Assembly (NCBI GenBank): GCA_011056555.1
Contig: DSEQ01000047.1
Span: 62,001 to 126,000 of the forward strand
Length of the DNA: 64,000 nt
Reading direction: 5' to 3'
Source of the DNA: Candidatus Zixiibacteriota bacterium
GTDB taxonomy: Bacteria; Zixibacteria; MSB-5A5; JAABVY01
In this document: piece by piece, positions 1-64,000 of the stretch
How the letters are laid out: every line of letters starts with the position of its first letter
Position numbering within the stretch: the first letter of the stretch is position 1
Notes under the pieces: generated by a model
What the model saw: the letters and a program-made list of their open reading frames with translations, nothing else
Told to the model about the DNA's origin: nothing
Database searches by the model: none
Program-made: the position numbers and the translations under genes

Positions 1-276
1 TCTGACGATCTCGTAGTTGTCCTTGCCGCAGACCACGTCGATCTGGACCTCGGGATAGAACTTTTTCAGATTATGAAAGATCGGCAGAGAAATGACCATA
101 TCCCCCAGCTTGTCATGCCGTATAAAAAGCACTTTCTTGAACTCTGCAGGATCGAATTTTCTCCTGGCTTTCCTGACCCCTCCAAAGAAGAGAAATACTT
201 TCAGCACAATCCGCTTGAAACCGATCTCGATTGATTTCAAAAGTCGGCCGTGCCATGTCCTGGTGTCAAGACCCAT
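1..276 (-). CDS. Glycosyltransferase family 9 (heptosyltransferase-like), N-terminal part, truncated by window edge
   Basis: Manual minus-strand translation from ATG at 276: MGLDTRTWHGRLLKSIEIGFKRIVLKVFLFFGGVRKARRKFDPAEFKKVLFIRHDKLGDMVISLPIFHNLKKFYPEVQIDVVCGKDNYEIVR; typical GT9 N-terminus (R.DKLGDMV.S.P). Overlaps the stop of the upstream ABC gene. Confidence 0.8.
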   Translation of the reverse strand, partial: MGLDTRTWHGRLLKSIEIGFKRIVLKVFLFFGGVRKARRKFDPAEFKKVLFIRHDKLGDMVISLPIFHNLKKFYPEVQIDVVCGKDNYEIVR

Positions 277-2158
277 TGCTGTTCTGCTCCTTGAATTGAA
301 GGTTATACAGCCTCTGGTAAAGACCTTTACGCGATATCAACTCCTGGTGTGTGCCTGAGTCTATCAGCCCGCCGTCCTGGATGACCAGTATTTTATTTGC
401 GTTCAGGATAGTCGAAAGCCGGTGCGCTATGACAAAGGTCGTCCGCCCCCTCAGGAGCCGGTCTATGGCTTCCTGCACCACCTGTTCCGATTCGGTATCC
501 AGCGATGATGTGGCCTCGTCGAAGATCAGTATTTGCGGGTTGCGCAGAACTGCGCGGGCGATGGCTATCCTCTGCCTCTGGCCGCCGGAAAGCATAACAC
601 CGCGATTGCCTATGGGCGTGTCGAATCCTTTCTCAAAAGCGCTTATGAAATCATAGGCATTGGCGATCCTGGTGGCCTCCTCGACATTTTTCTTCGATAC
701 ACCATCGAGCCCGTAGGTTATGTTATTATAAATCGTATCGTTAAACAGCATGGTCTCCTGGGTGACTATGCCGAGCTGTGCACGCAATGAGGAGAGCTTG
801 ACCTGACGAAGGTCATGGCCGTCAATGGTAATCCGTCCCTCGGTGGGATCATAAAATCTGGGGATCAAATCGCAGAGGGTCGATTTGCCCGCTCCGGAGG
901 GCCCCACAATTGCGATCAACTCTCCCTTTTTGACCGTAAAATTGATATTCTTCAGGACATTCGGGGTAGTTTTGTATGAGAAGCTGACATTCTCGAATTT
1001 GATCTCCTTGCTGAATTCAGATATTTCCACAGCGTCAGGAGCATCTTTCACCTCCACCGAACTGTCTATCACAGTAAAGATTCTCTCCGCCGCAGCCATC
1101 CCCTCCTGAATTTTTATATGCAGATTGGAGACCGATTTGACGGGCGCTATAAGCGAGAACATGGCAAATGCAAAGAGCACAAAATCGGGCGCGGATATCC
1201 CCGTTCCAGCAAGAACATTACGCCCCCCGAACCACAGGATTATGACCACGGCAACTGTGCCCAGGAGCTCATTTATAGGATTTGAAAAGAGCCGTACCCG
1301 GGATATTTTCAGAAGCGTCCTGAAATAGTCATCGGCCTGCTTGACAAACTTGCGAATCTCGAATTTGTCAGTGTTGAAGCCCTTGACAATGCGGATATTG
1401 GAGACATTCTCCTCCAGCACAGTATTGACATCCGCCATTCTCTCCTGGGCCTGAGCGGAATATTTGCGCAGCTTTTTTCCGATGATGTACATCATCAGGA
1501 ATGCCAGCGGCATTACAAAAATAGAGATCAGCAGAAGCTGCCAGCTTATCAGGAACATGAAGGTCAGATAGATCAATATCAAAAGAGGATCGCGCGTGAT
1601 CCTGTTGAAGGCCTGGTCCAGCGATTCCCGGAGAATCATGACATCATTGGTAACGTGCGAGATAAGCTGACCGGTGCGGGTGCCGTGAAAATATGAAAGA
1701 GAAAGCTTCTGATACTGGCTGAACAGGTCAACCCTGAGGTTGCGGATGAATTTCTGTTCGACATAGGCCATGAAATAGCCCTGGGTATAGAAAAAGAAAC
1801 TCTTGCCCAATGCGATTATAAGTATGGCTATGCAAAGATTCCTGAGGGTATTGATTTTTGTATCTGCTATCACCAGATTATTTACAATCTCTTTTATGGA
1901 CTCCCTCAATGAGGCAAAGCCGCTGACAATCTGCTGCCCCTCGGATAGCTCGACCTGGTCCTGATCAGGGCTCACCTCCTCAATCTGCTCGGTGACCCCG
2001 TATCCCGCTCCCGATCCAAACAACGTCCCCATCAGGGGGCCGATCAGCCAGATCAAAGCGCCTGATAATAAAGCGAAGATTATCATGCTGATCGCCGAAA
2101 TCAGCATATGCTTCCAGTATGGCAGCAGATAATTTAATATTTTACGATACAGATACAA
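266..2158 (-). CDS. ABC transporter, fused permease/ATP-binding protein (MsbA/lipid exporter-like)
   Basis: Walker A GPSGAGKST, signature LSGGQRQRIAIARA, Walker B ILIFDEATSSLD, N-terminal TM domain; adjacent to a GT9 gene. Confidence 0.93.
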   Translation of the reverse strand: MYLYRKILNYLLPYWKHMLISAISMIIFALLSGALIWLIGPLMGTLFGSGAGYGVTEQIEEVSPDQDQVELSEGQQIVSGFASLRESIKEIVNNLVIADTKINTLRNLCIAILIIALGKSFFFYTQGYFMAYVEQKFIRNLRVDLFSQYQKLSLSYFHGTRTGQLISHVTNDVMILRESLDQAFNRITRDPLLILIYLTFMFLISWQLLLISIFVMPLAFLMMYIIGKKLRKYSAQAQERMADVNTVLEENVSNIRIVKGFNTDKFEIRKFVKQADDYFRTLLKISRVRLFSNPINELLGTVAVVIILWFGGRNVLAGTGISAPDFVLFAFAMFSLIAPVKSVSNLHIKIQEGMAAAERIFTVIDSSVEVKDAPDAVEISEFSKEIKFENVSFSYKTTPNVLKNINFTVKKGELIAIVGPSGAGKSTLCDLIPRFYDPTEGRITIDGHDLRQVKLSSLRAQLGIVTQETMLFNDTIYNNITYGLDGVSKKNVEEATRIANAYDFISAFEKGFDTPIGNRGVMLSGGQRQRIAIARAVLRNPQILIFDEATSSLDTESEQVVQEAIDRLLRGRTTFVIAHRLSTILNANKILVIQDGGLIDSGTHQELISRKGLYQRLYNLQFKEQNSNGS

Positions 2159-2247
2159 CCGGCACCTCGTTAAATTAAAAAACCAGGATAATCCTGGTGC
2201 ATTTGACGGAATTTAAACATATCACGACAGGTTTGTCAATAGCAAGC

Positions 2248-3063
2248 TTATTCCAGAATCACACCCTCAATCTTCTCCGCACTGGAGGGGATCTCCAGAT
2301 CAAATTTTTCTTTCGGTATATCCAGATTATAACGCTGGTCTATGAAGTCCAGACGGATTTCACTGCTGGAAGGCTCGATTTCGGGATTATCTATTGTCTC
2401 CAGATAATTGCTGTATTCTATTTCCGTGCGATTGAGCTTGAAATAGGGAAAATCATCGGGAGCATAGTACTTTATCTTGAAATTAACCGCCAGCATATCC
2501 TTCGCCCAGCCATAGACGGCGTTATCGAAATCGTCAAAATCCGCCGCAAAGATATAATCCCAGGCCACTCCCCTGCCGTGTATACCCTGCCTGTCATCGT
2601 CAAGAGACATATCATATTTTCTGGGGATCAAACTGTCGCCGGTTTCCGGTAAAAAGTCCCCGGCCAGAATGTTCAGGGTCAACTCAAAAACATCGCTCCA
2701 GCGGTTCAGGTCGGGCTCGGTCAAATCATACCACAGACCCCGGTAATATACATTATCAGAGGGCAGGTAGAACCTCAATGAGTCGCCATAGATAATCCCC
2801 TTAAAGGAGCCTTTTCCCAGAAACCCGGGCGAGTAGAAGGAGACCGAATCATTTTGAAAGTAAACCTCCAGCCGGAACTTCTTTTTCAGGTCGGGAGTCC
2901 TCATCCTGACCTGCATTAGATAGGCCGAATTAACCTGTTCCTCCTGCTTGCTTTGAAGCATCCGCATAAATTCGTCTTCCAGCTCATCCATCTCAGAAGG
3001 TGTTAGTTTGCGTTGCGCAGCACATGAGATCAAAATTACTGAAATCAAAATAAAGAGCGGCAT
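2248..3063 (-). CDS. Putative lipoprotein of unknown function
   Basis: ORF 2248..3324 trimmed to MPLFILISVILISCAAQRKLT with lipobox (LISC); the longer ORF overlaps the M50 gene. Confidence 0.7.
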   Translation of the reverse strand: MPLFILISVILISCAAQRKLTPSEMDELEDEFMRMLQSKQEEQVNSAYLMQVRMRTPDLKKKFRLEVYFQNDSVSFYSPGFLGKGSFKGIIYGDSLRFYLPSDNVYYRGLWYDLTEPDLNRWSDVFELTLNILAGDFLPETGDSLIPRKYDMSLDDDRQGIHGRGVAWDYIFAADFDDFDNAVYGWAKDMLAVNFKIKYYAPDDFPYFKLNRTEIEYSNYLETIDNPEIEPSSSEIRLDFIDQRYNLDIPKEKFDLEIPSSAEKIEGVILE

Positions 3064-3083
3064 TAGTATATAGCCTGGTCTAC

Positions 3084-3743
3084 TCAAAAGAGGCTCTGTC
3101 CTGTAAAAATAAAGATTACGCCGTTTACAAAAGGACTGATGATCGGCCAGATTATCGATCTGCCTGTAAAGAACCCGAATCCGATCAGAACAATTAGTAT
3201 CATCGGCCCATAGCGTTCCAGATTGTACACTATATGCTCCTTGCCCCTGGGCAGCAAGCCGTAAAGGATTTTGGAGCCATCCAGGGGCGGCACCGGCAGC
3301 AGATTGAAGAATGCCAGGGCGCAATTTACAAAGATACCGAACCAGATAAACTTGCCCAGAATAGTCTGAAGGTCAGTGTCATGTGAACCCAGCACATAGA
3401 CCGGTATATTCCCGATCCTGATCAGCATTCCGAACACAAAAGCCTGGACTATATTGGAGGCCGGCCCGGCCACGGCGGTTACCAGCATCCCTCTCTTCTC
3501 ATCTTTAACATAACGCAAGTCCACCGGAACCGGCTTGGCCCATCCAAACGTGAAATTGGACATTACAAATACCAATGCGCCGAATGGATCGATGTGCTTG
3601 ATCGGATTGAATGTCAGCCGTCCGGCATGAAAAGCCGTCTTGTCACCCAGTCTATAGGCGGCATAACCATGCGCGAATTCATGCACAGTCAGCGCCAGCA
3701 GAAAGATCGGTATTGATAATAATGCTCTTTCCAGATCAAACAT
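3084..3743 (-). CDS. Site-2 protease family (M50) zinc metallopeptidase
   Basis: HEFAHGYAAYRLGD (HExxH), NLLPVPPLDGSKIL motif, multi-TM. Confidence 0.93.
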   Translation of the reverse strand: MFDLERALLSIPIFLLALTVHEFAHGYAAYRLGDKTAFHAGRLTFNPIKHIDPFGALVFVMSNFTFGWAKPVPVDLRYVKDEKRGMLVTAVAGPASNIVQAFVFGMLIRIGNIPVYVLGSHDTDLQTILGKFIWFGIFVNCALAFFNLLPVPPLDGSKILYGLLPRGKEHIVYNLERYGPMILIVLIGFGFFTGRSIIWPIISPFVNGVIFIFTGQSLF

Positions 3744-3771
3744 GGTCTATGGATTATTCACTCCTTCAATT

Positions 3772-3858
3772 CCTGTCATTGAACCACCAGGGTTGTTGCG
3801 AGCAATTTGGATGTTCTGCTAATGCTGAGAGATTCTTCGCTACGCTCAGAATGACAGG
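3772..3858. repeat. Small intergenic palindromic element with terminal inverted repeats cctgtcatt/aatgacagg
   Basis: cctgtcatt at 3772 and aatgacagg at 3850; internal gagattcttcgctacgctcagaatgaca. Confidence 0.65.
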
Positions 3859-3928
3859 TTAATTCTGACATACGTTAAAAGTTCCTCAGTTAATAAACAA
3901 CTGTCACTTCAATTGGCTCAATAAAATT

Positions 3929-4507
3929 TTATCTTTTTGAGACAAACTCGTTCCCTTCAATAAAAAAGCGCCATTTCTTGTCCCGGCCGTCGCGTATTCC
4001 GATTCTCTCAGTCCGAATTATTTTTCCCGGCTTATAACCGTCATCCTCCAGAAAAATAATATCCTCTGTCATATCGATTCCGGAATGCTTAGTGGTCAGG
4101 CCAAAAGCCGTGCACAGTTTTCCCGGGCCATTGGTAAGATTTCTACGTACATCGGTACCGCGATTTTTGTACATAATCTCCAGCCCCTCCAGCGGTTCTA
4201 TGGCACGAATCAGGCAGGCGGCCGGAAAGCCCGCTTTTTCGGTCACAAAATTGAGCATGTTGTACATGCCGTAAATGAAATAGATGTATGTCACCCCGCC
4301 CGGTCCGAACATGACGCTGTTTCGCCTGGTCAACCCGAAACGGGCATGGCAGGCCGGATCATCCCTGCCGATATAAGCCTCGACCTCGACTATCCGCCCG
4401 CTTATGCGGGATTTGTTTTTGAAGACGAAGATTTTGCCCGGGAGCTCCCCGGCAATTGTTAATGTCGGTCTTTCGTAAAAATCCCTGGCAAGTTTCGGCA
4501 ATCTCAA
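3929..4507 (-). CDS. mpg: DNA-3-methyladenine glycosylase (AAG/MPG family)
   Basis: GRIVEVEAYIGRDDPACHA...TYIYFIYGMYNMLNFVTE...LTNGPGKLCTAFGL typical of MPG family. Confidence 0.93.
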   Translation of the reverse strand: MRLPKLARDFYERPTLTIAGELPGKIFVFKNKSRISGRIVEVEAYIGRDDPACHARFGLTRRNSVMFGPGGVTYIYFIYGMYNMLNFVTEKAGFPAACLIRAIEPLEGLEIMYKNRGTDVRRNLTNGPGKLCTAFGLTTKHSGIDMTEDIIFLEDDGYKPGKIIRTERIGIRDGRDKKWRFFIEGNEFVSKR

Positions 4508-5331
4508 TCCTCGTGCATTTTGGGGAAAGTTTCATGCACAATAAGATGCGCCATTTCAAAATCGACAGCAAGCTGATCGGGAGCATGAGCGTCGCTGCCG
4601 AGGCCGCCGATTAAGACGTTAGCCTGGCGCGCCTTGTGCAGAAGCGGTTTGGAGGGATACCAGTCCCCGATGCCGTGACGTATCCCTGACGTATTTACTT
4701 CAATTGGAAGGCCGCATTTGACAAGCTGCTCCAGTGTCTCATCCAGGAACTCGTAATCGATCCGGGCCGCCTCCTCCGGAAACAGCTTATGACCGATCCG
4801 TCTATAGATGTCCAGATGTGCCAGGCTGTCAAATATTTTAATCTGGCAGGCCTGCTGGACGATTTTACAGTACTCTTCAATCAACTCAACCGCAGAATAT
4901 TTGTCCAGAAGACGCTGCACATCTTCCTCAATCGTAAGCAGGGCGCCATCAACGAAATGAACCGCACCCAGAACAAAATCGAAATTCAGGTCGGCGACCA
5001 TCTTCAGGAAGGAATCCTTGACTTCCGGATGGTATTCCAGCTCCACACCGCAGCGCACCGCAATCGGCACAGGATCATTCCCACTAATAAGCTCAGTGAC
5101 CGCATCCTGATATATTTTCAGGTTATCGGTTGTAACCGGCTGCTTCCGGCCGTCTATGATGATCTTATGCCAGTCCTCACTGGCGGGATTGGAGTCTACA
5201 TGGGTGGTGAATACTATCTCAGCCAGACCCAGTTCTATCGCTTTCTGGCAATATTCCCTGAGCGTTCCCTCGGCATCTATCGAAAAATCGGGATGTACGT
5301 GGTAATCTCCTACTGGATGATTGAATTCCAT
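4504..5331 (-). CDS. PHP-domain histidinol-phosphatase family protein
   Basis: DYHVHPDFSIDAEGTLREYCQKAIELGL, CGVELEYHPE, LGAVHFVDG, GLGSDAHAPDQLA. Confidence 0.88.
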   Translation of the reverse strand: MEFNHPVGDYHVHPDFSIDAEGTLREYCQKAIELGLAEIVFTTHVDSNPASEDWHKIIIDGRKQPVTTDNLKIYQDAVTELISGNDPVPIAVRCGVELEYHPEVKDSFLKMVADLNFDFVLGAVHFVDGALLTIEEDVQRLLDKYSAVELIEEYCKIVQQACQIKIFDSLAHLDIYRRIGHKLFPEEAARIDYEFLDETLEQLVKCGLPIEVNTSGIRHGIGDWYPSKPLLHKARQANVLIGGLGSDAHAPDQLAVDFEMAHLIVHETFPKMHED

Positions 5332-5335
5332 TTTG

Positions 5336-5983
5336 CTATTCCTCTATCAAGAATGGGTTGAAGGTTTTTTCCTGCAGTACTGATGTTTTGGGTCCGTGTC
5401 CGGGATAGATCACATAACCATCCCCGAGCGGAAGAATCTTCGTTTTTATAGTATTGATGATAGTCTCATAATTGCCCCCGGGAAGGTCCACGCGGCCGAT
5501 CGACCCTGCAAAAAGCAGGTCGCCGCTGATAACGAAGCCCTCGCCCACCAGGCTGATCCCCCCCAGCGTATGGCCGGGCGTCTCGATCACGGTGAGTTTA
5601 TGGTCTCCCACGGCTATGGTATCGCCCTCGGAGAGGAGGAGATCGGGCTGGCGAAGCTTAATCGAGAGGCCCAGATTCTCGGAGAGATTGCGGGAGGCAT
5701 CGCTGAGCATATCGGCATCAGCCCTGCCGATGGCGACCTCTGCCCCCAATCTTCTCTGGATATATTCCACCGCTCCGATATGATCACCATGCCCGTGAGT
5801 AAGGACGATCTGATCTATTTTGAGCTCCAGATCTTCGATACGATGCATGATATGCGAGCCTTCATCGCCGGGATCGACTATAACGCCCTTACATGATTCG
5901 GTCTCGTAAACCAGGTAACAGTTTACCTCCATCATGCCGACCGGCAACTGCTCCACTATTATGTCATTGAATTCATCAGCCAT
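5336..5983 (-). CDS. MBL-fold metallohydrolase (glyoxalase II-like)
   Basis: LTHGHGDHIGAVEYI, ETPGHTLGGISL, GDLLFAGSIGRVDLPGG, YPGHGPKT. Confidence 0.93.
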   Translation of the reverse strand: MADEFNDIIVEQLPVGMMEVNCYLVYETESCKGVIVDPGDEGSHIMHRIEDLELKIDQIVLTHGHGDHIGAVEYIQRRLGAEVAIGRADADMLSDASRNLSENLGLSIKLRQPDLLLSEGDTIAVGDHKLTVIETPGHTLGGISLVGEGFVISGDLLFAGSIGRVDLPGGNYETIINTIKTKILPLGDGYVIYPGHGPKTSVLQEKTFNPFLIEE

Positions 5984-6046
5984 AAGCCACTATTATAGAA
6001 GCTAATGGGTGTTATGTCAAACAGATTTGATGATTGAGGAACTGTC

Positions 6047-6853
6047 TCAGCCGGATTTAGGCAGATTGCCCTTCAGGAAATCAAGCAATACTGTGTTGAA
6101 ATCCTCGGGGCTTTCCTCGTGGGGAAGATGGCCCGCTTCGGGGATCATGACATATTGGGAGTTCGGTATCTTGTTGGCAAAATTCTCGGCCATAATCTTC
6201 GGCAGTACCGGGTCTTTTTCGCCCCAGATGATCAAAGTAGGAACCTTGATATTCTCAATTCCGGCCACACTGAAATCACCGTTGGCCTGCAGAATCTTAT
6301 GAGTACATCCCGGGACATTTTCGCTCACCGCAAGTTCGGCAATCTTCTCGCGCTCATCAGCGGACACCACTGACGGATCGCTGAACTGGCTCAGGTAAAG
6401 CCTGAGAACCATGTCCTTGTCATTGACGTTGCCCCTGACCGGCAGTCCCCGGGCCGATCCCGATCTCCCCGCTTCCATACCCAGCGCATCGATCAAAACC
6501 AGCTTCTCCACCATCTCCGGAAACATGGTCACGAACTTCAGGGCAATCGCACCGCTGCCGGAAACCCCTCCGATCGAGAGCTTCTTGACTTTCAGCTTCT
6601 CAAGAAGTTGATTCAAGTGTTCGGCATAGGATTTCAGGGTAAAATCGAAGTCATCCGGCTTGGTGGAATATCCGCATCCCAGTAAATCCGGCATGATTAC
6701 TTTGTACTTTTCTGATAACGGACCATAGACATGCCGGAAAGAATAGGCAGTGTTCAGGAGGCTGTGCAATAGAAGCAGGACCTTGCCGCGACCCTTTTGA
6801 TAATAGCTTATCTTGTAGCGGCCAATTTTGGTTTCTTTTTTAATATTCTCCAT
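6047..6853 (-). CDS. Alpha/beta hydrolase
   Basis: GVSGSGAIALKF nucleophile elbow, IIWGEKDPVLP, PEAGHLPHEESPEDF; start placed at MENIKKETKIG. Confidence 0.85.
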   Translation of the reverse strand: MENIKKETKIGRYKISYYQKGRGKVLLLLHSLLNTAYSFRHVYGPLSEKYKVIMPDLLGCGYSTKPDDFDFTLKSYAEHLNQLLEKLKVKKLSIGGVSGSGAIALKFVTMFPEMVEKLVLIDALGMEAGRSGSARGLPVRGNVNDKDMVLRLYLSQFSDPSVVSADEREKIAELAVSENVPGCTHKILQANGDFSVAGIENIKVPTLIIWGEKDPVLPKIMAENFANKIPNSQYVMIPEAGHLPHEESPEDFNTVLLDFLKGNLPKSG

Positions 6854-6951
6854 ACTTCCGACCCAATTTAAGGTATATTTATATAATATCAATGAAAAAG
6901 TCATTTTTTTTGTAAAATTGACAGCGTAATTGTATTAAGATATATTTCAGT

Positions 6952-8733
6952 ATGGCTAATTTTTACCCGGAACATCTGATCGAAGAGATAAAACAGGCCA
7001 ACGATATAGTTGAGGTCCTGGGCGAATTCTTGCAGCTCAAGAAACGCGGGGCCAACTATCTTGCGCTCTGCCCTTTTCACAACGAGAAGACGCCCTCATT
7101 CTCGGTCTCCCCTTCCAAGCAGATATATCACTGCTTTGGATGCGGCAAAGGCGGGAATGTATATACATTTCTGATGGAACACGAGAATCTCTCATTTGTC
7201 GAGGCAGTTCAATACCTGGCCAAGCGTGCCGGAATACAACTTCCAAAAAAGGAGATCGCACCTGAAGAGAGGTCGCGGTATGAGCATCTATACTTCGCCA
7301 ACCAGGTTGCCAGAAACTTTTTCATTAAACAGCTCTGGGAGACAGAAGATGGCAAAAAGGTGTTGAAATACCTGAAGGAGGCGCGCGGCCTGAGCGAGGA
7401 CACGATCAATCATTTCGAGCTTGGTTTCGCGCCGGATGCCTGGGATAAGCTTCTGAATCATGCCCGAACCTTGAAGCTGTCGGAAGAGGACCTGGTCAAA
7501 GCCGGCCTGGTGGTCGAGCGCGAAGACGGCAGCGGACACTATGATCGCTTCCGCCGCCGCCTGATCTTTCCGATTTTGAATTTTACCGGCAAGCCGATCG
7601 CATTTGGCGGACGCGCCCTATCCAGGGAGGACAAGGCCAAATATATCAACTCGCCCGAAACCGATCTTTACAATAAAAGCAAAGTGCTGTACGGGCTCAA
7701 CTTCTCGCGTCCCCATATCCGCAAGCTGGAATACGCCATACTGGTGGAGGGCTATATGGACCTCCTGGCGCTCTGGCAGGGCGGATTTCAAAATGTGGTG
7801 GCATCCTCCGGCACCGCCTTCACCTCGGATCATGCCCGCCTGATATCGCGCTATGCCCCGACTGCGATTATGCTGTTTGATTCCGATGACGCGGGCATTA
7901 TGGCGGCCAAACGATGCGCTCCGCATCTGATGGCGGCGGAGCTGGATTTCAAGGTTGTGCTCCTGCCCGAAGGCGAGGACCCCGATTCCTATCTCAGAAA
8001 TAACGGCTCCGAGAAGCTGCGGGAGATGATCGAAAATGCCCTCAGCTTCCCTGAATTTATTTATAATACTCTGGGGCCGTCTTTCGAGAAACTGTCCTCA
8101 CGGGAGAAGGAAAATGTGCTGATGGAACTGGTCAATGTGGCGGCTCAATCCGACAGCAGTATCAGGCGTGAACTTTTTTTAAAGGAAAGCGCGGCAATAT
8201 TCGATATAGATCTGAACAGTTTAAAAAATGAACTGGCCCGCTTAATGCAGAAAGGACGCGGGCCCGCGCGGGAGGAAGTCAAACAAACGGCCCCCGCGGC
8301 ATTGCAAAGGATACAGCTTCAAATTCTGGCAGTATTGATCGAAAATATGAATTTACTGGAGAAGGCGCTGCTGGAGTTATCCGAGGATGATTTCAGTGAC
8401 CCCGTGATAAAAGGAATTTACAACAAGATGCTGCTGCTGCGCAGTAAAAATCCCTCCATGGATGTTTCATATCTTCTGAATCATATCAGCGACCCGGAGC
8501 AGTCCAAAATAATCTCGCAGGCCTCAAATATGGAACTGGGAACCAGGGATACAGAACGGCTCTTCAGCGATTTTGCCCGAAGGCTGAAAGCGCTGAACCT
8601 TGAAGGCAGGCGCAAGACATTAATATCCCGGATCGCCAGCGCCGAGAAAGCGGGTGATCTTAGACGGGCCGAAGAGCTCACCGCCGAATTGAAAGAACTA
8701 ACCGAAAAATCTTCAGCAGAGGAAGAGGCTTAA
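6952..8733 (+). CDS. dnaG: DNA primase
   Basis: CPFHNEKTPSFSVSPSKQIYHCFGCGKGGNVYTFLM zinc finger; VEGYMDLLALWQGGFQNVVASSGTAF Toprim; FDSDDAG. Confidence 0.98.
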   Translation: MANFYPEHLIEEIKQANDIVEVLGEFLQLKKRGANYLALCPFHNEKTPSFSVSPSKQIYHCFGCGKGGNVYTFLMEHENLSFVEAVQYLAKRAGIQLPKKEIAPEERSRYEHLYFANQVARNFFIKQLWETEDGKKVLKYLKEARGLSEDTINHFELGFAPDAWDKLLNHARTLKLSEEDLVKAGLVVEREDGSGHYDRFRRRLIFPILNFTGKPIAFGGRALSREDKAKYINSPETDLYNKSKVLYGLNFSRPHIRKLEYAILVEGYMDLLALWQGGFQNVVASSGTAFTSDHARLISRYAPTAIMLFDSDDAGIMAAKRCAPHLMAAELDFKVVLLPEGEDPDSYLRNNGSEKLREMIENALSFPEFIYNTLGPSFEKLSSREKENVLMELVNVAAQSDSSIRRELFLKESAAIFDIDLNSLKNELARLMQKGRGPAREEVKQTAPAALQRIQLQILAVLIENMNLLEKALLELSEDDFSDPVIKGIYNKMLLLRSKNPSMDVSYLLNHISDPEQSKIISQASNMELGTRDTERLFSDFARRLKALNLEGRRKTLISRIASAEKAGDLRRAEELTAELKELTEKSSAEEEA

Positions 8734-8736
8734 GGG

Positions 8737-9396
8737 CTAAGTCTCTTCCCTGTGGAGCGGGCCGAAATACCTTTGAATGACCTGCATCTTCTCTCTCACA
8801 GCATCATTCGCTCTCTGCCTCTCAAAAGAATTCTCCGGTTCACCGATCGAATCGAAGCGGGTCTTATTGGTCTCCTCCAGGGAATTCTGCACCTGGTCAA
8901 CAAACGATCTGCTTTCCGGATGCAGCATTTTGGTGCCGTCATACAGGAATGTGATCGTCCTCATCATCGGTTCGGAGAGCGTAGAGTTGTCCACCATACG
9001 GTGAAATCCATCGGGCACAGGGGTCAGTGCCAGGAGAAAGAACAGAAAACCAAAAAACACCCATCCTCTTACAACGCCCATAACTCCGCCCCCGATCTTA
9101 TCGGTCCGCCCCAGCGATTGAATCTGGGAAACCTTGTAGAACATAATTACAACCAGGCGGAATATCCCGTACAGAATTGCCAGCAGGATTACGAAACTGA
9201 TTATGGCAATAATCATGGGCGAGGCGTCGATATGACGGGCGACTTCGATTGCAATAATGTCGGCATTATTGGTGGTGATAATAATGCCTGCGGCCAATGC
9301 AAAAAATCTCATGACCGAGCGCACAAGACCGATCTTGCTGCCCAGTATGAGAGCTATCAAAAGGCCCGCAACCAGCACGAAATCAAGCCAATTCAC
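8737..9396 (-). CDS. CvpA family membrane protein
   Basis: MNWLDFVLVAGLLIALILGSKIGLVRSVMRFFALAAGI; DKIGGGVMGVVRGWVFFGF. Confidence 0.88.
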   Translation of the reverse strand: MNWLDFVLVAGLLIALILGSKIGLVRSVMRFFALAAGIIITTNNADIIAIEVARHIDASPMIIAIISFVILLAILYGIFRLVVIMFYKVSQIQSLGRTDKIGGGVMGVVRGWVFFGFLFFLLALTPVPDGFHRMVDNSTLSEPMMRTITFLYDGTKMLHPESRSFVDQVQNSLEETNKTRFDSIGEPENSFERQRANDAVREKMQVIQRYFGPLHREET

Positions 9397-9431
9397 ACAC
9401 AGCCTCCATGCTTATAAATTGACTGCTGTTA

Positions 9432-9878
9432 TTATCCCTTCAAAAGCCGCATTACCACGGCTTTGACAACGCTGCCATCCGCTTTCCCCTTGACCTTGGG
9501 CATCAATCCCTTCATAACAATGCCCATATCCGAGGGGCCCTTGGCATCGACTTCCTCGATGACTTCATGAGCGAGTTTCTCGATCTCCTCCTCGCTCATC
9601 TGCTCCGGCATATAAGTCATCGCCAGGTCGAGCTCGTCCTTCGCCCTGGATGCATGATCTTCACGCCCGGCCTTCTCAGCCTGCTCAAGCGAATCCCGCA
9701 ACTGTTTAACTAATGAAGAGAGGACCTGTATCTCCTCCTCTTCAGTCAGTTTGTCCTTCTTATCGATCTCTTTATATTTCAGGGCCGATTTGAAATTGCG
9801 CAGGTAACTGAGTTTTTGGGCTTCCCGCGCTTTCATTGCCTCTTTTATGTCAGATTCGATTCGTTGGCTGATTGTCAT
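9432..9878 (-). CDS. yqeY: GatB/YqeY domain-containing protein
   Basis: DIKEAMKAREAQKLSYLRNFKSALKYKEID...DLAMTYMPEQMSEEEI...DMGIVMKGLMPKVKGKADGSVV. Confidence 0.95.
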   Translation of the reverse strand: MTISQRIESDIKEAMKAREAQKLSYLRNFKSALKYKEIDKKDKLTEEEEIQVLSSLVKQLRDSLEQAEKAGREDHASRAKDELDLAMTYMPEQMSEEEIEKLAHEVIEEVDAKGPSDMGIVMKGLMPKVKGKADGSVVKAVVMRLLKG

Positions 9879-9886
9879 CAGATCAA

Positions 9887-10081
9887 TTATCTGTCTCTGC
9901 GGCGATTTTTTCGTTTGGCCGCATTTATCTTTCTCTTCCTCCGATCGGAGGGTTTTTCAAAATGCTGATGCTTTTTAATGTCCGAAAGAATTCCGTTTTT
10001 CTCACAGAACTTATTAAAACGTCTCAGTGCTTTTTCAAACGATTCATCATCGCGTACACGTACGCCTACCAATAATATCAA
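9887..10081 (-). CDS. rpsU: 30S ribosomal protein S21
   Basis: [56 protein letters not shown]. Confidence 0.95.
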
Positions 10082-10548
10082 CTCCTTTCCGGTATTCTAT
10101 CTTGCCGAAATATCGGCAGTTACGCATAAAATTTCGCCTAAATATTAAATAATTAATGATTTATGTCAAGATTTCTTTTATAAAACGAATGAATTATCGA
10201 ATAATCACGGCATACTCTAAAACAATTTCGAAATGCGTTGGTTCCGAATAAGTTAGAAATTGACCGATGGCCTGTCAATTAAAGGCCGGGCATAACGTCA
10301 AGTCGCTCAAAAAAAATTATTGCCATTATGGGTGTCCGGTCTTATAATTTACTACTATATGGGCACGATCATCTGGCGGGGCCGTACGATTGGGGGAAGA
10401 ACAGCAACACCGACGCTCTTGGGGGAAAACAGGAGAGGCAGACTATCCACGTGATTTCGGAATTGAACCTCAAGGTCGTGAAAAAATAGTCATTTGACAG
10501 GATAGCGCCGGTCCAGTTGGAGATAATCAGTACGAACGGGGAGCTATT

Positions 10549-12441
10549 ATGAAAACATCAAAACACCTGCTGTGCCGCATCCCGAGCACACTGCTGGCGC
10601 TGATGCTTATCGCCTCTGGCGCCATGGCCGATTCGGATGATGCCGCAGTGATCCACGATAAGCAGGTGACCTGCAAGATTAAGGGCAATAAAGAAATAGA
10701 AACAGAACATTACCAGAAAATCGAAGTTCTGAATCGTGACGGCGCCTTTTATGCCCTCAAAATAATAGAGGAATCCTCGCTCCTGGAGTTGAAGGAGTTT
10801 TCCGGAAAGTTATATGATTCGGAGGGAAACCCGGTAGAGGAAATCGAGAGGGATGACGGCAAAACTATCTGCGGATACGGGAGCTACGAGGTTTATTCCG
10901 ATTACTGTTATACTATTTTCGGATTTTCGAGAGACAGTTATCCCTTCACCGTCGAATTCTCATATAAACTCAAACAGAAGACTCTCTTTCAATGGCAGGA
11001 CTGGAGGCCGCAGTCATATATCCCTGTCAAGCATGCAAAATACACTCTGATCACCGATGATGACTTTGTCTTCCAGTATAAAAGCAGCGAACATATTCCA
11101 CCGCCCGAAATCATAGAATCCGGCGGAGATAAGATTTACACCTGGGAGATGAATGATGTGCCTGAGCTGGAAGAGGGGGACTATGCCAGTATAATCGAGT
11201 TCGGCGGAATCGCCATCCAGTTTGCACCGCCGGAATACAAGCTCGGCAAGTACAAATTTGACGGCAGCAGCTGGAACACACTGTCTCACGGCAATTACAA
11301 GATGATTCAGGGATGTCTCGATATCAGTGATGAGCAGAAAGACTTGATGGACCGGATTGCTGCCGAATCTGAAAACGAATTTGAAATCTGCCGCAAGCTG
11401 CACAGAAAAATGTCTGAGCTGGCCCGATATGTGGCCATCCATGTGGACATCGGGGGATGGCTCCCGCATAAATCCAGGGATACTTTCGAGCGCGGTTACG
11501 GCGATTGCAAGGATCTCAGCACGCTTTATGTCTCCATGCTCCGGTATGCCGGTATCGATGCCAAATATGTCCTGCTTTCCACCCGCACTGCGGGAATAAC
11601 CGATCCCGACTTTCCATCTTTGGCACGATTCAATCATGCCATCCTCTTTGCTGTGGCTGACGGCGATACGATCTGGATAGATCCCACGCGTAACGACTGC
11701 GCTATCGGGGACCTGCCATGGGCCGATGAAAATACGTATGCCCTGGTGGTGGATGAGGAGATGGGCCGGCTGGTGCGTACGGATTCATCAGAAGCCGAGG
11801 AGAACGTGATCAGCCGCAAAGTGGAACTCTGCCCGCAGAAAAATCGATCGGTGGCTGTCAGCATGGAATATCGGCTGACCGGCAATCCGCGGGATCATTT
11901 CAATGCTTTCATTTCCTCTTACTCTGAGACAAGCAGGGCCAATATATTGAGAAACCACATGTATAAACTCTCAGACAAGTTTCTTCTGGACAGCCTAAAT
12001 TTTCCCAAAGGTGGGATCGATCAGCCTGTTCAGAAACTGAGTTTATGGGGCCAGGTACGCAGCGCACTTCACAGGATCGGCGGTGAACAGATCATGGATT
12101 TGACATTTCTGGATTATGAGAGCAAGAAAAAGACCTACATCGACCCGGAAACATACAAACAGCCCTTCGAATTCCTCTTTCCCAAGAAATTTGTGGATAC
12201 TGTAATAATCCATCTGCCCGATTCAAAAGCGGCAGTGGGGCTTCCGGATACGGCCGATATAAAGGATGATATCGGGGCTTACAGGATTTGCTGTCAGGCC
12301 GATGACAGCCTGGTGGTAATTACCAGAGAGACAAGCAACTACCAATACCGCGTCATGCCGGAAGGCTTCTTCGACTACTGGGCCCACCGGGATAAGGTCA
12401 AGGGGCTGGGCGAATGTTTTATCAAACTGGGGAACAGGTGA
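10549..12441 (+). CDS. DUF3857/transglutaminase-like domain secreted protein
   Basis: Signal peptide; DUF3857-like N-terminal half; GYGDCKDLSTLYVSMLRYAGIDAKYVLLSTR transglutaminase Cys motif; FNHAILFAVADGDTIWIDPT His/Asp motif. Confidence 0.9.
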   Translation: MKTSKHLLCRIPSTLLALMLIASGAMADSDDAAVIHDKQVTCKIKGNKEIETEHYQKIEVLNRDGAFYALKIIEESSLLELKEFSGKLYDSEGNPVEEIERDDGKTICGYGSYEVYSDYCYTIFGFSRDSYPFTVEFSYKLKQKTLFQWQDWRPQSYIPVKHAKYTLITDDDFVFQYKSSEHIPPPEIIESGGDKIYTWEMNDVPELEEGDYASIIEFGGIAIQFAPPEYKLGKYKFDGSSWNTLSHGNYKMIQGCLDISDEQKDLMDRIAAESENEFEICRKLHRKMSELARYVAIHVDIGGWLPHKSRDTFERGYGDCKDLSTLYVSMLRYAGIDAKYVLLSTRTAGITDPDFPSLARFNHAILFAVADGDTIWIDPTRNDCAIGDLPWADENTYALVVDEEMGRLVRTDSSEAEENVISRKVELCPQKNRSVAVSMEYRLTGNPRDHFNAFISSYSETSRANILRNHMYKLSDKFLLDSLNFPKGGIDQPVQKLSLWGQVRSALHRIGGEQIMDLTFLDYESKKKTYIDPETYKQPFEFLFPKKFVDTVIIHLPDSKAAVGLPDTADIKDDIGAYRICCQADDSLVVITRETSNYQYRVMPEGFFDYWAHRDKVKGLGECFIKLGNR

Positions 12442-12686
12442 AATCAAATTTAAAATAGCGGAAGTTCAAAATAAAGATTGACTTTTTTAATCCAATTATT
12501 CTTATTGGGCTCATGACAATGGTTGTCCCACATTATTTTTTCCCAGGATTTGCATCCCCAAAGCTGAGCTTTGAATGAACTTAATCTGGTGACAATTTAA
12601 CAGCAACTTATTAAAGGAATGTTTATCAAATAGCAGGGTTTTAGATTTTCGAATCCGGATCTGGTAAACATAATTTGGAGAGTAGA

Positions 12687-13019
12687 ATGAATATCTACGT
12701 AGGAAATCTGTCGCACGATACGACAGAGGATGAACTTCGGCGTGCATTTGAAGAGTACGGCACAGTCGACAAAGTCAACATTATCATGGACAAGTTCAGT
12801 GGTCGCTCAAAGGGCTTTGGGTTTGTTGAAATGGCTTCCAAAGAAGAGGCCGAGGCTGCCATGAACGCGCTCAACAACAAAGAGCTTGATGGCAGGACAT
12901 TGAATGTCAACGAGGCTCGTCCCCGCACCGACCGCGGTTCCAGAGGCGGCGGCGGCGGCGGACGCGGACGCGGCGGCCACGGCGGCGGAGGTTACGGCGG
13001 GAACAGACGTTCCTGGTAA
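12687..13019 (+). CDS. RRM-domain RNA-binding protein with Gly/Arg-rich tail
   Basis: MNIYVGNLSHDTTEDELRRAFEEYG (RNP2), GRSKGFGFVEM (RNP1), C-terminal GGGGGGRGRGGHGGGGYGGNRRSW. Confidence 0.96.
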   Translation: MNIYVGNLSHDTTEDELRRAFEEYGTVDKVNIIMDKFSGRSKGFGFVEMASKEEAEAAMNALNNKELDGRTLNVNEARPRTDRGSRGGGGGGRGRGGHGGGGYGGNRRSW

Positions 13020-13043
13020 TCCGCTTAAGACAATGAAACTAAC

Positions 13044-13073
13044 AGGACCGAATTCTATTCGGTCCTTTTTTTT
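13044..13073 (+). terminator. Rho-independent terminator after the RRM gene
   Basis: aggaccgaat tct attcggtcct followed by a T run. Confidence 0.9.
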
Positions 13074-13316
13074 CGGCCGAACTTTTGAGTACAGGGATTC
13101 CTCAGGACAAATATTGATTTTAGCCTTTGCCCTTTGAACATTTCTGTCACCTTTTTTTATTCAACATATCAGAAGATCTTAAGAATCATCCTCTACTTAA
13201 CACATTGCCATTCAAGACGATATGTTCCGATTGATTTGAAAAAGCGGGCTTTTGAATGTACAGGTCAGCTCCCTGCAATTCAGTCAGAAATTGATAGGTA
13301 TAATCACATAAATAGA

Positions 13317-13345
13317 GAAAAGCGGCAGGAAAGATTCCTGCCGCT
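13317..13345 (-). terminator. Rho-independent terminator (minus strand) for the FG-GAP/dockerin gene
   Basis: agcggcaggaa aga ttcctgccgct, with an A-rich upstream stretch that becomes TTTTCTC on the minus strand. Confidence 0.8.
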
Positions 13346-13371
13346 TCATAGAATTTCTTATTTCCAGTTCA

Positions 13372-15771
13372 TCAGCAGTCCGGGATGCCGTCGTCATTAA
13401 TATCGCAGGGTTCATTACCGCCCACGAAGACATAGTTGACTATCCAGACAGCGTCGGAGATATTGATTGAGCCATCGCAATTTACGTCCCCGGACGCAAG
13501 CGGATCGGGAGAGCTTCCGCCAACAAAAACATAGTTGACCATATAGACCGCATCGCTGACATTAACCAGGCCACTACTATTGGCATCGCCGCACCGGGAG
13601 AGTTGATTACCGGTCAAATTCGTTAGAATTGCGACACTGTTGGACAATGAATTTGTTACAGCCAGATCAAGATCGGTATCATCATCCAGGTCAGCGGCCA
13701 ATATAGAGGCAGGGGATGCACCGGCGCCATAATCAACCGCCGTCTTAAAAGTACCATCTCCATTGTTTTCCAGGATTGATACATTATAGGAACTGGAGTT
13801 GGCCACCGCCAGATCGGAATCGCCATCACCGTCGAGATCGGCGGCAAATAATGTTTGGGGCGCACTGCCAACATCATAACTCACCGGTGTCTGAAAAGTA
13901 CCGTCTCCATTATTGATTAAGATTGATACTTCATCTGACTGAACATTTGTTACCGCCAGATCAGGAACATTATCGTCATCCAGGTCGGCCGCAAATAATG
14001 CGAACGGGAAATAGCCAGCGCCATAGTTAACTGCTGCCTGAAACGAACCATCCCCATTATTCTTAAAAATCGAGATGTCGTCCGAACCGGAATTTGTTAC
14101 CGCCAGGTCGAGATCACTGTCTCCATCGAGATCGACAACATAAACTGCAAATGGATCCAAGCTGGCGCTATAATTCACGGCAGCCTGGAAAGTCCCATCC
14201 CCGTTATTCATGAGAACGGAGATGTTATCTGTGCCCTGATTAGCAGCAACCAGATCGAGATCGGTATCGCCATCCAGGTCTCCTGCAAATACTGACGTGG
14301 GATATTCGCCCACCGCATAGCTTACATCTGCCTGATATGATGCATCGCCATTGCTAATTAGAACCGAGACATCATTCGAATAGTAATTGGCCGTTGCGAT
14401 ATCGGCAAAGCCATCTCCATCAAGATCGGCTGCTATCAGAGACTGAGGTTGAGATCCTGCGCCGTAATTCACCGCCGTCTGGAAGGTCCCATCACCATTA
14501 TTTTTCAAAATAGACACATTCCAGTCAGTTTCATTAGCAACAGCGAGATCAAAATCCAGATCTCCATCAAGGTCTGCAGCATACATCGCACCCGGTGAAA
14601 CCCCGGTCCCGTAGCTTGGAGGCGCCGGAAATTCAGCATTTCCGTTATTTTTTAGAATTGATATATTTCCCGCTCCCGTATTCGCTACTACGAGATCGGA
14701 ATCCCCATCGCTGTCGAAATCAGTGGCAAACAGTGCATTAGGCCCATTACCGACATCAAAACCGACAGCTGCCTGAAAGGTACCATCTCCATTATTGATC
14801 AAGATCGATACTTCGTTTGACAGAGCATTTGTTATCGCCAGGTCTGGCACATTATCTTCATCCAGATCGGCGGCAAATAATGCAGCGGGGAAATTGCCTG
14901 CGCCATACCTGACCGCCTCCTGAAATGAACCATCCCCATTATTCTTGAGAATTGAAACGTCGTCCGAGCCATAATTTGCTGTCGCAAGATCAGGGTAATT
15001 GTCTCCGTCAAAATCGGCGGCAACGACTGAATAAATTATATCCCCGGCCTGGTACCGCACTGGAAGCTGAAATGTGGCATCTCCATTATTCATCAATATC
15101 GAAATACTATCTACCGTAGGATCGCCGACAGAATACGATACCGCCAGATCAAGATCCAGATCGTTATCCAGGTCTGCGGCAAATATTGTCTCAGCTCTAT
15201 CTCCTGCTACATAGTCTACGGCCGCCTGAAAAGTGCCATCCCCGTTGTTCTTCAAAACCGAGACACTATCTGCATCATAGCATGCCACAGCCAGGTCGGC
15301 ATCAGCATCTCCGTCCAGATCAGCGGCAAACACTGAGAACGGGGCAGCGGCTGCCGGATAATTTAGCGCCGTTTGAAAAGTACCATCCCCATTATTAATC
15401 AAAACGGAAACATTGCTGGATTCCGTGTTTGCAGAGACCAGGTCAATATCGGTATCCCCGTCGAGGTCGGCTGCATACACGGATTGGGGCAAGTCACCAA
15501 CCGGATAGCTCTGAGCTGGCTGATACCAACCATCACCATCGTTGATCAGAACTGAGATATCATCCGACAAAGCATTTGCCACGGCCAGATCGGGATCAGC
15601 GTCACCATCCAGATCAGCCGAGATGATCGAGGAGGGCGAAATGCCCACCTGGTAATCGACCCGGGTTTCAAAAACTGGTTTGGAGCGCAAGCTCGAACAA
15701 AACAGCAAAATGAAACATAAAACAACCACTCCGACTGTCCCGATCGGATTTTTTTGATCCAGAGTAAACAT
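13372..15771 (-). CDS. FG-GAP/VCBS repeat protein with C-terminal dockerin-like repeats
   Basis: About 13 tandem ADLDGDxDxDLAVAN..ISILxNNGDGTFQ repeats; C-terminus RCGDANSSGLVNVSDAVYMVNYVFVGG..GDVNCDGSINISDAVWIVNYVFVGG. Confidence 0.92.
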   Translation of the reverse strand: MFTLDQKNPIGTVGVVVLCFILLFCSSLRSKPVFETRVDYQVGISPSSIISADLDGDADPDLAVANALSDDISVLINDGDGWYQPAQSYPVGDLPQSVYAADLDGDTDIDLVSANTESSNVSVLINNGDGTFQTALNYPAAAAPFSVFAADLDGDADADLAVACYDADSVSVLKNNGDGTFQAAVDYVAGDRAETIFAADLDNDLDLDLAVSYSVGDPTVDSISILMNNGDATFQLPVRYQAGDIIYSVVAADFDGDNYPDLATANYGSDDVSILKNNGDGSFQEAVRYGAGNFPAALFAADLDEDNVPDLAITNALSNEVSILINNGDGTFQAAVGFDVGNGPNALFATDFDSDGDSDLVVANTGAGNISILKNNGNAEFPAPPSYGTGVSPGAMYAADLDGDLDFDLAVANETDWNVSILKNNGDGTFQTAVNYGAGSQPQSLIAADLDGDGFADIATANYYSNDVSVLISNGDASYQADVSYAVGEYPTSVFAGDLDGDTDLDLVAANQGTDNISVLMNNGDGTFQAAVNYSASLDPFAVYVVDLDGDSDLDLAVTNSGSDDISIFKNNGDGSFQAAVNYGAGYFPFALFAADLDDDNVPDLAVTNVQSDEVSILINNGDGTFQTPVSYDVGSAPQTLFAADLDGDGDSDLAVANSSSYNVSILENNGDGTFKTAVDYGAGASPASILAADLDDDTDLDLAVTNSLSNSVAILTNLTGNQLSRCGDANSSGLVNVSDAVYMVNYVFVGGSSPDPLASGDVNCDGSINISDAVWIVNYVFVGGNEPCDINDDGIPDC
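13609..15672 (-). repeat. Coding tandem repeat array (FG-GAP units)
   Basis: Repeated NNGDGTFQ..V.Y..G..P.S.FAADLDGD blocks read in the ORF translation; boundaries approximate. Confidence 0.85.
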
Positions 15772-15934
15772 AGATCCTCCCGGTATAAAACGGCTTACGG
15801 CTTTATATTATTGTAATAATAAGTTGTAGAAACATATGTAGCAATCAATCAATGGAAATATATAAACCTGAGTCATATTGTCAAGAAAAAAATTGAGATG
15901 AATATACATATTTGAGATGCGAAAGACTCGGCAC

Positions 15935-15963
15935 AAAAAAAGCGCCCTCTTCTCAAGGGCGCT
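15935..15963 (-). terminator. Rho-independent terminator for citrate synthase gene
   Basis: agcgccct/agggcgct stem with an A run on the plus strand, i.e. a T run on the minus strand. Confidence 0.88.
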
Positions 15964-15996
15964 GTGTATATCGAACAGTTGTATGGTCTTAGATGC

Positions 15997-17271
15997 TTAC
16001 ATACCGACCTGTTTTTTGATCCAGTCGGTGCCGACCGATTTCGGACGGGTGATCGGGATCATCATAGCGCGGTTCCAGACCTGCTGCGCAACCATACCCA
16101 TGGCACGCGAAATCGAGAACAGAACTGTGTAGTACTCGAACTCGGTGATGCCATAATGGTACAGTATCGCGCCGGAACCGGCGTCAACATTCGGCCATGG
16201 ATTCTTGGCCTTGCCGTGCTCCTTCAATACATCCGGAACGACCTCGTAAATGCGGGCCACGGTCGTCAGCACTTCAGAATCCGGCAAATGCTCTTTGCCG
16301 AAGTTCAGGAAGGCTGTGTAACGCGGGTCGGTCACACGCAGAACAGCATGACCATATCCGGGAATAACTTTACCTGCATTCAGGGTCTCCCAGGCATAAT
16401 CCTTGATCTGATCCTTGGTCGGAATACCGCCGCCCAGCTTATCCATCATCTCCAGCACCCACTTCAGGCATTCCTGGTTTGCCAGGCCATGCAGCGGGCC
16501 GGCCAGACCGTTCAGGCCGCCGGAAACGGCATAGTAAGGATCTGAGAGAGCTGATGCAATGGTATGGCATGAGAAGGCCGAGACATTTCCGCCCTCATGG
16601 TCGCAATGCAGGGTGAAATAGAGTTCCATGGCCTTGTAGAAGGTCTCGTCGTCAATACCCATCATGTGGGCAAAGTTGGCACCCCAGCTGAGCTTGGGAT
16701 CGGGATCGATCAGGCCGCCCTTGTCATACTTCATGCGGTAAACGCCGGCGCCGATGGCGGGCAGCTTGGCCAGAAGATTGAGGCCGTCTTCATAAACAGC
16801 ATCCCAGTACTGCCCCTTGGGGATACCCTCAGCATACCTTTTTCTGAAAATCGACTCGTTTTCCAGTACCAGAACGGCGGTGTCGAACATGGCCATCGGA
16901 TGCGAGGTCTTGGGCATGGCTTTCAGGACATCCCAGACATATTTGGGCACATCGCCGCGCTTCTTGTACTCGTCCTGCAAATCCTTGACATCATCGTCTG
17001 TCGGCATATCGCCGGACAGAAGCAGGAAGAAAATTTCTTCCGGAAGCTTGTCGGTCAGTTCCAGGATGGGGATACCGCGGATAATCAAACCTTTGTCAGG
17101 CTCCACCAGCGAGGTGTCGCAAATCATGCCCTTAACACCGCGCATACCGCCGTAGGCCTGCTGGACAGAAACGTCGGAAATCTTTACATCGCCTTTTTCC
17201 TTAAGGATCTTTTTTATGTCCTCACCCCAGACAGGGATCTTGGAGGCAAATTTTTCCTTTAAACTTGCCAT
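15997..17271 (-). CDS. Citrate synthase, mitochondrial/eukaryote-like subtype
   Basis: GGLNGLAGPLHGLANQECLKWV, IPGYGHAVLRVTDPRY, LHCDHEGGNVSAFSCHTIASALSDPYYAVSGG, NVDAGSGAILYHYGI; closer in these motifs to the eukaryotic-type than to the GltA type. Confidence 0.95.
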   Translation of the reverse strand: MASLKEKFASKIPVWGEDIKKILKEKGDVKISDVSVQQAYGGMRGVKGMICDTSLVEPDKGLIIRGIPILELTDKLPEEIFFLLLSGDMPTDDDVKDLQDEYKKRGDVPKYVWDVLKAMPKTSHPMAMFDTAVLVLENESIFRKRYAEGIPKGQYWDAVYEDGLNLLAKLPAIGAGVYRMKYDKGGLIDPDPKLSWGANFAHMMGIDDETFYKAMELYFTLHCDHEGGNVSAFSCHTIASALSDPYYAVSGGLNGLAGPLHGLANQECLKWVLEMMDKLGGGIPTKDQIKDYAWETLNAGKVIPGYGHAVLRVTDPRYTAFLNFGKEHLPDSEVLTTVARIYEVVPDVLKEHGKAKNPWPNVDAGSGAILYHYGITEFEYYTVLFSISRAMGMVAQQVWNRAMMIPITRPKSVGTDWIKKQVGM

Positions 17272-17551
17272 ACTTCCTCCTCACATATTATAGGTTATAA
17301 TTGGTTATCTTATATTCGCTCTTAAATTTTGCAATATAGTCACTCGCGCCTCAAAACGCAACCCTGTTGTGAAAGAATTCACAATAAATGTCTTACGCCC
17401 TGCACTGTCAAGCATTATTTGGCTCTATCGCATAGTTTTATCAGATAAAATAAAGGCATCGATAAAGAGCTGCGATTAATTCAGATAATGCCTTGCAAAA
17501 TTATCAATCCGGATTATTTTAAGATAAATTTGACAAAGGGGATAAATTTTT

Positions 17552-17881
17552 ATGTCATGTATATTCTGCAAAATCATCAACAAGGAAGCGGATGCCAGGG
17601 TCGAGTACGAGGATGAGGATACGCTTGTCATTCACGACAAGCATCCGGCCGCCTCAACGCATCTGCTGGTAATGCCCAAGGAACATTATGAGAAACTGAT
17701 GGATACCCCGCCGGAAATCATGCCCAAACTGTTCGAGGCTGTTCAAAGAGTGGCGAAAAAACTGGGGATCGATGAGGACGGCTTTCGGGTGATAATAAAT
17801 AACGGCCGCGGCGGAGGTCAGGTCATACCGCACATCCATATTCATCTGTTGGCCGGAGGACGGCTGCCGGGTTTCCATTAA
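17552..17881 (+). CDS. HIT family (histidine triad) protein
   Basis: CIFCKIINKE...IPHIHIHLLAGG. Confidence 0.96.
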   Translation: MSCIFCKIINKEADARVEYEDEDTLVIHDKHPAASTHLLVMPKEHYEKLMDTPPEIMPKLFEAVQRVAKKLGIDEDGFRVIINNGRGGGQVIPHIHIHLLAGGRLPGFH

Positions 17882-17887
17882 GCGAAT

Positions 17888-19276
17888 CTACTGCTTCAGA
17901 TCATAGCGGTCGATCTTGCGGTAGAGGGTGGAAGCGTCGATGCCGAGGATTTTGGCGGCCCTGGTCTTGTTCCAGCCGGTCTGATTCAGGACCCAGAAGA
18001 TATAAGCTTTTTCGATTGATTCCAGAGTCGGAGATTCGCCCTGGTCTCCGGTCTGGACAGACTCCTGGACTTCGGGCACAGCCGAATGCCCTGTCAGGAC
18101 CCGGCCGCTGACCTTATCCGGCAGATCATCGGCGGTGATCTTGTCAGAGGTCGAAACAACCAGAGAACGTTCGATCGTATTCTCGAGCTCGCGCACATTC
18201 CCGGGCCACTCATATCCCAGCAGAATATCCAGAGCATCCGGGTTAACCTCTTTTGCCTTTATACCCATCTTGCGGCAATACATCTTAACAAAATGATCGA
18301 CCAGCAAAACTATGTCGTCGCGTCGTTCGCGCAGGGGCGGTATCTGGACCGTGAATACATTCAGACGATAGAACAAATCCTCGCGGAAGTGCTTGGCCAT
18401 GACCTCTTCCTCCAGATTGGCATTGGTCGCGGCCACAAGGCGAACGTCAACTTTAATCGTCTGGGTCGATCCGACCGGCATGATCACCTGGTCATCCAGC
18501 ACCCGCAGGAGCTTCATCTGAATGGCGGGCGAGGTATTGCCGATTTCGTCCAGAAACAATGTGCCGGTATGGGCAGCCTTGAACACGCCCTCTTTGTCCT
18601 TAAGTGCACCGGTAAAAGCGCCCTTTTTGTATCCGAAAAGCTCACTTTCCAGGAGTGTCTCCGGAATCGCCGCGCAGTTGAGGGTTAAAAACGGTTTGCC
18701 GACACGGTTAGAGTGGTAATGTATGGCATTGGCGACAAGGTCCTTGCCGGTTCCGCTTTCGCCCAGAATCAAGGCGTTGCTGTCGGTTTTGGCCAGCCTT
18801 TGAATCATCTCCTTCATCTTGATGATCTTGGGATCGTTTCCAATGAAGCTGTCGAGTGAATGGTTGCGGGAGAGCTCTTTTTTGAGCTCCTTGTTCTCTC
18901 TGGCGATCTGTTCTTTTTCCAGAACTTTCTTAATAGTCAGCTTTATCTCATCGACCTTAAATGGTTTGGTGATATAATCATAGGCGCCTTTTTTCATGGC
19001 CTCGATGGCGGAGTCCACGGAGGCGAAAGCGGTCATGACGATAAAGGAGAGATCCTCATGCATCTCCTGCGCTTTGGTCATCAGCTCCAGCCCGGACATC
19101 TCCGGCATCATGATATCTGTAATTATGACATCGGGGCGGGACTTCTTTATCTGGCCCAGCGCGGCCGGGCCGGAGTCGGCCTGAAGAACCTCATACCCCT
19201 CCTTGGAGAGCATGATAGACATAAAATCACGCATCGACTCTTCATCATCGACCACCAGAATTTTGGCTCGTTCCAT
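17888..19276 (-). CDS. Sigma-54-dependent response regulator (NtrC family)
   Basis: REC domain ILVVDDEESMRDF...DVIITDIMMPEMSG; AAA+ GESGTGKDLVANAIHYHS, ELFGYKKGAFTGA (GAFTGA); C-terminal Fis-type HTH. Confidence 0.96.
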   Translation of the reverse strand: MERAKILVVDDEESMRDFMSIMLSKEGYEVLQADSGPAALGQIKKSRPDVIITDIMMPEMSGLELMTKAQEMHEDLSFIVMTAFASVDSAIEAMKKGAYDYITKPFKVDEIKLTIKKVLEKEQIARENKELKKELSRNHSLDSFIGNDPKIIKMKEMIQRLAKTDSNALILGESGTGKDLVANAIHYHSNRVGKPFLTLNCAAIPETLLESELFGYKKGAFTGALKDKEGVFKAAHTGTLFLDEIGNTSPAIQMKLLRVLDDQVIMPVGSTQTIKVDVRLVAATNANLEEEVMAKHFREDLFYRLNVFTVQIPPLRERRDDIVLLVDHFVKMYCRKMGIKAKEVNPDALDILLGYEWPGNVRELENTIERSLVVSTSDKITADDLPDKVSGRVLTGHSAVPEVQESVQTGDQGESPTLESIEKAYIFWVLNQTGWNKTRAAKILGIDASTLYRKIDRYDLKQ

Positions 19277-19622
19277 CAACTTCCTTTCCATCCAAGCCCT
19301 CTCTATATGATTATCGGCAGGTCTTGCAAAATTCAACACTCCCCCGCCGGTTGTTCAAAATTCGCACTGAGTGGGCCCGATCACACCTTAAAGTACTACT
19401 CAAAATATTATCGGTATGTCATTAATTAACAACGCACATCAAATGAAAGACTTCAGCAGAGGAATCTGTCCGCTAATGTAATCGATCTTTGAAGAATCGA
19501 TGATCGAGTTTTTTGTTGCGTTTTGCAAATTAAATGATTACCACATGTGGAACAAATCCGGGATGATTGTAATATATGTCAATAATGGGACTTGTTCACC
19601 CAATCGGATTGGAGATAAAACC

Positions 19623-20618
19623 TTGACTCACAGGGAAAGAATTGAAGCGTTATTAAGCGGCGAGAAGCCTGACCGCATGCCGGTCAGTTTCTGGCGGCAT
19701 TTCTACGACAGCGAATCCACAGCAGAACAGCTCAAGACTTCGATGGTCAGGTTCCAGGAGGAATTCGACTGGGACTTGATGAAGATCAATCCCCGCGCCT
19801 CTTACCATATGGAGGACTGGGGCAATGCTTATGAATACACCGGAAATCCCGAGGATAAACCCAAACGGCTGGAATACGCGGTACACAAAAGCAAGGACTG
19901 GGAGAAGATCAACCGTCTCGATCCGAGCAAGGCTGAGGTTCTTGCGGATCATCTAAAAGCTATCAGGCTCATACGGAAATCGGTCGGGGACGACCTGCCT
20001 GTGGTCATGACGGTATTCAACCCGATTTCGATTGCGGGCGATCTGGTCAAGGATGATCCTTTTCTGGTGGATCAGATCCGCAGAGATCCCGACCCGCTTC
20101 AGAGGGCGCTGGAGAGAATCACCGAGACCTTCATAGATTTTTCAAAAGCAGCGGTTGCTGCGGGAGCGGACGGTATCTTCTTCGCCACCACTCAATGGGC
20201 CTCGACCAGCAGGATTACTGAGGATGAATACGATAAATTCGGGCGCAAATACGATTTTATGCTCCTGGATGAGGTTATGCCGCATACGAAGATCAACGTT
20301 TTGCATGTCTGCGACCGCTGTAATATGCTCCCGCTTTTCAAGGATTATCCGATTAAGATAGTCAACTGGGACATGAATGACGAAACCAATCCGGACGCGG
20401 CAAAGGGGGCCGAGATATTGAAGGACAAGGTCATACTGGGCGGCGTGGAACGCAAGGGGCTTTTGCAGAAAGGGACTCATGCCGAGCTGGAGGCGGTTGT
20501 CGAGAAGTACAAGGCCTTCGCCCAGAAGCATCCTTTTATGCTGGGGCCGGACTGTTCTATTCCGGTTACTACTCCCGATGAAAACCTGAGGGTGATTAAA
20601 GCAAAAATCGAACATTAA
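19623..20618 (+). CDS. Uroporphyrinogen decarboxylase-family protein
   Basis: LTHRERIEALLSGEKPDRMPVSFWRHF (TTG start after ggagataaaacc), GADGIFFATTQWAS, ...LGPDCSIPVTTPDENL. More like the methyltransferase-type URO-D subfamily than HemE. Confidence 0.85.
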   Translation: MTHRERIEALLSGEKPDRMPVSFWRHFYDSESTAEQLKTSMVRFQEEFDWDLMKINPRASYHMEDWGNAYEYTGNPEDKPKRLEYAVHKSKDWEKINRLDPSKAEVLADHLKAIRLIRKSVGDDLPVVMTVFNPISIAGDLVKDDPFLVDQIRRDPDPLQRALERITETFIDFSKAAVAAGADGIFFATTQWASTSRITEDEYDKFGRKYDFMLLDEVMPHTKINVLHVCDRCNMLPLFKDYPIKIVNWDMNDETNPDAAKGAEILKDKVILGGVERKGLLQKGTHAELEAVVEKYKAFAQKHPFMLGPDCSIPVTTPDENLRVIKAKIEH

Positions 20619-20779
20619 TGCCATAAAAGCCAAATAATTGTTGTTGATTTTTGAGCTGAGATTGTGGTATATACAGCGAGGATCAAAAGGTAATTATTTT
20701 ACCCATCACTAATATAGAACATATATTTGTCGATCTACAATAATGTATTATTAAAAGAGAGGATTTCTGAGGAGGAAAT

Positions 20780-20980
20780 ATGGATTACAATAACATCGGC
20801 GAGACTGCCGGCAAGATCTGGCATGAGCTTGAAAAGGGCGAAAGCACTCCTCGCAAGCTGGCGACCGCTACCAAGAGCAAATCCGACCATGTTTATATGG
20901 CTCTGGGATGGCTGGCGCGCGAAGGCAAAGTCAGTATCAGCCCCACCAAGTCAACTTTCAAGGTGAGCATCAACAAGTAA
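20780..20980 (+). CDS. Winged-helix-turn-helix domain protein (DUF2582-like)
   Basis: MDYNNIGETAGKIWHELEKGESTPRKLATATKSKSDHVYMALGWLAREGKVSISPTKSTFKVSINK. Confidence 0.88.
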   Translation: MDYNNIGETAGKIWHELEKGESTPRKLATATKSKSDHVYMALGWLAREGKVSISPTKSTFKVSINK

Positions 20981-21020
20981 CAGCTTTTAATTTAACCTCA
21001 CCACCGAATTTGATTCTCAG

Positions 21021-21047
21021 CAGGCGCTAAATGGCGCCTGTTTTTTT
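21021..21047 (+). terminator. Rho-independent terminator
   Basis: caggcgc taaat ggcgcctg followed by seven T. Confidence 0.9.
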
Positions 21048-21134
21048 GTGCAGATCGCTGAACGATAAATGGTTGACAGCTTCAATAATAGAGATATATT
21101 TAAAATGGCATGACATCCGGGCATTGCAGACTGA

Positions 21135-21317
21135 AAATTTGGATGGGATGGTTCTTATTATGTTTTCATGGGTGGACCGGCTCCAATACCGTATCTCCAT
21201 CTGGGAGATGCCAATTGCGATGGATCGGTAAATTTAAGTGATGCGCTGACAATTCAAAATTTTTGTAATGGTGGTCCTCCTCCCGTAATATGTTACCTGA
21301 ATTTGCCGGATGAATAG
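21135..21317 (+). pseudogene. Orphan dockerin-like C-terminal fragment
   Basis: Frame opened after TGA at 21132-21134: KFGWDGSYYVFMGGPAPIPYLHLGDANCDGSVNLSDALTIQNFCNGGPPPVICYLNLPDE*. No upstream domain. Confidence 0.75.
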
Positions 21318-21370
21318 AAACCAATTATGATGCATTTTATCTTAACCAAACTCGCTCACTTAGTTTTATC

Positions 21371-23566
21371 ATGAAGTGTAAGATATTTTACCTTGTTCTA
21401 ACGATATTAATGATCGATCTTAATTTTTCCTTTTCTCAAGAGATCATATCAACTATACAAACCGAAAGCAACTTTCATAAAGTAAAAATCCAAGATAATA
21501 TCGTCTATGCAGTAACCTCCTATGGATTAGAAACGTACGATATTGCTAATAAATCAAATCCCATAAAGCTGTCTGCTTGCCCAACACCGGGAGATGCCAT
21601 AAATCTTGACATTAATTCTGAAGTCGCATGTATCGCTGAATTATACGGCGGACTAACTATTGTCGATATATCTGATCCCGAAAACCTGAGATATATTTCG
21701 TCTTTCCAACCACCAAAGCCCAAATACGGCCCGGCAGTAAAAGTCGAATTCACAAAAATCCACGAGAATATTGTATACCTTTCAACATTCACCGGACTTT
21801 ATGCTGTAGATATCAGTGACGCATATAATCCGGTCTTAACTCATCGATTGTACTTCGAAGAGAATGGAATGGATGATTTTCAATTCTTTGAGGCCGCCAT
21901 TAAGGGCAATAGAATGTATGTAACAAATACTTACTCTGGTCTATCGATTCTTGACATAAGTGAACCATCCAATCCGATTGCAATAAAAAGCATCGAACTG
22001 GATTACTTACCAGAATTTCTCGAAATTGAGGAAAACATTCTCTATGGAGCCGGATTTGGCAGTTTTTTGACTCTGGATATTTCCGGCAAAGATACAGCCT
22101 GTCTACTTGGGATTAGCCCAAATCTGCTTTTCTTTGGAGGAGCGGTTCGCGACATGGATGTAAACAATGCATTGGTTGCCATTCCTCTTTATGGTTCAGT
22201 TTGGCTGGCCGATGCTTCCGATCCTGAAAACATAGATTCGCTCTCACTAATCACTGACGGATACCAGTTTGTGGGATGCGCTTTTGAGGATTCAAATCTT
22301 GTTATTTGCCGATGGGACCGTCGTCTGGACATATGGAACGTAGTACATCCTGAAAATCCATACTTGCTGAGTAATTACTCGCAAGCCGGCCATGTAACAG
22401 CTTTGGCCAAGACAAACGACTATATTTATGCTAAAGCAGGGGACAGTTCGTTGTGGATTATAGATGTTAACAATCCTTATGATCCCATCTTCAGCGAGGA
22501 GATAATGATAGGTTTCAAAGACCTTTACACATTTCGCGATGTATGTATTAACGAAAAGCGATTGTTTATAGCAAATGACTCTCATGGTATTAATTACTAT
22601 GACATCCAAAATCCAGCAAAACCGACACTAATTGACAAATATTTTGAACCAGGCGAAAGACTTATTAATCTCGCTTCGAAGGATAATCTTTTGGCAGTAG
22701 GAGCTCCGAATAAACTGATATATATCATGCTATATGAGAACATTCTATCAAAATCATATGAGTTCTCAGGAGATTCTATTGGCTGGGCAGACCTGGGCAT
22801 ATATGAAGATTACTTATATGGTCATAACGTTTTATGCTTTGAGATATATGATATTTCAAATCATATGCAGCCAACCAGGCTTTCTACAACGTGCTATGGA
22901 GCCTTTGTAATAAGCGATATAGTAATATTCAATGATCGGGCATATATTGCTCTGGGCGACGCTGGAATCGACATTTTCGATATTGCAGACAAAAGTAATC
23001 CAATAAAAATAAAAAGATGGCCGGAGGAATGGGAATCTGATAAGCCTCGACTTTCCATTCTCGGAATAAAGAAATTTGAGGAATACCTTATCTTATTCGA
23101 TGGTGTCAATGGAATCATAATACTCAACATCTCAGAGAGAGATAATCCCAGATATATATTAAATATTAATACTCCAGGAATGGCGGTTGATGGTATTGTT
23201 GACTCCTCTTACATTTATGTGGCCGACACCTACGGCATTACCATCATCAAGCACAACTTGATTGATATTCCGGTGCATATTCCTGAAGATCACAGACTGC
23301 TCTCGCAGAATTACCCGAATCCGTTCAACTCATCGACTGTGATCGAGTATGCGGTCCCGTATGACGGGCATGTGGTATTGGATGTCTATAATATTCTGGG
23401 GCAGAAAGTCACGAATCTGGTTGATGGATACCGGAGACGCGGCGACCACACTGTACTCTGGGACGGCAAGAACTCCTCGGGACGTGATTGCGCCAGCGGC
23501 ATCTATTTCTGCAAGCTCAAGACCGGCGGCTACGAAGGCACACGCACAATGGTGATGGTGAGATAA
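21371..23566 (+). CDS. LVIVD-repeat secreted protein with T9SS-type C-terminal sorting domain
   Basis: Signal peptide; repeated VYAVTSYGLETYDIANKSNPIKL / IYLSTFTGLYAVDISDAYNPV units; C-terminal NYPNPFNSSTVIEYAVPYDGHVVLDVYNILGQKVTNLVDGYRRRGDHTVLWDGKNSSG...GIYFCKLKT. Confidence 0.9.
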   Translation: MKCKIFYLVLTILMIDLNFSFSQEIISTIQTESNFHKVKIQDNIVYAVTSYGLETYDIANKSNPIKLSACPTPGDAINLDINSEVACIAELYGGLTIVDISDPENLRYISSFQPPKPKYGPAVKVEFTKIHENIVYLSTFTGLYAVDISDAYNPVLTHRLYFEENGMDDFQFFEAAIKGNRMYVTNTYSGLSILDISEPSNPIAIKSIELDYLPEFLEIEENILYGAGFGSFLTLDISGKDTACLLGISPNLLFFGGAVRDMDVNNALVAIPLYGSVWLADASDPENIDSLSLITDGYQFVGCAFEDSNLVICRWDRRLDIWNVVHPENPYLLSNYSQAGHVTALAKTNDYIYAKAGDSSLWIIDVNNPYDPIFSEEIMIGFKDLYTFRDVCINEKRLFIANDSHGINYYDIQNPAKPTLIDKYFEPGERLINLASKDNLLAVGAPNKLIYIMLYENILSKSYEFSGDSIGWADLGIYEDYLYGHNVLCFEIYDISNHMQPTRLSTTCYGAFVISDIVIFNDRAYIALGDAGIDIFDIADKSNPIKIKRWPEEWESDKPRLSILGIKKFEEYLILFDGVNGIIILNISERDNPRYILNINTPGMAVDGIVDSSYIYVADTYGITIIKHNLIDIPVHIPEDHRLLSQNYPNPFNSSTVIEYAVPYDGHVVLDVYNILGQKVTNLVDGYRRRGDHTVLWDGKNSSGRDCASGIYFCKLKTGGYEGTRTMVMVR

Positions 23567-23722
23567 ACAAATTTATCGCCTTTCGGGTGGCAAGTCCAAA
23601 TCCGTCAGTAGCCGGATCAGGGACTGGTTTTGGGGGTGAATTTCCGATTACCTGCCCAAACGGAGTTTGAGCAGGCCACCTCCGTTGTTGTACAAACCAT
23701 AGGGCGCCAAGCTTCAATGGTT

Positions 23723-23860
23723 GTTAATAAACCCTGAATGCATCGACATTCGTCATTGCGAGGAGCGAAGCGACGTGGCAATCTCCGGGACCATTCTTGA
23801 GGCAACCGCGGAGATTCCCACGGTCGTCCTCGCCATCGGCGGGACTCCCTCAGAATGACA
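23723..23860. repeat. Intergenic palindromic repeat, copy 1 (GTCATTGCGAGGAGCGAAGCGACG... family)
   Basis: Near identical to 23952..24088. Confidence 0.9.
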
Positions 23861-23951
23861 CCTGATGTTTTAATATAGACTGCTGACTCTTTCAACAAGC
23901 CCCTCAGCTTGGAATACATTATACAAAAGATTAGCCCAATCTAAACGGCAT

Positions 23952-24088
23952 GTTGATAAACCCTGAATGCATCGATATTCGTCATTGCGAGGAGCGAAGC
24001 GACGTGGCAATCTCCGCGACCATTCTTGAGGCAACCGCGGAGATTCCCACGGTCGTCCTCGCCTTCGGCGGGATTCCCTCGGAATGAC
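23952..24088. repeat. Intergenic palindromic repeat, copy 2
   Basis: gttgataaaccctgaatgcatcgatattcgtcattgcgaggagcgaagcgacgtggcaatctccgcgaccattcttgaggcaaccgcggagattcccacggtcgtcctcgcc... matches copy 1 with few differences. Confidence 0.9.
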
Positions 24089-24283
24089 GTTTATCGGTTT
24101 TTATTTCTATATTGCTTATTTTTTCAATAAGCGCTACAGATTGGGGCACCCACCGTCCATAATGTGATTATAAAGCCGCCATAAATGGCGCGCCGCCAAC
24201 CTTTCCTTCCACAGGAAATTTCTTGACTTTATGCAGTGCTTTGTTTTATTACCCTGTTATATTGGGAAAGAGAGGTAGCAACT

Positions 24284-25438
24284 GTGCGGAATAGCGCTGA
24301 ATGTGTGATAATCGGCGGAGGCATCATCGGAGCCTCGGTCGCCTTCCATCTGGCCAAAATGGGCATGAAGGACATCGTAATCCTCGAAAAAGAGATGTTT
24401 CTGGGCGCCGGAGCGACCGGTAAATGCGCCGGCGGAATCAGGGCCCAGTTTTCATCGGAAATCAACGTCAAAATCTCGCTTCTGTCCGAAGACCTATTCG
24501 AGAGGTTCAGCGAGGATACCGGTGAAGAGGGCATCTTCGATCAGGTCGGCTATTGCTTCCTGGTTACGAATCATGACGACGAACAGGTTTTTCAAGGTCT
24601 CATGAAAATGCAGCAGGATCTGGGCGCGCCGGTGGAATGGCTGAAGCCGGATGAGATTTCAGATCTGGCTCCCAATGTCAGGATCGATGACGTTATCGGC
24701 GGGACCTTCTGCAAGAAAGACGGCATCGGCGACCCGCATGTCTTCACCCAGGGTTATGTTACCGCGGCCCGCAGGCTGGGCGTCGAAATTTACGAGGAGA
24801 CCAAAGCCACCGGAATCGAAAAGAACGGCGACAAGGTGACCTCAGTAGTCACCGACAAGGGCAATATCTCGACTCCCCTGGTGATCAACTGCGCCGGACC
24901 GCATGCCAAAGAGATTGGCGAGATGGTTGGCGTGGATATTCCTGTCCTGCCCTATAAGCGCCAGATTTCGACCACCTCTCCCCTTTCATGGATTCCCGAA
25001 CACTTTCCCATGGTTGTGGATATTGCATCCGGCCTGTATTGCCACAAGGAGTCCGGCGGACTGCTTCTGGGATGGGCCGATAAAAATACAGCACCCGGAT
25101 TCGACCAGTCGCTCGATCCGGAATACACCGACGAAATACTTATGCGTGCGCTCGACCGCATCCCCATACTGGAGGAAGCCGGTATCGCCACAAGCTGGGC
25201 CGGGCTCTACGAGACCACCCCGGATCATCACGCCATCCTGGGCAAGGTCCCCGAAGTCGAGGGCTTTTTGTGCGCCAATGGTTTCTCCGGGCATGGCTTT
25301 ATGCATGCCCCCGGAGTGGGACAGCTTATGGCGGAACTGATTGTCAAGGGCGAGCCGTCAATCGACATCTCTCCTCTCTCGATCACCAGATTTGCAGAGG
25401 AGAAAGAGGAAATCAGAGAAGAACAGACTGTCATCTAA
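24284..25438 (+). CDS. FAD-dependent oxidoreductase (DAO/sarcosine oxidase beta-like)
   Basis: CVIIGGGIIGASVAFHLAKMG dinucleotide-binding motif; GATGKCAGGIRAQFSSEIN; GFSGHGFMHAPGVGQLMAELI. GTG start after agaggtag. Confidence 0.92.
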   Translation: MRNSAECVIIGGGIIGASVAFHLAKMGMKDIVILEKEMFLGAGATGKCAGGIRAQFSSEINVKISLLSEDLFERFSEDTGEEGIFDQVGYCFLVTNHDDEQVFQGLMKMQQDLGAPVEWLKPDEISDLAPNVRIDDVIGGTFCKKDGIGDPHVFTQGYVTAARRLGVEIYEETKATGIEKNGDKVTSVVTDKGNISTPLVINCAGPHAKEIGEMVGVDIPVLPYKRQISTTSPLSWIPEHFPMVVDIASGLYCHKESGGLLLGWADKNTAPGFDQSLDPEYTDEILMRALDRIPILEEAGIATSWAGLYETTPDHHAILGKVPEVEGFLCANGFSGHGFMHAPGVGQLMAELIVKGEPSIDISPLSITRFAEEKEEIREEQTVI

Positions 25439-25463
25439 ATAAACCCGAAAGGAGAACTCAAAA

Positions 25464-26417
25464 ATGAGGAGGACGACATTTATCCTTGGCCTATGCCTTA
25501 CTATTTTGGTAATGTTTATTGCCGTGGCCAGCGCGCAGGAAGGCATCGACAAAAAAAATGACTCGAAAGCCTGTGTGAAAAATGATCCGCGCCCGGAGTG
25601 CCAGACCGATAATGAGAAAGCCGAAATCCAGACAGCATCATCCGACAAGAAGGAATGTCCATATCATAAGGCGGAAGTCAAAGTTGCCTCATCCGACAAA
25701 AAAGAATGCCCGCATCACAAGGCGGAAGTAGAGACCGCTGCTGTTACGACTGAGGAGAAACACGAAGAGGGCGCCGGATGCACGCACGGCCTCAAGACCA
25801 ACTGCATCGAGACTTTCCATGAAGCTATGGCTCCTCCCTGCCACGAGTATATTCCGCAGGGCAAGTATGCCGAGGCGCGCGCCGCGGTCCCGGCCATGGT
25901 GGAAGCAAGCAAGGAAATTGCAGAGTATTATCCCGGCTGTACTTATGGAAAAAATATTAATGAACAGTTTGAAGCCAAACGCGAAGTTTTCCTGAACAGG
26001 ATGGCCGAACTCGAGGAAGCTGCCAATGGCGACGATGACGAGGCTTTCAAGCTGGCTTTCGACAAGATGCACTCGGCTTTTGCGGAGATGAACGGTGTGC
26101 TTTATATGCGCCCGGATGGAGTCGAGGATTTCCATAATGTCCTGGTGCAGATCTGGCATGAGTATCTTCCCAATGAAAAGTATGCCGAGATCGAGAGCTC
26201 GATTCCGGAATTGACCGAGAAGGCAGAATATTTAACTACTGTCAAGCTCGATGAGACAATGGCCGACAAGCAGGAAGCCTTCACCCAGAAGGCCGAGAAG
26301 CTTTTGAAGTGTGTCAATGATCTCTCAGAGGCCTGCAAGAGCGAAGACAAGGAGAAGATCGCCTCGACCACCGAGACCATGCACCAGAGCTTTGAATCTT
26401 TGACCGCGACCTTTTAA
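25464..26417 (+). CDS. Hypothetical secreted protein, Cys/His-rich N-terminal repeat and duplicated helical domain
   Basis: Signal peptide; ASSDKKECPYHKAEVKV repeat; two homologous C-terminal halves (FHEAMAPPCHEYIPQGKYAE.. and FHNVLVQIWHEYLPNEKYAE..). Confidence 0.85.
   Translation: MRRTTFILGLCLTILVMFIAVASAQEGIDKKNDSKACVKNDPRPECQTDNEKAEIQTASSDKKECPYHKAEVKVASSDKKECPHHKAEVETAAVTTEEKHEEGAGCTHGLKTNCIETFHEAMAPPCHEYIPQGKYAEARAAVPAMVEASKEIAEYYPGCTYGKNINEQFEAKREVFLNRMAELEEAANGDDDEAFKLAFDKMHSAFAEMNGVLYMRPDGVEDFHNVLVQIWHEYLPNEKYAEIESSIPELTEKAEYLTTVKLDETMADKQEAFTQKAEKLLKCVNDLSEACKSEDKEKIASTTETMHQSFESLTATF
25635..25733 (+). repeat. 51-bp-period direct repeat inside CDS 25464..26417
   Basis: gcatcatccgacaagaaggaatgtccatatcataaggcggaagtc / gcctcatccgacaaaaaagaatgcccgcatcacaaggcggaagta. 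Confidence 0.85.
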
Positions 26418-26441
26418 GATAATCAGAAGATATAAAATAAG

Positions 26442-26468
26442 AACGGCCGTCTCAAGCGGCCGTTTTTA
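26442..26468 (+). terminator. Rho-independent terminator
   Basis: acggccg tctcaag cggccgt followed by ttttattt. Confidence 0.85.
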
Positions 26469-26478
26469 TTTGGTCATG

Positions 26479-26581
26479 GGTGCCCCATCCCGTTGGGCGG
26501 ATTCCGGCCCGTGAGGGGTGGGATAAGTTCTAAGGTACAACTCAATTCTTAGAATTTCCCACAGCTGCGCTGTGGGGCACC
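26479..26581. repeat. Palindromic intergenic element with TIR ggtgcccca/tggggcacc
   Basis: ggtgcccca at 26479..26487 and tggggcacc at 26573..26581, with internal hairpins. Confidence 0.5.
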
Positions 26582-26660
26582 TCGGCTTTACCCGTATTTT
26601 TTCTGTAATTATTTCTCCCGCATCTGAAGATGTGGAGCATCCAGCGGCCAGAAAAGATTT

Positions 26661-26690
26661 GCGCGGCGCACGGGACGTACGCCGCGCACG
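26661..26690. repeat. Short palindromic repeat GCGG(A/C)GCAC..GTAC.CCGCGCAC, copy 1
   Basis: gcgcggcgcacgggacgtacgccgcgcacg. Confidence 0.7.
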
Positions 26691-26728
26691 ACATTTCTTT
26701 GATTCCGAAACAGGTAAAACCGCTCAGG

Positions 26729-27529
26729 CTAATCTTTGACACAGCGGATCGATAATCCGAAGCGCGCATAGAGCCAGGTTTGCAAGAGCTCTGCATTATC
26801 GTGAACCACGTAGAGGTACTCACCGAAGTCGGCACCACCGTACGTCGTGGATGTCCAAAAGCGGGCCTGAGTACCTGTAGCGACGAAACCACCATACCCG
26901 TCCCGGTATCCGCCGGGCAGCGCAGTAAAACCGCTTTCATTGGTTGCTCCCGTGTTAGGACTCATCCAAAATGCCGTCCCGGCCACTTTCAACTTCCCGC
27001 CGGCAACTGCGTCGCCGCCAAGATACATCGCCAGCGTCTGCCATTCCTCAAGCGTCGCTACATGCCAGCCCTCGGGCGCAATGTTTCTGCCGTCGGTTAC
27101 AGCATACCAGTTGTACAATCGGCCATAAGTGTCAACATTAACCGGATCATTATTAAATTCGCAGAAGGCTCCTGTGGCAAAATCATGCCATTCCCCGGCA
27201 TCAGTCACATTCGGAATTGTGTCGCCATTGCGGTAATGGGTTACCTTAAGGTTGTCCATCATCCAGCACTGATCACCAATCAGCACTGTCCGGTAAAAAT
27301 TGCCGTCATAATCAGTTACCATTCCTCCGCAGGCAATGCCGCAGCAGCCGGGATCCGGCATCGGGCCGCCCATAAAGACATAATTTGCGATGTAAATTGC
27401 ATCGCTGACATTCAGCGAGCCATCACTGTTTGCATCACCGCAGATGTACTCAGCATTTGAATCGGTCATAGCTAAACCGACAAATGCGATGATTACCGCG
27501 AGGGCGGGCAAATAAAGACTCTTTAACAT
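26729..27529 (-). CDS. FISUMP-domain secreted protein with N-terminal dockerin-like repeat
   Basis: CGDANSDGSLNVSDAIYIANYVFMGG then DYDGNFYRTVLIGDQCWMMDNLKVTHYRNGDTIP...GRLYNWYAV...APEGWHVATLEEW. Confidence 0.9.
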   Translation of the reverse strand: MLKSLYLPALAVIIAFVGLAMTDSNAEYICGDANSDGSLNVSDAIYIANYVFMGGPMPDPGCCGIACGGMVTDYDGNFYRTVLIGDQCWMMDNLKVTHYRNGDTIPNVTDAGEWHDFATGAFCEFNNDPVNVDTYGRLYNWYAVTDGRNIAPEGWHVATLEEWQTLAMYLGGDAVAGGKLKVAGTAFWMSPNTGATNESGFTALPGGYRDGYGGFVATGTQARFWTSTTYGGADFGEYLYVVHDNAELLQTWLYARFGLSIRCVKD

Positions 27530-27720
27530 GATAAAACTCCTTCGGTCGTGTGGTCATAGATTTCAGGTCTAAATGGGCATTGACCCTATCCCATCAAGAT
27601 AGTGAACAATGCATATTTCAAAAAACAAACAGGATCGTCAAGAATATTATTTTTTCTTTTCAGTCGATGTTCAGCTGGTATCACGATAATTGACGATAAT
27701 CGGATATGAATACTAGTATT

Positions 27721-27750
27721 ACGCGGAGCACGAGGACGTACTCCGCGCAC
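27721..27750. repeat. Short palindromic repeat, copy 2
   Basis: acgcggagcacgaggacgtactccgcgcac. Confidence 0.75.
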
Positions 27751-27783
27751 ATTGCTCATAGTCGATTTAAGGAAAGATCCCCA

Positions 27784-27818
27784 ATAAAGAAAGCTCCCTT
27801 GCCTTTTTAAGGGAGCTT
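27784..27818 (-). terminator. Probable terminator (minus strand) for 27850..28674
   Basis: aagctccctt gccttttt aagggagctt; minus strand continues TCTTTATTGG. Confidence 0.6.
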
Positions 27819-27849
27819 CTTCTCAACCTAACACACATTTGGATGTATG

Positions 27850-28674
27850 TTAATCCTCGTTTTTCTTTTCTTCTCCTGAGCGCTTTTTCTCCCCGGTCTC
27901 CTTGATCTCTTTCAGTTTGGATCTGGCCAGGTCAACCATCTTCAGGCCGGTGGTGTACTCCACCACCGAGGGCTCGATCACACGCATCAGGTTCTGGGTG
28001 ACCTCCTTGATCTTGAGCGCGGATTCCTCCACGGCACGGAGCTTGGCCCGCATTTCGGGCGGATAGTCATCGGCATTCAAGAGCAGGAGCTGGATGTTTC
28101 CAAGTACTGCGGTCAGTGGATTGTTGACCTCATGATTTATGGTCACGGCGGTCTCGACCACCGCCTCCGAACGCGCCTTTACAATATCCTGGGGTGAGGG
28201 CTTCTCGGCCGTTGTACCACGTGAGAGTATCAGACCCAGCACAGCGCTGATGGCCCTGATAAAATCTTCTTCGGCAGAAAGGCTGCGCTCGCCGGGGGTA
28301 ATGCCGGAAATTGTTCCATAGACCTTGTTTTCAACCTTGAGCGGATAGGAGAACAGGCTGTAATTTCCGTCCTGCTCGAAGGTCAGGAAGACATTGCCGA
28401 CTGCGAAATCATCCCGCAAAGTTGCCAGCAGCTTTTCTTCGACCTGGCGCATCATCTCAGAAAATTCGTTGCGTCCTGCAATATGGATAAACAGCAATTT
28501 GCCTTTGTCATCGACCACCCGTACCGACCCTGAAACCAGGCCGATAGCCTCGATGGCCTTGTCCAGCGCGTTCTTGATAATCTGATCGCTGGCAACGCCT
28601 TTGGCGGCATCGATGGAGGCCTCTGCGAGCAGGGAGTAGCGCAGATCACCGCTATTTATAGATCGTTCCTTCAT
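27850..28674 (-). CDS. GAF plus histidine-kinase dimerisation (HisKA-like) domain protein lacking an obvious ATPase domain
   Basis: GAF-like N-terminus; H-box VVETAVTINHEVNNPLTAVLGNIQLLLLNAD; the protein ends ~90 residues later with no N/G1/G2 boxes. Confidence 0.8.
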   Translation of the reverse strand: MKERSINSGDLRYSLLAEASIDAAKGVASDQIIKNALDKAIEAIGLVSGSVRVVDDKGKLLFIHIAGRNEFSEMMRQVEEKLLATLRDDFAVGNVFLTFEQDGNYSLFSYPLKVENKVYGTISGITPGERSLSAEEDFIRAISAVLGLILSRGTTAEKPSPQDIVKARSEAVVETAVTINHEVNNPLTAVLGNIQLLLLNADDYPPEMRAKLRAVEESALKIKEVTQNLMRVIEPSVVEYTTGLKMVDLARSKLKEIKETGEKKRSGEEKKNED

Positions 28675-28982
28675 AACGCATTAATGAATACTGCAATGCT
28701 TATGCCCTATTGAAATAAATTCAAAAAATACCTCAAAAGCGAGTAGCCGCGGGATGCACAAAACTCAATTCATTGTAATATATACATTTTCCTCAAAAAG
28801 CCAAGAAAATTGGGGCTTTGCGCATTTTTGGGCATACAAGATTTTCGACCGGAAATCGGGCCGGATATGAAAATTAATTCACACAAAATGCAGGTGAGAG
28901 CCGTTATCATATGTTGTTTCGAAGAATAAAACTTCTTGACTTTGATTGTGAAAAATATAACTTAAGGGCTTTCAACAAGCAT

Positions 28983-30377
28983 ATGCCAGCAGAAGAGTTA
29001 CATAATAAATGCGGCGTTTTCGCCATTTACAATCATAAGAAGGCAGCCGAACTGACATATTTCGGGCTGTATTCGCTGCAGCATCGGGGCCAGGAATCGG
29101 CCGGAATCGCCACCTCCGACGGCCGCCATATCCATGTCTATAAAAATATGGGATTGATCAACGAGGTCTTCTCCCGGCGCGACGTTTTTTATAATCTGAA
29201 GGGCCGGATGGCGATCGGCCATAACCGCTACTCCACAACCGGATCATCGCAGTTCCTAAATGCCCAGCCACTGGTATCACGTTTCAAGGGATATGAGATA
29301 GCAGTCGGGCATAATGGCAATATTACCAATGCCTACACGCTCAGGAAGAAACTTGAATCGGGCGGCGCAATCTTTCAGACCACTTCGGATTCAGAGATCT
29401 TCCTGCACCTGATCGCGCGCTCCAAAAAGAAAAAGATGTCCGATAAGATCATCAGTGCACTAAGGCAAATTCAGGGCGCCTATTGCGTGACCTTTCTGAC
29501 CAAGGAAGCAGTCTATGCCGCACGTGACCCGCGCGGGTTCCGTCCCCTGGCGCTGGGCAGGATGAGAAATGCCTACGTTATCGCCTCTGAAACCTGCGCT
29601 TTCGACCTGATCGGCGCCAAATATGTGCGGGATATACTGCCGGGGGAAATCGTACGCATCGATGAAAGCGGCCTGAAGTCGTTTCACCCTTTTGAGCAGA
29701 TCCGAAAAGCGTTCTGTATATTCGAATTCATATACTTCTCGCGTCCCGACTCGAAGATCTTCTGCGAGAATGTTGACAAGGTCAGACGCCGCCTGGGACG
29801 TCAACTGGCGAGGGAACATCCGGTGGAGGCAGATATAGTGATATCGGTGCCGGACTCCTCCAATACCGCCGCCCTCGGTTTCTCCGAGGCTTCAGGTATT
29901 CGCATGGAGATCGGTTTCATAAGGAATCATTATGTAGGCCGGACCTTTATCGATCCGGAGCAGAAAATCCGGGATCTGGATGTTAAGATAAAATTCAATA
30001 CTGTCAAGGGAGTAATCGAGGGGCGCCGGGTCGTGATGGTTGATGACTCGATCGTACGCGGAACCACTTCGCGCAAACTGGTCAAGCTCCTGAAGCAGGC
30101 CGGCGCAAAGGAAGTACATGTGCGCATCTCTGCCCCGCCTATCATCTCTCCCTGTTTCTATGGAATCGATATGCCCACCAAGAGGGAACTGATCGGCTCC
30201 TCCAAATCCATCGAGCAAATCAGGAAATACCTCGGAGCAACTTCTCTTGGGTATCTCTCTATTGAAGGTATGCTTTCCATGAATTCTTTGCCGGATGAGG
30301 ATTTTTGCGTGGCCTGTTTCTCGGGCAAATATCCCACCAGAATCGAAAAGAAGAACGGCAAGTTCAAACTGGAATAA
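28983..30377 (+). CDS. purF: Amidophosphoribosyltransferase
   Basis: HNKCGVFAIY, SLQHRGQESAGIATSDG, GHNRYSTTG, VMVDDSIVRGTTSRKLVKLLKQAGAKEVH. Confidence 0.96.
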   Translation: MPAEELHNKCGVFAIYNHKKAAELTYFGLYSLQHRGQESAGIATSDGRHIHVYKNMGLINEVFSRRDVFYNLKGRMAIGHNRYSTTGSSQFLNAQPLVSRFKGYEIAVGHNGNITNAYTLRKKLESGGAIFQTTSDSEIFLHLIARSKKKKMSDKIISALRQIQGAYCVTFLTKEAVYAARDPRGFRPLALGRMRNAYVIASETCAFDLIGAKYVRDILPGEIVRIDESGLKSFHPFEQIRKAFCIFEFIYFSRPDSKIFCENVDKVRRRLGRQLAREHPVEADIVISVPDSSNTAALGFSEASGIRMEIGFIRNHYVGRTFIDPEQKIRDLDVKIKFNTVKGVIEGRRVVMVDDSIVRGTTSRKLVKLLKQAGAKEVHVRISAPPIISPCFYGIDMPTKRELIGSSKSIEQIRKYLGATSLGYLSIEGMLSMNSLPDEDFCVACFSGKYPTRIEKKNGKFKLE

Positions 30378-30395
30378 TCTTCCCCGACAGCAATC

Positions 30396-31448
30396 CTAAA
30401 ATTGAATCAACAGTGTCTCGGATGAAAAACCGGGGCCCAGAGCAGTTATAATCCCCAGATCATTTTTATTCGTCTTTCCGTTACGCAGAAACTCGTCCAA
30501 TACAAATAAGACCGTCACCGAGGACATATTACCATAATCCCTTAGAACCGCCCTGGATATATCCATTTTTCCATATGTCAGATTGAGGGCTTCTTCATAT
30601 GCTTCTATGACCTTCGCTCCACCGGGATGGGCTATAATATGATCGAGATCATGTAAAGTCAGGTTATTTTTTTCCAGAATCTCCTGCAAGTTTTCAGCCA
30701 TATATTTTCGCACTATGCCGGGTATCCTGCGGCTGAATACAACCTGCATACCCTGGCTGACGATATCCCACCCCATAATATCCAGTGAGTCCGGCCAGAT
30801 AGTGCTCTGCACATCAAGCACATGAGGGCCGTCCCGCCCGACTTCATCACCGCTCATGACAACAGCCGCCGCGCCATCACCAAAAAGGGCTGTGGCCACA
30901 AAGTTGCTTTTTGAAAAATCATCCTGTTGAAAGGTGAGCCCGCAGAGTTCGACCGCAACAATAAGTACATTCTGATCGGGATGACCTTTGAGATAGTCAT
31001 AAGCATGAATCAATCCTGCCGCTCCCCCGGCACATCCCAGCCCCCAGACAGGTAAACGCTTTATGTTTTTATTAAGACCGAGAAGGTTAATCAGGCGCGC
31101 ATCTATCGAAGGTGTTGCCAGACCTGTCGTGGAGATGAAAATTATACTGCCGATTTGAGAGACATCAAGCCCGGCTCTCTCAAAGGCAGCTTCGGAGGCC
31201 CGAACTCCAAGCTCGCAGCTTGCTTCGATATACTTATCATTCTTGTCCTGAAATGACCTCGATGTCCCAAACCATTCCAGCGGAACGGCGCTATAGCGCT
31301 GCTCGATCCGGGAATTTTCGAATACCGGCAGAAGTCTATCTACGTCGACACCCGAGTCCTTAAAATAGCCGGCTATGTAGTCTCTTATAACGTCCTGTCT
31401 GAACCTGTGGGAGGGAAGTGCCCTCCCTACTGATATTATTCTGGGCAT
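30396..31448 (-). CDS. Type III polyketide synthase (chalcone/stilbene synthase family)
   Basis: Catalytic Cys in VWGLGCAGGAAGL, His in IIAHPGGAKV, Asn in YGNMSSVTVLFVL; C-terminal GPGFSSETLLIQF. Confidence 0.93.
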   Translation of the reverse strand: MPRIISVGRALPSHRFRQDVIRDYIAGYFKDSGVDVDRLLPVFENSRIEQRYSAVPLEWFGTSRSFQDKNDKYIEASCELGVRASEAAFERAGLDVSQIGSIIFISTTGLATPSIDARLINLLGLNKNIKRLPVWGLGCAGGAAGLIHAYDYLKGHPDQNVLIVAVELCGLTFQQDDFSKSNFVATALFGDGAAAVVMSGDEVGRDGPHVLDVQSTIWPDSLDIMGWDIVSQGMQVVFSRRIPGIVRKYMAENLQEILEKNNLTLHDLDHIIAHPGGAKVIEAYEEALNLTYGKMDISRAVLRDYGNMSSVTVLFVLDEFLRNGKTNKNDLGIITALGPGFSSETLLIQF

Positions 31449-31536
31449 AAATACTCCGTTAGTAAAACAGCCACGTATCCAGTTTAGTTCTTGTTAAAGA
31501 AACTATAACTGCCGAGGCCATGTTGAATTAAAGTAA

Positions 31537-31749
31537 AAGGCGGAAACAGTAAAATTCACCGCCACCATTCCCGGCAGAATTGAAGAGGGCCGGGATTACA
31601 GGGTCGACTTCTATGCTGACTTCAATGATAACGGCAGCCACAATGCTCCTCCCACCGATCATGCCTGGCGCATACAGGGCACAGGAACAGAGCAAGGGCT
31701 TTCCCTACATTTCGATCACAATACAAATTTTACAGATGTAGGATTTTAA
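31537..31749 (+). pseudogene. Truncated duplicate of the C-terminal domain of lipoprotein 32794..33546
   Basis: Open frame after TAA 31534-31536: KAETVKFTATIPGRIEEGRDYRVDFYADFNDNGSHNAPPTDHAWRIQGTGTEQGLSLHFDHNTNFTDVGF*, similar to ...AVFTAYLPRIIENDRPYQIDFYVDRNQTRSYDPPPEDHAWRIDANGTGSGLTINFSHNLDFTDIDF. Confidence 0.85.
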
Positions 31750-31771
31750 TATTAAGGCCAGAGATAATAGT

Positions 31772-32614
31772 TCAGCCATTACGAAGCATATCAGCTATTC
31801 GCAGGCTTAGTCTCCGGGCTGTTTCGGGTGCATGCCCGGCGTAATGATTGTTGATATAGACTAGTGAGTTTATCTGACGTTTGGCCGCGCGGGCCAGTAG
31901 ATCCGCCCACCTGTCAAGTCTTTCGGATCTGTCTAAGACCTCTTTTTCCCAGGTCTTTGTGATCGCTTCAATTTCCTTGCGGTCCCCTATCAACCTGATG
32001 TACAGATGGTCGGAGGTGACCGGGTCAAATTTCTTCTCAATCTCATCCCCGTGCGGCATCCAGGCTTGATCGGCCAGTACCATGGCGACCTTATAGGAGC
32101 GCAGCAATTCGGCATACTCTTTTTTGAGCCAGTTTCGATTTCTGATTTCGACCCCATAGCTGAATCCATCCGGCAGATCGCTCAGGAACCTGTCCAGCTT
32201 TTCCAGGAACGGTCCAATATTTGTGAAATGTTTCTTTGAAAAGTAGGGAAATTGCAGAACCAGTGTGCCCAGCCGCTTTCCCAGGCCCGCGATATTATCC
32301 AAAAAGGTGTCGCGATCGTCATAAGTATGTTCGGGATGCAGGATTTTATCGGCGTCGGGGGAGGCTTTTTCCCCGACATGGACAATTGAACGCGGGAATT
32401 TGGCCGATATTATAAAATCCTCCGGGGTACTGTTATTCCAGCCCTCAACCATAGATTTTGACGGTATGCGGTAATAGGTGGCATCAATCTCGACAGTGTC
32501 AAAATGCTGGGCGTAGAACTTAAGAAATTCACGGGGCTGCATACCCTCCGGGTAGAATGGCCCGATCCAATCTTTGGACGAGAATGAGGACGTACCGATT
32601 CTGATCTTTGCCAT
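31772..32614 (-). CDS. DUF72 domain-containing protein
   Basis: RIGTSSFSSKDWIGPFYPEGMQPREFLKFYAQHFDTVEIDATYYRIPS; VEIRNRNWL; YIRLIGDR; YINNHYAGHAPETA. Confidence 0.95.
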   Translation of the reverse strand: MAKIRIGTSSFSSKDWIGPFYPEGMQPREFLKFYAQHFDTVEIDATYYRIPSKSMVEGWNNSTPEDFIISAKFPRSIVHVGEKASPDADKILHPEHTYDDRDTFLDNIAGLGKRLGTLVLQFPYFSKKHFTNIGPFLEKLDRFLSDLPDGFSYGVEIRNRNWLKKEYAELLRSYKVAMVLADQAWMPHGDEIEKKFDPVTSDHLYIRLIGDRKEIEAITKTWEKEVLDRSERLDRWADLLARAAKRQINSLVYINNHYAGHAPETARRLSLRIADMLRNG

Positions 32615-32793
32615 ATAATCATATCCTGAATTTCAATAAATATAAGGACAATCGGAACTTATGTGTTCCTTTATTTTTTATCCTGCATATATTATTAAAC
32701 AATACTAACGAAAAATCGTCATATTATTAAAGACCGGAGTCGGAGAGCAGACTCAGCCGGGGGGTTATCCGAAATTGAGAATTGGAGCATTGA

Positions 32794-33546
32794 ATGAAAA
32801 ACTTCCTGCCAGCAATAATATTTTCAGCTTCCTTTTTGTTTTTTTCATGCAGCGACGACAGCGGCAGCACCGGCCCGGATGATAATGTCAGCTTCGGCGA
32901 TCTTACTTTAAATCTTCAAAATATGATCCCTGACGTAGGTGAGAAGCTGTTCCTGAGAGTCATTTCCGACAGTAACGTCCTGCAGCTTCAGGCGACAATC
33001 GATGTTATCGAGTCTCCCAATCAAATCGTGTCGATTCCTGATGCTCTTGACCTCAATAGCGATCATCTTGATCTCTATGCTGATTATAATCAGAATGGAG
33101 TCTATGACGCTCCTCCGGCTGATCATGCCTGGCGGGTTAATATCCCCTCCAATGGGATCGTCAGCTTTTCGCACAGTACGAACTTCACAGACATCAGCAT
33201 TCCGCAGTATTCTTCTACCGGAGGACCTATGATACTCAATTTCCTGAATTTCACTAATTATATAGGAGATTTGATGGAGATCAGAGTTATCGAACGCGAA
33301 AGCAAGCGGGTTGTTGGATTTTATCGTTTTAATGGAATTCCCAATGCAGTTTTCACCGCCTACCTGCCGAGGATCATAGAAAATGACAGGCCCTATCAGA
33401 TCGACTTCTATGTCGATAGAAACCAGACCAGGAGCTATGATCCCCCGCCCGAGGATCATGCCTGGCGTATAGATGCCAACGGCACCGGCTCGGGCCTGAC
33501 GATCAATTTTTCCCATAATCTTGATTTTACGGATATAGACTTTTAA
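32794..33546 (+). CDS. Putative lipoprotein with duplicated beta domain
   Basis: Lipobox FFSCSD; two internal repeats ending DLYADYNQNGVYDAPPADHAWRVN... and DFYVDRNQTRSYDPPPEDHAWRID.... Confidence 0.8.
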   Translation: MKNFLPAIIFSASFLFFSCSDDSGSTGPDDNVSFGDLTLNLQNMIPDVGEKLFLRVISDSNVLQLQATIDVIESPNQIVSIPDALDLNSDHLDLYADYNQNGVYDAPPADHAWRVNIPSNGIVSFSHSTNFTDISIPQYSSTGGPMILNFLNFTNYIGDLMEIRVIERESKRVVGFYRFNGIPNAVFTAYLPRIIENDRPYQIDFYVDRNQTRSYDPPPEDHAWRIDANGTGSGLTINFSHNLDFTDIDF

Positions 33547-33732
33547 TAGAGCTTCCTGCCTCCTTTCGGGCCTTTTGAGCCTGGGCTAATCAGTCCTTTT
33601 AACAGAACCAATTTTTACGTCATATTCCAACAGATTACCAGCTCTTCAGCCGATACATATCATAAGTAATAAACCGGAAATATTCCTTCATTTCTATAAC
33701 GGTTACCGCACTGAACTTACTCTGAAGGAGGC

Positions 33733-35724
33733 TTGATGAGGGCAGATAGAAAAACAACGGGAATAATGCTGTTATCTGCATTTTTCGCGGTTATGATAAT
33801 ACTGGCTGTGGGATGTTCGATTGAATCACCCAAATCCCCTACCTGGGATACGAGGCTCTCGATACCATTGATATCGCGGCATTATGACATTTACGAGCTG
33901 ATTGACCGTATGGCCGAAGATGCCATCTCGTATGACAGCCTGGGCGAAATCTCGATTTCATTTAAGCAGAATTTGGATACATTGATTGTCGAGGCCGGTT
34001 TATCCATTCAGGATGTTAGCGAGAATTCCAGCCACAGCCTAGGAGCGGTAACAATTACCACTCCCGAAACCGGGAACCTGGTCTTAAACCTGACAGACTA
34101 TGTTCCCCTGGCGGCAGGAGAAGTGCCGGATGTCGGTTTTGACGCTGATATGAACTTTGACCCGATTTCCGAATTTGAGTCGGCCTCGATCGAGGAGGGC
34201 CAGTTGATTTTGTCGGTCTCCAACTACTTCGATCTTGCGCTTGATTCACTCACAATCTGGATAGTAAATACAGCGAATTCCGATACTATCGCGGAGTATC
34301 TCATCGAGGGCGGCCTGGGTATCGGTGAAACAGATGTCGATACTGTAAGCCTCAATGGAGCGCTGATCTCCAACTCCATAGGGCTGCAATCGAGAATACA
34401 TACACCCGGAGGAACGCTCCTTTCCACTTCCGACAAATACCTGCAGGTTGAATTGCGTTTTGCCGACGGCCTTACGGTTTCTTCCGCCGTAGCGCAGGTT
34501 CCCCCGCAGGAAAAAAATTACAGCAGTTCGGTCGAACTGAATGAAATTCATCAGTTGACCAATGCGATGATATCGGCCGGGCAGATCGATATCAATGTGC
34601 TGAACAGCTCGCCGCTTGGGGTGGACGTAAACATTGAGATACCGCAGGTAACGCTTTCCGGCCTGCCGCTCAGGATAAGTGGAAGCGTACCGGGATCAGG
34701 ACAAAGCAGCTTCAGCCGAAATATTGCCGGATATGTTGTTGCACCCGATACTGAAGGACAGTCGATGATTCTGGATATCAGCCTGGCTGCGCACCTCCAT
34801 GGCAGCGGCGGAACAACCGTCGCGGTCAGCGCCAGCGATCAGTTTACGGTGGAGACAGAATTAACTGGAGTGCAATTCTCACAGGCTGACGGAATTTTCG
34901 CTCCCACCGAATTAGAAATTGATCCGGTGCTTGCGAGCCTGGATGTGCCGGATGGATTTGATGGGGTCACCCTGACCGACGCTGTCGTTCTTCTCGAGAT
35001 TTATTCCGAAGCGGGTATTCCGATCAGTGTCGATATGGAATTAAATGGCGACGGCGGCCAGTTTCTCCATACCGCTGCCGATCTTATACCCGGTTCACCG
35101 GATAATGCCGGGGTAACACATCTGGTCATTTCCGATATCACTGAGCTGATCAACCCCCTGCCCGTCGAGATACTGATTTCAGGTATCGCTACTGCGGGGG
35201 ATGGAGTGACTCCCGGCACCGTCTATGCCGGAAGCAGAGTCTGGGGTCAAGTTGAGATCAAATCCCCGCTTAAATTTGCAATCGGCGAGACTGTAATCGA
35301 AGGCGATGTAAACTCAACCGGGATTGACCAGGGGCATATGGATGATCTATCGGAACGTCTCCTGTCCGGCGATATTTACGGCACGGTTACGAACCATCTG
35401 CCTTTCGGGGCCGAGGTGGAGCTGTTCCTGGGCGGCGATTCCTCTTCATTGTATTCAAGCCCCCAACTTACTGTCGGCCCGGTCATGGTTAGCTCCGGTG
35501 TAATTAATTCCTCCGGCCTGGTAGTCGACGCAATCGAATCAGATTTTGTAATCCATCTGTCTGAAGAGGACCTGGATATCATCGAAAATGAAACGCTTTA
35601 TATTGGCCAGAGGCTGAATCTTCCGGGAACAGATGGACAGATTGTAAATATCGTCAATACCGATTATCTCGAGATTGAAGCATACATAGAGCTCATCACC
35701 CGCCTTGGCGACAAATCGGATTAG
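33733..35724 (+). CDS. Putative lipoprotein, large beta-rich surface/secreted protein of unknown function
   Basis: ILAVGCSIESPKSPTWDTRLSIPLISRHYDIYELID; long beta-rich sequence. Confidence 0.8.
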   Translation: MMRADRKTTGIMLLSAFFAVMIILAVGCSIESPKSPTWDTRLSIPLISRHYDIYELIDRMAEDAISYDSLGEISISFKQNLDTLIVEAGLSIQDVSENSSHSLGAVTITTPETGNLVLNLTDYVPLAAGEVPDVGFDADMNFDPISEFESASIEEGQLILSVSNYFDLALDSLTIWIVNTANSDTIAEYLIEGGLGIGETDVDTVSLNGALISNSIGLQSRIHTPGGTLLSTSDKYLQVELRFADGLTVSSAVAQVPPQEKNYSSSVELNEIHQLTNAMISAGQIDINVLNSSPLGVDVNIEIPQVTLSGLPLRISGSVPGSGQSSFSRNIAGYVVAPDTEGQSMILDISLAAHLHGSGGTTVAVSASDQFTVETELTGVQFSQADGIFAPTELEIDPVLASLDVPDGFDGVTLTDAVVLLEIYSEAGIPISVDMELNGDGGQFLHTAADLIPGSPDNAGVTHLVISDITELINPLPVEILISGIATAGDGVTPGTVYAGSRVWGQVEIKSPLKFAIGETVIEGDVNSTGIDQGHMDDLSERLLSGDIYGTVTNHLPFGAEVELFLGGDSSSLYSSPQLTVGPVMVSSGVINSSGLVVDAIESDFVIHLSEEDLDIIENETLYIGQRLNLPGTDGQIVNIVNTDYLEIEAYIELITRLGDKSD

Positions 35725-35746
35725 GTTGCGGGAAGGAGTAATAAAG

Positions 35747-36997
35747 ATGGAAAAGAAGACATTTTTTATAATTCTGGCAGCCTTCTTCCTCATGCATAGC
35801 GCCGCACTTGACGCGAACCACTACGAAAGCGCCAGGTCCCTGTCTCTGGCTAAAAGTTTCACGGCATTGGCCAGAGACTATCACGCTATCGGCGTCAACC
35901 CGGCCAACCTGGCACTCGCGGACGGCAGTAATCTGGCAATAGAATTATTTTCAGCCGGTGCAGATATCAGCAACAATTCATTTTCACTATCTGACTACAA
36001 CAGCTACAACGGGGAATACCTTACTGAATCAGACAAAAACGACATATTATCAAAGATTCCTGATAACGGTCTTGAAGGCAGCGCGGAAACAGGTATCTCA
36101 GCATTTTCATTTTCAAGAGGTGAAATAGCGTTCGGGATCACTGCCGAGGCCGACGGTAAGGCCAGCATCGATAAGAAAATCCTGGAGCTTGTTTTTAATG
36201 GCAATACGATCGGCGACACGATGGATCTTTCCAACGCCTGCGGAACCGGCATCGCGCATGTAGATTTCAATTTGTCTTATGCCCGGGAACTCAAGCGGCT
36301 GGGCTGGGGTGTGATCAACTGGGGCATCAACCTGAAATATATCTACGGCCTCCGGTATGCCAGTGTTGAAGAGGCAAATGCATATGTCGCCACCTCATTG
36401 AGCGGTATAGATTCGGAAGGCGCAATCCAGCTCAAGACCTCAGAAGGTGGAGCGGGCTTTGGGATTGATCTGGGTCTGTCAGCCGCATACGGCAAAAGCT
36501 GGATAATTTCCATGGCTATCACCAATATAATTTCCCGTATTAACTGGAACAAAAACAACAAACTGAATACTTACTTATTCACATGGGAAAAACTGACCGC
36601 CGATAACTCCGATGACGGCGCGGTAATTACATCTGACGAGATCGAGGAATCAATCGGTTCTTTCTCTGAAACGCTGCCGCCGGAACTGGCCCTGGGAGCG
36701 TCCACAACCTATAAATCACTGCTCCTGAGTTTTGACTACAAACAGGGTTTCAAAGATCAGGGGCGGGTCTCCACCACACCCGAAATATCGCTCGGGTGCG
36801 AGGCTGGATTTCTTAAATCGATTCCACTGCGGGCCGGTTTTTCGGTCGGCGGCGCCGAAGGCAGTTCGGCAGCTGTCGGTCTGGGTTTGAATATAAAACC
36901 GTTCTTCATAGACTTTGCCTATATGGCCACCGGCTCGCTGATTCCGATCGGCGGTAAAGGCATGGGGTTGGCGATCTCCAGCGGGCTGAATTTTTAA
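35747..36997 (+). CDS. Outer-membrane beta-barrel-like protein (DUF5723/PorV-like)
   Basis: Signal peptide, ARDYHAIGVNPANLALADGSNLAIELFSAGADISNNSFSLSDYNSYNGEYLTESDKNDIL; C-terminal aromatic ...GLAISSGLNF. Confidence 0.75.
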   Translation: MEKKTFFIILAAFFLMHSAALDANHYESARSLSLAKSFTALARDYHAIGVNPANLALADGSNLAIELFSAGADISNNSFSLSDYNSYNGEYLTESDKNDILSKIPDNGLEGSAETGISAFSFSRGEIAFGITAEADGKASIDKKILELVFNGNTIGDTMDLSNACGTGIAHVDFNLSYARELKRLGWGVINWGINLKYIYGLRYASVEEANAYVATSLSGIDSEGAIQLKTSEGGAGFGIDLGLSAAYGKSWIISMAITNIISRINWNKNNKLNTYLFTWEKLTADNSDDGAVITSDEIEESIGSFSETLPPELALGASTTYKSLLLSFDYKQGFKDQGRVSTTPEISLGCEAGFLKSIPLRAGFSVGGAEGSSAAVGLGLNIKPFFIDFAYMATGSLIPIGGKGMGLAISSGLNF

Positions 36998-37274
36998 TAA
37001 GACTCTGCGGCATGCCAGCAAAACTGTTCGTGAAAGCCAGCAGGTTTCTTGGCAGGAAGAATCTATCTTTAGACCCCAGAGTATGGGATAGTCCCCATAC
37101 TTTTTGCCGAGCAGTTCTATTACCCCTTTGAAACAGGCCGAAGCGGCCTTATAACATATTGCCGTACATGTTAATACAGGCTCATAAAAAACAGCCTCAG
37201 CATATCTATGACGGCACTGGCTTTGCAGCATTTTTCAGCAAAAGATTCCCAATAATTCACAACGGAGGAGAAAG

Positions 37275-39002
37275 ATGAAGAGGGCTTGTGCAATTCTGCT
37301 GGCCGTAATGTTTGTGCTGGCGTTTATATATTGTCAGAGAGCGCTTGCCGTGCCGCCGCATCCGGACAGGATCGAGGAAATGGCGGTCCTGAAGGCATTC
37401 GGTGCGCCGCACATAGACTTTGATTCACTTGCGGAGGTCTGGCGTTCCAAGGGCGTTGATGCTCCCGGCAACATCAGCATGTCATCTCTTCTGGCCGCAA
37501 ATGATACAGTAAACATCCTGGCAATATTAATTCAGTTCCCCGATGACAGCGCCCGGACAGCGGGGGAGTATTTCGATACGCTGGTCTATGCCAATCGGCC
37601 GGGTACTGTAACGCACTATTACCTGGAGAACTCTTACGGGATCCTGCATATAGGCACAGTGACCCTCCCCTCTGAATTGGGCTGGCTGACATCTTCAGAA
37701 GACGCCGGCTTCTATACCTCGGGCGGGGACTTTGGCCTGGGGGTTTATCCCAACAACGCCCAGAGGCTGGTGGAAGAGGCGGTCGATCTGGCCGATCCGC
37801 TGGTCGACTATTCATTATATGATAATGATGGTAATGGCTATGTTGAGGGCCTGATAGTTGTGCATGCGGGAAGAGGTGCGGAGTATACTTATGAGGCAGA
37901 TGATATCTGGTCGCATAAGTGGGGCATTTCTCCACGTTACAGAGATGATGTATATGTTTCTACATATGCAATGACGGCGGAGTATTTCACATTTGCAGGC
38001 GACATGACCTGCGGAGTTTATGTCCATGAACTGGGGCACGTGTTCGGGCTGCCGGATCTCTACGACCGCGATTACAGCTCGCGCGGTCTGGGCAAATGGT
38101 CCGTGATGGCATCGGGGAGCTGGAATGGAGTCAACGGAAGCTCGCCGGCGCACTTCGACGCCTGGTGCAAAATCCAGCTTGGCTTTGCATCTGCCGTAAA
38201 CGTTACTTCAACAATGATGGGTGTAAATATTCCGCGAGTGGAGACCAATCCGGTAATTTACAGGCTCTGGACCAACGGCCTGCCGGGGAGCGAATATTTT
38301 CTGGTCGAAAACAGGCAAAAGACCGGATACGACAGCTACCTCCCCGGGGCAGGTTTATTGATATATCATATCGACGATACGCAGGACGACGGATCCGGGA
38401 GCTCCGACAATGATAACGAGTGGTACCCTCCAGATAATACTTTCAGCGGGAACTACCTTGTGGCGCTGGAACAGGCTGACAGCCTGTGGCAGCTCGAGCA
38501 GAACATTTCCTATGGAGATACCGGCGATCCATTCCCCGGCTCAAGCGAAAACCACAATTTCTCGCCCCTGACCAACCCTAATTCAAACGACTACGCTGAT
38601 AATAACACGCTGGTGGCCATAACCAATATCTCTAACTCCGGGCCCAGCATGTCTGCGGACTTCACAGTTTCATTTGCTTCCGATGCAGAAGACGAGATCG
38701 AAATCGAGGATGAGGTGCTTCCGGAAGAATTCGACCTGGCCCAGAATTACCCCAACCCTTTCAATGCTGAGACAAAGATAAGTTTCTCGCTGGCGGAGTC
38801 CGGAGCGGTCAGCCTTGAGATATATAACGTCGTCGGCCAGAGAATCAAAACCCTGACTTCGGGAATATACGCTCCCGGGACTTACGAGATTAACTGGGAC
38901 GGTACTTCCGCCGATGGTCAGCCTCTGGCCTCAGGCCTGTATTTCTACAGACTGAAGACTATCCAGGGAACCATCTGCAAGAAGATGCTGCTTATGAAAT
39001 AG
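37275..39002 (+). CDS. M6 family metalloprotease with T9SS-type C-terminal sorting domain
   Basis: VYVHELGHVFGLPDLYDRDYSSRGLGKWSVMASGSWNG (HExGHxxGxxD); C-term NYPNPFNAETKISFSLAESGAVSLEIYNVVGQRIKTL...GLYFYRLKT. Confidence 0.95.
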   Translation: MKRACAILLAVMFVLAFIYCQRALAVPPHPDRIEEMAVLKAFGAPHIDFDSLAEVWRSKGVDAPGNISMSSLLAANDTVNILAILIQFPDDSARTAGEYFDTLVYANRPGTVTHYYLENSYGILHIGTVTLPSELGWLTSSEDAGFYTSGGDFGLGVYPNNAQRLVEEAVDLADPLVDYSLYDNDGNGYVEGLIVVHAGRGAEYTYEADDIWSHKWGISPRYRDDVYVSTYAMTAEYFTFAGDMTCGVYVHELGHVFGLPDLYDRDYSSRGLGKWSVMASGSWNGVNGSSPAHFDAWCKIQLGFASAVNVTSTMMGVNIPRVETNPVIYRLWTNGLPGSEYFLVENRQKTGYDSYLPGAGLLIYHIDDTQDDGSGSSDNDNEWYPPDNTFSGNYLVALEQADSLWQLEQNISYGDTGDPFPGSSENHNFSPLTNPNSNDYADNNTLVAITNISNSGPSMSADFTVSFASDAEDEIEIEDEVLPEEFDLAQNYPNPFNAETKISFSLAESGAVSLEIYNVVGQRIKTLTSGIYAPGTYEINWDGTSADGQPLASGLYFYRLKTIQGTICKKMLLMK

Positions 39003-39054
39003 ACAGTCTGATGATGTGTACTCAACGGGTCACCAGGATTTTCCTGTGACCCGT

Positions 39055-39318
39055 TTACTTCTTGTAATCTCTGCTGTAATAATGTCGGTAATTACCGTTG
39101 GAGTTACCATTGTGTCTGTTGTAACTTCCCCTTTTGCGATTTTCCTTCTGCTGCAGCCTTTTCCCTTTCTTGAGCTGCATATAGCAGCTTTTACATCGCT
39201 TGGGTTCCTCGGTAATTCCCTGCTCCAGAAAATATTCCTGAGCGGCAACCGTAAAGACAAATTCCTCATCGCAGTCAACGCAAATTAGAATCTTGTCTTT
39301 TAGACGCTCCTCCTCCAT
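39055..39318 (-). CDS. Zinc-ribbon domain protein (zf-trcl-like)
   Basis: DKILICVDCDEEFVFTVAAQEYFLEQGITEEPKRCKSCYMQLKKGKR; two CxxC pairs. Confidence 0.85.
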   Translation of the reverse strand: MEEERLKDKILICVDCDEEFVFTVAAQEYFLEQGITEEPKRCKSCYMQLKKGKRLQQKENRKRGSYNRHNGNSNGNYRHYYSRDYKK

Positions 39319-39556
39319 ACATCCCCCCCAACTTTGGGATAAAGATTTGACGTCGGATGATTTATATTTTTTATTTCAGTTCAAAAGCCAAAAGCACGGA
39401 GGATAAGAATGAGTATTCTTTCCTTCGCCATCTTACTTTATAAATTAAAAAACAACTTTAATGTCAAGTATAAATTCTAAAAGCGGAAATATTTTCCGCC
39501 TCAGTCCATTGTCGACAGCATATGAAATCGGTAACGTCTTACTCAATTAAAACCAC

Positions 39557-42500
39557 TTACCTTATCAACAACATCTTGCGGACCATATGAAATTCGTCTG
39601 CTGTGATTCGATAGAAGTATACTCCGGTCGGTACCGGGTTACCATTACGATCGGTGGCATCCCAGGTTACGGAATGATATCCCTGCGGCAGGTTTTCGTC
39701 CACCAGCATCTTCACGGTCTGCCCCAGGACATTGTATACCTCCAGGGTGACATGGCACTCACGCGGAATTGAAAAATCAATAGTTGTAATCGGGTTAAAC
39801 GGATTGGGGAAATTGCGCCCGAGCGTGAAATTTTCGATATTCGATTGTCCCGCCAGGTACGCTTCCAGTATGCCATGAATTTTCTCAGCTCTGGCCCCCA
39901 GAGACATCTGCTGCAGATATGCATTAAGGCGCTCAAAGTTACCGGCTTTTTCATTAAGCTCGTCCACGGTAAATGCGATTGGCGCTCCCTCTATTTCATG
40001 AGACATGCCCCAGTAATTTTCAACCTGTGCCAGGTCATTACCATCAACGACACCGTCACCATTACAGTCTGCGTATGCGGCCCGTGCCGGTATCCAGCTC
40101 TTTGCCGCCTGCCGCGTCCACAGGTCGGGATTGCCGCGCCTTGTTTCTCCCGAGATACCCCAATAAACTCCGATCGGAAGCACATCCATTTCATTTACCA
40201 CACCATCGTTATTGGCGTCACCTGGAAACACGGCGAGGCCGGTGGTGAAATCTAAAATGAAATCGTCCAGGGGAGATCCCTCGGCCGTGCCATCCCCGTC
40301 CCCGTCAAGAGTATTCCCGGCGAGATCTGCAATCCCGCCGTCGAGGACTATCCTGATCGAATCACTTATTCCAAATCCGTCTTCGGGCTGGAAGCTGAGA
40401 AGATTTTTTTCTGCATTATATTTTATCGCTCCCAGAATTGTTGCTCCGGTTTTCAATGATGTTATTGTCACAGCTCCGGGTTTCAGGCTCTCCTGATCAA
40501 GCGGCTCTGAAAAATAGACAGTGACAGAATCTGTAACCGCATACTCTTTTTCATTGCTGTAGGGGCTGGTTGAATCCACGACGGGCGGGGTCCTCTCTGT
40601 AATGCCCGTACCGGTAAGGGCAACAGTCCATTGCGGATAAGCCGGATCATCTGAGATAATCGTCAGGACACCCTCCACCGGCCCCGGAGCGTCAGGGGTG
40701 AATGATACCGGTATCTGCCTGCTCCTGCTTACCGCATCGAGAACGAAGCTGCCGGGGAAACCAACATTATACACAGAAGGCGAGACACTGATATCCGACA
40801 CGGTAAGACTGAAGGTGTCGGGAAAGACAACATTGGATTTGACGGTCAGATTCAATGTCCTGCTGCTGTCTTCCGGCACTTCTCCGAAGTCCAGGGCCAG
40901 GGGTGTTGTTTCGATCATGGAATCCGCCTGAGAACTGAATTGCAGAGTCTGCGTATCGGCTGGAATACCACCCGAACCTGTGGTAATGAGCAGCACTTCA
41001 TAATTGCCCCGGGGCAAATCTTTGGTCATCGAAACCGACAGGAAAGTGCTGTCGAATAAGTTCGCTGTGGAATCACCGAAGCTGACCCTTGCCCGGCCCC
41101 TGGAGGGCGCAACCGGCAGGGAGGCGCTGAATGAAACAGGCCGGTCAAAAAGCCCGAACAGAGAATCAACAAAGAAATCATAGCGGTAATTAAATTTGTC
41201 GAACTGGATGTCATATACCCCGGATGTGAATCCGAAAACCGTGATATAATCAATTTCAGTTGTTGTGTCAGGAACATCAGCGCACTCATTCATGCACATA
41301 AGCGACACATCAAAGCGGCCCGGTGTAAGATACCTGTGCCGGGGATTCTGTTCCAGCGCGGTGAAACCATCCCCGAAATCCCAGAACCAGGTTATGGGAC
41401 TATAAAGCGATCGATCGAAGAAATCGACGGAGAGCGGCGCCGAGCCCTGCCGCGGTCCAGCGCTGAGATCCGCGGCTACTCCCATCAACGCATTTATATA
41501 TCCGGTCTTGACCACCCGAGCTTCCCCGCACGAGTTGGTCGCCATCAGCTCTACAGTATAAACGCCCGGAGTCTCGTAGGTATGAGCTGGGTTCACATCG
41601 GTTGAGCTTGTTGCATCTCCGAAATTCCAGAGATACTGCTCGCCCTTGCCACGGGTCAGGTTTTCAAAATTCACTGTGAAAGGAACACATCCCCGAGTAG
41701 CATCAGCCTGGAACTCCGGCACCGGCTGGCTCATTATATGTATATAATTTTGCCTGTTTATAACCACAGTCGTGCAGGGCGTTACCATGTGGAGGCTCAC
41801 TGTAAATGTGCCCGTGTCTTCGTAAACATGCGAGGGATTGAGAACGTTGTAGGCCTCTCCCCCGTCTCCAAAATCCCATATCAGGGAATCATAATACCCC
41901 TTGAGGTTGAGCGCGGTGAAGCTGATGCTTAACCCGGCACACCCGGCAGTATCAGACAGGGCTACCAGGTCGCCCGACATAGTACAGTCAGCATATTCAT
42001 CAGGACCAATATCGGCCGCACCGGCAATGCTCCTGTCCTGGCCCTTAAAATCGAAGCTGAGCAGATTGGGGAGGTCTGTCTTGCCCCTGTTGATCATCCC
42101 GGATGCATCAGTCAAACGATAATCCCCGCCAAAAACATCTGCCAGATCCGGATCGAGATAATAATCATTGGAATCCGGCGGACAGCCCGAACACCCGTTA
42201 TAGGGAGTGTTGTTATAGTAATTGTTACTGTTGTAGTGTGTGATCGGTGAGTCATTTAATCCCATACCATCGGGATTATTATTCTGGAAGATATTATTAT
42301 AAATGTACGGGTCAAAATTGTATTCAACGAAAATACCCGCGCCGAAATTATGGGCCACGTTCCGGTAAAACAGATTGTTATATATATAGCTGCTGAACGC
42401 CGCAACGGCTATTCCGCCTCCCAGCTGAGCCCGATTGCCCCTGAAGATATTGTTCTGGACCACCCAGTACGGAGATTCGCCATGATTACCGAACATGTAT

Positions 42501-43231
42501 ATGGCGCCGCCGTGCGAATAAAAAGGATCTGTGGCCGAATTGTTTATGAAGATGTTATTATAGCAATTTACATTGCAGCCATCGGCATAAATTGCACCAC
42601 CGTTATTGGCGGCCCTGTTTCCAGAAAATAGATTGTCGTAGATATCTGCGGTACTGGAGACTAAAGCGATGGCTCCGCCTGACAGCGCAGAAGAGTCGTT
42701 TATGAACTCATTATTGAATATATCCGCCCGGGAGCCTATCATGTAGATTGCTCCGCCCGAAGATTCACTGATGCATTTTTCGAAGCGGTTGTTTTTGACG
42801 GTGAGCGATTTTGTATCCCCGGCACTAATCGCCGGCCTTGCCGAAACAATATTGAAACCGTCTATCACACAGCCAGCGGATTTTTTATCCAGAAGGAACA
42901 CGCCGTTTTTGTCGGCGCCCGACAGAGTCGTTGAATCGGGGCCGTACTGACTGCGTAAATAGACCCGATTGTACAGACTAATAACCTCATCACTGCATTC
43001 ATATATACCCGGCTTCAATGTAATGGTATCCCCTGCAGCAGAACTTCTGACCGCAATGCCGATTGAGCCGTAGGGATTATCGAATGAGCCGTCGCCGCTT
43101 TCGTCGCTGCCGTCCGGGGCCACCCATAATTCCGCGGCCGCAATATTCGCGGCGGCTAACCCGAAGACCAGCACGGCAACCGTCGCGGCCATCGACAGAA
43201 ATATTTTATTCGGCCAAAATCTCATACACAC
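39557..43231 (-). CDS. Giant secreted protein: parallel beta-helix, PKD repeats, Ig-like domains, dockerin-like EF pair and T9SS-type C-terminal domain
   Basis: DGSFDNPYGSIGIAVRSSAAGDTITLKPGIYECSD; several WDFGDG PKD motifs; FPGDANNDGVVNEMDVLPIGVYWG...YADCNGDGVVDGNDLAQVENYWGMS; RNFPNPFNPITTIDFSIPRECHVTLEVYNVLGQTVKMLVDENLPQGYHSVTWDATDRNGNPVPTGVYFYRITA. Confidence 0.93.
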   Translation of the reverse strand: MCMRFWPNKIFLSMAATVAVLVFGLAAANIAAAELWVAPDGSDESGDGSFDNPYGSIGIAVRSSAAGDTITLKPGIYECSDEVISLYNRVYLRSQYGPDSTTLSGADKNGVFLLDKKSAGCVIDGFNIVSARPAISAGDTKSLTVKNNRFEKCISESSGGAIYMIGSRADIFNNEFINDSSALSGGAIALVSSTADIYDNLFSGNRAANNGGAIYADGCNVNCYNNIFINNSATDPFYSHGGAIYMFGNHGESPYWVVQNNIFRGNRAQLGGGIAVAAFSSYIYNNLFYRNVAHNFGAGIFVEYNFDPYIYNNIFQNNNPDGMGLNDSPITHYNSNNYYNNTPYNGCSGCPPDSNDYYLDPDLADVFGGDYRLTDASGMINRGKTDLPNLLSFDFKGQDRSIAGAADIGPDEYADCTMSGDLVALSDTAGCAGLSISFTALNLKGYYDSLIWDFGDGGEAYNVLNPSHVYEDTGTFTVSLHMVTPCTTVVINRQNYIHIMSQPVPEFQADATRGCVPFTVNFENLTRGKGEQYLWNFGDATSSTDVNPAHTYETPGVYTVELMATNSCGEARVVKTGYINALMGVAADLSAGPRQGSAPLSVDFFDRSLYSPITWFWDFGDGFTALEQNPRHRYLTPGRFDVSLMCMNECADVPDTTTEIDYITVFGFTSGVYDIQFDKFNYRYDFFVDSLFGLFDRPVSFSASLPVAPSRGRARVSFGDSTANLFDSTFLSVSMTKDLPRGNYEVLLITTGSGGIPADTQTLQFSSQADSMIETTPLALDFGEVPEDSSRTLNLTVKSNVVFPDTFSLTVSDISVSPSVYNVGFPGSFVLDAVSRSRQIPVSFTPDAPGPVEGVLTIISDDPAYPQWTVALTGTGITERTPPVVDSTSPYSNEKEYAVTDSVTVYFSEPLDQESLKPGAVTITSLKTGATILGAIKYNAEKNLLSFQPEDGFGISDSIRIVLDGGIADLAGNTLDGDGDGTAEGSPLDDFILDFTTGLAVFPGDANNDGVVNEMDVLPIGVYWGISGETRRGNPDLWTRQAAKSWIPARAAYADCNGDGVVDGNDLAQVENYWGMSHEIEGAPIAFTVDELNEKAGNFERLNAYLQQMSLGARAEKIHGILEAYLAGQSNIENFTLGRNFPNPFNPITTIDFSIPRECHVTLEVYNVLGQTVKMLVDENLPQGYHSVTWDATDRNGNPVPTGVYFYRITADEFHMVRKMLLIR

Positions 43232-43234
43232 CTG

Positions 43235-44068
43235 TTATGGTTCGGGGAGAACAGTTACCTCCACATCACCGTTTTCCAAAACCAGATTTGCGAAACCATT
43301 GACCGGAGCGCCGGCAGCGTCAGTCAGCATTGCCGTCGTTGGATTAAAATTGAGCGGGCTGACACCCTCGGACAACGGGTCAAAGAAGATGCGCGCCAAC
43401 CAGCCGGAGCCGGTGACAGCGGGCTGCCCCTGGGTAAGGGTCAGGGCGACTGCCACGAAATTGGAATCCATGCGAACCGTGCTGACCGCATCAGGACCAA
43501 GAAAATCCCCGACCTGAACCTCGGTCGGGACAATTACATTGTTGTTGTATTCAATTCTGAAACTGGCGCCAAATAGATTTTCCACACGATAGACATAGAT
43601 ATCGAAATATTTTATATCATCGGTATTGGGTGAAACGCTCTGAAAGAGGGGATTGACCTTGAGCATCAATATCTGCGGTACCATCTGAATTAATACAGTA
43701 ACATCCTCACCCAGTCCGACATTCGCCTCAGCATTACCAAAATAGAGTAGTCTTTCCTGGCTGCCGTAGGCGCCAAGAGAGAAACTGATGTTCTGCCCGG
43801 GTGGAATGTCCACCGTCACATTGACTCTTCCCGATTCGAATGGCACTTCTGTGTTTATAAGAATGATATCGCCGGCCGTTACCCAGAGTTCGACCCGTGC
43901 GACATTGGAACTCAACTGGGGGCCCTCGAAAACCGCCGCGAGTTCTACCGGCACAGCAAACTCAGGCCCGGAACTCCTGCTGCAGCCGGAGATATTCAGC
44001 GCGATTAGACTGAGGAGGGCGAGAAACCCTCCCGATAAAACCGAGTTTTTGATCGTTATAGTTTTCAT
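43235..44068 (-). CDS. Lipoprotein with C-terminal cohesin-like domain
   Basis: Lipobox ALNISGC; C-terminal YFDIYVYRVENLFGASFRIEYNNNVIVPTEVQVGDFLGPDAVSTVRMD...VALTLTQGQPAVTGSGWLARIFFDPLSEGVSPLNFNPTTAMLTDAAGAPV...GDVEVTV matches the cohesin-like pattern. Start MKTITIKN at 44068. Confidence 0.8.
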   Translation of the reverse strand: MKTITIKNSVLSGGFLALLSLIALNISGCSRSSGPEFAVPVELAAVFEGPQLSSNVARVELWVTAGDIILINTEVPFESGRVNVTVDIPPGQNISFSLGAYGSQERLLYFGNAEANVGLGEDVTVLIQMVPQILMLKVNPLFQSVSPNTDDIKYFDIYVYRVENLFGASFRIEYNNNVIVPTEVQVGDFLGPDAVSTVRMDSNFVAVALTLTQGQPAVTGSGWLARIFFDPLSEGVSPLNFNPTTAMLTDAAGAPVNGFANLVLENGDVEVTVLPEP

Positions 44069-45216
44069 CAGAAACTTGCTCCCACTCCGATAAGAAATTG
44101 CCATCCGTTCAGATCCAGATCACCGTCATCGGCGGAACCGGTGAAATACTCGAATTCGGCCTGGCCGTGAAACATCTGGTAGAACGAGCTGCTCAGGCCG
44201 GCCCCTATTCCAAAGTAGTTGGATGAACCGAAGCTGCGGGGATGATCGTCTGCATAACCATTTGCGGCAACATACTGGTAATCCAGCAGGGCCTTCAGAG
44301 CGATCCGCTCGCTGGCGCCGTAAACAGCCTCGCCATAGAGCCGGGTCTCGGCCCCATGACTTCTCTCCGGCTCGGTAACCAGTTCTCCCGAAGAAAGTCT
44401 TTTATCCTTGCCCCTGACAATCTGCCGGAGGCCAAGCAGCGCGGCTATCCTGTCCTGACTGAACCTGAATTCCCCGGTAATGTCAAAAATAGCTCCGTCC
44501 TTGAAGATCGCGGTGCCGTCGAGCTCATCCTCGCCATAGATACTGTAGACAAGAGCCAGACGTCCCCAGAACTGGTCTCTCCGGGCGGTTCCGAATGCGC
44601 CGATGCGGAACATATTTCCCGGCTTGTAATCCTCGATACCTTCCAGGGGCTCATAGGCGGCCTTAAGCATGTATGAAGCGCCTCCCCCGAATGAGAAAGC
44701 GTCGAAGGTGCGTGCGTAACCGGCCTCCAGTGTAGCTCCGAACCCCTCGCCGTAATTCTTGATGGGAAAATTTAGAAATGATTCTGTGAGCAGGTTCACC
44801 ACACCAATTTCATCGTTATCCAGAGATTTCTTGCCGGTGGGAAGATTGATTCCCGCTCCCAGCACCACTCGATCTTCGAAGAATGAGCCATAAACCGCCA
44901 GCCGGGTATCATTCAGCCCCGTAAGTGAAGCGTCGCTGCCATCATTAAATTCCCGGTTAGAGCCGGCCGTTGATGAGGTGAAGATGATCTCCACATTATC
45001 CCGGACAGGCACAAAACCGTAAAGCGGCAGCACCCATTGATTCAGGCTAATTTCATTATCAGCAGAATCTGCGATAGTCCAGCTCTGGTATATAAATTTC
45101 ATTTCTCCTGACGGCGGCTGTCCAAATACGATTTGCCCCTCCAAAGGCTGGTAGATAAACAGAAGAGCGGTCAGAAGAAAGATGATCGTCAAATATTTTC
45201 TACTACTATCCATCAT
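44068..45216 (-). CDS. Predicted outer-membrane beta-barrel protein of unknown function
   Basis: Signal sequence; alternating amphipathic beta strands; GAGINLPTGKKSLDNDE; ends ...LIGVGASF. Confidence 0.7.
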   Translation of the reverse strand: MMDSSRKYLTIIFLLTALLFIYQPLEGQIVFGQPPSGEMKFIYQSWTIADSADNEISLNQWVLPLYGFVPVRDNVEIIFTSSTAGSNREFNDGSDASLTGLNDTRLAVYGSFFEDRVVLGAGINLPTGKKSLDNDEIGVVNLLTESFLNFPIKNYGEGFGATLEAGYARTFDAFSFGGGASYMLKAAYEPLEGIEDYKPGNMFRIGAFGTARRDQFWGRLALVYSIYGEDELDGTAIFKDGAIFDITGEFRFSQDRIAALLGLRQIVRGKDKRLSSGELVTEPERSHGAETRLYGEAVYGASERIALKALLDYQYVAANGYADDHPRSFGSSNYFGIGAGLSSSFYQMFHGQAEFEYFTGSADDGDLDLNGWQFLIGVGASF

Positions 45217-45219
45217 AAC

Positions 45220-46521
45220 CTACTCGTCAAATGAGCCGTTAATAGTAACATTGCCGCTGCCCACCACCGGCAGGGTGTAGGGATTATCCCCTTCATCCTC
45301 TCCGATATCGGGTTGAAAACCGAGAATGGTTTGAATAGCCCTGAGGCTCTGTCCAGTCTGCGCCGAGGTCACCGCGCTGGCATACAGCGCGAAATCCTCC
45401 ACAATTTCCCCCGGCGGCTCGACTTCACCGGTGTAGTCGGATAATCCGACGACCTGTTCGCGAGCTTTCACAGCAAGCTCAAAACCGGGGTCTTCTTTGA
45501 GAGCATTGTCGAACTGGGCCTGAGCCAGCGAATACATATTCTGATCCATATATTCCAGCCCCAGGCTGTACGACAGGAATGCCAGAAAAGAGTTTGTGGG
45601 CTGCGCCAGGAACTCCTCCTCTTCTTCGGGAGAAAGCTCGTAACCAAGCGTGCTTAAAATATTTCTGGCCACATTTTTCTGTAGCGCGAAGAACCTCTGC
45701 AGGTCTCCCTCGACATCATCGGGATAATTTACAAAACCATCTTTAACGCCGATAATGCCGGATTCAATTACTACCTCGTCCTCTTGCTGAGAGAGCTGTC
45801 CGGAGACAATCCGGGACGCTCCGATCAGCTTTCCCACGCGGGGAACCCGGTCCTTGTCGAAGTATTCCGATCTGGTGAGCTGGATCTCGTCCATGATGGC
45901 CTGAAGCTTCAGCCTTTCCACGACTTTAAGCTCCGGAACCTTGCTCAGGTCTATAACCAGCAACTCGGAAAGGCCCCGAGCCAGGGGGGAATAGCGAGGC
46001 GTAAGGTTGCCTGGATTGAAACCCAGGACAGCCAGAGTATTATCCGGTATCTCCTCGGTCTTGATCGATTTCTCCCGGGAGATTATCTGGTTCACTTCCT
46101 GCTGGACCGCCTTGTCGGTCAGGTACCTGACACGATGCCTGATCCGGCCGGAGATCTCCTCATCCGGATGCTTATCGAGGTAAGCTCGATAGATATCCGC
46201 GGCCTGCTCCAGTTCTCCCAACCGCTCATATGACAGACCCAGAAATAAATTCACTGAGCCGTCTTCAGGTGCCAGAATTGCCGCCTGTTTGAGAGCATCA
46301 ACAGCCTCTCCATAATTTCCGGCCCGATAATGAGCAATACCCATGAATTTCCAGGGGTCTGCTTTGTCGGGATTCTCGGAAATTGCATCATTAAAAAAGG
46401 CAATTGCATCCTGATAGTTTCCTGCCTCAAGTTCCGTCTTGCCGCGGTTATATATTCCGCTTGAGCAGGAAACCAAAATAAGTGATAAAGCTGTCAGGAG
46501 ATACAGTAACCTAATTTTCAA
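45220..46521 (-). CDS. TPR lipoprotein with CsgG-like domain
   Basis: LILVSCSSGIYNRGKTELEAGNYQDAIAFFNDAI (lipobox plus TPRs); YSPLARGLSELLVIDLSKVPELKVVERLKLQAIMDEI...KLIGASRIVSGQLS. Confidence 0.85.
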   Translation of the reverse strand: MKIRLLYLLTALSLILVSCSSGIYNRGKTELEAGNYQDAIAFFNDAISENPDKADPWKFMGIAHYRAGNYGEAVDALKQAAILAPEDGSVNLFLGLSYERLGELEQAADIYRAYLDKHPDEEISGRIRHRVRYLTDKAVQQEVNQIISREKSIKTEEIPDNTLAVLGFNPGNLTPRYSPLARGLSELLVIDLSKVPELKVVERLKLQAIMDEIQLTRSEYFDKDRVPRVGKLIGASRIVSGQLSQQEDEVVIESGIIGVKDGFVNYPDDVEGDLQRFFALQKNVARNILSTLGYELSPEEEEEFLAQPTNSFLAFLSYSLGLEYMDQNMYSLAQAQFDNALKEDPGFELAVKAREQVVGLSDYTGEVEPPGEIVEDFALYASAVTSAQTGQSLRAIQTILGFQPDIGEDEGDNPYTLPVVGSGNVTINGSFDE

Positions 46522-46528
46522 TAGGCAT

Positions 46529-47581
46529 TTATCCTTTCAAGGCTAATGGTTCCAGACGTTCCTTTTTCTTCATGGCCTCAGCATATCCGGGCGCCAGATC
46601 GAGCGCCTTCTTATATTCTGCATAGGCCTCAGTATATTCTTTCTTATCTTCCAGAGCCAGCCCCAGGGAATAATGGTAAAGGGCCTCATATTTGGCATCC
46701 CGGCCCTCGTTAATCTTCTCCTTAGTATCCTTGTCGACATCTATCTGCATAACATCAAGGATTTTAAAGACTAATTCCTTCTGTAACTCAAAGACGTCGT
46801 CGGGGTCTCCCTCGACCTCCTCAGCCTTGATGACCTCGCCCGTTTCCACCGAGACAAGACGGCCAAATATTTTGAAGTCATTTTTATCGACCTTCATAAA
46901 GCCGCCCATAAGGATAGTCTGGGCGCCGACCAGCTTACCCATCTGAACCGCGGTGCTCTTATCGGTCAGGTCGGACTGCTGCAGTTCGAGCTCCTCCACA
47001 AGAAAATTGATACGGTCACGTTCCACCACACGGAGCGCTTCAGACTTGGTGATATCCTGGATCATCATGGACATCAAACCCTTGCACAACGGATCAAGTT
47101 TTTCCTGGTCTTCAGAGATAGAATGGTTATCGAAATACATAACCGCTATGGTTTCCTTGTCGGTAACGGCCGGGCGTTTGGAGGCGGGTATCCCCTTCTC
47201 GACAGCATACCAGATATTCATCATCTGGGGCGGATATTCATCCGGAGTCAGTTCGATTGTGGGATCAAGATCGGCCAGCCTTTCCAGATAAGCCTGGGCC
47301 TCTTCGGTCTGCCCGCGGTTTGCCTCCGACATGGCCAGAATCAGAAGCGCCCGTTTTTCCTGCTCGGGATTAAGGTCCTGCTGTGCCAGAAGACTGGAGG
47401 TTTTTATCACCGCATCTTCAAATTGTGCCCTGCGGTACATCTTATTTGCTTCTGTGATGGTCTGTTCGATATCGCTGGATGCCAGCTTGGGCGTATCCTC
47501 CTGTTGCGCCGAAGCGCACGCCAGGTAGGAAAGCATGAGAACGAAAAAAAGCCCCGCGAAGATTTTTCTCTCCCTGACCAT
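46529..47581 (-). CDS. TPR protein with CsgG-like domain (paralogue of 45220..46521)
   Basis: IAVMYFDNHSISEDQEKLDPLCKGLMSMMIQDITKSEALRVVERDRINFLVEELELQQSDLTDKSTAVQMGKLVGAQTILMGGFMK; flanking TPRs. Confidence 0.85.
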   Translation of the reverse strand: MVRERKIFAGLFFVLMLSYLACASAQQEDTPKLASSDIEQTITEANKMYRRAQFEDAVIKTSSLLAQQDLNPEQEKRALLILAMSEANRGQTEEAQAYLERLADLDPTIELTPDEYPPQMMNIWYAVEKGIPASKRPAVTDKETIAVMYFDNHSISEDQEKLDPLCKGLMSMMIQDITKSEALRVVERDRINFLVEELELQQSDLTDKSTAVQMGKLVGAQTILMGGFMKVDKNDFKIFGRLVSVETGEVIKAEEVEGDPDDVFELQKELVFKILDVMQIDVDKDTKEKINEGRDAKYEALYHYSLGLALEDKKEYTEAYAEYKKALDLAPGYAEAMKKKERLEPLALKG

Positions 47582-47689
47582 TAACTACCCTCCTGGTAAA
47601 ATTTACTGAATAATAGGTAGGGCAATTTTAAAAATCAAGTTAAAAACTTGTTACTCCCACATATTTTACGTTTATAGTCCTGTTTTCGC

Positions 47690-49363
47690 TCAATTTTTCC
47701 TTAATTTGAAATTGATTTCTACATCTTCATCTGCACCGATATTTATAAGCTTATATCCGCCCACAGTTTGATAACCGTCACGAACCACTGCAATTTTGTG
47801 AGGGCCCTCTGCCAGGTCAAAGGCAAACGGCGTTCCCACATCCTGCTTCTTCCCGTCAATATAAATCTCACCCCATGAGGACTCACCCCCGATAAAACTG
47901 GCTGAGATACGCACCTTTCCCGTAGGAGCAGAAAAATTATATTCCCGCGACTGCATTTTCTCCGTGACTGTGACAGTGTCAAAGAAGCTGGCATTATTCC
48001 AATCCGCGTCATTGTTTACCAGAAGAATCTCATGCCTGCCCGGTTTCAACGTATCCAGATATACAGGTACATCATCATAGGGAATCTTCGTTCCGTCAAT
48101 ATAGATTTCGGCGGCATTGTTATAATCATAAGGGGCATAATAAATTTCCAGTTTGCCGTTATACCTTGGTGCAGATTCGGCCGCCTGCTGAGAAACCTGC
48201 TGGCCTTGCTCATCTGAGGAAGGGTCAGATACGGCCGGCTCACCGGTCTTCCCATCGGCGGAGGAGAGGACTGTGTCCTGCTGTGCGTTTTCTGTCGGAC
48301 CGCTTTGTTCTTCTGTTATGGCCCTCTGCCCCCCCGGTTTCAATGCAAACTGATAGGCGATAAAAAGAACCACCACCACCGCAATCGCTGCAGCCAGGAT
48401 CAATATCGGCCGGGGACCTTTCTTTGTGGGGGGCTGCTCAAATACAGTCTTGTCTGAATCCTCGTTACGGATCTGCGTACTCAGATTTGATTCACGGTCA
48501 AAGGCCGCGGCCGCCAGAGTCGCCTCGTCATCGGCGGGCAGGTTCGCACCTCTCTGAAAATCCGCGATCTTCTGGGACATCTCCTGGGCCGACTCAAAAC
48601 GGTTCTCCGGCTCTTTCTCGAGCGCCCGCAGGACAATCTCTTCCATCCCCCCTGGCACATCCCTACGAATATCGGATGCCCGGGGCGGAGCTTTTTCCAT
48701 ATGGGCTTTCATCAGAAGAAAATCAGAATCCTCTTTAAAGGGAAGTTCCCCGGTAAGCATCTGGTACAGGGTTATGCCGGTGGAATACAGGTCGGTACGG
48801 TAATCAATATCCTTCCGGCCCCGAATCTGCTCCGGGGACATATACGGCAGGGACCCTGCTGCTGTTCCGGTCTGGGTCATTTTTTGCGCCCCCAGTATCT
48901 TCGCAATTCCGAAGTCAGTTATTTTCACCAGGCCGGATTCGGTAACCATTATATTGGAAGGTTTGATATCCCTGTGTATGATTCCGTTGCGATGCGCATA
49001 TCCGAGCGCCGAAAGAAGTTGTCGTGCTATCATTGCTGTGTCCTGTACAGAAAACGGCCCCTTATCGCAAATGATCTCATCCACGTTCCTGCCGTCCACG
49101 TATTCCATGATGATGAAATGCATATCATCAATGACTTCAAAGTCGTAGATGGTTACGATATTGGGATGATTGAGCTTGGCCATAGCCTTGGCTTCCCGAT
49201 GGAACCAGGCGGAAAATCTCTCTTCCGAGGCAAGCTGGCTGTGCAGCAGCTTGAGAGCAATTTCACGTTCGATCATGGTGTCGAAGGCCCTGTAAAGTAT
49301 GCCGAATCCGCCTTCGCCGCGCTTTTCACGCAATTCGTATTTTCCGATTCTTTTTGTGTCCAT
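47690..49363 (-). CDS. Serine/threonine protein kinase with TM segment and extracytoplasmic PEGA-like repeats
   Basis: GEGGFGILYRAFDTMIEREIALKLL, IIHRDIKPSNIMV, DFGIAKILG; TM ILILAAAIAVVVVLFIAYQFAL; PEGA-like GEIYIDGKKQDVGTPFAFDLAEGPHKIAVVRDGYQT. Confidence 0.95.
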   Translation of the reverse strand: MDTKRIGKYELREKRGEGGFGILYRAFDTMIEREIALKLLHSQLASEERFSAWFHREAKAMAKLNHPNIVTIYDFEVIDDMHFIIMEYVDGRNVDEIICDKGPFSVQDTAMIARQLLSALGYAHRNGIIHRDIKPSNIMVTESGLVKITDFGIAKILGAQKMTQTGTAAGSLPYMSPEQIRGRKDIDYRTDLYSTGITLYQMLTGELPFKEDSDFLLMKAHMEKAPPRASDIRRDVPGGMEEIVLRALEKEPENRFESAQEMSQKIADFQRGANLPADDEATLAAAAFDRESNLSTQIRNEDSDKTVFEQPPTKKGPRPILILAAAIAVVVVLFIAYQFALKPGGQRAITEEQSGPTENAQQDTVLSSADGKTGEPAVSDPSSDEQGQQVSQQAAESAPRYNGKLEIYYAPYDYNNAAEIYIDGTKIPYDDVPVYLDTLKPGRHEILLVNNDADWNNASFFDTVTVTEKMQSREYNFSAPTGKVRISASFIGGESSWGEIYIDGKKQDVGTPFAFDLAEGPHKIAVVRDGYQTVGGYKLINIGADEDVEINFKLRKN

Positions 49364-49426
49364 AAATAAACCCTGATTAACCCTTCAATTAGGGCCATTA
49401 AAAGCAAACACTATATTTTAGTCAAC

Positions 49427-49451
49427 AAAAAAGGCCATTTAAGATATGGCC
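49427..49451 (-). terminator. Rho-independent terminator (minus strand) for 49478..51499
   Basis: ggccat ttaagat atggcc preceded on plus by aaaaaa, i.e. a T run on minus. Confidence 0.75.
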
Positions 49452-49477
49452 CGCATACTGCTACAAGCGCCGGTATT

Positions 49478-51499
49478 TCAGTATGCAAGGCAAGGCGGAG
49501 GCTGACCGCCGACAAATACAAAATTGATTATAAACACAGCATCCGACACATTTATATTATCGTCACAATTTGCGTCACCCTGATATAATTCCGGCCGGGG
49601 AGGCTCTCCCCCGACAAATGTAAAATTGATGATCCAGACCGCATCGCTGACGTTGATAGTACCGTCATTATTGGAATCGCCATTGAATCTGACAATATAC
49701 ATGGGCAGGGAATCTACACCAAAGGCGACGCTGTCTTTATGAGAGGTCGCAGTGAGAATGATGTTATTAACTGTTCCCGGCAGGAGATCGGGCCCGGAGA
49801 GAATGTCAGCCGCGACCATAACAGAATCTTTAACTGGAATTGTGAAAAGGGTGTCATGAAGCTGGCAGTCCCATCCCATTTCATCACTGATAGTCATGTG
49901 ATAGATGTCCTGGTTCGAGCCGCGGTTGTAGACCCAGAAATTGACTGTCCTGGGGCCCATGGAATATATATCATACGGCCCCGCGTCCCTCACATCCGCA
50001 GCGTAATCCGGCCAGGGAAGCAGCTGGGCGGAATAGACATAATCTAGACCCTCCCCATACCAGGATCTTACAACCGGATTCAATATTATATAGTCATAGT
50101 TTTCAATCTCGGATACTATCAATGATCCGGCGTAAGCTTCGTTTAATGGGATTTCCATAAACGTGTAGTTGTTGTCCGGCTCTGCCAGAATAACATTCGC
50201 ACTCCAGTGATAGCCGTCCTGGCCATCAAAGTGTATCAGGAATTCTCCGATTACATCTCCAAATTCAGCAAACTTAATATAGTTCGCTCCCAACCCGTGC
50301 GGACGCATGGCAGAAGGAGGATGCATATTGCTGACCGGGTAGAATGAAATAGTCCCGATCAGATCGACTGTCTCAGGATAATCCCATCCCTGTTCGTAAT
50401 GGTTACCATCATCATATATGGAGGTGCACCAGTTCCAGGCGGCAAATTCCCCGAAGGCATCATAGAGATTAGAGCCATAGCCCAGCAAGGCTGTGTTAAT
50501 GGCGGTATAAACATCATCATTATATATCAGGTTTTCCCAGATGCTTTTAATCAGCGTTGTATCGAAGTTATGATCCAGGAATCGGTTCCAGACAAAGGCT
50601 CCGTAATCATGGTAGTAAGAGCTGTCATTTAATGGCAGTTGTGGATAGTCGAAGAAACACCAGAGATAGTTGTAATTGTCATTGACCTGGGGATAGCAGA
50701 TTTCCTCCATCCAGCAGGAGGAGACCTCCATATACCAGACCTCGCTCAAGAGATTGTAAGCCATCTGAGTCGCGTGGAAGTATTCATGCGCACAGGTGAC
50801 CTTTGCGGCGCCCTTCTCGAGCCCCTCCGGATCATCGTTGGGAGGGAAATCTATAAAGTTTCTGTGTACCACCATATAACTGATCCAGTCATCCCATGCC
50901 TCCGGCCCGGGGCTTTCGGGCTGAGTATAGCCATAATAGGGCATCTCCATAAGATAGATATCGTAAAGTGAATCACCGCCCTCGCTGCCGTCTGAGGGCG
51001 GATATAGGTAAGCTAAATTACCATGCATGCACCTGTATGAACTGTCACTGTAATGGGCGACGCAGTCCACATAATCGGGGATCCCGTTGAACGGATCGAC
51101 ATCGGATGAATCGACTGCATGAGCGCCCTCGATATTGTAGTGAATCCGGAAATACCCGTCGGGACTTAGGGCTGAAAAGACCATGTTCGGCCTTCCGAGA
51201 TAATTGTTGAGGATTTCCTGCTCCGGCCCGCTCAGTCGCTCCAAATTCAGTCTGGCCTCGATCATAATTTCTGTTGCTGATTTCAGCTTGACATCCGGCT
51301 CGAGCCTGAATTCCTCGGGCAATCTTTCGGGGGCGTGAACGGTCATGACCTTGTAGATAATCTTCTCTCCGAGACTGATCCGATTCTCGGCATAGGCAGT
51401 TTCGATCTTGTCAACCGGGGAGCTTTTTGCAGACAGGCTGGCAGCGACAAATAATATCGCGGCAGAAAAGATGAATATCTTAAAGATATTGCTTTTCAT
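49478..51499 (-). CDS. MXAN_6640-like putative metalloprotease with C-terminal dockerin pair
   Basis: VTCAHEYFHATQMAYN (HExxH); FNGDSNNDGTINVSDAVWIINFTFVGG..YQGDANCDDNINVSDAVFIINFVFVGG. Confidence 0.88.
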   Translation of the reverse strand: MKSNIFKIFIFSAAILFVAASLSAKSSPVDKIETAYAENRISLGEKIIYKVMTVHAPERLPEEFRLEPDVKLKSATEIMIEARLNLERLSGPEQEILNNYLGRPNMVFSALSPDGYFRIHYNIEGAHAVDSSDVDPFNGIPDYVDCVAHYSDSSYRCMHGNLAYLYPPSDGSEGGDSLYDIYLMEMPYYGYTQPESPGPEAWDDWISYMVVHRNFIDFPPNDDPEGLEKGAAKVTCAHEYFHATQMAYNLLSEVWYMEVSSCWMEEICYPQVNDNYNYLWCFFDYPQLPLNDSSYYHDYGAFVWNRFLDHNFDTTLIKSIWENLIYNDDVYTAINTALLGYGSNLYDAFGEFAAWNWCTSIYDDGNHYEQGWDYPETVDLIGTISFYPVSNMHPPSAMRPHGLGANYIKFAEFGDVIGEFLIHFDGQDGYHWSANVILAEPDNNYTFMEIPLNEAYAGSLIVSEIENYDYIILNPVVRSWYGEGLDYVYSAQLLPWPDYAADVRDAGPYDIYSMGPRTVNFWVYNRGSNQDIYHMTISDEMGWDCQLHDTLFTIPVKDSVMVAADILSGPDLLPGTVNNIILTATSHKDSVAFGVDSLPMYIVRFNGDSNNDGTINVSDAVWIINFTFVGGEPPRPELYQGDANCDDNINVSDAVFIINFVFVGGQPPPCLAY

Positions 51500-51767
51500 G
51501 CGGATTCTCCGGGGCGAGACATCAGATACAGGGCTCCAGTAATAACATCCAAGGCCGTTAATGCATACTTAAGTATATCGGCAACATAGCCTTTGTTCCT
51601 GAATGTATAAATTTTGCAAGTATAGAAGCAGGAACATCTTACGTTGATAAAGATAATGAAATGGCAGATTTTGTCAATTCAAAAAGGCTCTGCGGTATTT
51701 GACAAATTTTATACAGTTCCCCGCTCGCCCCCGTTATCTGTGCAGTCAGGCTGTATAATTCACTGAC

Positions 51768-51950
51768 TTAAGCCGAAAACTGCCTTTTCTCCCCGTTACG
51801 CCTGAAAGAAATCAAACCAAACTCGCCGGCCAGTATTTTATTGCTTATGCTCACAAATTCTGAGCCGCTAAGACATTGCAGGGCATAGGGGTGGATAATC
51901 TTCTTTTCGATCAACTTGGCCTGGCTGTAGTCAAAACTCGCTGAAGTCAT
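51768..51950 (-). CDS. Microprotein A (novel paralogous family)
   Basis: Start re-placed to MTSASFDYSQAKLIEKKIIHPYALQCLSGSEFVSISNKILAGEFGLISFRRNGEKRQFSA, preceded by ggaaggaggtcgcc; shares YxLQ..N[KR]IL with 52512..52676 and 60147..60286. Confidence 0.7.
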   Translation of the reverse strand: MTSASFDYSQAKLIEKKIIHPYALQCLSGSEFVSISNKILAGEFGLISFRRNGEKRQFSA

Positions 51951-52020
51951 GGCGACCTCCTTCCGGGAGGCGGCTAAGGTTACGTATGAGTCCTCAATAA
52001 ATAGCTTTTTGACATACACC

Positions 52021-52443
52021 TCAGGCCCTTATTTTTTTCCTTAATTTCTTGATTGCGCGCCACTTATAAATATTGACCACCTGCTGGGTAATGCCAAGTC
52101 TGGCGCCGATTTCCCTCTCCGTTAGCCCCTCTATAATGAGCTTTATGACCTGTTTCTGCCTTTCCGAAAGCGAATTCTTTATGTGCCAGTTGAGCTTACC
52201 AATAAACCTTCGGTCGAAAGCCTTTTTTTCCACCTCGAAATGGGTCTGATGATAGGCCGACCTCTCGTTGGAAAATGTATTTATCAGCTCGGGATCGAGC
52301 GAAATCTCTGCATACAGATACTCTTTCCTGCTGGGCATTCCATAATATAAGAAGAAATCCGGCTGATGGGACCTAAATAACGGATTAATCTGATTTTTTT
52401 GCATGATTTTAACTATTTCCTTATAAAAAAATGGCTTAAACAT
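52021..52443 (-). CDS. Helix-turn-helix (sigma-70 region 4/LuxR-like) putative regulator
   Basis: LSERQKQVIKLIIEGLTEREIGARLGITQQVVNIYKWRAIKKLRKKI. Confidence 0.78.
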   Translation of the reverse strand: MFKPFFYKEIVKIMQKNQINPLFRSHQPDFFLYYGMPSRKEYLYAEISLDPELINTFSNERSAYHQTHFEVEKKAFDRRFIGKLNWHIKNSLSERQKQVIKLIIEGLTEREIGARLGITQQVVNIYKWRAIKKLRKKIRA

Positions 52444-52511
52444 CGTTTAATTGACAGAAACGATGCACTCTGGCATTTGAATCAAAACACCTTGTTTCTT
52501 GAGAGGGTTAT

Positions 52512-52676
52512 ATGTACACACCAAAGCGATCCAATTTGAGCGGGGTGAAATCCAGACGCTCATGGGCCCTATATCGTTTGCAGAGCATACCTCCTTCCAA
52601 GCTGGCGACAGTAGTTAACCGAATTCTGCGAGGGGATGATTATCTCTTCAATTCTCTTGAGCGCGAAACAAAGTAA
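52512..52676 (+). CDS. Microprotein B (same family; absent from ORF track)
   Basis: Manual translation MYTPKRSNLSGVKSRRSWALYRLQSIPPSKLATVVNRILRGDDYLFNSLERETK*; gagaggg upstream. Confidence 0.6.
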   Translation: MYTPKRSNLSGVKSRRSWALYRLQSIPPSKLATVVNRILRGDDYLFNSLERETK

Positions 52677-52770
52677 TTTCGCTGGATTTCTTCTTGCGGC
52701 TTTTTATTATTCTGATTGGATGAAAAAAAACTTGCTACGCACCTGAATAAGTAATCCGGGATATATTGCC

Positions 52771-52805
52771 AAATAAAAGCCCGCTGACTTTTCATCCAGC
52801 GGGCT
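52771..52805 (-). terminator. Rho-independent terminator (minus strand) for 52833..55994
   Basis: agcccgctg acttttcatc cagcgggct, TTTTATTT on minus. Confidence 0.85.
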
Positions 52806-52832
52806 AATCTTTTGTATTCTACTGATTATTAA

Positions 52833-55800
52833 TCAGCAGTCCGGCTCTCCGTTGCCATCAGTATCGCAGGGAGCACTGCCACCCACGAAAACATAATTGA
52901 TAATCCATACCGCATCGCTGACATTAACAGTAGTATCACAGTTGGCATCTGCTGATGCCAGTGGGTCGGGCTGCGATCCTCCGACAAAGACATAATTAAT
53001 GATAGTGACCGCATCGCTGACATTGACAGACTGGTCGGAATTTGCATCGCCGCAAATATAGCCCGGATTAATCTGCATGCCCAGAAGCTTGGAGGTTTTA
53101 CTGCCGGTCTCATCCTGCACCTCGGCCCAGAATCCTTCCGGGCCCTCATTTAGCGGCACACCCGACAGCAGACCATCCTCTGAAAGGGTCAGGCCGCTGC
53201 CCTCAAGACTGCTGTATTTATCGCTCCATAATTTGTCACCGGTTCCGCCGGTACAGGTAAGCTGGTAGCTGTAGGCTTCGCCGACTTTGCCGTCAGGCAA
53301 TGTATCCTGGACGATTGTCAGACTCGGATTGACGGTGAATTCAAAGTCCTGCGTATCGTCCGCGCCAACGGCATCTGCGGCCCGTGCGGTAAAGTGTATT
53401 ATGCCGGCTGCGGATGGTACACCCGATATGATTCCTGTGGCAGAGAGTGTCAGACCGGTACCATCCAGATCAGAATTCACATCACTCCAGACCAGACTGC
53501 CGGTTCCTCCCGTGGCGCTGAGCTGCTGGGAATATGTTCGGCCCTGGGTCCAGTCCGGAAGAGTGTCCTCCTGAATTTGAACAACGGGATTGATTTCAAA
53601 GCTAAACTGTTTTTCATCAGTCTCACTGGCGGCATCGGTTACCATTGCGGTGAAGGTTATGGTGCCGGTCACAAACGGCAGTCCTGAAAGAAGGCCGCCG
53701 CTCGCCAGAGACAGACCGGTTCCCTCGAGATCATCATACTTATCGCTCCAGGTCAGCGCGCCGGTTCCGCCGGTCGCTTCCAGCTGCTCTGAATATAATA
53801 GTCCAAATGTCCAGTCGGGTAATGACAGAGTTACGATTTCGGGAACGATGCTCATGGGCGGGAACACTATCATGTCCACCCAGGCGCAATCGGAACCTGT
53901 GGATTGACTTCCGTCCTTAGTATAGGCCCATTTGAATGTGTGCATTCCGGGATCGACGCTGAAACTGACCTGTGCCCAGGGATCCTCCCCGGACCATTTC
54001 TGCTGCTCGACATCATCGATATAGAACCTCAAATAATCCCATCCTGATTCGGACGAAACCCTGTAGTAGAAACTGATCTCACCCCCCGAGAGCACTTCTG
54101 CCGAGAGCTCCATGGATGAGTTTTGATTATGTGTGATGGTCCCCGATTTTGCGGAATAGACGCCTTCATATACATTCGTGGTTACGGCCTGCCAGCTGGC
54201 GCTGCCGCCCATAACCCAGGGATACTGGGTGAAACCGCCGCTTTCGAAGTCCTCTATCTGCTGCCCGATCATCAGGTCGAAGAATATGCTGTCGGTGTAG
54301 CCGCCGTCGGCAGTAACATCCATCCTGAACGGCGCCAGGTAATTGATTGGACAGGAGGAATCGATATCGAACTGATACTGGCTGTTCGACTGCGCGGTCC
54401 CGCCCAATGCCGCGATGGTCGGATAGCTTGAGATTGACTGGGTGATTGTGATATAGGGATCATCCGATGAAAGAACACCGCTGGTGTTGTATGCTATGCC
54501 GGCCCCGTAGTTTATCAGTGTTATATTGGCCACGACATTATCACCCGGGTCAAGCGTGCCTCCGCTATGTGAGACATAATCGAGGAGAGGGATATTCGGC
54601 AGAGGAGTCATGGCAACATCAACACGGTTCGTCTGCAGATTGACTACAGTAATAGAATATATAGTATCGATATAATAGCCGGGGGCGGAGAATTCCAGGT
54701 CGTAGGTTCCGGCTTCAATCATACGATGGTAATCACCGACCTCCGGATCGGTATAGACCATGGAACTGTCCGTATCGCTGTCATGGCCGATTACCCTGAC
54801 CATAGCGTGCACCGGCAGACCGGTATTGGCGTCCGTGACAACACCGCGGATGCCATACAGGGCCTGCTCGAGCCAGTCCAATAATGATACTCTCAGGTAT
54901 CCCCACCAGGCCGGAAGCTGGCTGGCAGGGAGCAGCTTTGTGCTGGATATTTCCATGGTTACTTCGCGGCTGTCGTGGAAATAATTCATGTAATCCTGGC
55001 GCCCGCCGGAAATTGAATACCAGGCATAGCCATTCGTAATGCCATTGTTCAGGTCGGTCAAATAGCCCGAGGGGCTGTAGTATTGCGCTGAATCTGCAAA
55101 CTGCCTTGAGATATCGACATACCATTGATTGTCGGCATGAAGTGCAGCCCATGTATCCCAGGGATAATTTACGACTTCCGCGCCGCCGTGGAAGTTAGCG
55201 CCGATGACGAAGCTGTGGGCTTCCGCGAAATCCATCATGGCCTGGGTTTCAACCTGACGAGTGCCTCCGGGATAGGGGCCGTCCTCAGGATCGGGAAAAT
55301 TACGGTTCAGGTCGTAGCTATTGGCGTTGTAGCGCGTAGCCCCATAGACGGAGTTATCTCCGCCGGCATAAGTTCCATCCGGATTGGCGAGCGGATTAAT
55401 CCAGATTTCGCAGCTGTCCACCAGCCGCGTAATCAGTGAATCTGTACCATAGGCAGTCAGCAGAGAATCTGCCAGGCGGAGCATCAGCACATAGCCGGCG
55501 GTCTCGTCTCCATGGATGGTGGCGGAATACATCACCTCCGGCTCGTCTTCCTCAACCCCCACATTGTCGGATATCTCCAGAAACAGCAGCGCCCTTCCCT
55601 CAACCGTAGTACCGACATTATGCACCTGGCACAACGAAGGGTAATCCAGGGCAAATTGATTCATCATGGAGACATAGCCGGAGTAAGTCGGATATACATC
55701 CCATTCCAGAATATCGGCTTTATCTGAGGACATCTCGGGCTCGATCAAGGTTCCCGGATGCGGCAGGATTTCATAGCCATAGCCGTATTGCTCAAATTCG

Positions 55801-55994
55801 GCCAGTTCTTCTTGATTAGCATAGGCATAGACCGTCAGGCCCTCGACATTATCGATGGAAATCATGCGGGAAAGCTTTTCCAGCATTTCTTTAGAGTCGA
55901 TTTGAAATTTGAAATAGACCTCAGTAGATTTAGCCTGAATCGCCCCCAAAAGGAATAGTATTATAACTGGAATGATAATGTAAAGCTTTTTCAT
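52833..55994 (-). CDS. M14 family zinc carboxypeptidase with putative-Ig repeats and C-terminal dockerin pair
   Basis: SATIHGDETAGYVLMLRLAD, NPDGTYAGGDNSVYGATRYNANSYDLNRNFPD, VTMEISSTK; three LPDWTxGxxYSxQLxATGGTGxLxWSD repeats; ICGDANSDQSVNVSDAVTIINYVFVGG..ADANCDTTVNVSDAVWIINYVFVGG. Confidence 0.94.
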   Translation of the reverse strand: MKKLYIIIPVIILFLLGAIQAKSTEVYFKFQIDSKEMLEKLSRMISIDNVEGLTVYAYANQEELAEFEQYGYGYEILPHPGTLIEPEMSSDKADILEWDVYPTYSGYVSMMNQFALDYPSLCQVHNVGTTVEGRALLFLEISDNVGVEEDEPEVMYSATIHGDETAGYVLMLRLADSLLTAYGTDSLITRLVDSCEIWINPLANPDGTYAGGDNSVYGATRYNANSYDLNRNFPDPEDGPYPGGTRQVETQAMMDFAEAHSFVIGANFHGGAEVVNYPWDTWAALHADNQWYVDISRQFADSAQYYSPSGYLTDLNNGITNGYAWYSISGGRQDYMNYFHDSREVTMEISSTKLLPASQLPAWWGYLRVSLLDWLEQALYGIRGVVTDANTGLPVHAMVRVIGHDSDTDSSMVYTDPEVGDYHRMIEAGTYDLEFSAPGYYIDTIYSITVVNLQTNRVDVAMTPLPNIPLLDYVSHSGGTLDPGDNVVANITLINYGAGIAYNTSGVLSSDDPYITITQSISSYPTIAALGGTAQSNSQYQFDIDSSCPINYLAPFRMDVTADGGYTDSIFFDLMIGQQIEDFESGGFTQYPWVMGGSASWQAVTTNVYEGVYSAKSGTITHNQNSSMELSAEVLSGGEISFYYRVSSESGWDYLRFYIDDVEQQKWSGEDPWAQVSFSVDPGMHTFKWAYTKDGSQSTGSDCAWVDMIVFPPMSIVPEIVTLSLPDWTFGLLYSEQLEATGGTGALTWSDKYDDLEGTGLSLASGGLLSGLPFVTGTITFTAMVTDAASETDEKQFSFEINPVVQIQEDTLPDWTQGRTYSQQLSATGGTGSLVWSDVNSDLDGTGLTLSATGIISGVPSAAGIIHFTARAADAVGADDTQDFEFTVNPSLTIVQDTLPDGKVGEAYSYQLTCTGGTGDKLWSDKYSSLEGSGLTLSEDGLLSGVPLNEGPEGFWAEVQDETGSKTSKLLGMQINPGYICGDANSDQSVNVSDAVTIINYVFVGGSQPDPLASADANCDTTVNVSDAVWIINYVFVGGSAPCDTDGNGEPDC

Positions 55995-56369
55995 CTGAAA
56001 CTTCCTAAGTTACTTAGTACCAAGTTTGTATGTATAACGTGCAGTATTTTCGAGCACAAAAATGTACTGACTCCGCTTCCCAAGATATATATGTTAAAGA
56101 TAATCGCTTTTAAAATTCTGTCAATAAGCTAAAAGATGATTTTACTCTCAATATTGGCCAATAAAGCCCTTATTGTTAATATACGCAATCAATTAAAATA
56201 TCGGCAGAAAAGCTCTCACTTCCATGACCTTAAAATCAATAATTCCGCCGCAGGGAATATGGTCTCAACAGAAAACAGAATCCCTTTAGCTGGATCAACT
56301 CATATCCAAAACGCCAAGGCGATACAGATTTCCTGCAGAGTTTATCTAAATGCGGATTAAAGCGAAAGA

Positions 56370-56504
56370 TCAATCAGGGAGAGCGATAGCCAATGCGGTC
56401 AGGGCAATCGCGGCAAAAAATGACTGCAGTTGAATCTGCCTGGCCTTTTCCATCAGCATTTTCCTGAAACTTTCATCCTCGATCGGTTCCGGACCATCAT
56501 CCAT
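56370..56504 (-). CDS. Small single-TM protein (44 aa)
   Basis: Manual translation MDDGPEPIEDESFRKMLMEKARQIQLQSFFAAIALTALAIALPD*. Confidence 0.5.
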   Translation of the reverse strand: MDDGPEPIEDESFRKMLMEKARQIQLQSFFAAIALTALAIALPD

Positions 56505-56534
56505 ATTTCTCGCACCCTGCGAAGCCAGCGCCAC

Positions 56535-56723
56535 TCAGGTTTTCTCTTTGTATTGAAGGAACCCGATTGTGGCCATCATAAACGGTATGAACAGAAATAA
56601 CCTCCACCAGCGGCTCAAATCGACAGCGATCATAGTCAACAGCAGCAGGACCGTGATTACAAATGCGGCTATGCCGAATGCCAGGCGTTTGCGGCTTTCT
56701 TTCGGCCCGATATTGCGAACCAT
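56535..56723 (-). CDS. Small membrane protein, two predicted TM segments
   Basis: MVRNIGPKESRKRLAFGIAAFVITVLLLLTMIAVDLSRWWRLFLFIPFMMATIGFLQYKEKT. Confidence 0.65.
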   Translation of the reverse strand: MVRNIGPKESRKRLAFGIAAFVITVLLLLTMIAVDLSRWWRLFLFIPFMMATIGFLQYKEKT

Positions 56724-56800
56724 TGCAGAAGACTCCCTCTTTTAACGAACAATAATCCAATTTAAGCGGATAAGAATCGATTTCAATATTAAAACATAAA

Positions 56801-56836
56801 CAAAAATGCTGAAGTCCCGGATTTCGGGACTCCAGC
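56801..56836 (-). terminator. Rho-independent terminator (minus strand)
   Basis: tgctgaagtcccggatttcgggactccagca hairpin, ATTTTTGTTT on minus. Confidence 0.8.
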
Positions 56837-56867
56837 ACTCAGGCAAGGAAGTTGCAAAAAGTGATTA

Positions 56868-57731
56868 CTATAGACTTTCAGCTAACTCAAAGTCCACAGA
56901 ACCCATACTAATATCTATATCAAAGTCAAGATGCCCCTTTTTGGAATCATAATCTCTGGTCTGATAGACACCGTCTTTCACCTTCTCGAAATCATCCGGA
57001 ACTCCCACGCTCGAGGTCCAGTCCTCTGAATAGTGAATCTTCGTTCCCATATTATGATTGAGTTTGATATTGGTCGAACTCATTCCGGCATCGAGGGTGA
57101 CATTGCCGTCAAAGACCAGTTTTCCGGAAAAGTCCAGATCGAACGAGGCCATGCCGGCATCAATTTCAAGATTTTCGAAATTAGCGTTGCCGAAGCCATA
57201 GCACTCAAACGAGCTCTTGCCGGCATCTATGCTGAAATCCTTTATACGGCCTTTATTGGGTTGGTTAAATATTATGGTACCGGAAGCCATGCCGATATCC
57301 ATTTCGAGCCCGGTAATCTCCAGCCCGCTGAAATCGAAATCGGCCTCGCACATGCCGGCGTCAACAGCAAGATCCATTGGGACCATATCCCCCAACAGCA
57401 CCTCCCAGCTATTCTCTGATCCTTTGTTCGAGAAGGTAAACGATCTCTTCTTCTGCTCGATTTTCATTATAAGAGTTCCCACATCCCCCTCTTTTTGATA
57501 CTTGACGGTAACCTCAAACAGATCGGCATCATACTCGCCGTTGATCCTGGCGATATAGTTCCCGGTTCCCCGGGCGAGTTTAAGTTCCGCCATGCCGAAA
57601 TCCATCTCGACATTGAGAAATTTTTCGCCTTCAAAATCAATTGTCCTGGTGTAGACCTGGTTATCGGCGTCCGCCAGAAGGCCGGAGCTGAAGGCCAGAA
57701 TGGTTAATATTGTCACTGCAACTTTCCGCAT
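56868..57731 (-). CDS. Toast-rack/DUF4097-like secreted beta-repeat protein
   Basis: Signal peptide; repeating VEMDFGMAELKLARG / LAVDAGMCEADFDFSGLEITG / LEIDAGMASFDLDFSGKLVFDG / VTLDAGMSSTNIKL motifs. Confidence 0.8.
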   Translation of the reverse strand: MRKVAVTILTILAFSSGLLADADNQVYTRTIDFEGEKFLNVEMDFGMAELKLARGTGNYIARINGEYDADLFEVTVKYQKEGDVGTLIMKIEQKKRSFTFSNKGSENSWEVLLGDMVPMDLAVDAGMCEADFDFSGLEITGLEMDIGMASGTIIFNQPNKGRIKDFSIDAGKSSFECYGFGNANFENLEIDAGMASFDLDFSGKLVFDGNVTLDAGMSSTNIKLNHNMGTKIHYSEDWTSSVGVPDDFEKVKDGVYQTRDYDSKKGHLDFDIDISMGSVDFELAESL

Positions 57732-57826
57732 AATCTCCCTCCATCGGTTGAGAAAATAGTCTGTAAATTTAATTTTATTTACGGCGGTACTATGGAAATG
57801 TTGCGGAAAATTGGGGGAGGATATTT

Positions 57827-59002
57827 TTAGCTGTCGATTTCGGGCTCAAGGACTTCAATTCCCGCGCTTTCTTTTTTCTCAAACCTCGGTTCAAGCCGGA
57901 CTTTTTTCGGACGGGTGCCGAAACGCGAAAAGAAGACACCGCCCAGGCCGGCGGTATACATGATAAACTGCTCGGACCAGAACAGGATCTGGAGGATCCA
58001 GGCCAGCGGCCAGATGTTAATAAAAGCGAAGAATGCGGAAAAAATAAGTGGGCTCCCGAGCAGAATTGCGCCGGCCAGCGTGGTACGGATATACCCGGGA
58101 TAACGCAGAGTAGAATGCTGTCCCAGTTGAAATCCAGCAAACTGGGTGAAGCCGATTGCGCCAATTATGAAAGCGGCGATAACGACGAATGGATAGACCA
58201 GGAGCGCCACCGGGATGCCGATGATGCTGATCAGGATCAAGACCCAGATCGGAAGCAGCGCAATAGTCAGGAGCACACCGATCAGGAAGCATTTGACGAA
58301 GCCCTCTTGAAGCTGTATGCGAATGCGTGCCACGGGCCGGGGCATGACTGCGGTCACGCTGGCCACGATCAAGAGGATGGCTGCCAGAGAAATGACCATC
58401 ACGATCATGGCGGGCGGCCCGACAAATTGCAGGTCGGCAAGATTAAGATTGATCCGTTCATAGCGCCCCTTGAAATCATAAACAGTCTCATCGACCGGAC
58501 GCTGAAATTCCATGGAGGAGATATTTCCCCAGACCATTGTGCCCGAATCGAGCACAACCTCGCCCAGGCATACAATTTCACCCTCCACATTGGCCCCGGG
58601 GCGTATCCTGATATCACCGAAAATCACGAATATGTCGCCTTTGACATATCCCCTGATCTCCAGGTCGCCGCCAAGTACGACCACTTCCCCTCTTACTGAA
58701 TCCGCAACATCGATCAATTCGTTCTTGCCGAATGTTATAATGTCGTTGCCTGCCGAAAAGACTTTGCCGCGGCCGTCTCTTTCCACCGCCCGCAGAATAA
58801 GTGTATCGCTGCCGTCATCATAGTTTATCTCGATGCGCTCCCTGGAAATGTCTATTTCCACGGCTTTGCGAAGTGTATCGGCCATGCCCAGTGAATCCGG
58901 CGCCAGCTCCTCCTCCTCATAGGCATAAACAGAGGGGCCCGACACCAGCATCAAAACAAGTGTCAGAAAGAGTATCTTTTTGAAGTTCCTGGCAATCATC
59001 AT
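57827..59002 (-). CDS. Polymer-forming (bactofilin-like) domain membrane protein
   Basis: VRGEVVVLGGDLEIRGYVKGDIFVIFGDIRIRPGANVEGEIVCLGEVVLDSGTMVWGNI followed by multiple TM segments. Confidence 0.85.
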   Translation of the reverse strand: MMIARNFKKILFLTLVLMLVSGPSVYAYEEEELAPDSLGMADTLRKAVEIDISRERIEINYDDGSDTLILRAVERDGRGKVFSAGNDIITFGKNELIDVADSVRGEVVVLGGDLEIRGYVKGDIFVIFGDIRIRPGANVEGEIVCLGEVVLDSGTMVWGNISSMEFQRPVDETVYDFKGRYERINLNLADLQFVGPPAMIVMVISLAAILLIVASVTAVMPRPVARIRIQLQEGFVKCFLIGVLLTIALLPIWVLILISIIGIPVALLVYPFVVIAAFIIGAIGFTQFAGFQLGQHSTLRYPGYIRTTLAGAILLGSPLIFSAFFAFINIWPLAWILQILFWSEQFIMYTAGLGGVFFSRFGTRPKKVRLEPRFEKKESAGIEVLEPEIDS

Positions 59003-59053
59003 ATAATCCTGTACTAAAGCAAACGTATCGGCAGAGAGGATGTTTCTTCCGCT

Positions 59054-59644
59054 TCAGGCCATTTTCAGTTTCTTTTTCAGGAGCTCACGGGCGCGGAAAA
59101 TCCGGGCCTTAACAGTTCCAATCGGAATCCCCATTATACGTGCAATCTCTTCATACGATTTATCATCATGGTGACGGTAGATTATCACCTGTTTGTACTT
59201 CGGCGGGAGGCCCTCGATCGCCTCCTCGATTGAAATGAGCTTCTGTTTGCGAAGAAGATGCTCCTCCGGGTTGGCCCCCTTGTCCTCCAATTCAACCTCG
59301 ACCGCGCCGTTTTTAGTCTGATAAGGCTTATCCATGGAATAGGCCTTGATCTTCTTCTTACGCAGATAGTCGATCGAACAGTTGGCCGCAATCTTGCACA
59401 GCCAGGTGGAGAAACGGTATTCGGAACGATAGCTGTACAGCGTATTGAAGGCGCGCATAAAGGTCTCCTGAACCAGGTCCTGAGCATCATCGCTGTTTCG
59501 TATTATCTTCACGACAATGTGGAAAACAGTTTTCTGGTAACGATTCAAGAGGGCCTGATAAGCGTCCTGCTCACCGCTTAAAGCGCTCTGAATCAACTCT
59601 TCATCCGTTGGATGCTGTTCTTTTCTTTTTATCTTTCCCGGCAT
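59054..59644 (-). CDS. RNA polymerase sigma factor, ECF-like
   Basis: NSDDAQDLVQETFMRAFNTLYSYRSEYRFSTWLCKIAANCSIDYLRKKK; GLPPKYKQVIIYRHHDDKSYEEIARIMGIPIGTVKARIFRARELLKKKL. Confidence 0.95.
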   Translation of the reverse strand: MPGKIKRKEQHPTDEELIQSALSGEQDAYQALLNRYQKTVFHIVVKIIRNSDDAQDLVQETFMRAFNTLYSYRSEYRFSTWLCKIAANCSIDYLRKKKIKAYSMDKPYQTKNGAVEVELEDKGANPEEHLLRKQKLISIEEAIEGLPPKYKQVIIYRHHDDKSYEEIARIMGIPIGTVKARIFRARELLKKKLKMA

Positions 59645-60146
59645 CTCACTCCCGAAAAATTTGCCTTATAATAATTATTATCAAGCGGTTAAACAATTAA
59701 AATCTTAATCCGGCATTAGCAAGGGAATAAATTTATACATGACAGTTTAATCTGTCGGAGATAAATTCAGGCGGATCTAAACCGCAAGCATTATTATAAG
59801 CGCAAAAAACTTATCATTGGGAGATTCATCTCAACCCGAAATATCCCGCAGGATATAGTTTTTCTACCTTTAATATAACAGCCGACAATACGTTTTTTTC
59901 CAAATTTTATGGGCTTTTTCCTATAAAAAAAGACGGATTCTGAAATATACTAACAAAAGACTTTCACGCGACGATCCTAATCGACTGCAATCCAATGAAA
60001 TAGTCCAACGCAAACTGTGCAGTATCTGGACAGTCCGACGGCATTCTCCATGCTTCATTGTCAATTGCGAATAAAGATATATTCAGAATTGCCGAAGTGT
60101 TGGAAAGAGGGCTATTCCTGCATTTCGGCAGGAAGGGTCCTTAGAG

Positions 60147-60286
60147 TGGGTAAGAAAAAGAAAGATAGTTACAAGATGCCGAAAAAGACTTATTGGCATC
60201 TGTATTCACTGCAGACACTGAACACGGAGAAGTTTGTGTCGGTTGTCAATAAGATTTTGAAGCATGAGTTCTTTGTGATCAAATGA
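60147..60286 (+). CDS. Microprotein C (novel paralogous family)
   Basis: GTG start after ggaaggg: VGKKKKDSYKMPKKTYWHLYSLQTLNTEKFVSVVNKILKHEFFVIK*. Confidence 0.6.
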
Positions 60287-60393
60287 ATGGACCGAGAATT
60301 CGAATTTGTGCTTGACATTGAAATTGTGTTGCCATATCATTACCGAAATTTTATTGACAGGAATGATGCATGGAGGCAATACAAGGTGAAAAT

Positions 60394-61314
60394 ATGAACG
60401 GCAAAAAATATTCCATAATTATTGTTCCCTCCAGCGGAGGGAAATCACTGCAGTTCTCGATTTCGGGAATGTGGCTTTATGCTGCTGCCGTTGTTGTCCT
60501 GGCTGTATTTTCCGTTAATGCTTTCTTCACCTATGGCTTCTTCGCCAAATCATACCAGCATCAAACAATAGCAAATTTGATCGAGGAAAACGAATTCCTG
60601 ATCTCGCGTGTTTCCTACTTCTCCTCCGAGATAGAGAATCTGAAAGAGGACTACTATTTGATGGTGGACAAGGAGAAGGAGCTGCGGACGATTTTCAATC
60701 TGCCCATGGTGGATGATCAGGAAAGGGCCCTGGGTATCGGCGGGCCGGTCTTCTCTTCCGAGGAAAAGCTTAGCAGTGCCAGGCAGATCACCTACAATAC
60801 TGAGAACAGGCTGGATGAACTCGTGCGCCTCTCCTCCTTCGAAATCGAGCAATACGATACGATCTACAATGCCTTAATAAATAAGAAAAAGGACCTTGAC
60901 CACACGCCCTCAATTATGCCATCTTCCGGATATATTACCCGCGGCTTCGGGGTTCGCCCCGATCCATTCACCGGAATCAAACGTATGCACAGCGGAATCG
61001 ATATCTGCAACCGTGAGGGCACACCGATTTATGCCAGCGCCAACGGCAGAGTCAAGTCGATCCGCAGGATGGGCCATCTTGGTATCACCCTGATCTTGGA
61101 TCATGGCAATGGTATCGAAACATATTATGGGCATATTCTCAAGGCCACCGTAAATCGCGGGCAGACCGTTAAACGCGGCGACAAGATCGCCGAGATGGGC
61201 AACAGCGGACGATCCACCGGACCTCACCTTCACTATGCAGTCAAGACCAAGGGTAAATGGGTCAATCCCATGGACTACATCCTGAATCAGAACTGGCTTG
61301 CAGATATTAATTGA
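60394..61314 (+). CDS. M23 family metallopeptidase (cell-wall endopeptidase)
   Basis: TRGFGVRPDPFTGIKRMHSGIDICNREGTPIYASANGRVKSI; GIETYYGHI; GNSGRSTGPHLHYAVKTKGKWVNPMDYI. Confidence 0.96.
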   Translation: MNGKKYSIIIVPSSGGKSLQFSISGMWLYAAAVVVLAVFSVNAFFTYGFFAKSYQHQTIANLIEENEFLISRVSYFSSEIENLKEDYYLMVDKEKELRTIFNLPMVDDQERALGIGGPVFSSEEKLSSARQITYNTENRLDELVRLSSFEIEQYDTIYNALINKKKDLDHTPSIMPSSGYITRGFGVRPDPFTGIKRMHSGIDICNREGTPIYASANGRVKSIRRMGHLGITLILDHGNGIETYYGHILKATVNRGQTVKRGDKIAEMGNSGRSTGPHLHYAVKTKGKWVNPMDYILNQNWLADIN

Positions 61315-61660
61315 CAAATTCTCCGTTTTTTTATATTTTTTTTAGATAAACAGGATAGATTCTGTATTATCTTGGATATGCCCTATATTACGCAAAAAAT
61401 CCCCGTAGTCTGAAACATTGGGATTTTTATTTGTAAAAACCATGGAAATAATCTGGATTTGCGGATAAATATGTAATTTTCGAGATCTGCAAATCCGAAA
61501 GGAACAATGGGGAATCTTGAATACCAGCTATGATCTTCTCAATCTCCGGGGTTACCGAGACCATTTGGGGCCTTCATTGATTACGGGGATGCTGGAACTG
61601 TCTGCTGGGGCGATTGTTCTACTAAGTGGAACTCTGAATTGAGACTAGAAAGGTCGTATA

Positions 61661-62362
61661 ATGAAAATTAACAGGCCGGATAATTCGGGACCTGATAAAG
61701 ATAAAGATGAAACCAGGGGCCGCGGTCGTCCCAGGGGTAAAAAGAATGTTATCGATTCGAATGAAAAGTTCGAATACGAAACCATTCAGATTATCAAGAA
61801 AATCCGCGAGGGTGAAGACCTTGCCTTCAATGACCTGATCGAGCGTTATAAGCGCCAGGTGGCGGCGGTGGCGTTTCGGATGGTCGGCGATTATGACGAG
61901 GCCGAGGATATCGCCCAGATGGTTTTTGTGAAGACGGCCAAGAATCTGAACAAGTTCGATATTACCAAGAAGTTTTCCACCTGGCTGTACAGGATTACCG
62001 TCAATGCCTCGATCGATTTCATGCGCAAGCACAAGCGCCATAAACATGAGCTGATAGATAATTACTCCGAGTCGCTGGAGAACGAAGAGGACAACCCGGA
62101 GGAGATCCTGAACCGCAAAAAGCTGCGGGGGATCATCCTCAAGGCGGCGGACACTTTAAACGATAAGCAGAAGGCGGCATTTATTCTTCGTGATCTTGAG
62201 GGACATCAGATTGATGAGGTCTCGGAGATTCTGGATATGCCGGAGGCGACGGTCAGATGGTACCTGCATCGAGCCCGAATCCGTCTCCGCAAGGAGCTCA
62301 AACGCAATTACGGCGGATATCTTGGTGAGATTTATAATGTAAATGCGTTAAGCGGGAATTAA
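61661..62362 (+). CDS. RNA polymerase sigma factor, ECF-like, with charged N-terminal extension
   Basis: DYDEAEDIAQMVFVKTAKNLNKFDITKKFSTWLYRITVNASIDFMRKHKR; LNDKQKAAFILRDLEGHQIDEVSEILDMPEATVRWYLHRARIRLRKEL; N-term PDKDKDETRGRGRPRGKKN. Confidence 0.95.
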   Translation: MKINRPDNSGPDKDKDETRGRGRPRGKKNVIDSNEKFEYETIQIIKKIREGEDLAFNDLIERYKRQVAAVAFRMVGDYDEAEDIAQMVFVKTAKNLNKFDITKKFSTWLYRITVNASIDFMRKHKRHKHELIDNYSESLENEEDNPEEILNRKKLRGIILKAADTLNDKQKAAFILRDLEGHQIDEVSEILDMPEATVRWYLHRARIRLRKELKRNYGGYLGEIYNVNALSGN

Positions 62363-62385
62363 GCGGCGATTGAAATAGATTTTGT

Positions 62386-62419
62386 AGGGCGGGATCCCTG
62401 TGATCCCGCCTATTTTTTT
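62386..62419 (+). terminator. Rho-independent terminator
   Basis: ggcgggatc cctgt gatcccgcc followed by tattttttt. Confidence 0.88.
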
Positions 62420-62640
62420 GAAGGTCAAAACTCTGTGAGTTTTGACAGGTCGTCAAGGCAACCATTCAAGGTCGCCAGGAGCGGCCTTGATGTCGGACTT
62501 GACACTGGTACCCCACATGAAAATGTGGGTTTATTCGATCATCCTGCCATATCTGATCTTGAAAAGAGACATAGCAGGTGAATTCTCTTCGCCCACCTGA
62601 TAGGTGGGGTACAAATGTTCTTGAGATTGCAACTTAGAAC

Positions 62641-63585
62641 CTATTTCAAAAACGGGTGCGAGTTGGGATTGCGGCCGATGGGACGGGCTTCGCGGATGGC
62701 ATGCACCACCTCCACCGACGGGCGCGCATCCATGAGACCGTAACCGCGACCGGCCAGGGCTTCATGATACACTACCGTATGCAGATCGGTAAAGCCGCCC
62801 GAGAATTCTATCTCCTCGCCATCCATGGTAAGCGAACGGTAGGAAACCTTCCCCTGCTCTCTTGCATGACGCGGGAGATCATTCTTGTCAACAGAGAGAT
62901 ACCACCTCACACGGGCTTTTTCGAGTTCAAGATAGCCTGCAATCTTTGTGGACGTGGAAACATGCACCTCTTTTGACTCGACATTTCCAAATAGCCAGAT
63001 CAGCAGATCAAAAAAGTGAATACCGATGTTTGTGGCCAGTCCGCCCGACTGCTCGATCCTGCCCTTCCATGAGTAATGATACCAGGGGCCGCGCGGTGTA
63101 ATGTAAGTCAATTCGATATCGGTTTTGTCTTTGGGGGGATTATTTTTTAACTTCTCGCGCAGTTCTATGATCGATTTATGATGACGCAACTGCAGGACAG
63201 TAAATACCCGCTGTTCGCTTTCTTCTTCGAGATCCATCAGAGCGTCAATATTCCAGGGTTTGATCACAACCGGTTTTTCACAGATAGCATTGGCGCCTAC
63301 ACGCAATGCAAAGCGGATATGGGCATCATGAAGATAATTGGGCGAGCAGATGCTGACATAATGAACGCGGCTATCCTCGCCCTTATGACGCAGTTTCTCG
63401 ATATGGCGGTCGAAGCGCTCGAATTCATTGAAGTAGCTGACATTATCAAAGTACTGATCCAGAACGCCGACCGAGTCATGCGGGTCAACAGCGGCAACGA
63501 GAATATTTCCGGTGTCTTTTATCGCTTTCAGATGGCGCGGCGCCACATACCCGGCACATCCGATAATGGCAAAATTCTTAGGCAT
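62641..63585 (-). CDS. Gfo/Idh/MocA family oxidoreductase (WbpB/WlbA-like sugar dehydrogenase)
   Basis: MPKNFAIIGCAGYVAPRHLKAIKDTGNILVAAVDPHDSVGVLDQYF; AICEKPVVIKPWNID; GGLATNIGIHFFDLLIWLFG. Confidence 0.92.
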   Translation of the reverse strand: MPKNFAIIGCAGYVAPRHLKAIKDTGNILVAAVDPHDSVGVLDQYFDNVSYFNEFERFDRHIEKLRHKGEDSRVHYVSICSPNYLHDAHIRFALRVGANAICEKPVVIKPWNIDALMDLEEESEQRVFTVLQLRHHKSIIELREKLKNNPPKDKTDIELTYITPRGPWYHYSWKGRIEQSGGLATNIGIHFFDLLIWLFGNVESKEVHVSTSTKIAGYLELEKARVRWYLSVDKNDLPRHAREQGKVSYRSLTMDGEEIEFSGGFTDLHTVVYHEALAGRGYGLMDARPSVEVVHAIREARPIGRNPNSHPFLK

Positions 63586-63745
63586 CAAAATTTCCTCTCT
63601 CAATAATCATTTAAGGCAGTAATCTTAATATCAAAGTCGGATTTTGACAAGCGGATTTTGAAGTTTGCGGTCTTTCTCCTCCCGTTTCGAATCAGATTCA
63701 AACCAGCCGGTACCTGTCGGAAGCCGATGTCCGCAGGAAGATTTT

Positions 63746-63774
63746 TGCGGAGCATGGGAACATACTCCGCGCAC
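63746..63774. repeat. Short palindromic repeat, copy 3
   Basis: tgcggagcatgggaacatactccgcgcac. Confidence 0.7.
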
Positions 63775-64000
63775 AACCAGTCGGGTTATATCTCGACTTC
63801 CTTGTCATATCCCCGTCTATAACTAAAGTATTCCCTTAACGCCTTAATATTAATTGGTTTATAAACAGGAGTAAATATATCTTAATTCATTGCGGTTCTT
63901 ATGCTTATCTTCATTTTTTGCTTTGTTTTTGCAATTTTATACTTATAATAAGAATGTGGTGTGTGTGAGACCCGATTACTTCAGGGAAGCGAGTTAAGAT

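Follow-up and report, generated by a model that had tools for sequence, protein, structure and literature searches.

A single-cohesin lipoprotein and the variant dockerin of its neighbouring gene: a proposed surface pair in Candidatus Zixiibacteriota

Genomes of uncultured phyla such as Candidatus Zixiibacteriota encode dockerins by the dozen and have neither a cellulosome nor a known receptor logic. The locus described here poses this problem in a compact form: within the 64,000-nucleotide stretch of DNA that was analysed (the window), a gene for a lipid-anchored protein resembling a cohesin lies among several genes for dockerin proteins, which raises the question of what, if anything, this protein binds. 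The reading favored here, to which a probability of roughly three in four is assigned, is that of a dedicated cohesin-dockerin pair, in which a lipoprotein with one cohesin, probably situated in the outer membrane, would receive the type IX-secreted product of the next gene.

The reading frame of the candidate receptor spans 43235-44104 when counted from its first ATG, and the likely start, MKTITIK..., gives a gene at 43235-44068. Its features are as follows.

43235-44068, minus strand: cohesin lipoprotein, 277 amino acids (open reading frame; Pfam, PDB profile and fold searches)
43982-44068, minus strand: signal peptide and lipobox ISGC, with the Cys at residue 29 (sequence)
43676-43966, minus strand: N-terminal all-beta domain, residues ~35-131 (AlphaFold secondary structure)
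43253-43675, minus strand: cohesin domain, residues ~132-272 (Pfam PF00963 at residues 160-237; cohesins in Foldseek)
43556-43558, minus strand: codon of Arg171, within LFGASFR (covariation with a Glu of the partner's dockerin; predicted to face the dockerin)

The product combines a signal peptide with a lipobox Cys conserved across its family, as expected of a bacterial lipoprotein. Among 22 aligned orthologs this Cys is nearly invariant (at least 90% of the family) and the LFGASFR block is strongly conserved, while a lipobox-like motif is present in 37 of the 39 cohesin reading frames linked to the variant dockerin described below, the remaining two being cut or partial. An orthologous lipoprotein was detected in 63 of the 119 genomes of the class. 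The lipobox, taken together with the sorting domain of the proposed partner, suggests that the protein is probably located in the outer membrane and displayed at the surface. The N-terminal domain (residues ~35-131) matched no known family in a Pfam search and is absent from the minimal homologs of the lipoprotein.

Identification of the C-terminal domain began with a weak signal. The only Pfam match of the protein was Cohesin, at residues 160-237 (E = 5.7e-4; 20.5 bits, below the cut-off of 24.1), and because this sub-threshold score for a single protein was weak, a family was built. Pfam Cohesin matched 17 of its 22 aligned members (best E-value 4.9e-11), with two orthologs scoring 43 bits, above the cut-off. 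A phmmer search of the PDB with the single protein gave no match; the family profile was needed, and of its 18 matches among all PDB sequences the best 16 were all cohesins. The AlphaFold model of the mature protein, made with seven sequences (pLDDT 90.4, pTM 0.81), has the beta-sandwich fold of cohesins, and a Foldseek search of the PDB with this model returned cohesins at ranks 1-40 (E = 6.6e-9; TM-score by target up to 0.79), among them the single-cohesin anchors OlpA and OlpC (3ul4, 4dh2) and the Archaeoglobus fulgidus cohesin 2xdh (E = 5.8e-8). The last ~140 residues of the protein are thus a cohesin, beyond chance. A non-cohesin Ig-like fold, which the preliminary description had named as the finding that would overturn its assignment, was ruled out by these 40 best matches. 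That description had placed a cohesin-like domain in the C-terminal ~130 residues of a protein anchored by its lipobox, as opposed to a scaffoldin with many cohesins. Both statements hold: Pfam finds one cohesin and zero carbohydrate-binding matches, where a scaffoldin would have several cohesins and a carbohydrate-binding module.

The gene directly downstream starts 3 bp past the stop of the cohesin gene and encodes the proposed partner.

39557-43231, minus strand: proposed partner, a secreted protein of 1224 amino acids with a beta-helix, three PKD domains, Big_5, a variant dockerin and a type IX sorting domain (Pfam, NCBIfam; conserved neighbour)
39998-40225, minus strand: the variant dockerin, here called Docx (homolog alignment; Pfam Dockerin_1, 36.2 bits)
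40190-40192, minus strand: codon of Glu1014, at position 10 in the first calcium loop (homolog alignment, covariation; numbered 11 in the literature, where it opens the recognition pair; PMC4728124)
39572-39811, minus strand: type IX secretion sorting domain (FlgD_ig / Por_Secre_tail) at the partner's C-terminus (TIGR04183, 32.1 bits, cut-off 23)

Docx scores well above the Pfam PF00404 cut-off (36.2 against 22.9 bits) and contains the two calcium F-hand loops of a dockerin, DANNDGVVNEMD and DCNGDGVVDGND. It departs from the usual dockerin of ~54 residues with a short link between the loops: a conserved insert of ~25 residues, GxxGPxR....W..QPA..W...ATYAD, separates them, and the Pfam match spans 71 residues as opposed to 54-56 in almost every other dockerin that the genome encodes. 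The recognition pair also differs, being Glu-Met/Leu in Docx and mostly Val/Ile-Ser (positions 10-11) in the sampled ordinary dockerins of the same genome, whose calcium-loop matches carry V, I, L or C in 23 of 24 cases and Ser in 22 of 24 at these positions. The AlphaFold model of Docx, made with four sequences, was of low confidence (pLDDT 41), so its fold is assigned from sequence. The C-terminal sorting domain, together with a gene for the translocon component SprA in the genome (SprA_N, 51.1 bits), marks the partner as type IX cargo.

The association between Docx and the cohesin extends well beyond this locus. A profile search found Docx in 43 of 134 Candidatus Zixiibacteriota genomes, in one to three copies each, and many of these genomes contain dozens of ordinary dockerins besides. 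Among the 57 places in the phylum where Docx occurs, 35 have a cohesin gene next to them or within one compact cluster with them; no cohesin gene was found alongside in 10 with complete flanks, and 12 are cut by contig ends, flank completeness having been judged by eye. The two genes adjoin in colinear, divergent and convergent layouts among the relatives. The passenger domains of the Docx protein vary while the pair stays, and include beta-helix/PKD, a CotH kinase with a lamin-tail domain, and DUF6055. At its simplest (L109, L112, L117, L118), the lipoprotein has little beyond lipobox and cohesin (168-189 amino acids) and lies beside a Docx protein. In a second phylum, that of the Poribacteria record L101, Docx was found in 8 of 86 genomes; a cohesin reading frame adjoins Docx at 8 of the 18 loci, and seven of these eight frames have a lipobox-like Cys.

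Several loci show other arrangements. The genome analysed here encodes a second Docx protein on contig C15 (L102:5762-9679; 1306 amino acids, with LVIVD beta-propeller repeats), near which no cohesin gene was found; it may be another client of the cohesin lipoprotein at 43235-44068. In genome G002 the Docx gene lies in two overlapping frames (L074:3149-6809), reflecting a frameshift or an assembly error. The records L150 and L151 each hold one polypeptide with cohesin domains flanking Docx on both sides, and a double-cohesin protein lacking a lipobox is encoded downstream of L150.

Residue-level evidence came from the linked pairs, in which the Arg that ends the LFGASFR block, cohesin residue 171, covaries with position 10 of Docx loop 1. 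Of 2075 charge tests spanning every pair of columns, this combination gave the strongest result (counts 27, 0, 1 and 6; Fisher p = 5.2e-6), and corrected mutual information places it at rank 11 of 12666, below the top. With the second phylum included, 41 of 42 pairs are concordant, 26 being basic with Glu and 15 non-basic without Glu, a tally to be read as suggestive because the pair had caught the eye before any scan was run and every second-phylum pair is non-basic. The sole discordant pair is L112, and L111, one of the 15 non-basic pairs, is gapped at the dockerin site. On the tree, three and four changes are needed at the two positions, amounting to about three independent events. On alignment to the CipA sequence, Arg171 presumably lies two residues beyond the equivalent of cohesin residue D39, on the same dockerin-facing strand. 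D39 is bound by dockerin residues S11-T12, and position 10 of Docx loop 1 is the first of this cohesin-contacting pair, position 11 in the literature numbering (PMC4728124). The covariation suggests that Arg171 of the cohesin faces the loop-1 Glu of Docx.

Upstream of the pair lie four further genes.

47690-49363, minus strand: Ser/Thr protein kinase with a PEGA domain, at the head of the conserved cluster (Pfam; conserved neighbour)
46529-47581, minus strand: CsgG-like-domain and TPR protein (Pfam PF03783, 1.3e-13; conserved neighbour)
45220-46521, minus strand: TPR and CsgG-like-domain protein (Pfam; conserved neighbour)
44068-45216, minus strand: predicted outer-membrane beta-barrel protein, 382 amino acids, ending in Phe (sequence inference; conserved neighbour)

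The order on the minus strand is therefore kinase, two CsgG/TPR genes, barrel, cohesin and Docx protein. From the CsgG/TPR genes through the Docx gene, neighbours overlap or are separated by gaps within 10 bp, as in an operon, and the stop of the barrel gene overlaps the start of the cohesin gene. The barrel candidate has no match in Pfam or NCBIfam. The cluster is retained in most of 20 relatives, and its kinase, CsgG/TPR and barrel genes (44068-49363) form a conserved unit that is separable from the cohesin-Docx pair. In this genome and in certain relatives (L074, L081, L087), the neighbour of the cluster is a gene (49478-51499 in the window) for a putative metalloprotease of the MXAN_6640 family with an ordinary dockerin.

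The number of dockerins in the genome invites a different interpretation, namely that the lipoprotein is a general surface receptor for many of the ~84 proteins with ordinary dockerins, in the fashion of a cellulosome. The preliminary description had counted at least five complete dockerin proteins in the window and regarded them as potential clients. Pfam Dockerin_1 reduces the count to four genes above its cut-off (13372-15771, 39557-43231, 49478-51499 and 52833-55994), with two additional weak, partial matches; three of the four are ordinary, and only the adjoining 39557-43231 has the variant that co-occurs with the cohesin. A genome-wide comparison of the two domains, which that description had also proposed, was carried out on the 3.58 Mb assembly of 55 contigs and yielded about 86 dockerin matches above the cut-off, as against 13 cohesin matches at E <= 1, 3 of them above the cut-off. 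This imbalance, and the presence of two more ordinary-dockerin genes within 12 kb, are what a shared receptor would lead one to expect. Against it stand the recognition residues of ordinary dockerins, which differ from the Glu-Met/Leu of Docx, the many genomes that have dozens of dockerins and no detectable ortholog of the lipoprotein, and a cohesin linkage that tracks Docx and not ordinary dockerins; in the genome at hand, only 4 of the 86 dockerin genes, that of Docx included, have a cohesin in another reading frame within 4 kb. A general receptor is accordingly judged unlikely, and 49478-51499 and 52833-55994 were set aside as clients because of the recognition class of their dockerins and because they are not linked. 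Two side observations concern the same genome: its ordinary dockerins (L014-L043) have a near-uniform Val/Ile-Ser pair, yet few cohesins are detectable, and L001, L003, L007 and L012 combine a cohesin-like and a dockerin-like domain within single proteins, L001 and L003 additionally terminating in a type IX-type tail.

Two further explanations would deny the cohesin a role as the final anchor of a dockerin. The cohesin fold is part of a wider carbohydrate-binding superfamily, and the domain could be a structural or carbohydrate-binding beta-sandwich that happens to lie near dockerins through inherited gene order; such a view would accommodate the several Docx genes that have no neighbouring cohesin and some relatives where other domains come after that N-terminal region. 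It sits poorly with the recurrence of the cohesin, rather than the N-terminal domain or the barrel, beside Docx in minimal loci and in the second phylum, with the constancy of the pair when passengers change, and with the charge covariation, and is regarded as quite improbable. The tight clustering with barrel, CsgG-like and kinase genes might instead point to a docking station for export, where lipoprotein, barrel and CsgG-like proteins deliver the dockerin protein to a secretion pore or take it over from one. The minimal loci (L109, L112, L117, L118), however, consist of cohesin and Docx genes with zero barrel, CsgG or kinase matches, and the partner has a type IX sorting domain of its own in a genome that encodes SprA, which leaves a docking station with little likelihood. 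Within the reading of a dedicated pair, the kinase, the two CsgG/TPR proteins and the barrel probably regulate the complex or help to assemble it.

The proposed pair would operate in three steps. By homology, the partner is exported by means of its type IX sorting domain, just upstream of which the variant dockerin is positioned. Passage through the type IX translocon would then be followed by loss of the C-terminal domain and folding of the dockerin around calcium. Finally, as linkage and covariation suggest, the lipoprotein cohesin would bind Docx, with Arg171 facing the loop-1 Glu, and the large beta-helix/PKD protein would be kept on the cell surface. Calcium-dependent binding, one-to-one specificity and retention after loss of the sorting domain are predictions of this scheme, with binding suggested by linkage and covariation. 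The 10 complete Docx genes that lack a cohesin alongside, one of which is that of L102 in the genome analysed here, and a covariation of few events with one exception, weigh against a dedicated pair. A broader proposal, held tentatively and at somewhat less than even odds, is that the pair may represent a charge-matched cohesin-dockerin class not described before, insulated from the many ordinary dockerins of the cell, by which a lipoprotein anchor would serve as a general means of retaining type IX-secreted proteins at the outer membrane in at least two Gram-negative phyla.

The one-to-one combination of lipoprotein cohesin and variant dockerin offers a concrete, testable pair for phyla of this kind and suggests a means of holding type IX cargo on the surface. 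It also comes with a predicted single-residue specificity contact, Arg171 with the loop-1 Glu, and should binding prove true, cohesin-Docx would provide a new orthogonal coupling for engineering.

A search of one literature collection found nothing joining dockerin with Zixibacteria or with Poribacteria, and a lipoprotein cohesin paired with an insert-bearing dockerin class in two phyla was not found in the literature search. Single-cohesin surface anchors, adjacent cohesin and dockerin genes, and non-cellulosomal cohesins are already known (PMC10553843, PMC8542988). The Clostridium thermocellum cellulosome anchors OlpA and OlpC likewise have one cohesin on a cell-surface protein. They belong to the surface of a Gram-positive organism that degrades cellulose, whereas the protein described here carries a lipobox and comes from a phylum that has type IX secretion; its proposed partner is the product of a neighbouring gene with an inserted dockerin. 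The Archaeoglobus fulgidus cohesin 2xdh is found outside any cellulosome, as is the case here, and the cohesin and dockerin genes of that organism are adjacent. Non-cellulosomal cohesins are reportedly reviewed by Peer et al. in 2009; to our knowledge, neither a lipid anchor nor a type IX partner nor an insert dockerin is known for them or for A. fulgidus. In uncultured syntrophic sulphate reducers, cohesin and dockerin genes also lie side by side, proposed to encode surface adhesins; in contrast to the present locus, a lipoprotein anchor and a variant dockerin are not described in the portion of that source considered here (PMC10553843). The cellulosome-like complex of the Cloacimonadota (Ca. 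Stygibacter) is again a dockerin/cohesin system of an uncultured phylum, in which dockerin enzymes occur with a cohesin protein bearing a C-terminal sorting domain. That protein is a 3755-amino-acid multi-cohesin scaffoldin with carbohydrate-binding domains (PMC8542988), whereas the locus described here would encode a one-to-one lipoprotein receptor.

Follow-up and report, generated by a model that had tools for sequence, protein, structure and literature searches.

A microprotein family of Zixibacteria linked to a LuxR/sigma-r4-like HTH gene, probably a lineage-specific regulatory part

The window, a stretch of 64,000 nucleotides from a Candidatus Zixiibacteriota bacterium, carries the gene of a small HTH protein between the genes of two paralogous microproteins. 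Microprotein A (60 aa; 51768..51950, minus strand; MTSASFDYSQAKLIEKKIIHPYALQCLSGSEFVSISNKILAGEFGLISFRRNGEKRQFSA) starts at an ATG at 51950, preceded by the bases ...GGAAGGAGGTCGCC, and is encoded downstream of the HTH gene. Microprotein B (54 aa; 52512..52676, plus strand; MYTPKRSNLSGVKSRRSWALYRLQSIPPSKLATVVNRILRGDDYLFNSLERETK) is a divergent paralogue on the other side. The listing of open reading frames agrees with these three genes as they were first described. Both microproteins are also identified by family profile, dN/dS and their place in a paralogue tree, and A additionally by its linkage to the HTH gene. The start of the latter had been placed at 52443, leaving 69 bp to B. Because orthologues begin at the equivalent of MPSRKEYLYAE, a start at 52338 is more likely, and the extension that begins at 52443 is absent from most of them. 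The HTH gene would therefore run from 52021 to 52338 on the minus strand, encoding about 105 residues, and its gap to B would be about 173 bp.

The preliminary description of this locus as a pair of paralogues was incomplete. A search of the window's own genome revealed a third copy, microprotein C (46 aa, GTG start; 60146..60286, plus strand), confirmed by profile, dN/dS and tree, which is the most conserved copy throughout the phylum. The next gene encodes an M23 peptidase with an N-terminal hydrophobic, TM-like segment (60370..61314, plus strand; PF01551, 5.1e-31). In the window, C is bracketed by two genes for ECF sigma factors, both recognized by domain scan: its divergent upstream neighbor (59054..59644, minus strand) and a gene downstream of that for the M23 peptidase (61661..62362, plus strand). 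No further strong copy was found in the window's assembly (94.65% complete, 55 contigs).

Peptidases with dockerin domains are encoded on both sides of the HTH gene and its microproteins, namely an M14 peptidase (52833..55994) and, downstream of A, an MXAN_6640-family metalloprotease identified by domain scans (49478..51499, minus strand). Genes of similar appearance to the latter follow A in other genomes of the families f1 (that of the window), f2 and f6, and are seen downstream of A in loci L124, L125, L128 and L135; for this reason they could be targets or members of an operon. Downstream of the metalloprotease lies a Ser/Thr protein-kinase-like gene (47690..49363), with a similar gene in L124-L127.

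The HTH protein resembles GerE/LuxR proteins and sigma-70 region 4 in its C-terminal half, which exceeds the Pfam gathering thresholds of both GerE (38 vs 23.5 bits, 1.3e-9) and Sigma70_r4 (33.3 vs 24.1 bits, 3.3e-8) and counts EvgA and EsrB among its nearest solved sequences. Contrary to those proteins, it shows neither a receiver nor an autoinducer domain, and no sigma region 2 was detected. Nor does it qualify as an ECF sigma factor, as TIGR02937 aligns with the C-terminal region only and scores below its cut-off (36.3 vs 42.9 bits), and Pfam finds no Sigma70_r2. The N-terminal segment is conserved among orthologues as REY.FAE...E.SAY, and no match was found for it. The HTH family is present in 76 of the 132 genomes of the phylum, as a single copy in all but one.

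A and B are real coding genes under purifying selection. Against same-genus orthologues, A has a dN/dS of 0.14-0.29, B one of 0.07-0.11 and C one of 0.03-0.07 (two comparisons yielded no dS estimate), and the differences fall mostly at third codon positions. The motif first noticed in A and B is not a chance resemblance, since a profile built from C-type sequences, with neither A nor B included, recovers A, B and C in the window's genome at E <= 0.001. With the same profile, homologues are found in 127 of the 132 Zixibacteria genomes and in 77 of 78 good assemblies, in one to six copies per genome and with lengths of roughly 46-60 residues. A profile of A, B and C together matches 55 of 58 related genomes. 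The first description thus passed both checks set for it, homologues in other genomes and substitutions consistent with coding. One phylum genome that is 97% complete (G035) contains no copy detectable by profile search, which may reflect either a true loss or a gap in its assembly.

Beyond the phylum, a scan of 84,980 species genomes with two C-type peptide patterns, which would miss divergent relatives, gave no copy outside Zixibacteria, and the family seems, as far as these patterns reach, to be specific to this lineage. The scan confirmed 91 stretches, 80 of which are listed. Three of these loci (L075, L078 and L090) are labeled otherwise, but their contig coordinates match those of G097, G064 and G115 in the phylum search, and they therefore fall within the phylum according to the assignments of that search. 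For L091 and the loci with no more than "bacterium" as their title, such tracing is incomplete.

The consensus of C is M..KKRK...P.KTYWHLYSLQ.LN.EKFIKVVNKILK.EY.LIK. Over 135 copies, L23 and Q24 are invariant, and K15, W18, I38 and L39 nearly so. C-type proteins are basic, with a median net charge of +8 and a pI of 10.1. The Lys/Arg tail shows little conservation in A and B, and the receiver fusions described below have a short one; the conserved part is the LQ/NKIL core. The model that AlphaFold gives for a C-type protein (pTM 0.47; pLDDT 77 on average, rising to 88-89 over residues 21-40) has a beta-alpha-alpha-beta order, with a strand at 16-18, helices at 19-23 and 27-38 and a strand at 43-45. 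It gave no fold match in the PDB, where the best E was 3.3 and VIA returned nothing with Z >= 2, a comparison with little power for a 46-residue model of this pTM.

That the motif belongs to no recognized family, as initially noted, was borne out in the libraries searched. No family threshold was reached in Pfam, NCBIfam and PADLOC for the 69 members scanned (best E about 0.013-0.05), nor in PHROGs for three members (best E 0.19), and PDB sequences gave a chance match only. There was no match in phage and plasmid records; viral contigs gave no match to C and one distant match for the HTH domain. Rfam models found nothing at gathering score over 50000..63000, and a search of the open literature, to which subscription literature did not belong, found no papers on these proteins. 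The nearest candidate was HetP (NF037966), the cyanobacterial protein of heterocyst commitment, which is likewise a small protein of a regulatory pathway, and of which a 21-residue stretch resembling LTP.KF..VV.KIL.G.Y aligns with an E of 0.031 at best. However, the best match, of 13.9 bits vs a cut-off of 45, covers only positions 13-33 of 63, no relative passes the threshold, and control genomes score equally weakly. Homology with HetP was therefore rejected.

The linkage with the HTH gene, suspected from the window, is strong elsewhere. A microprotein is encoded on the same strand 77-297 bp downstream of the HTH gene in 29 of 30 fetched loci, the remaining one ending with its contig, and all 19 HTH genes in the 58-genome sample have a linked microprotein. 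These loci span many families and genera, and they are orthologous rather than independent events. A further partner, here called TM-CC, has an N-terminal hydrophobic segment, a coiled-coil-like middle (both labels being read from the sequence rather than predicted by a tool) and a conserved C-terminal motif, LP.DLS.YE+RVA..EI; the one member scanned passed no Pfam cut-off. TM-CC genes are present in 81 of the 132 phylum genomes and lie directly upstream of 62 HTH genes, all on the same strand and mostly 7-136 bp away. A microprotein is found within 1.5 kb in 29 of 30 fetched TM-CC loci, and TM-CC stands next to the HTH and microprotein genes in L137, L156, L160, L162, L163, L127, L142, L151, L158 and others.

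The order of these genes varies between families. Fetched loci of f8 and f17 show TM-CC, HTH and A in succession, and for f18 and f19 the pairing of TM-CC with the HTH gene is read off coordinates, the microprotein not having been fetched in each case. In f2 an inverted B stands between TM-CC and the HTH gene, which is followed by A. In f6 TM-CC lies near B, and the HTH gene and A are on other contigs. The window's own family, f1, has B, HTH and A, and TM-CC was not found there. Microproteins persist beside TM-CC without the HTH gene in f3, f15 and genus g35 of f8, which implies that the HTH protein is not their sole partner. Taken together, the simplest reading suggests an ancestral TM-CC-HTH-A operon with losses in individual lineages.

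Many copies are found in other contexts, and 38 of the 74 non-C copies listed lie near neither the HTH gene nor TM-CC. Downstream of C, the gene for an M23 peptidase is the next one on the same strand in 74 of the 80 listed loci, whereas the upstream neighbor varies; the gene F9, near M23, we take to resemble DUF523 from its sequences. Other paralogues follow Fur genes, assigned by Pfam FUR in L139 and L148 and by sequence resemblance in L152, and in L141 one lies ahead of genes for a histidine kinase and a protein that resembles a response regulator. In three genomes (L150, L154 and L157) a microprotein is fused to the N terminus of a receiver-like domain. The L157 fusion, which is the one tested against Pfam, matches PF00072 with 56.5 vs 30.2 bits (3.6e-15) and adjoins a gene rich in PAS domains. 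These fusions share their C-terminal part with response regulators, but carry the microprotein domain, which is N-terminal, instead of a known effector domain. Copies near hisS/aspS-like genes occur in f3, in L134 (4003..4485, two in tandem), in L143 and, fused to the receiver, in L150; this suggests that a receiver domain was gained or lost at one site.

A tree of 70 copies, in which C was subsampled, places each of C (99/90), B (97/75) and the receiver fusions (95/84) on one side of a branch and divides the A copies between two groups; its 50 columns do not resolve the deep branches. As A, B and C are separated, the possibility that B is a recent duplicate of A was discarded.

The leaders of these genes hint at translational control, as far as predicted structures go. 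The 24 bases before the start of A (51951..51974, minus strand; GCCGCCTCCCGGAAGGAGGTCGCC) are identical in three members of the genus, including a CCTCC complementary to the GGAGG in the ribosome-binding site. The predicted fold has a z of only -0.34, and it is through conservation alone that such pairing is suggestive. In the leader of C, a predicted hairpin (60107..60142, plus strand; z -4.6) pairs the ribosome-binding site. C leaders in general are more stable than shuffled sequences (mean z -0.89, vs -0.03 for other genes), and their ribosome-binding sites are more often paired, with a mean of 0.61 as against 0.46 in the background (Mann-Whitney p 1.2e-5, the sequences not being independent). 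Their hairpins in L010-L118 tend to pair this site, with sequences that differ between lineages. RNAalifold found no common structure on the alignment of C leaders, and a single conserved RNA element is therefore not claimed.

Short proteins that work with sigma factors or other transcription factors are known from other bacteria, such as RsoA, the partner of SigO/YvrI, and AbbA in Bacillus subtilis, or ComW in pneumococcus. The microproteins resemble them in being short and, as judged by linkage and fusion, associated with a sigma-like or DNA-binding protein, sometimes in the same operon; they differ in matching no library model and in having no sigma region 2. The linkage with HTH and TM-CC genes, the Fur and kinase contexts, the receiver fusions, the purifying selection and the separate lineages of the tree are best explained by a small adaptor of transcription regulators, a reading that we hold tentatively, at somewhat less than even chances, and in which we infer the binding, the direction of its effect and the signal. 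The domain, made up of a basic N-terminal tail, two helices, of which the short one holds the invariant LQ, and two short strands, would be a small protein-interaction module. Non-C paralogues would be dedicated adaptors. Each would bind the DNA-binding or receiver protein whose gene accompanies its own, with or without RNA polymerase, and thereby modulate the output of that regulator. Where the operon is TM-CC-HTH-A, coupling or restraint of the sigma-r4-like HTH protein would fall to the microprotein, possibly as a response to the membrane protein. For the lineage of the window, where TM-CC was not found, A and B would act from genes that flank the HTH gene on opposite sides. The broader form of this idea, a plug-in adaptor of transcription control used throughout the phylum with the TM-CC/HTH operon, Fur and two-component receivers, and whose core copy is encoded next to a cell-wall peptidase, is more doubtful. 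The commonest copy, C, precedes the M23 peptidase gene, so that the use with regulators may have come later, as a specialization.

This last fact, together with TM-CC, points to membrane-anchored proteins, and the microprotein stays where the HTH gene is absent. A partnership with the envelope is thus a serious, albeit unlikely, alternative: C would have the ancestral function, assisting the membrane-anchored M23 peptidase from the cytoplasm, the non-C copies would serve TM-CC, and the HTH protein would either regulate the operon or be no more than a common companion. The constancy of the M23 gene after C, against changing upstream genes, and the families with TM-CC and no HTH gene agree with it, but f1 keeps microprotein and HTH protein without TM-CC, and no envelope partner is obvious for the Fur-linked copies and receiver fusions. 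Slightly less probable again is an autonomous binder of nucleic acids, whose Lys/Arg tail would contact DNA or RNA; C might then use the leader hairpin to repress its own translation. The charge of C and the pairing in its leaders would fit such a role, yet the tail is the part that varies among paralogues while conservation sits in the core, and the leaders lack a common structure. Finally, the shortness of these frames, their frequent position upstream of larger genes and some hairpins at ribosome-binding sites could recall leader peptides or non-functional small ORFs; this is very improbable given the dN/dS values (0.03-0.29), the residues fixed across the phylum and the downstream, divergent and fused placements.

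Returning to the adaptor, the small regulatory module proposed in the preliminary description holds as regards the strong linkage to the HTH gene and proves too narrow otherwise, as C has no such HTH partner and other copies are found at TM-CC, Fur and receiver genes. What is new is the protein family with its operon; how it acts may prove familiar, a small protein tuning a regulator. A strongly constrained gene is present in nearly every genome searched of this phylum with no entry in the libraries consulted, and a size of 46 residues makes it easy for annotation to skip. Probably a regulatory part specific to this lineage, the family might also be used as a marker of Zixibacteria. Its conserved three-gene operon, the natural receiver fusion and the LQ/NKIL core offer a handle on gene regulation in an uncultured phylum.
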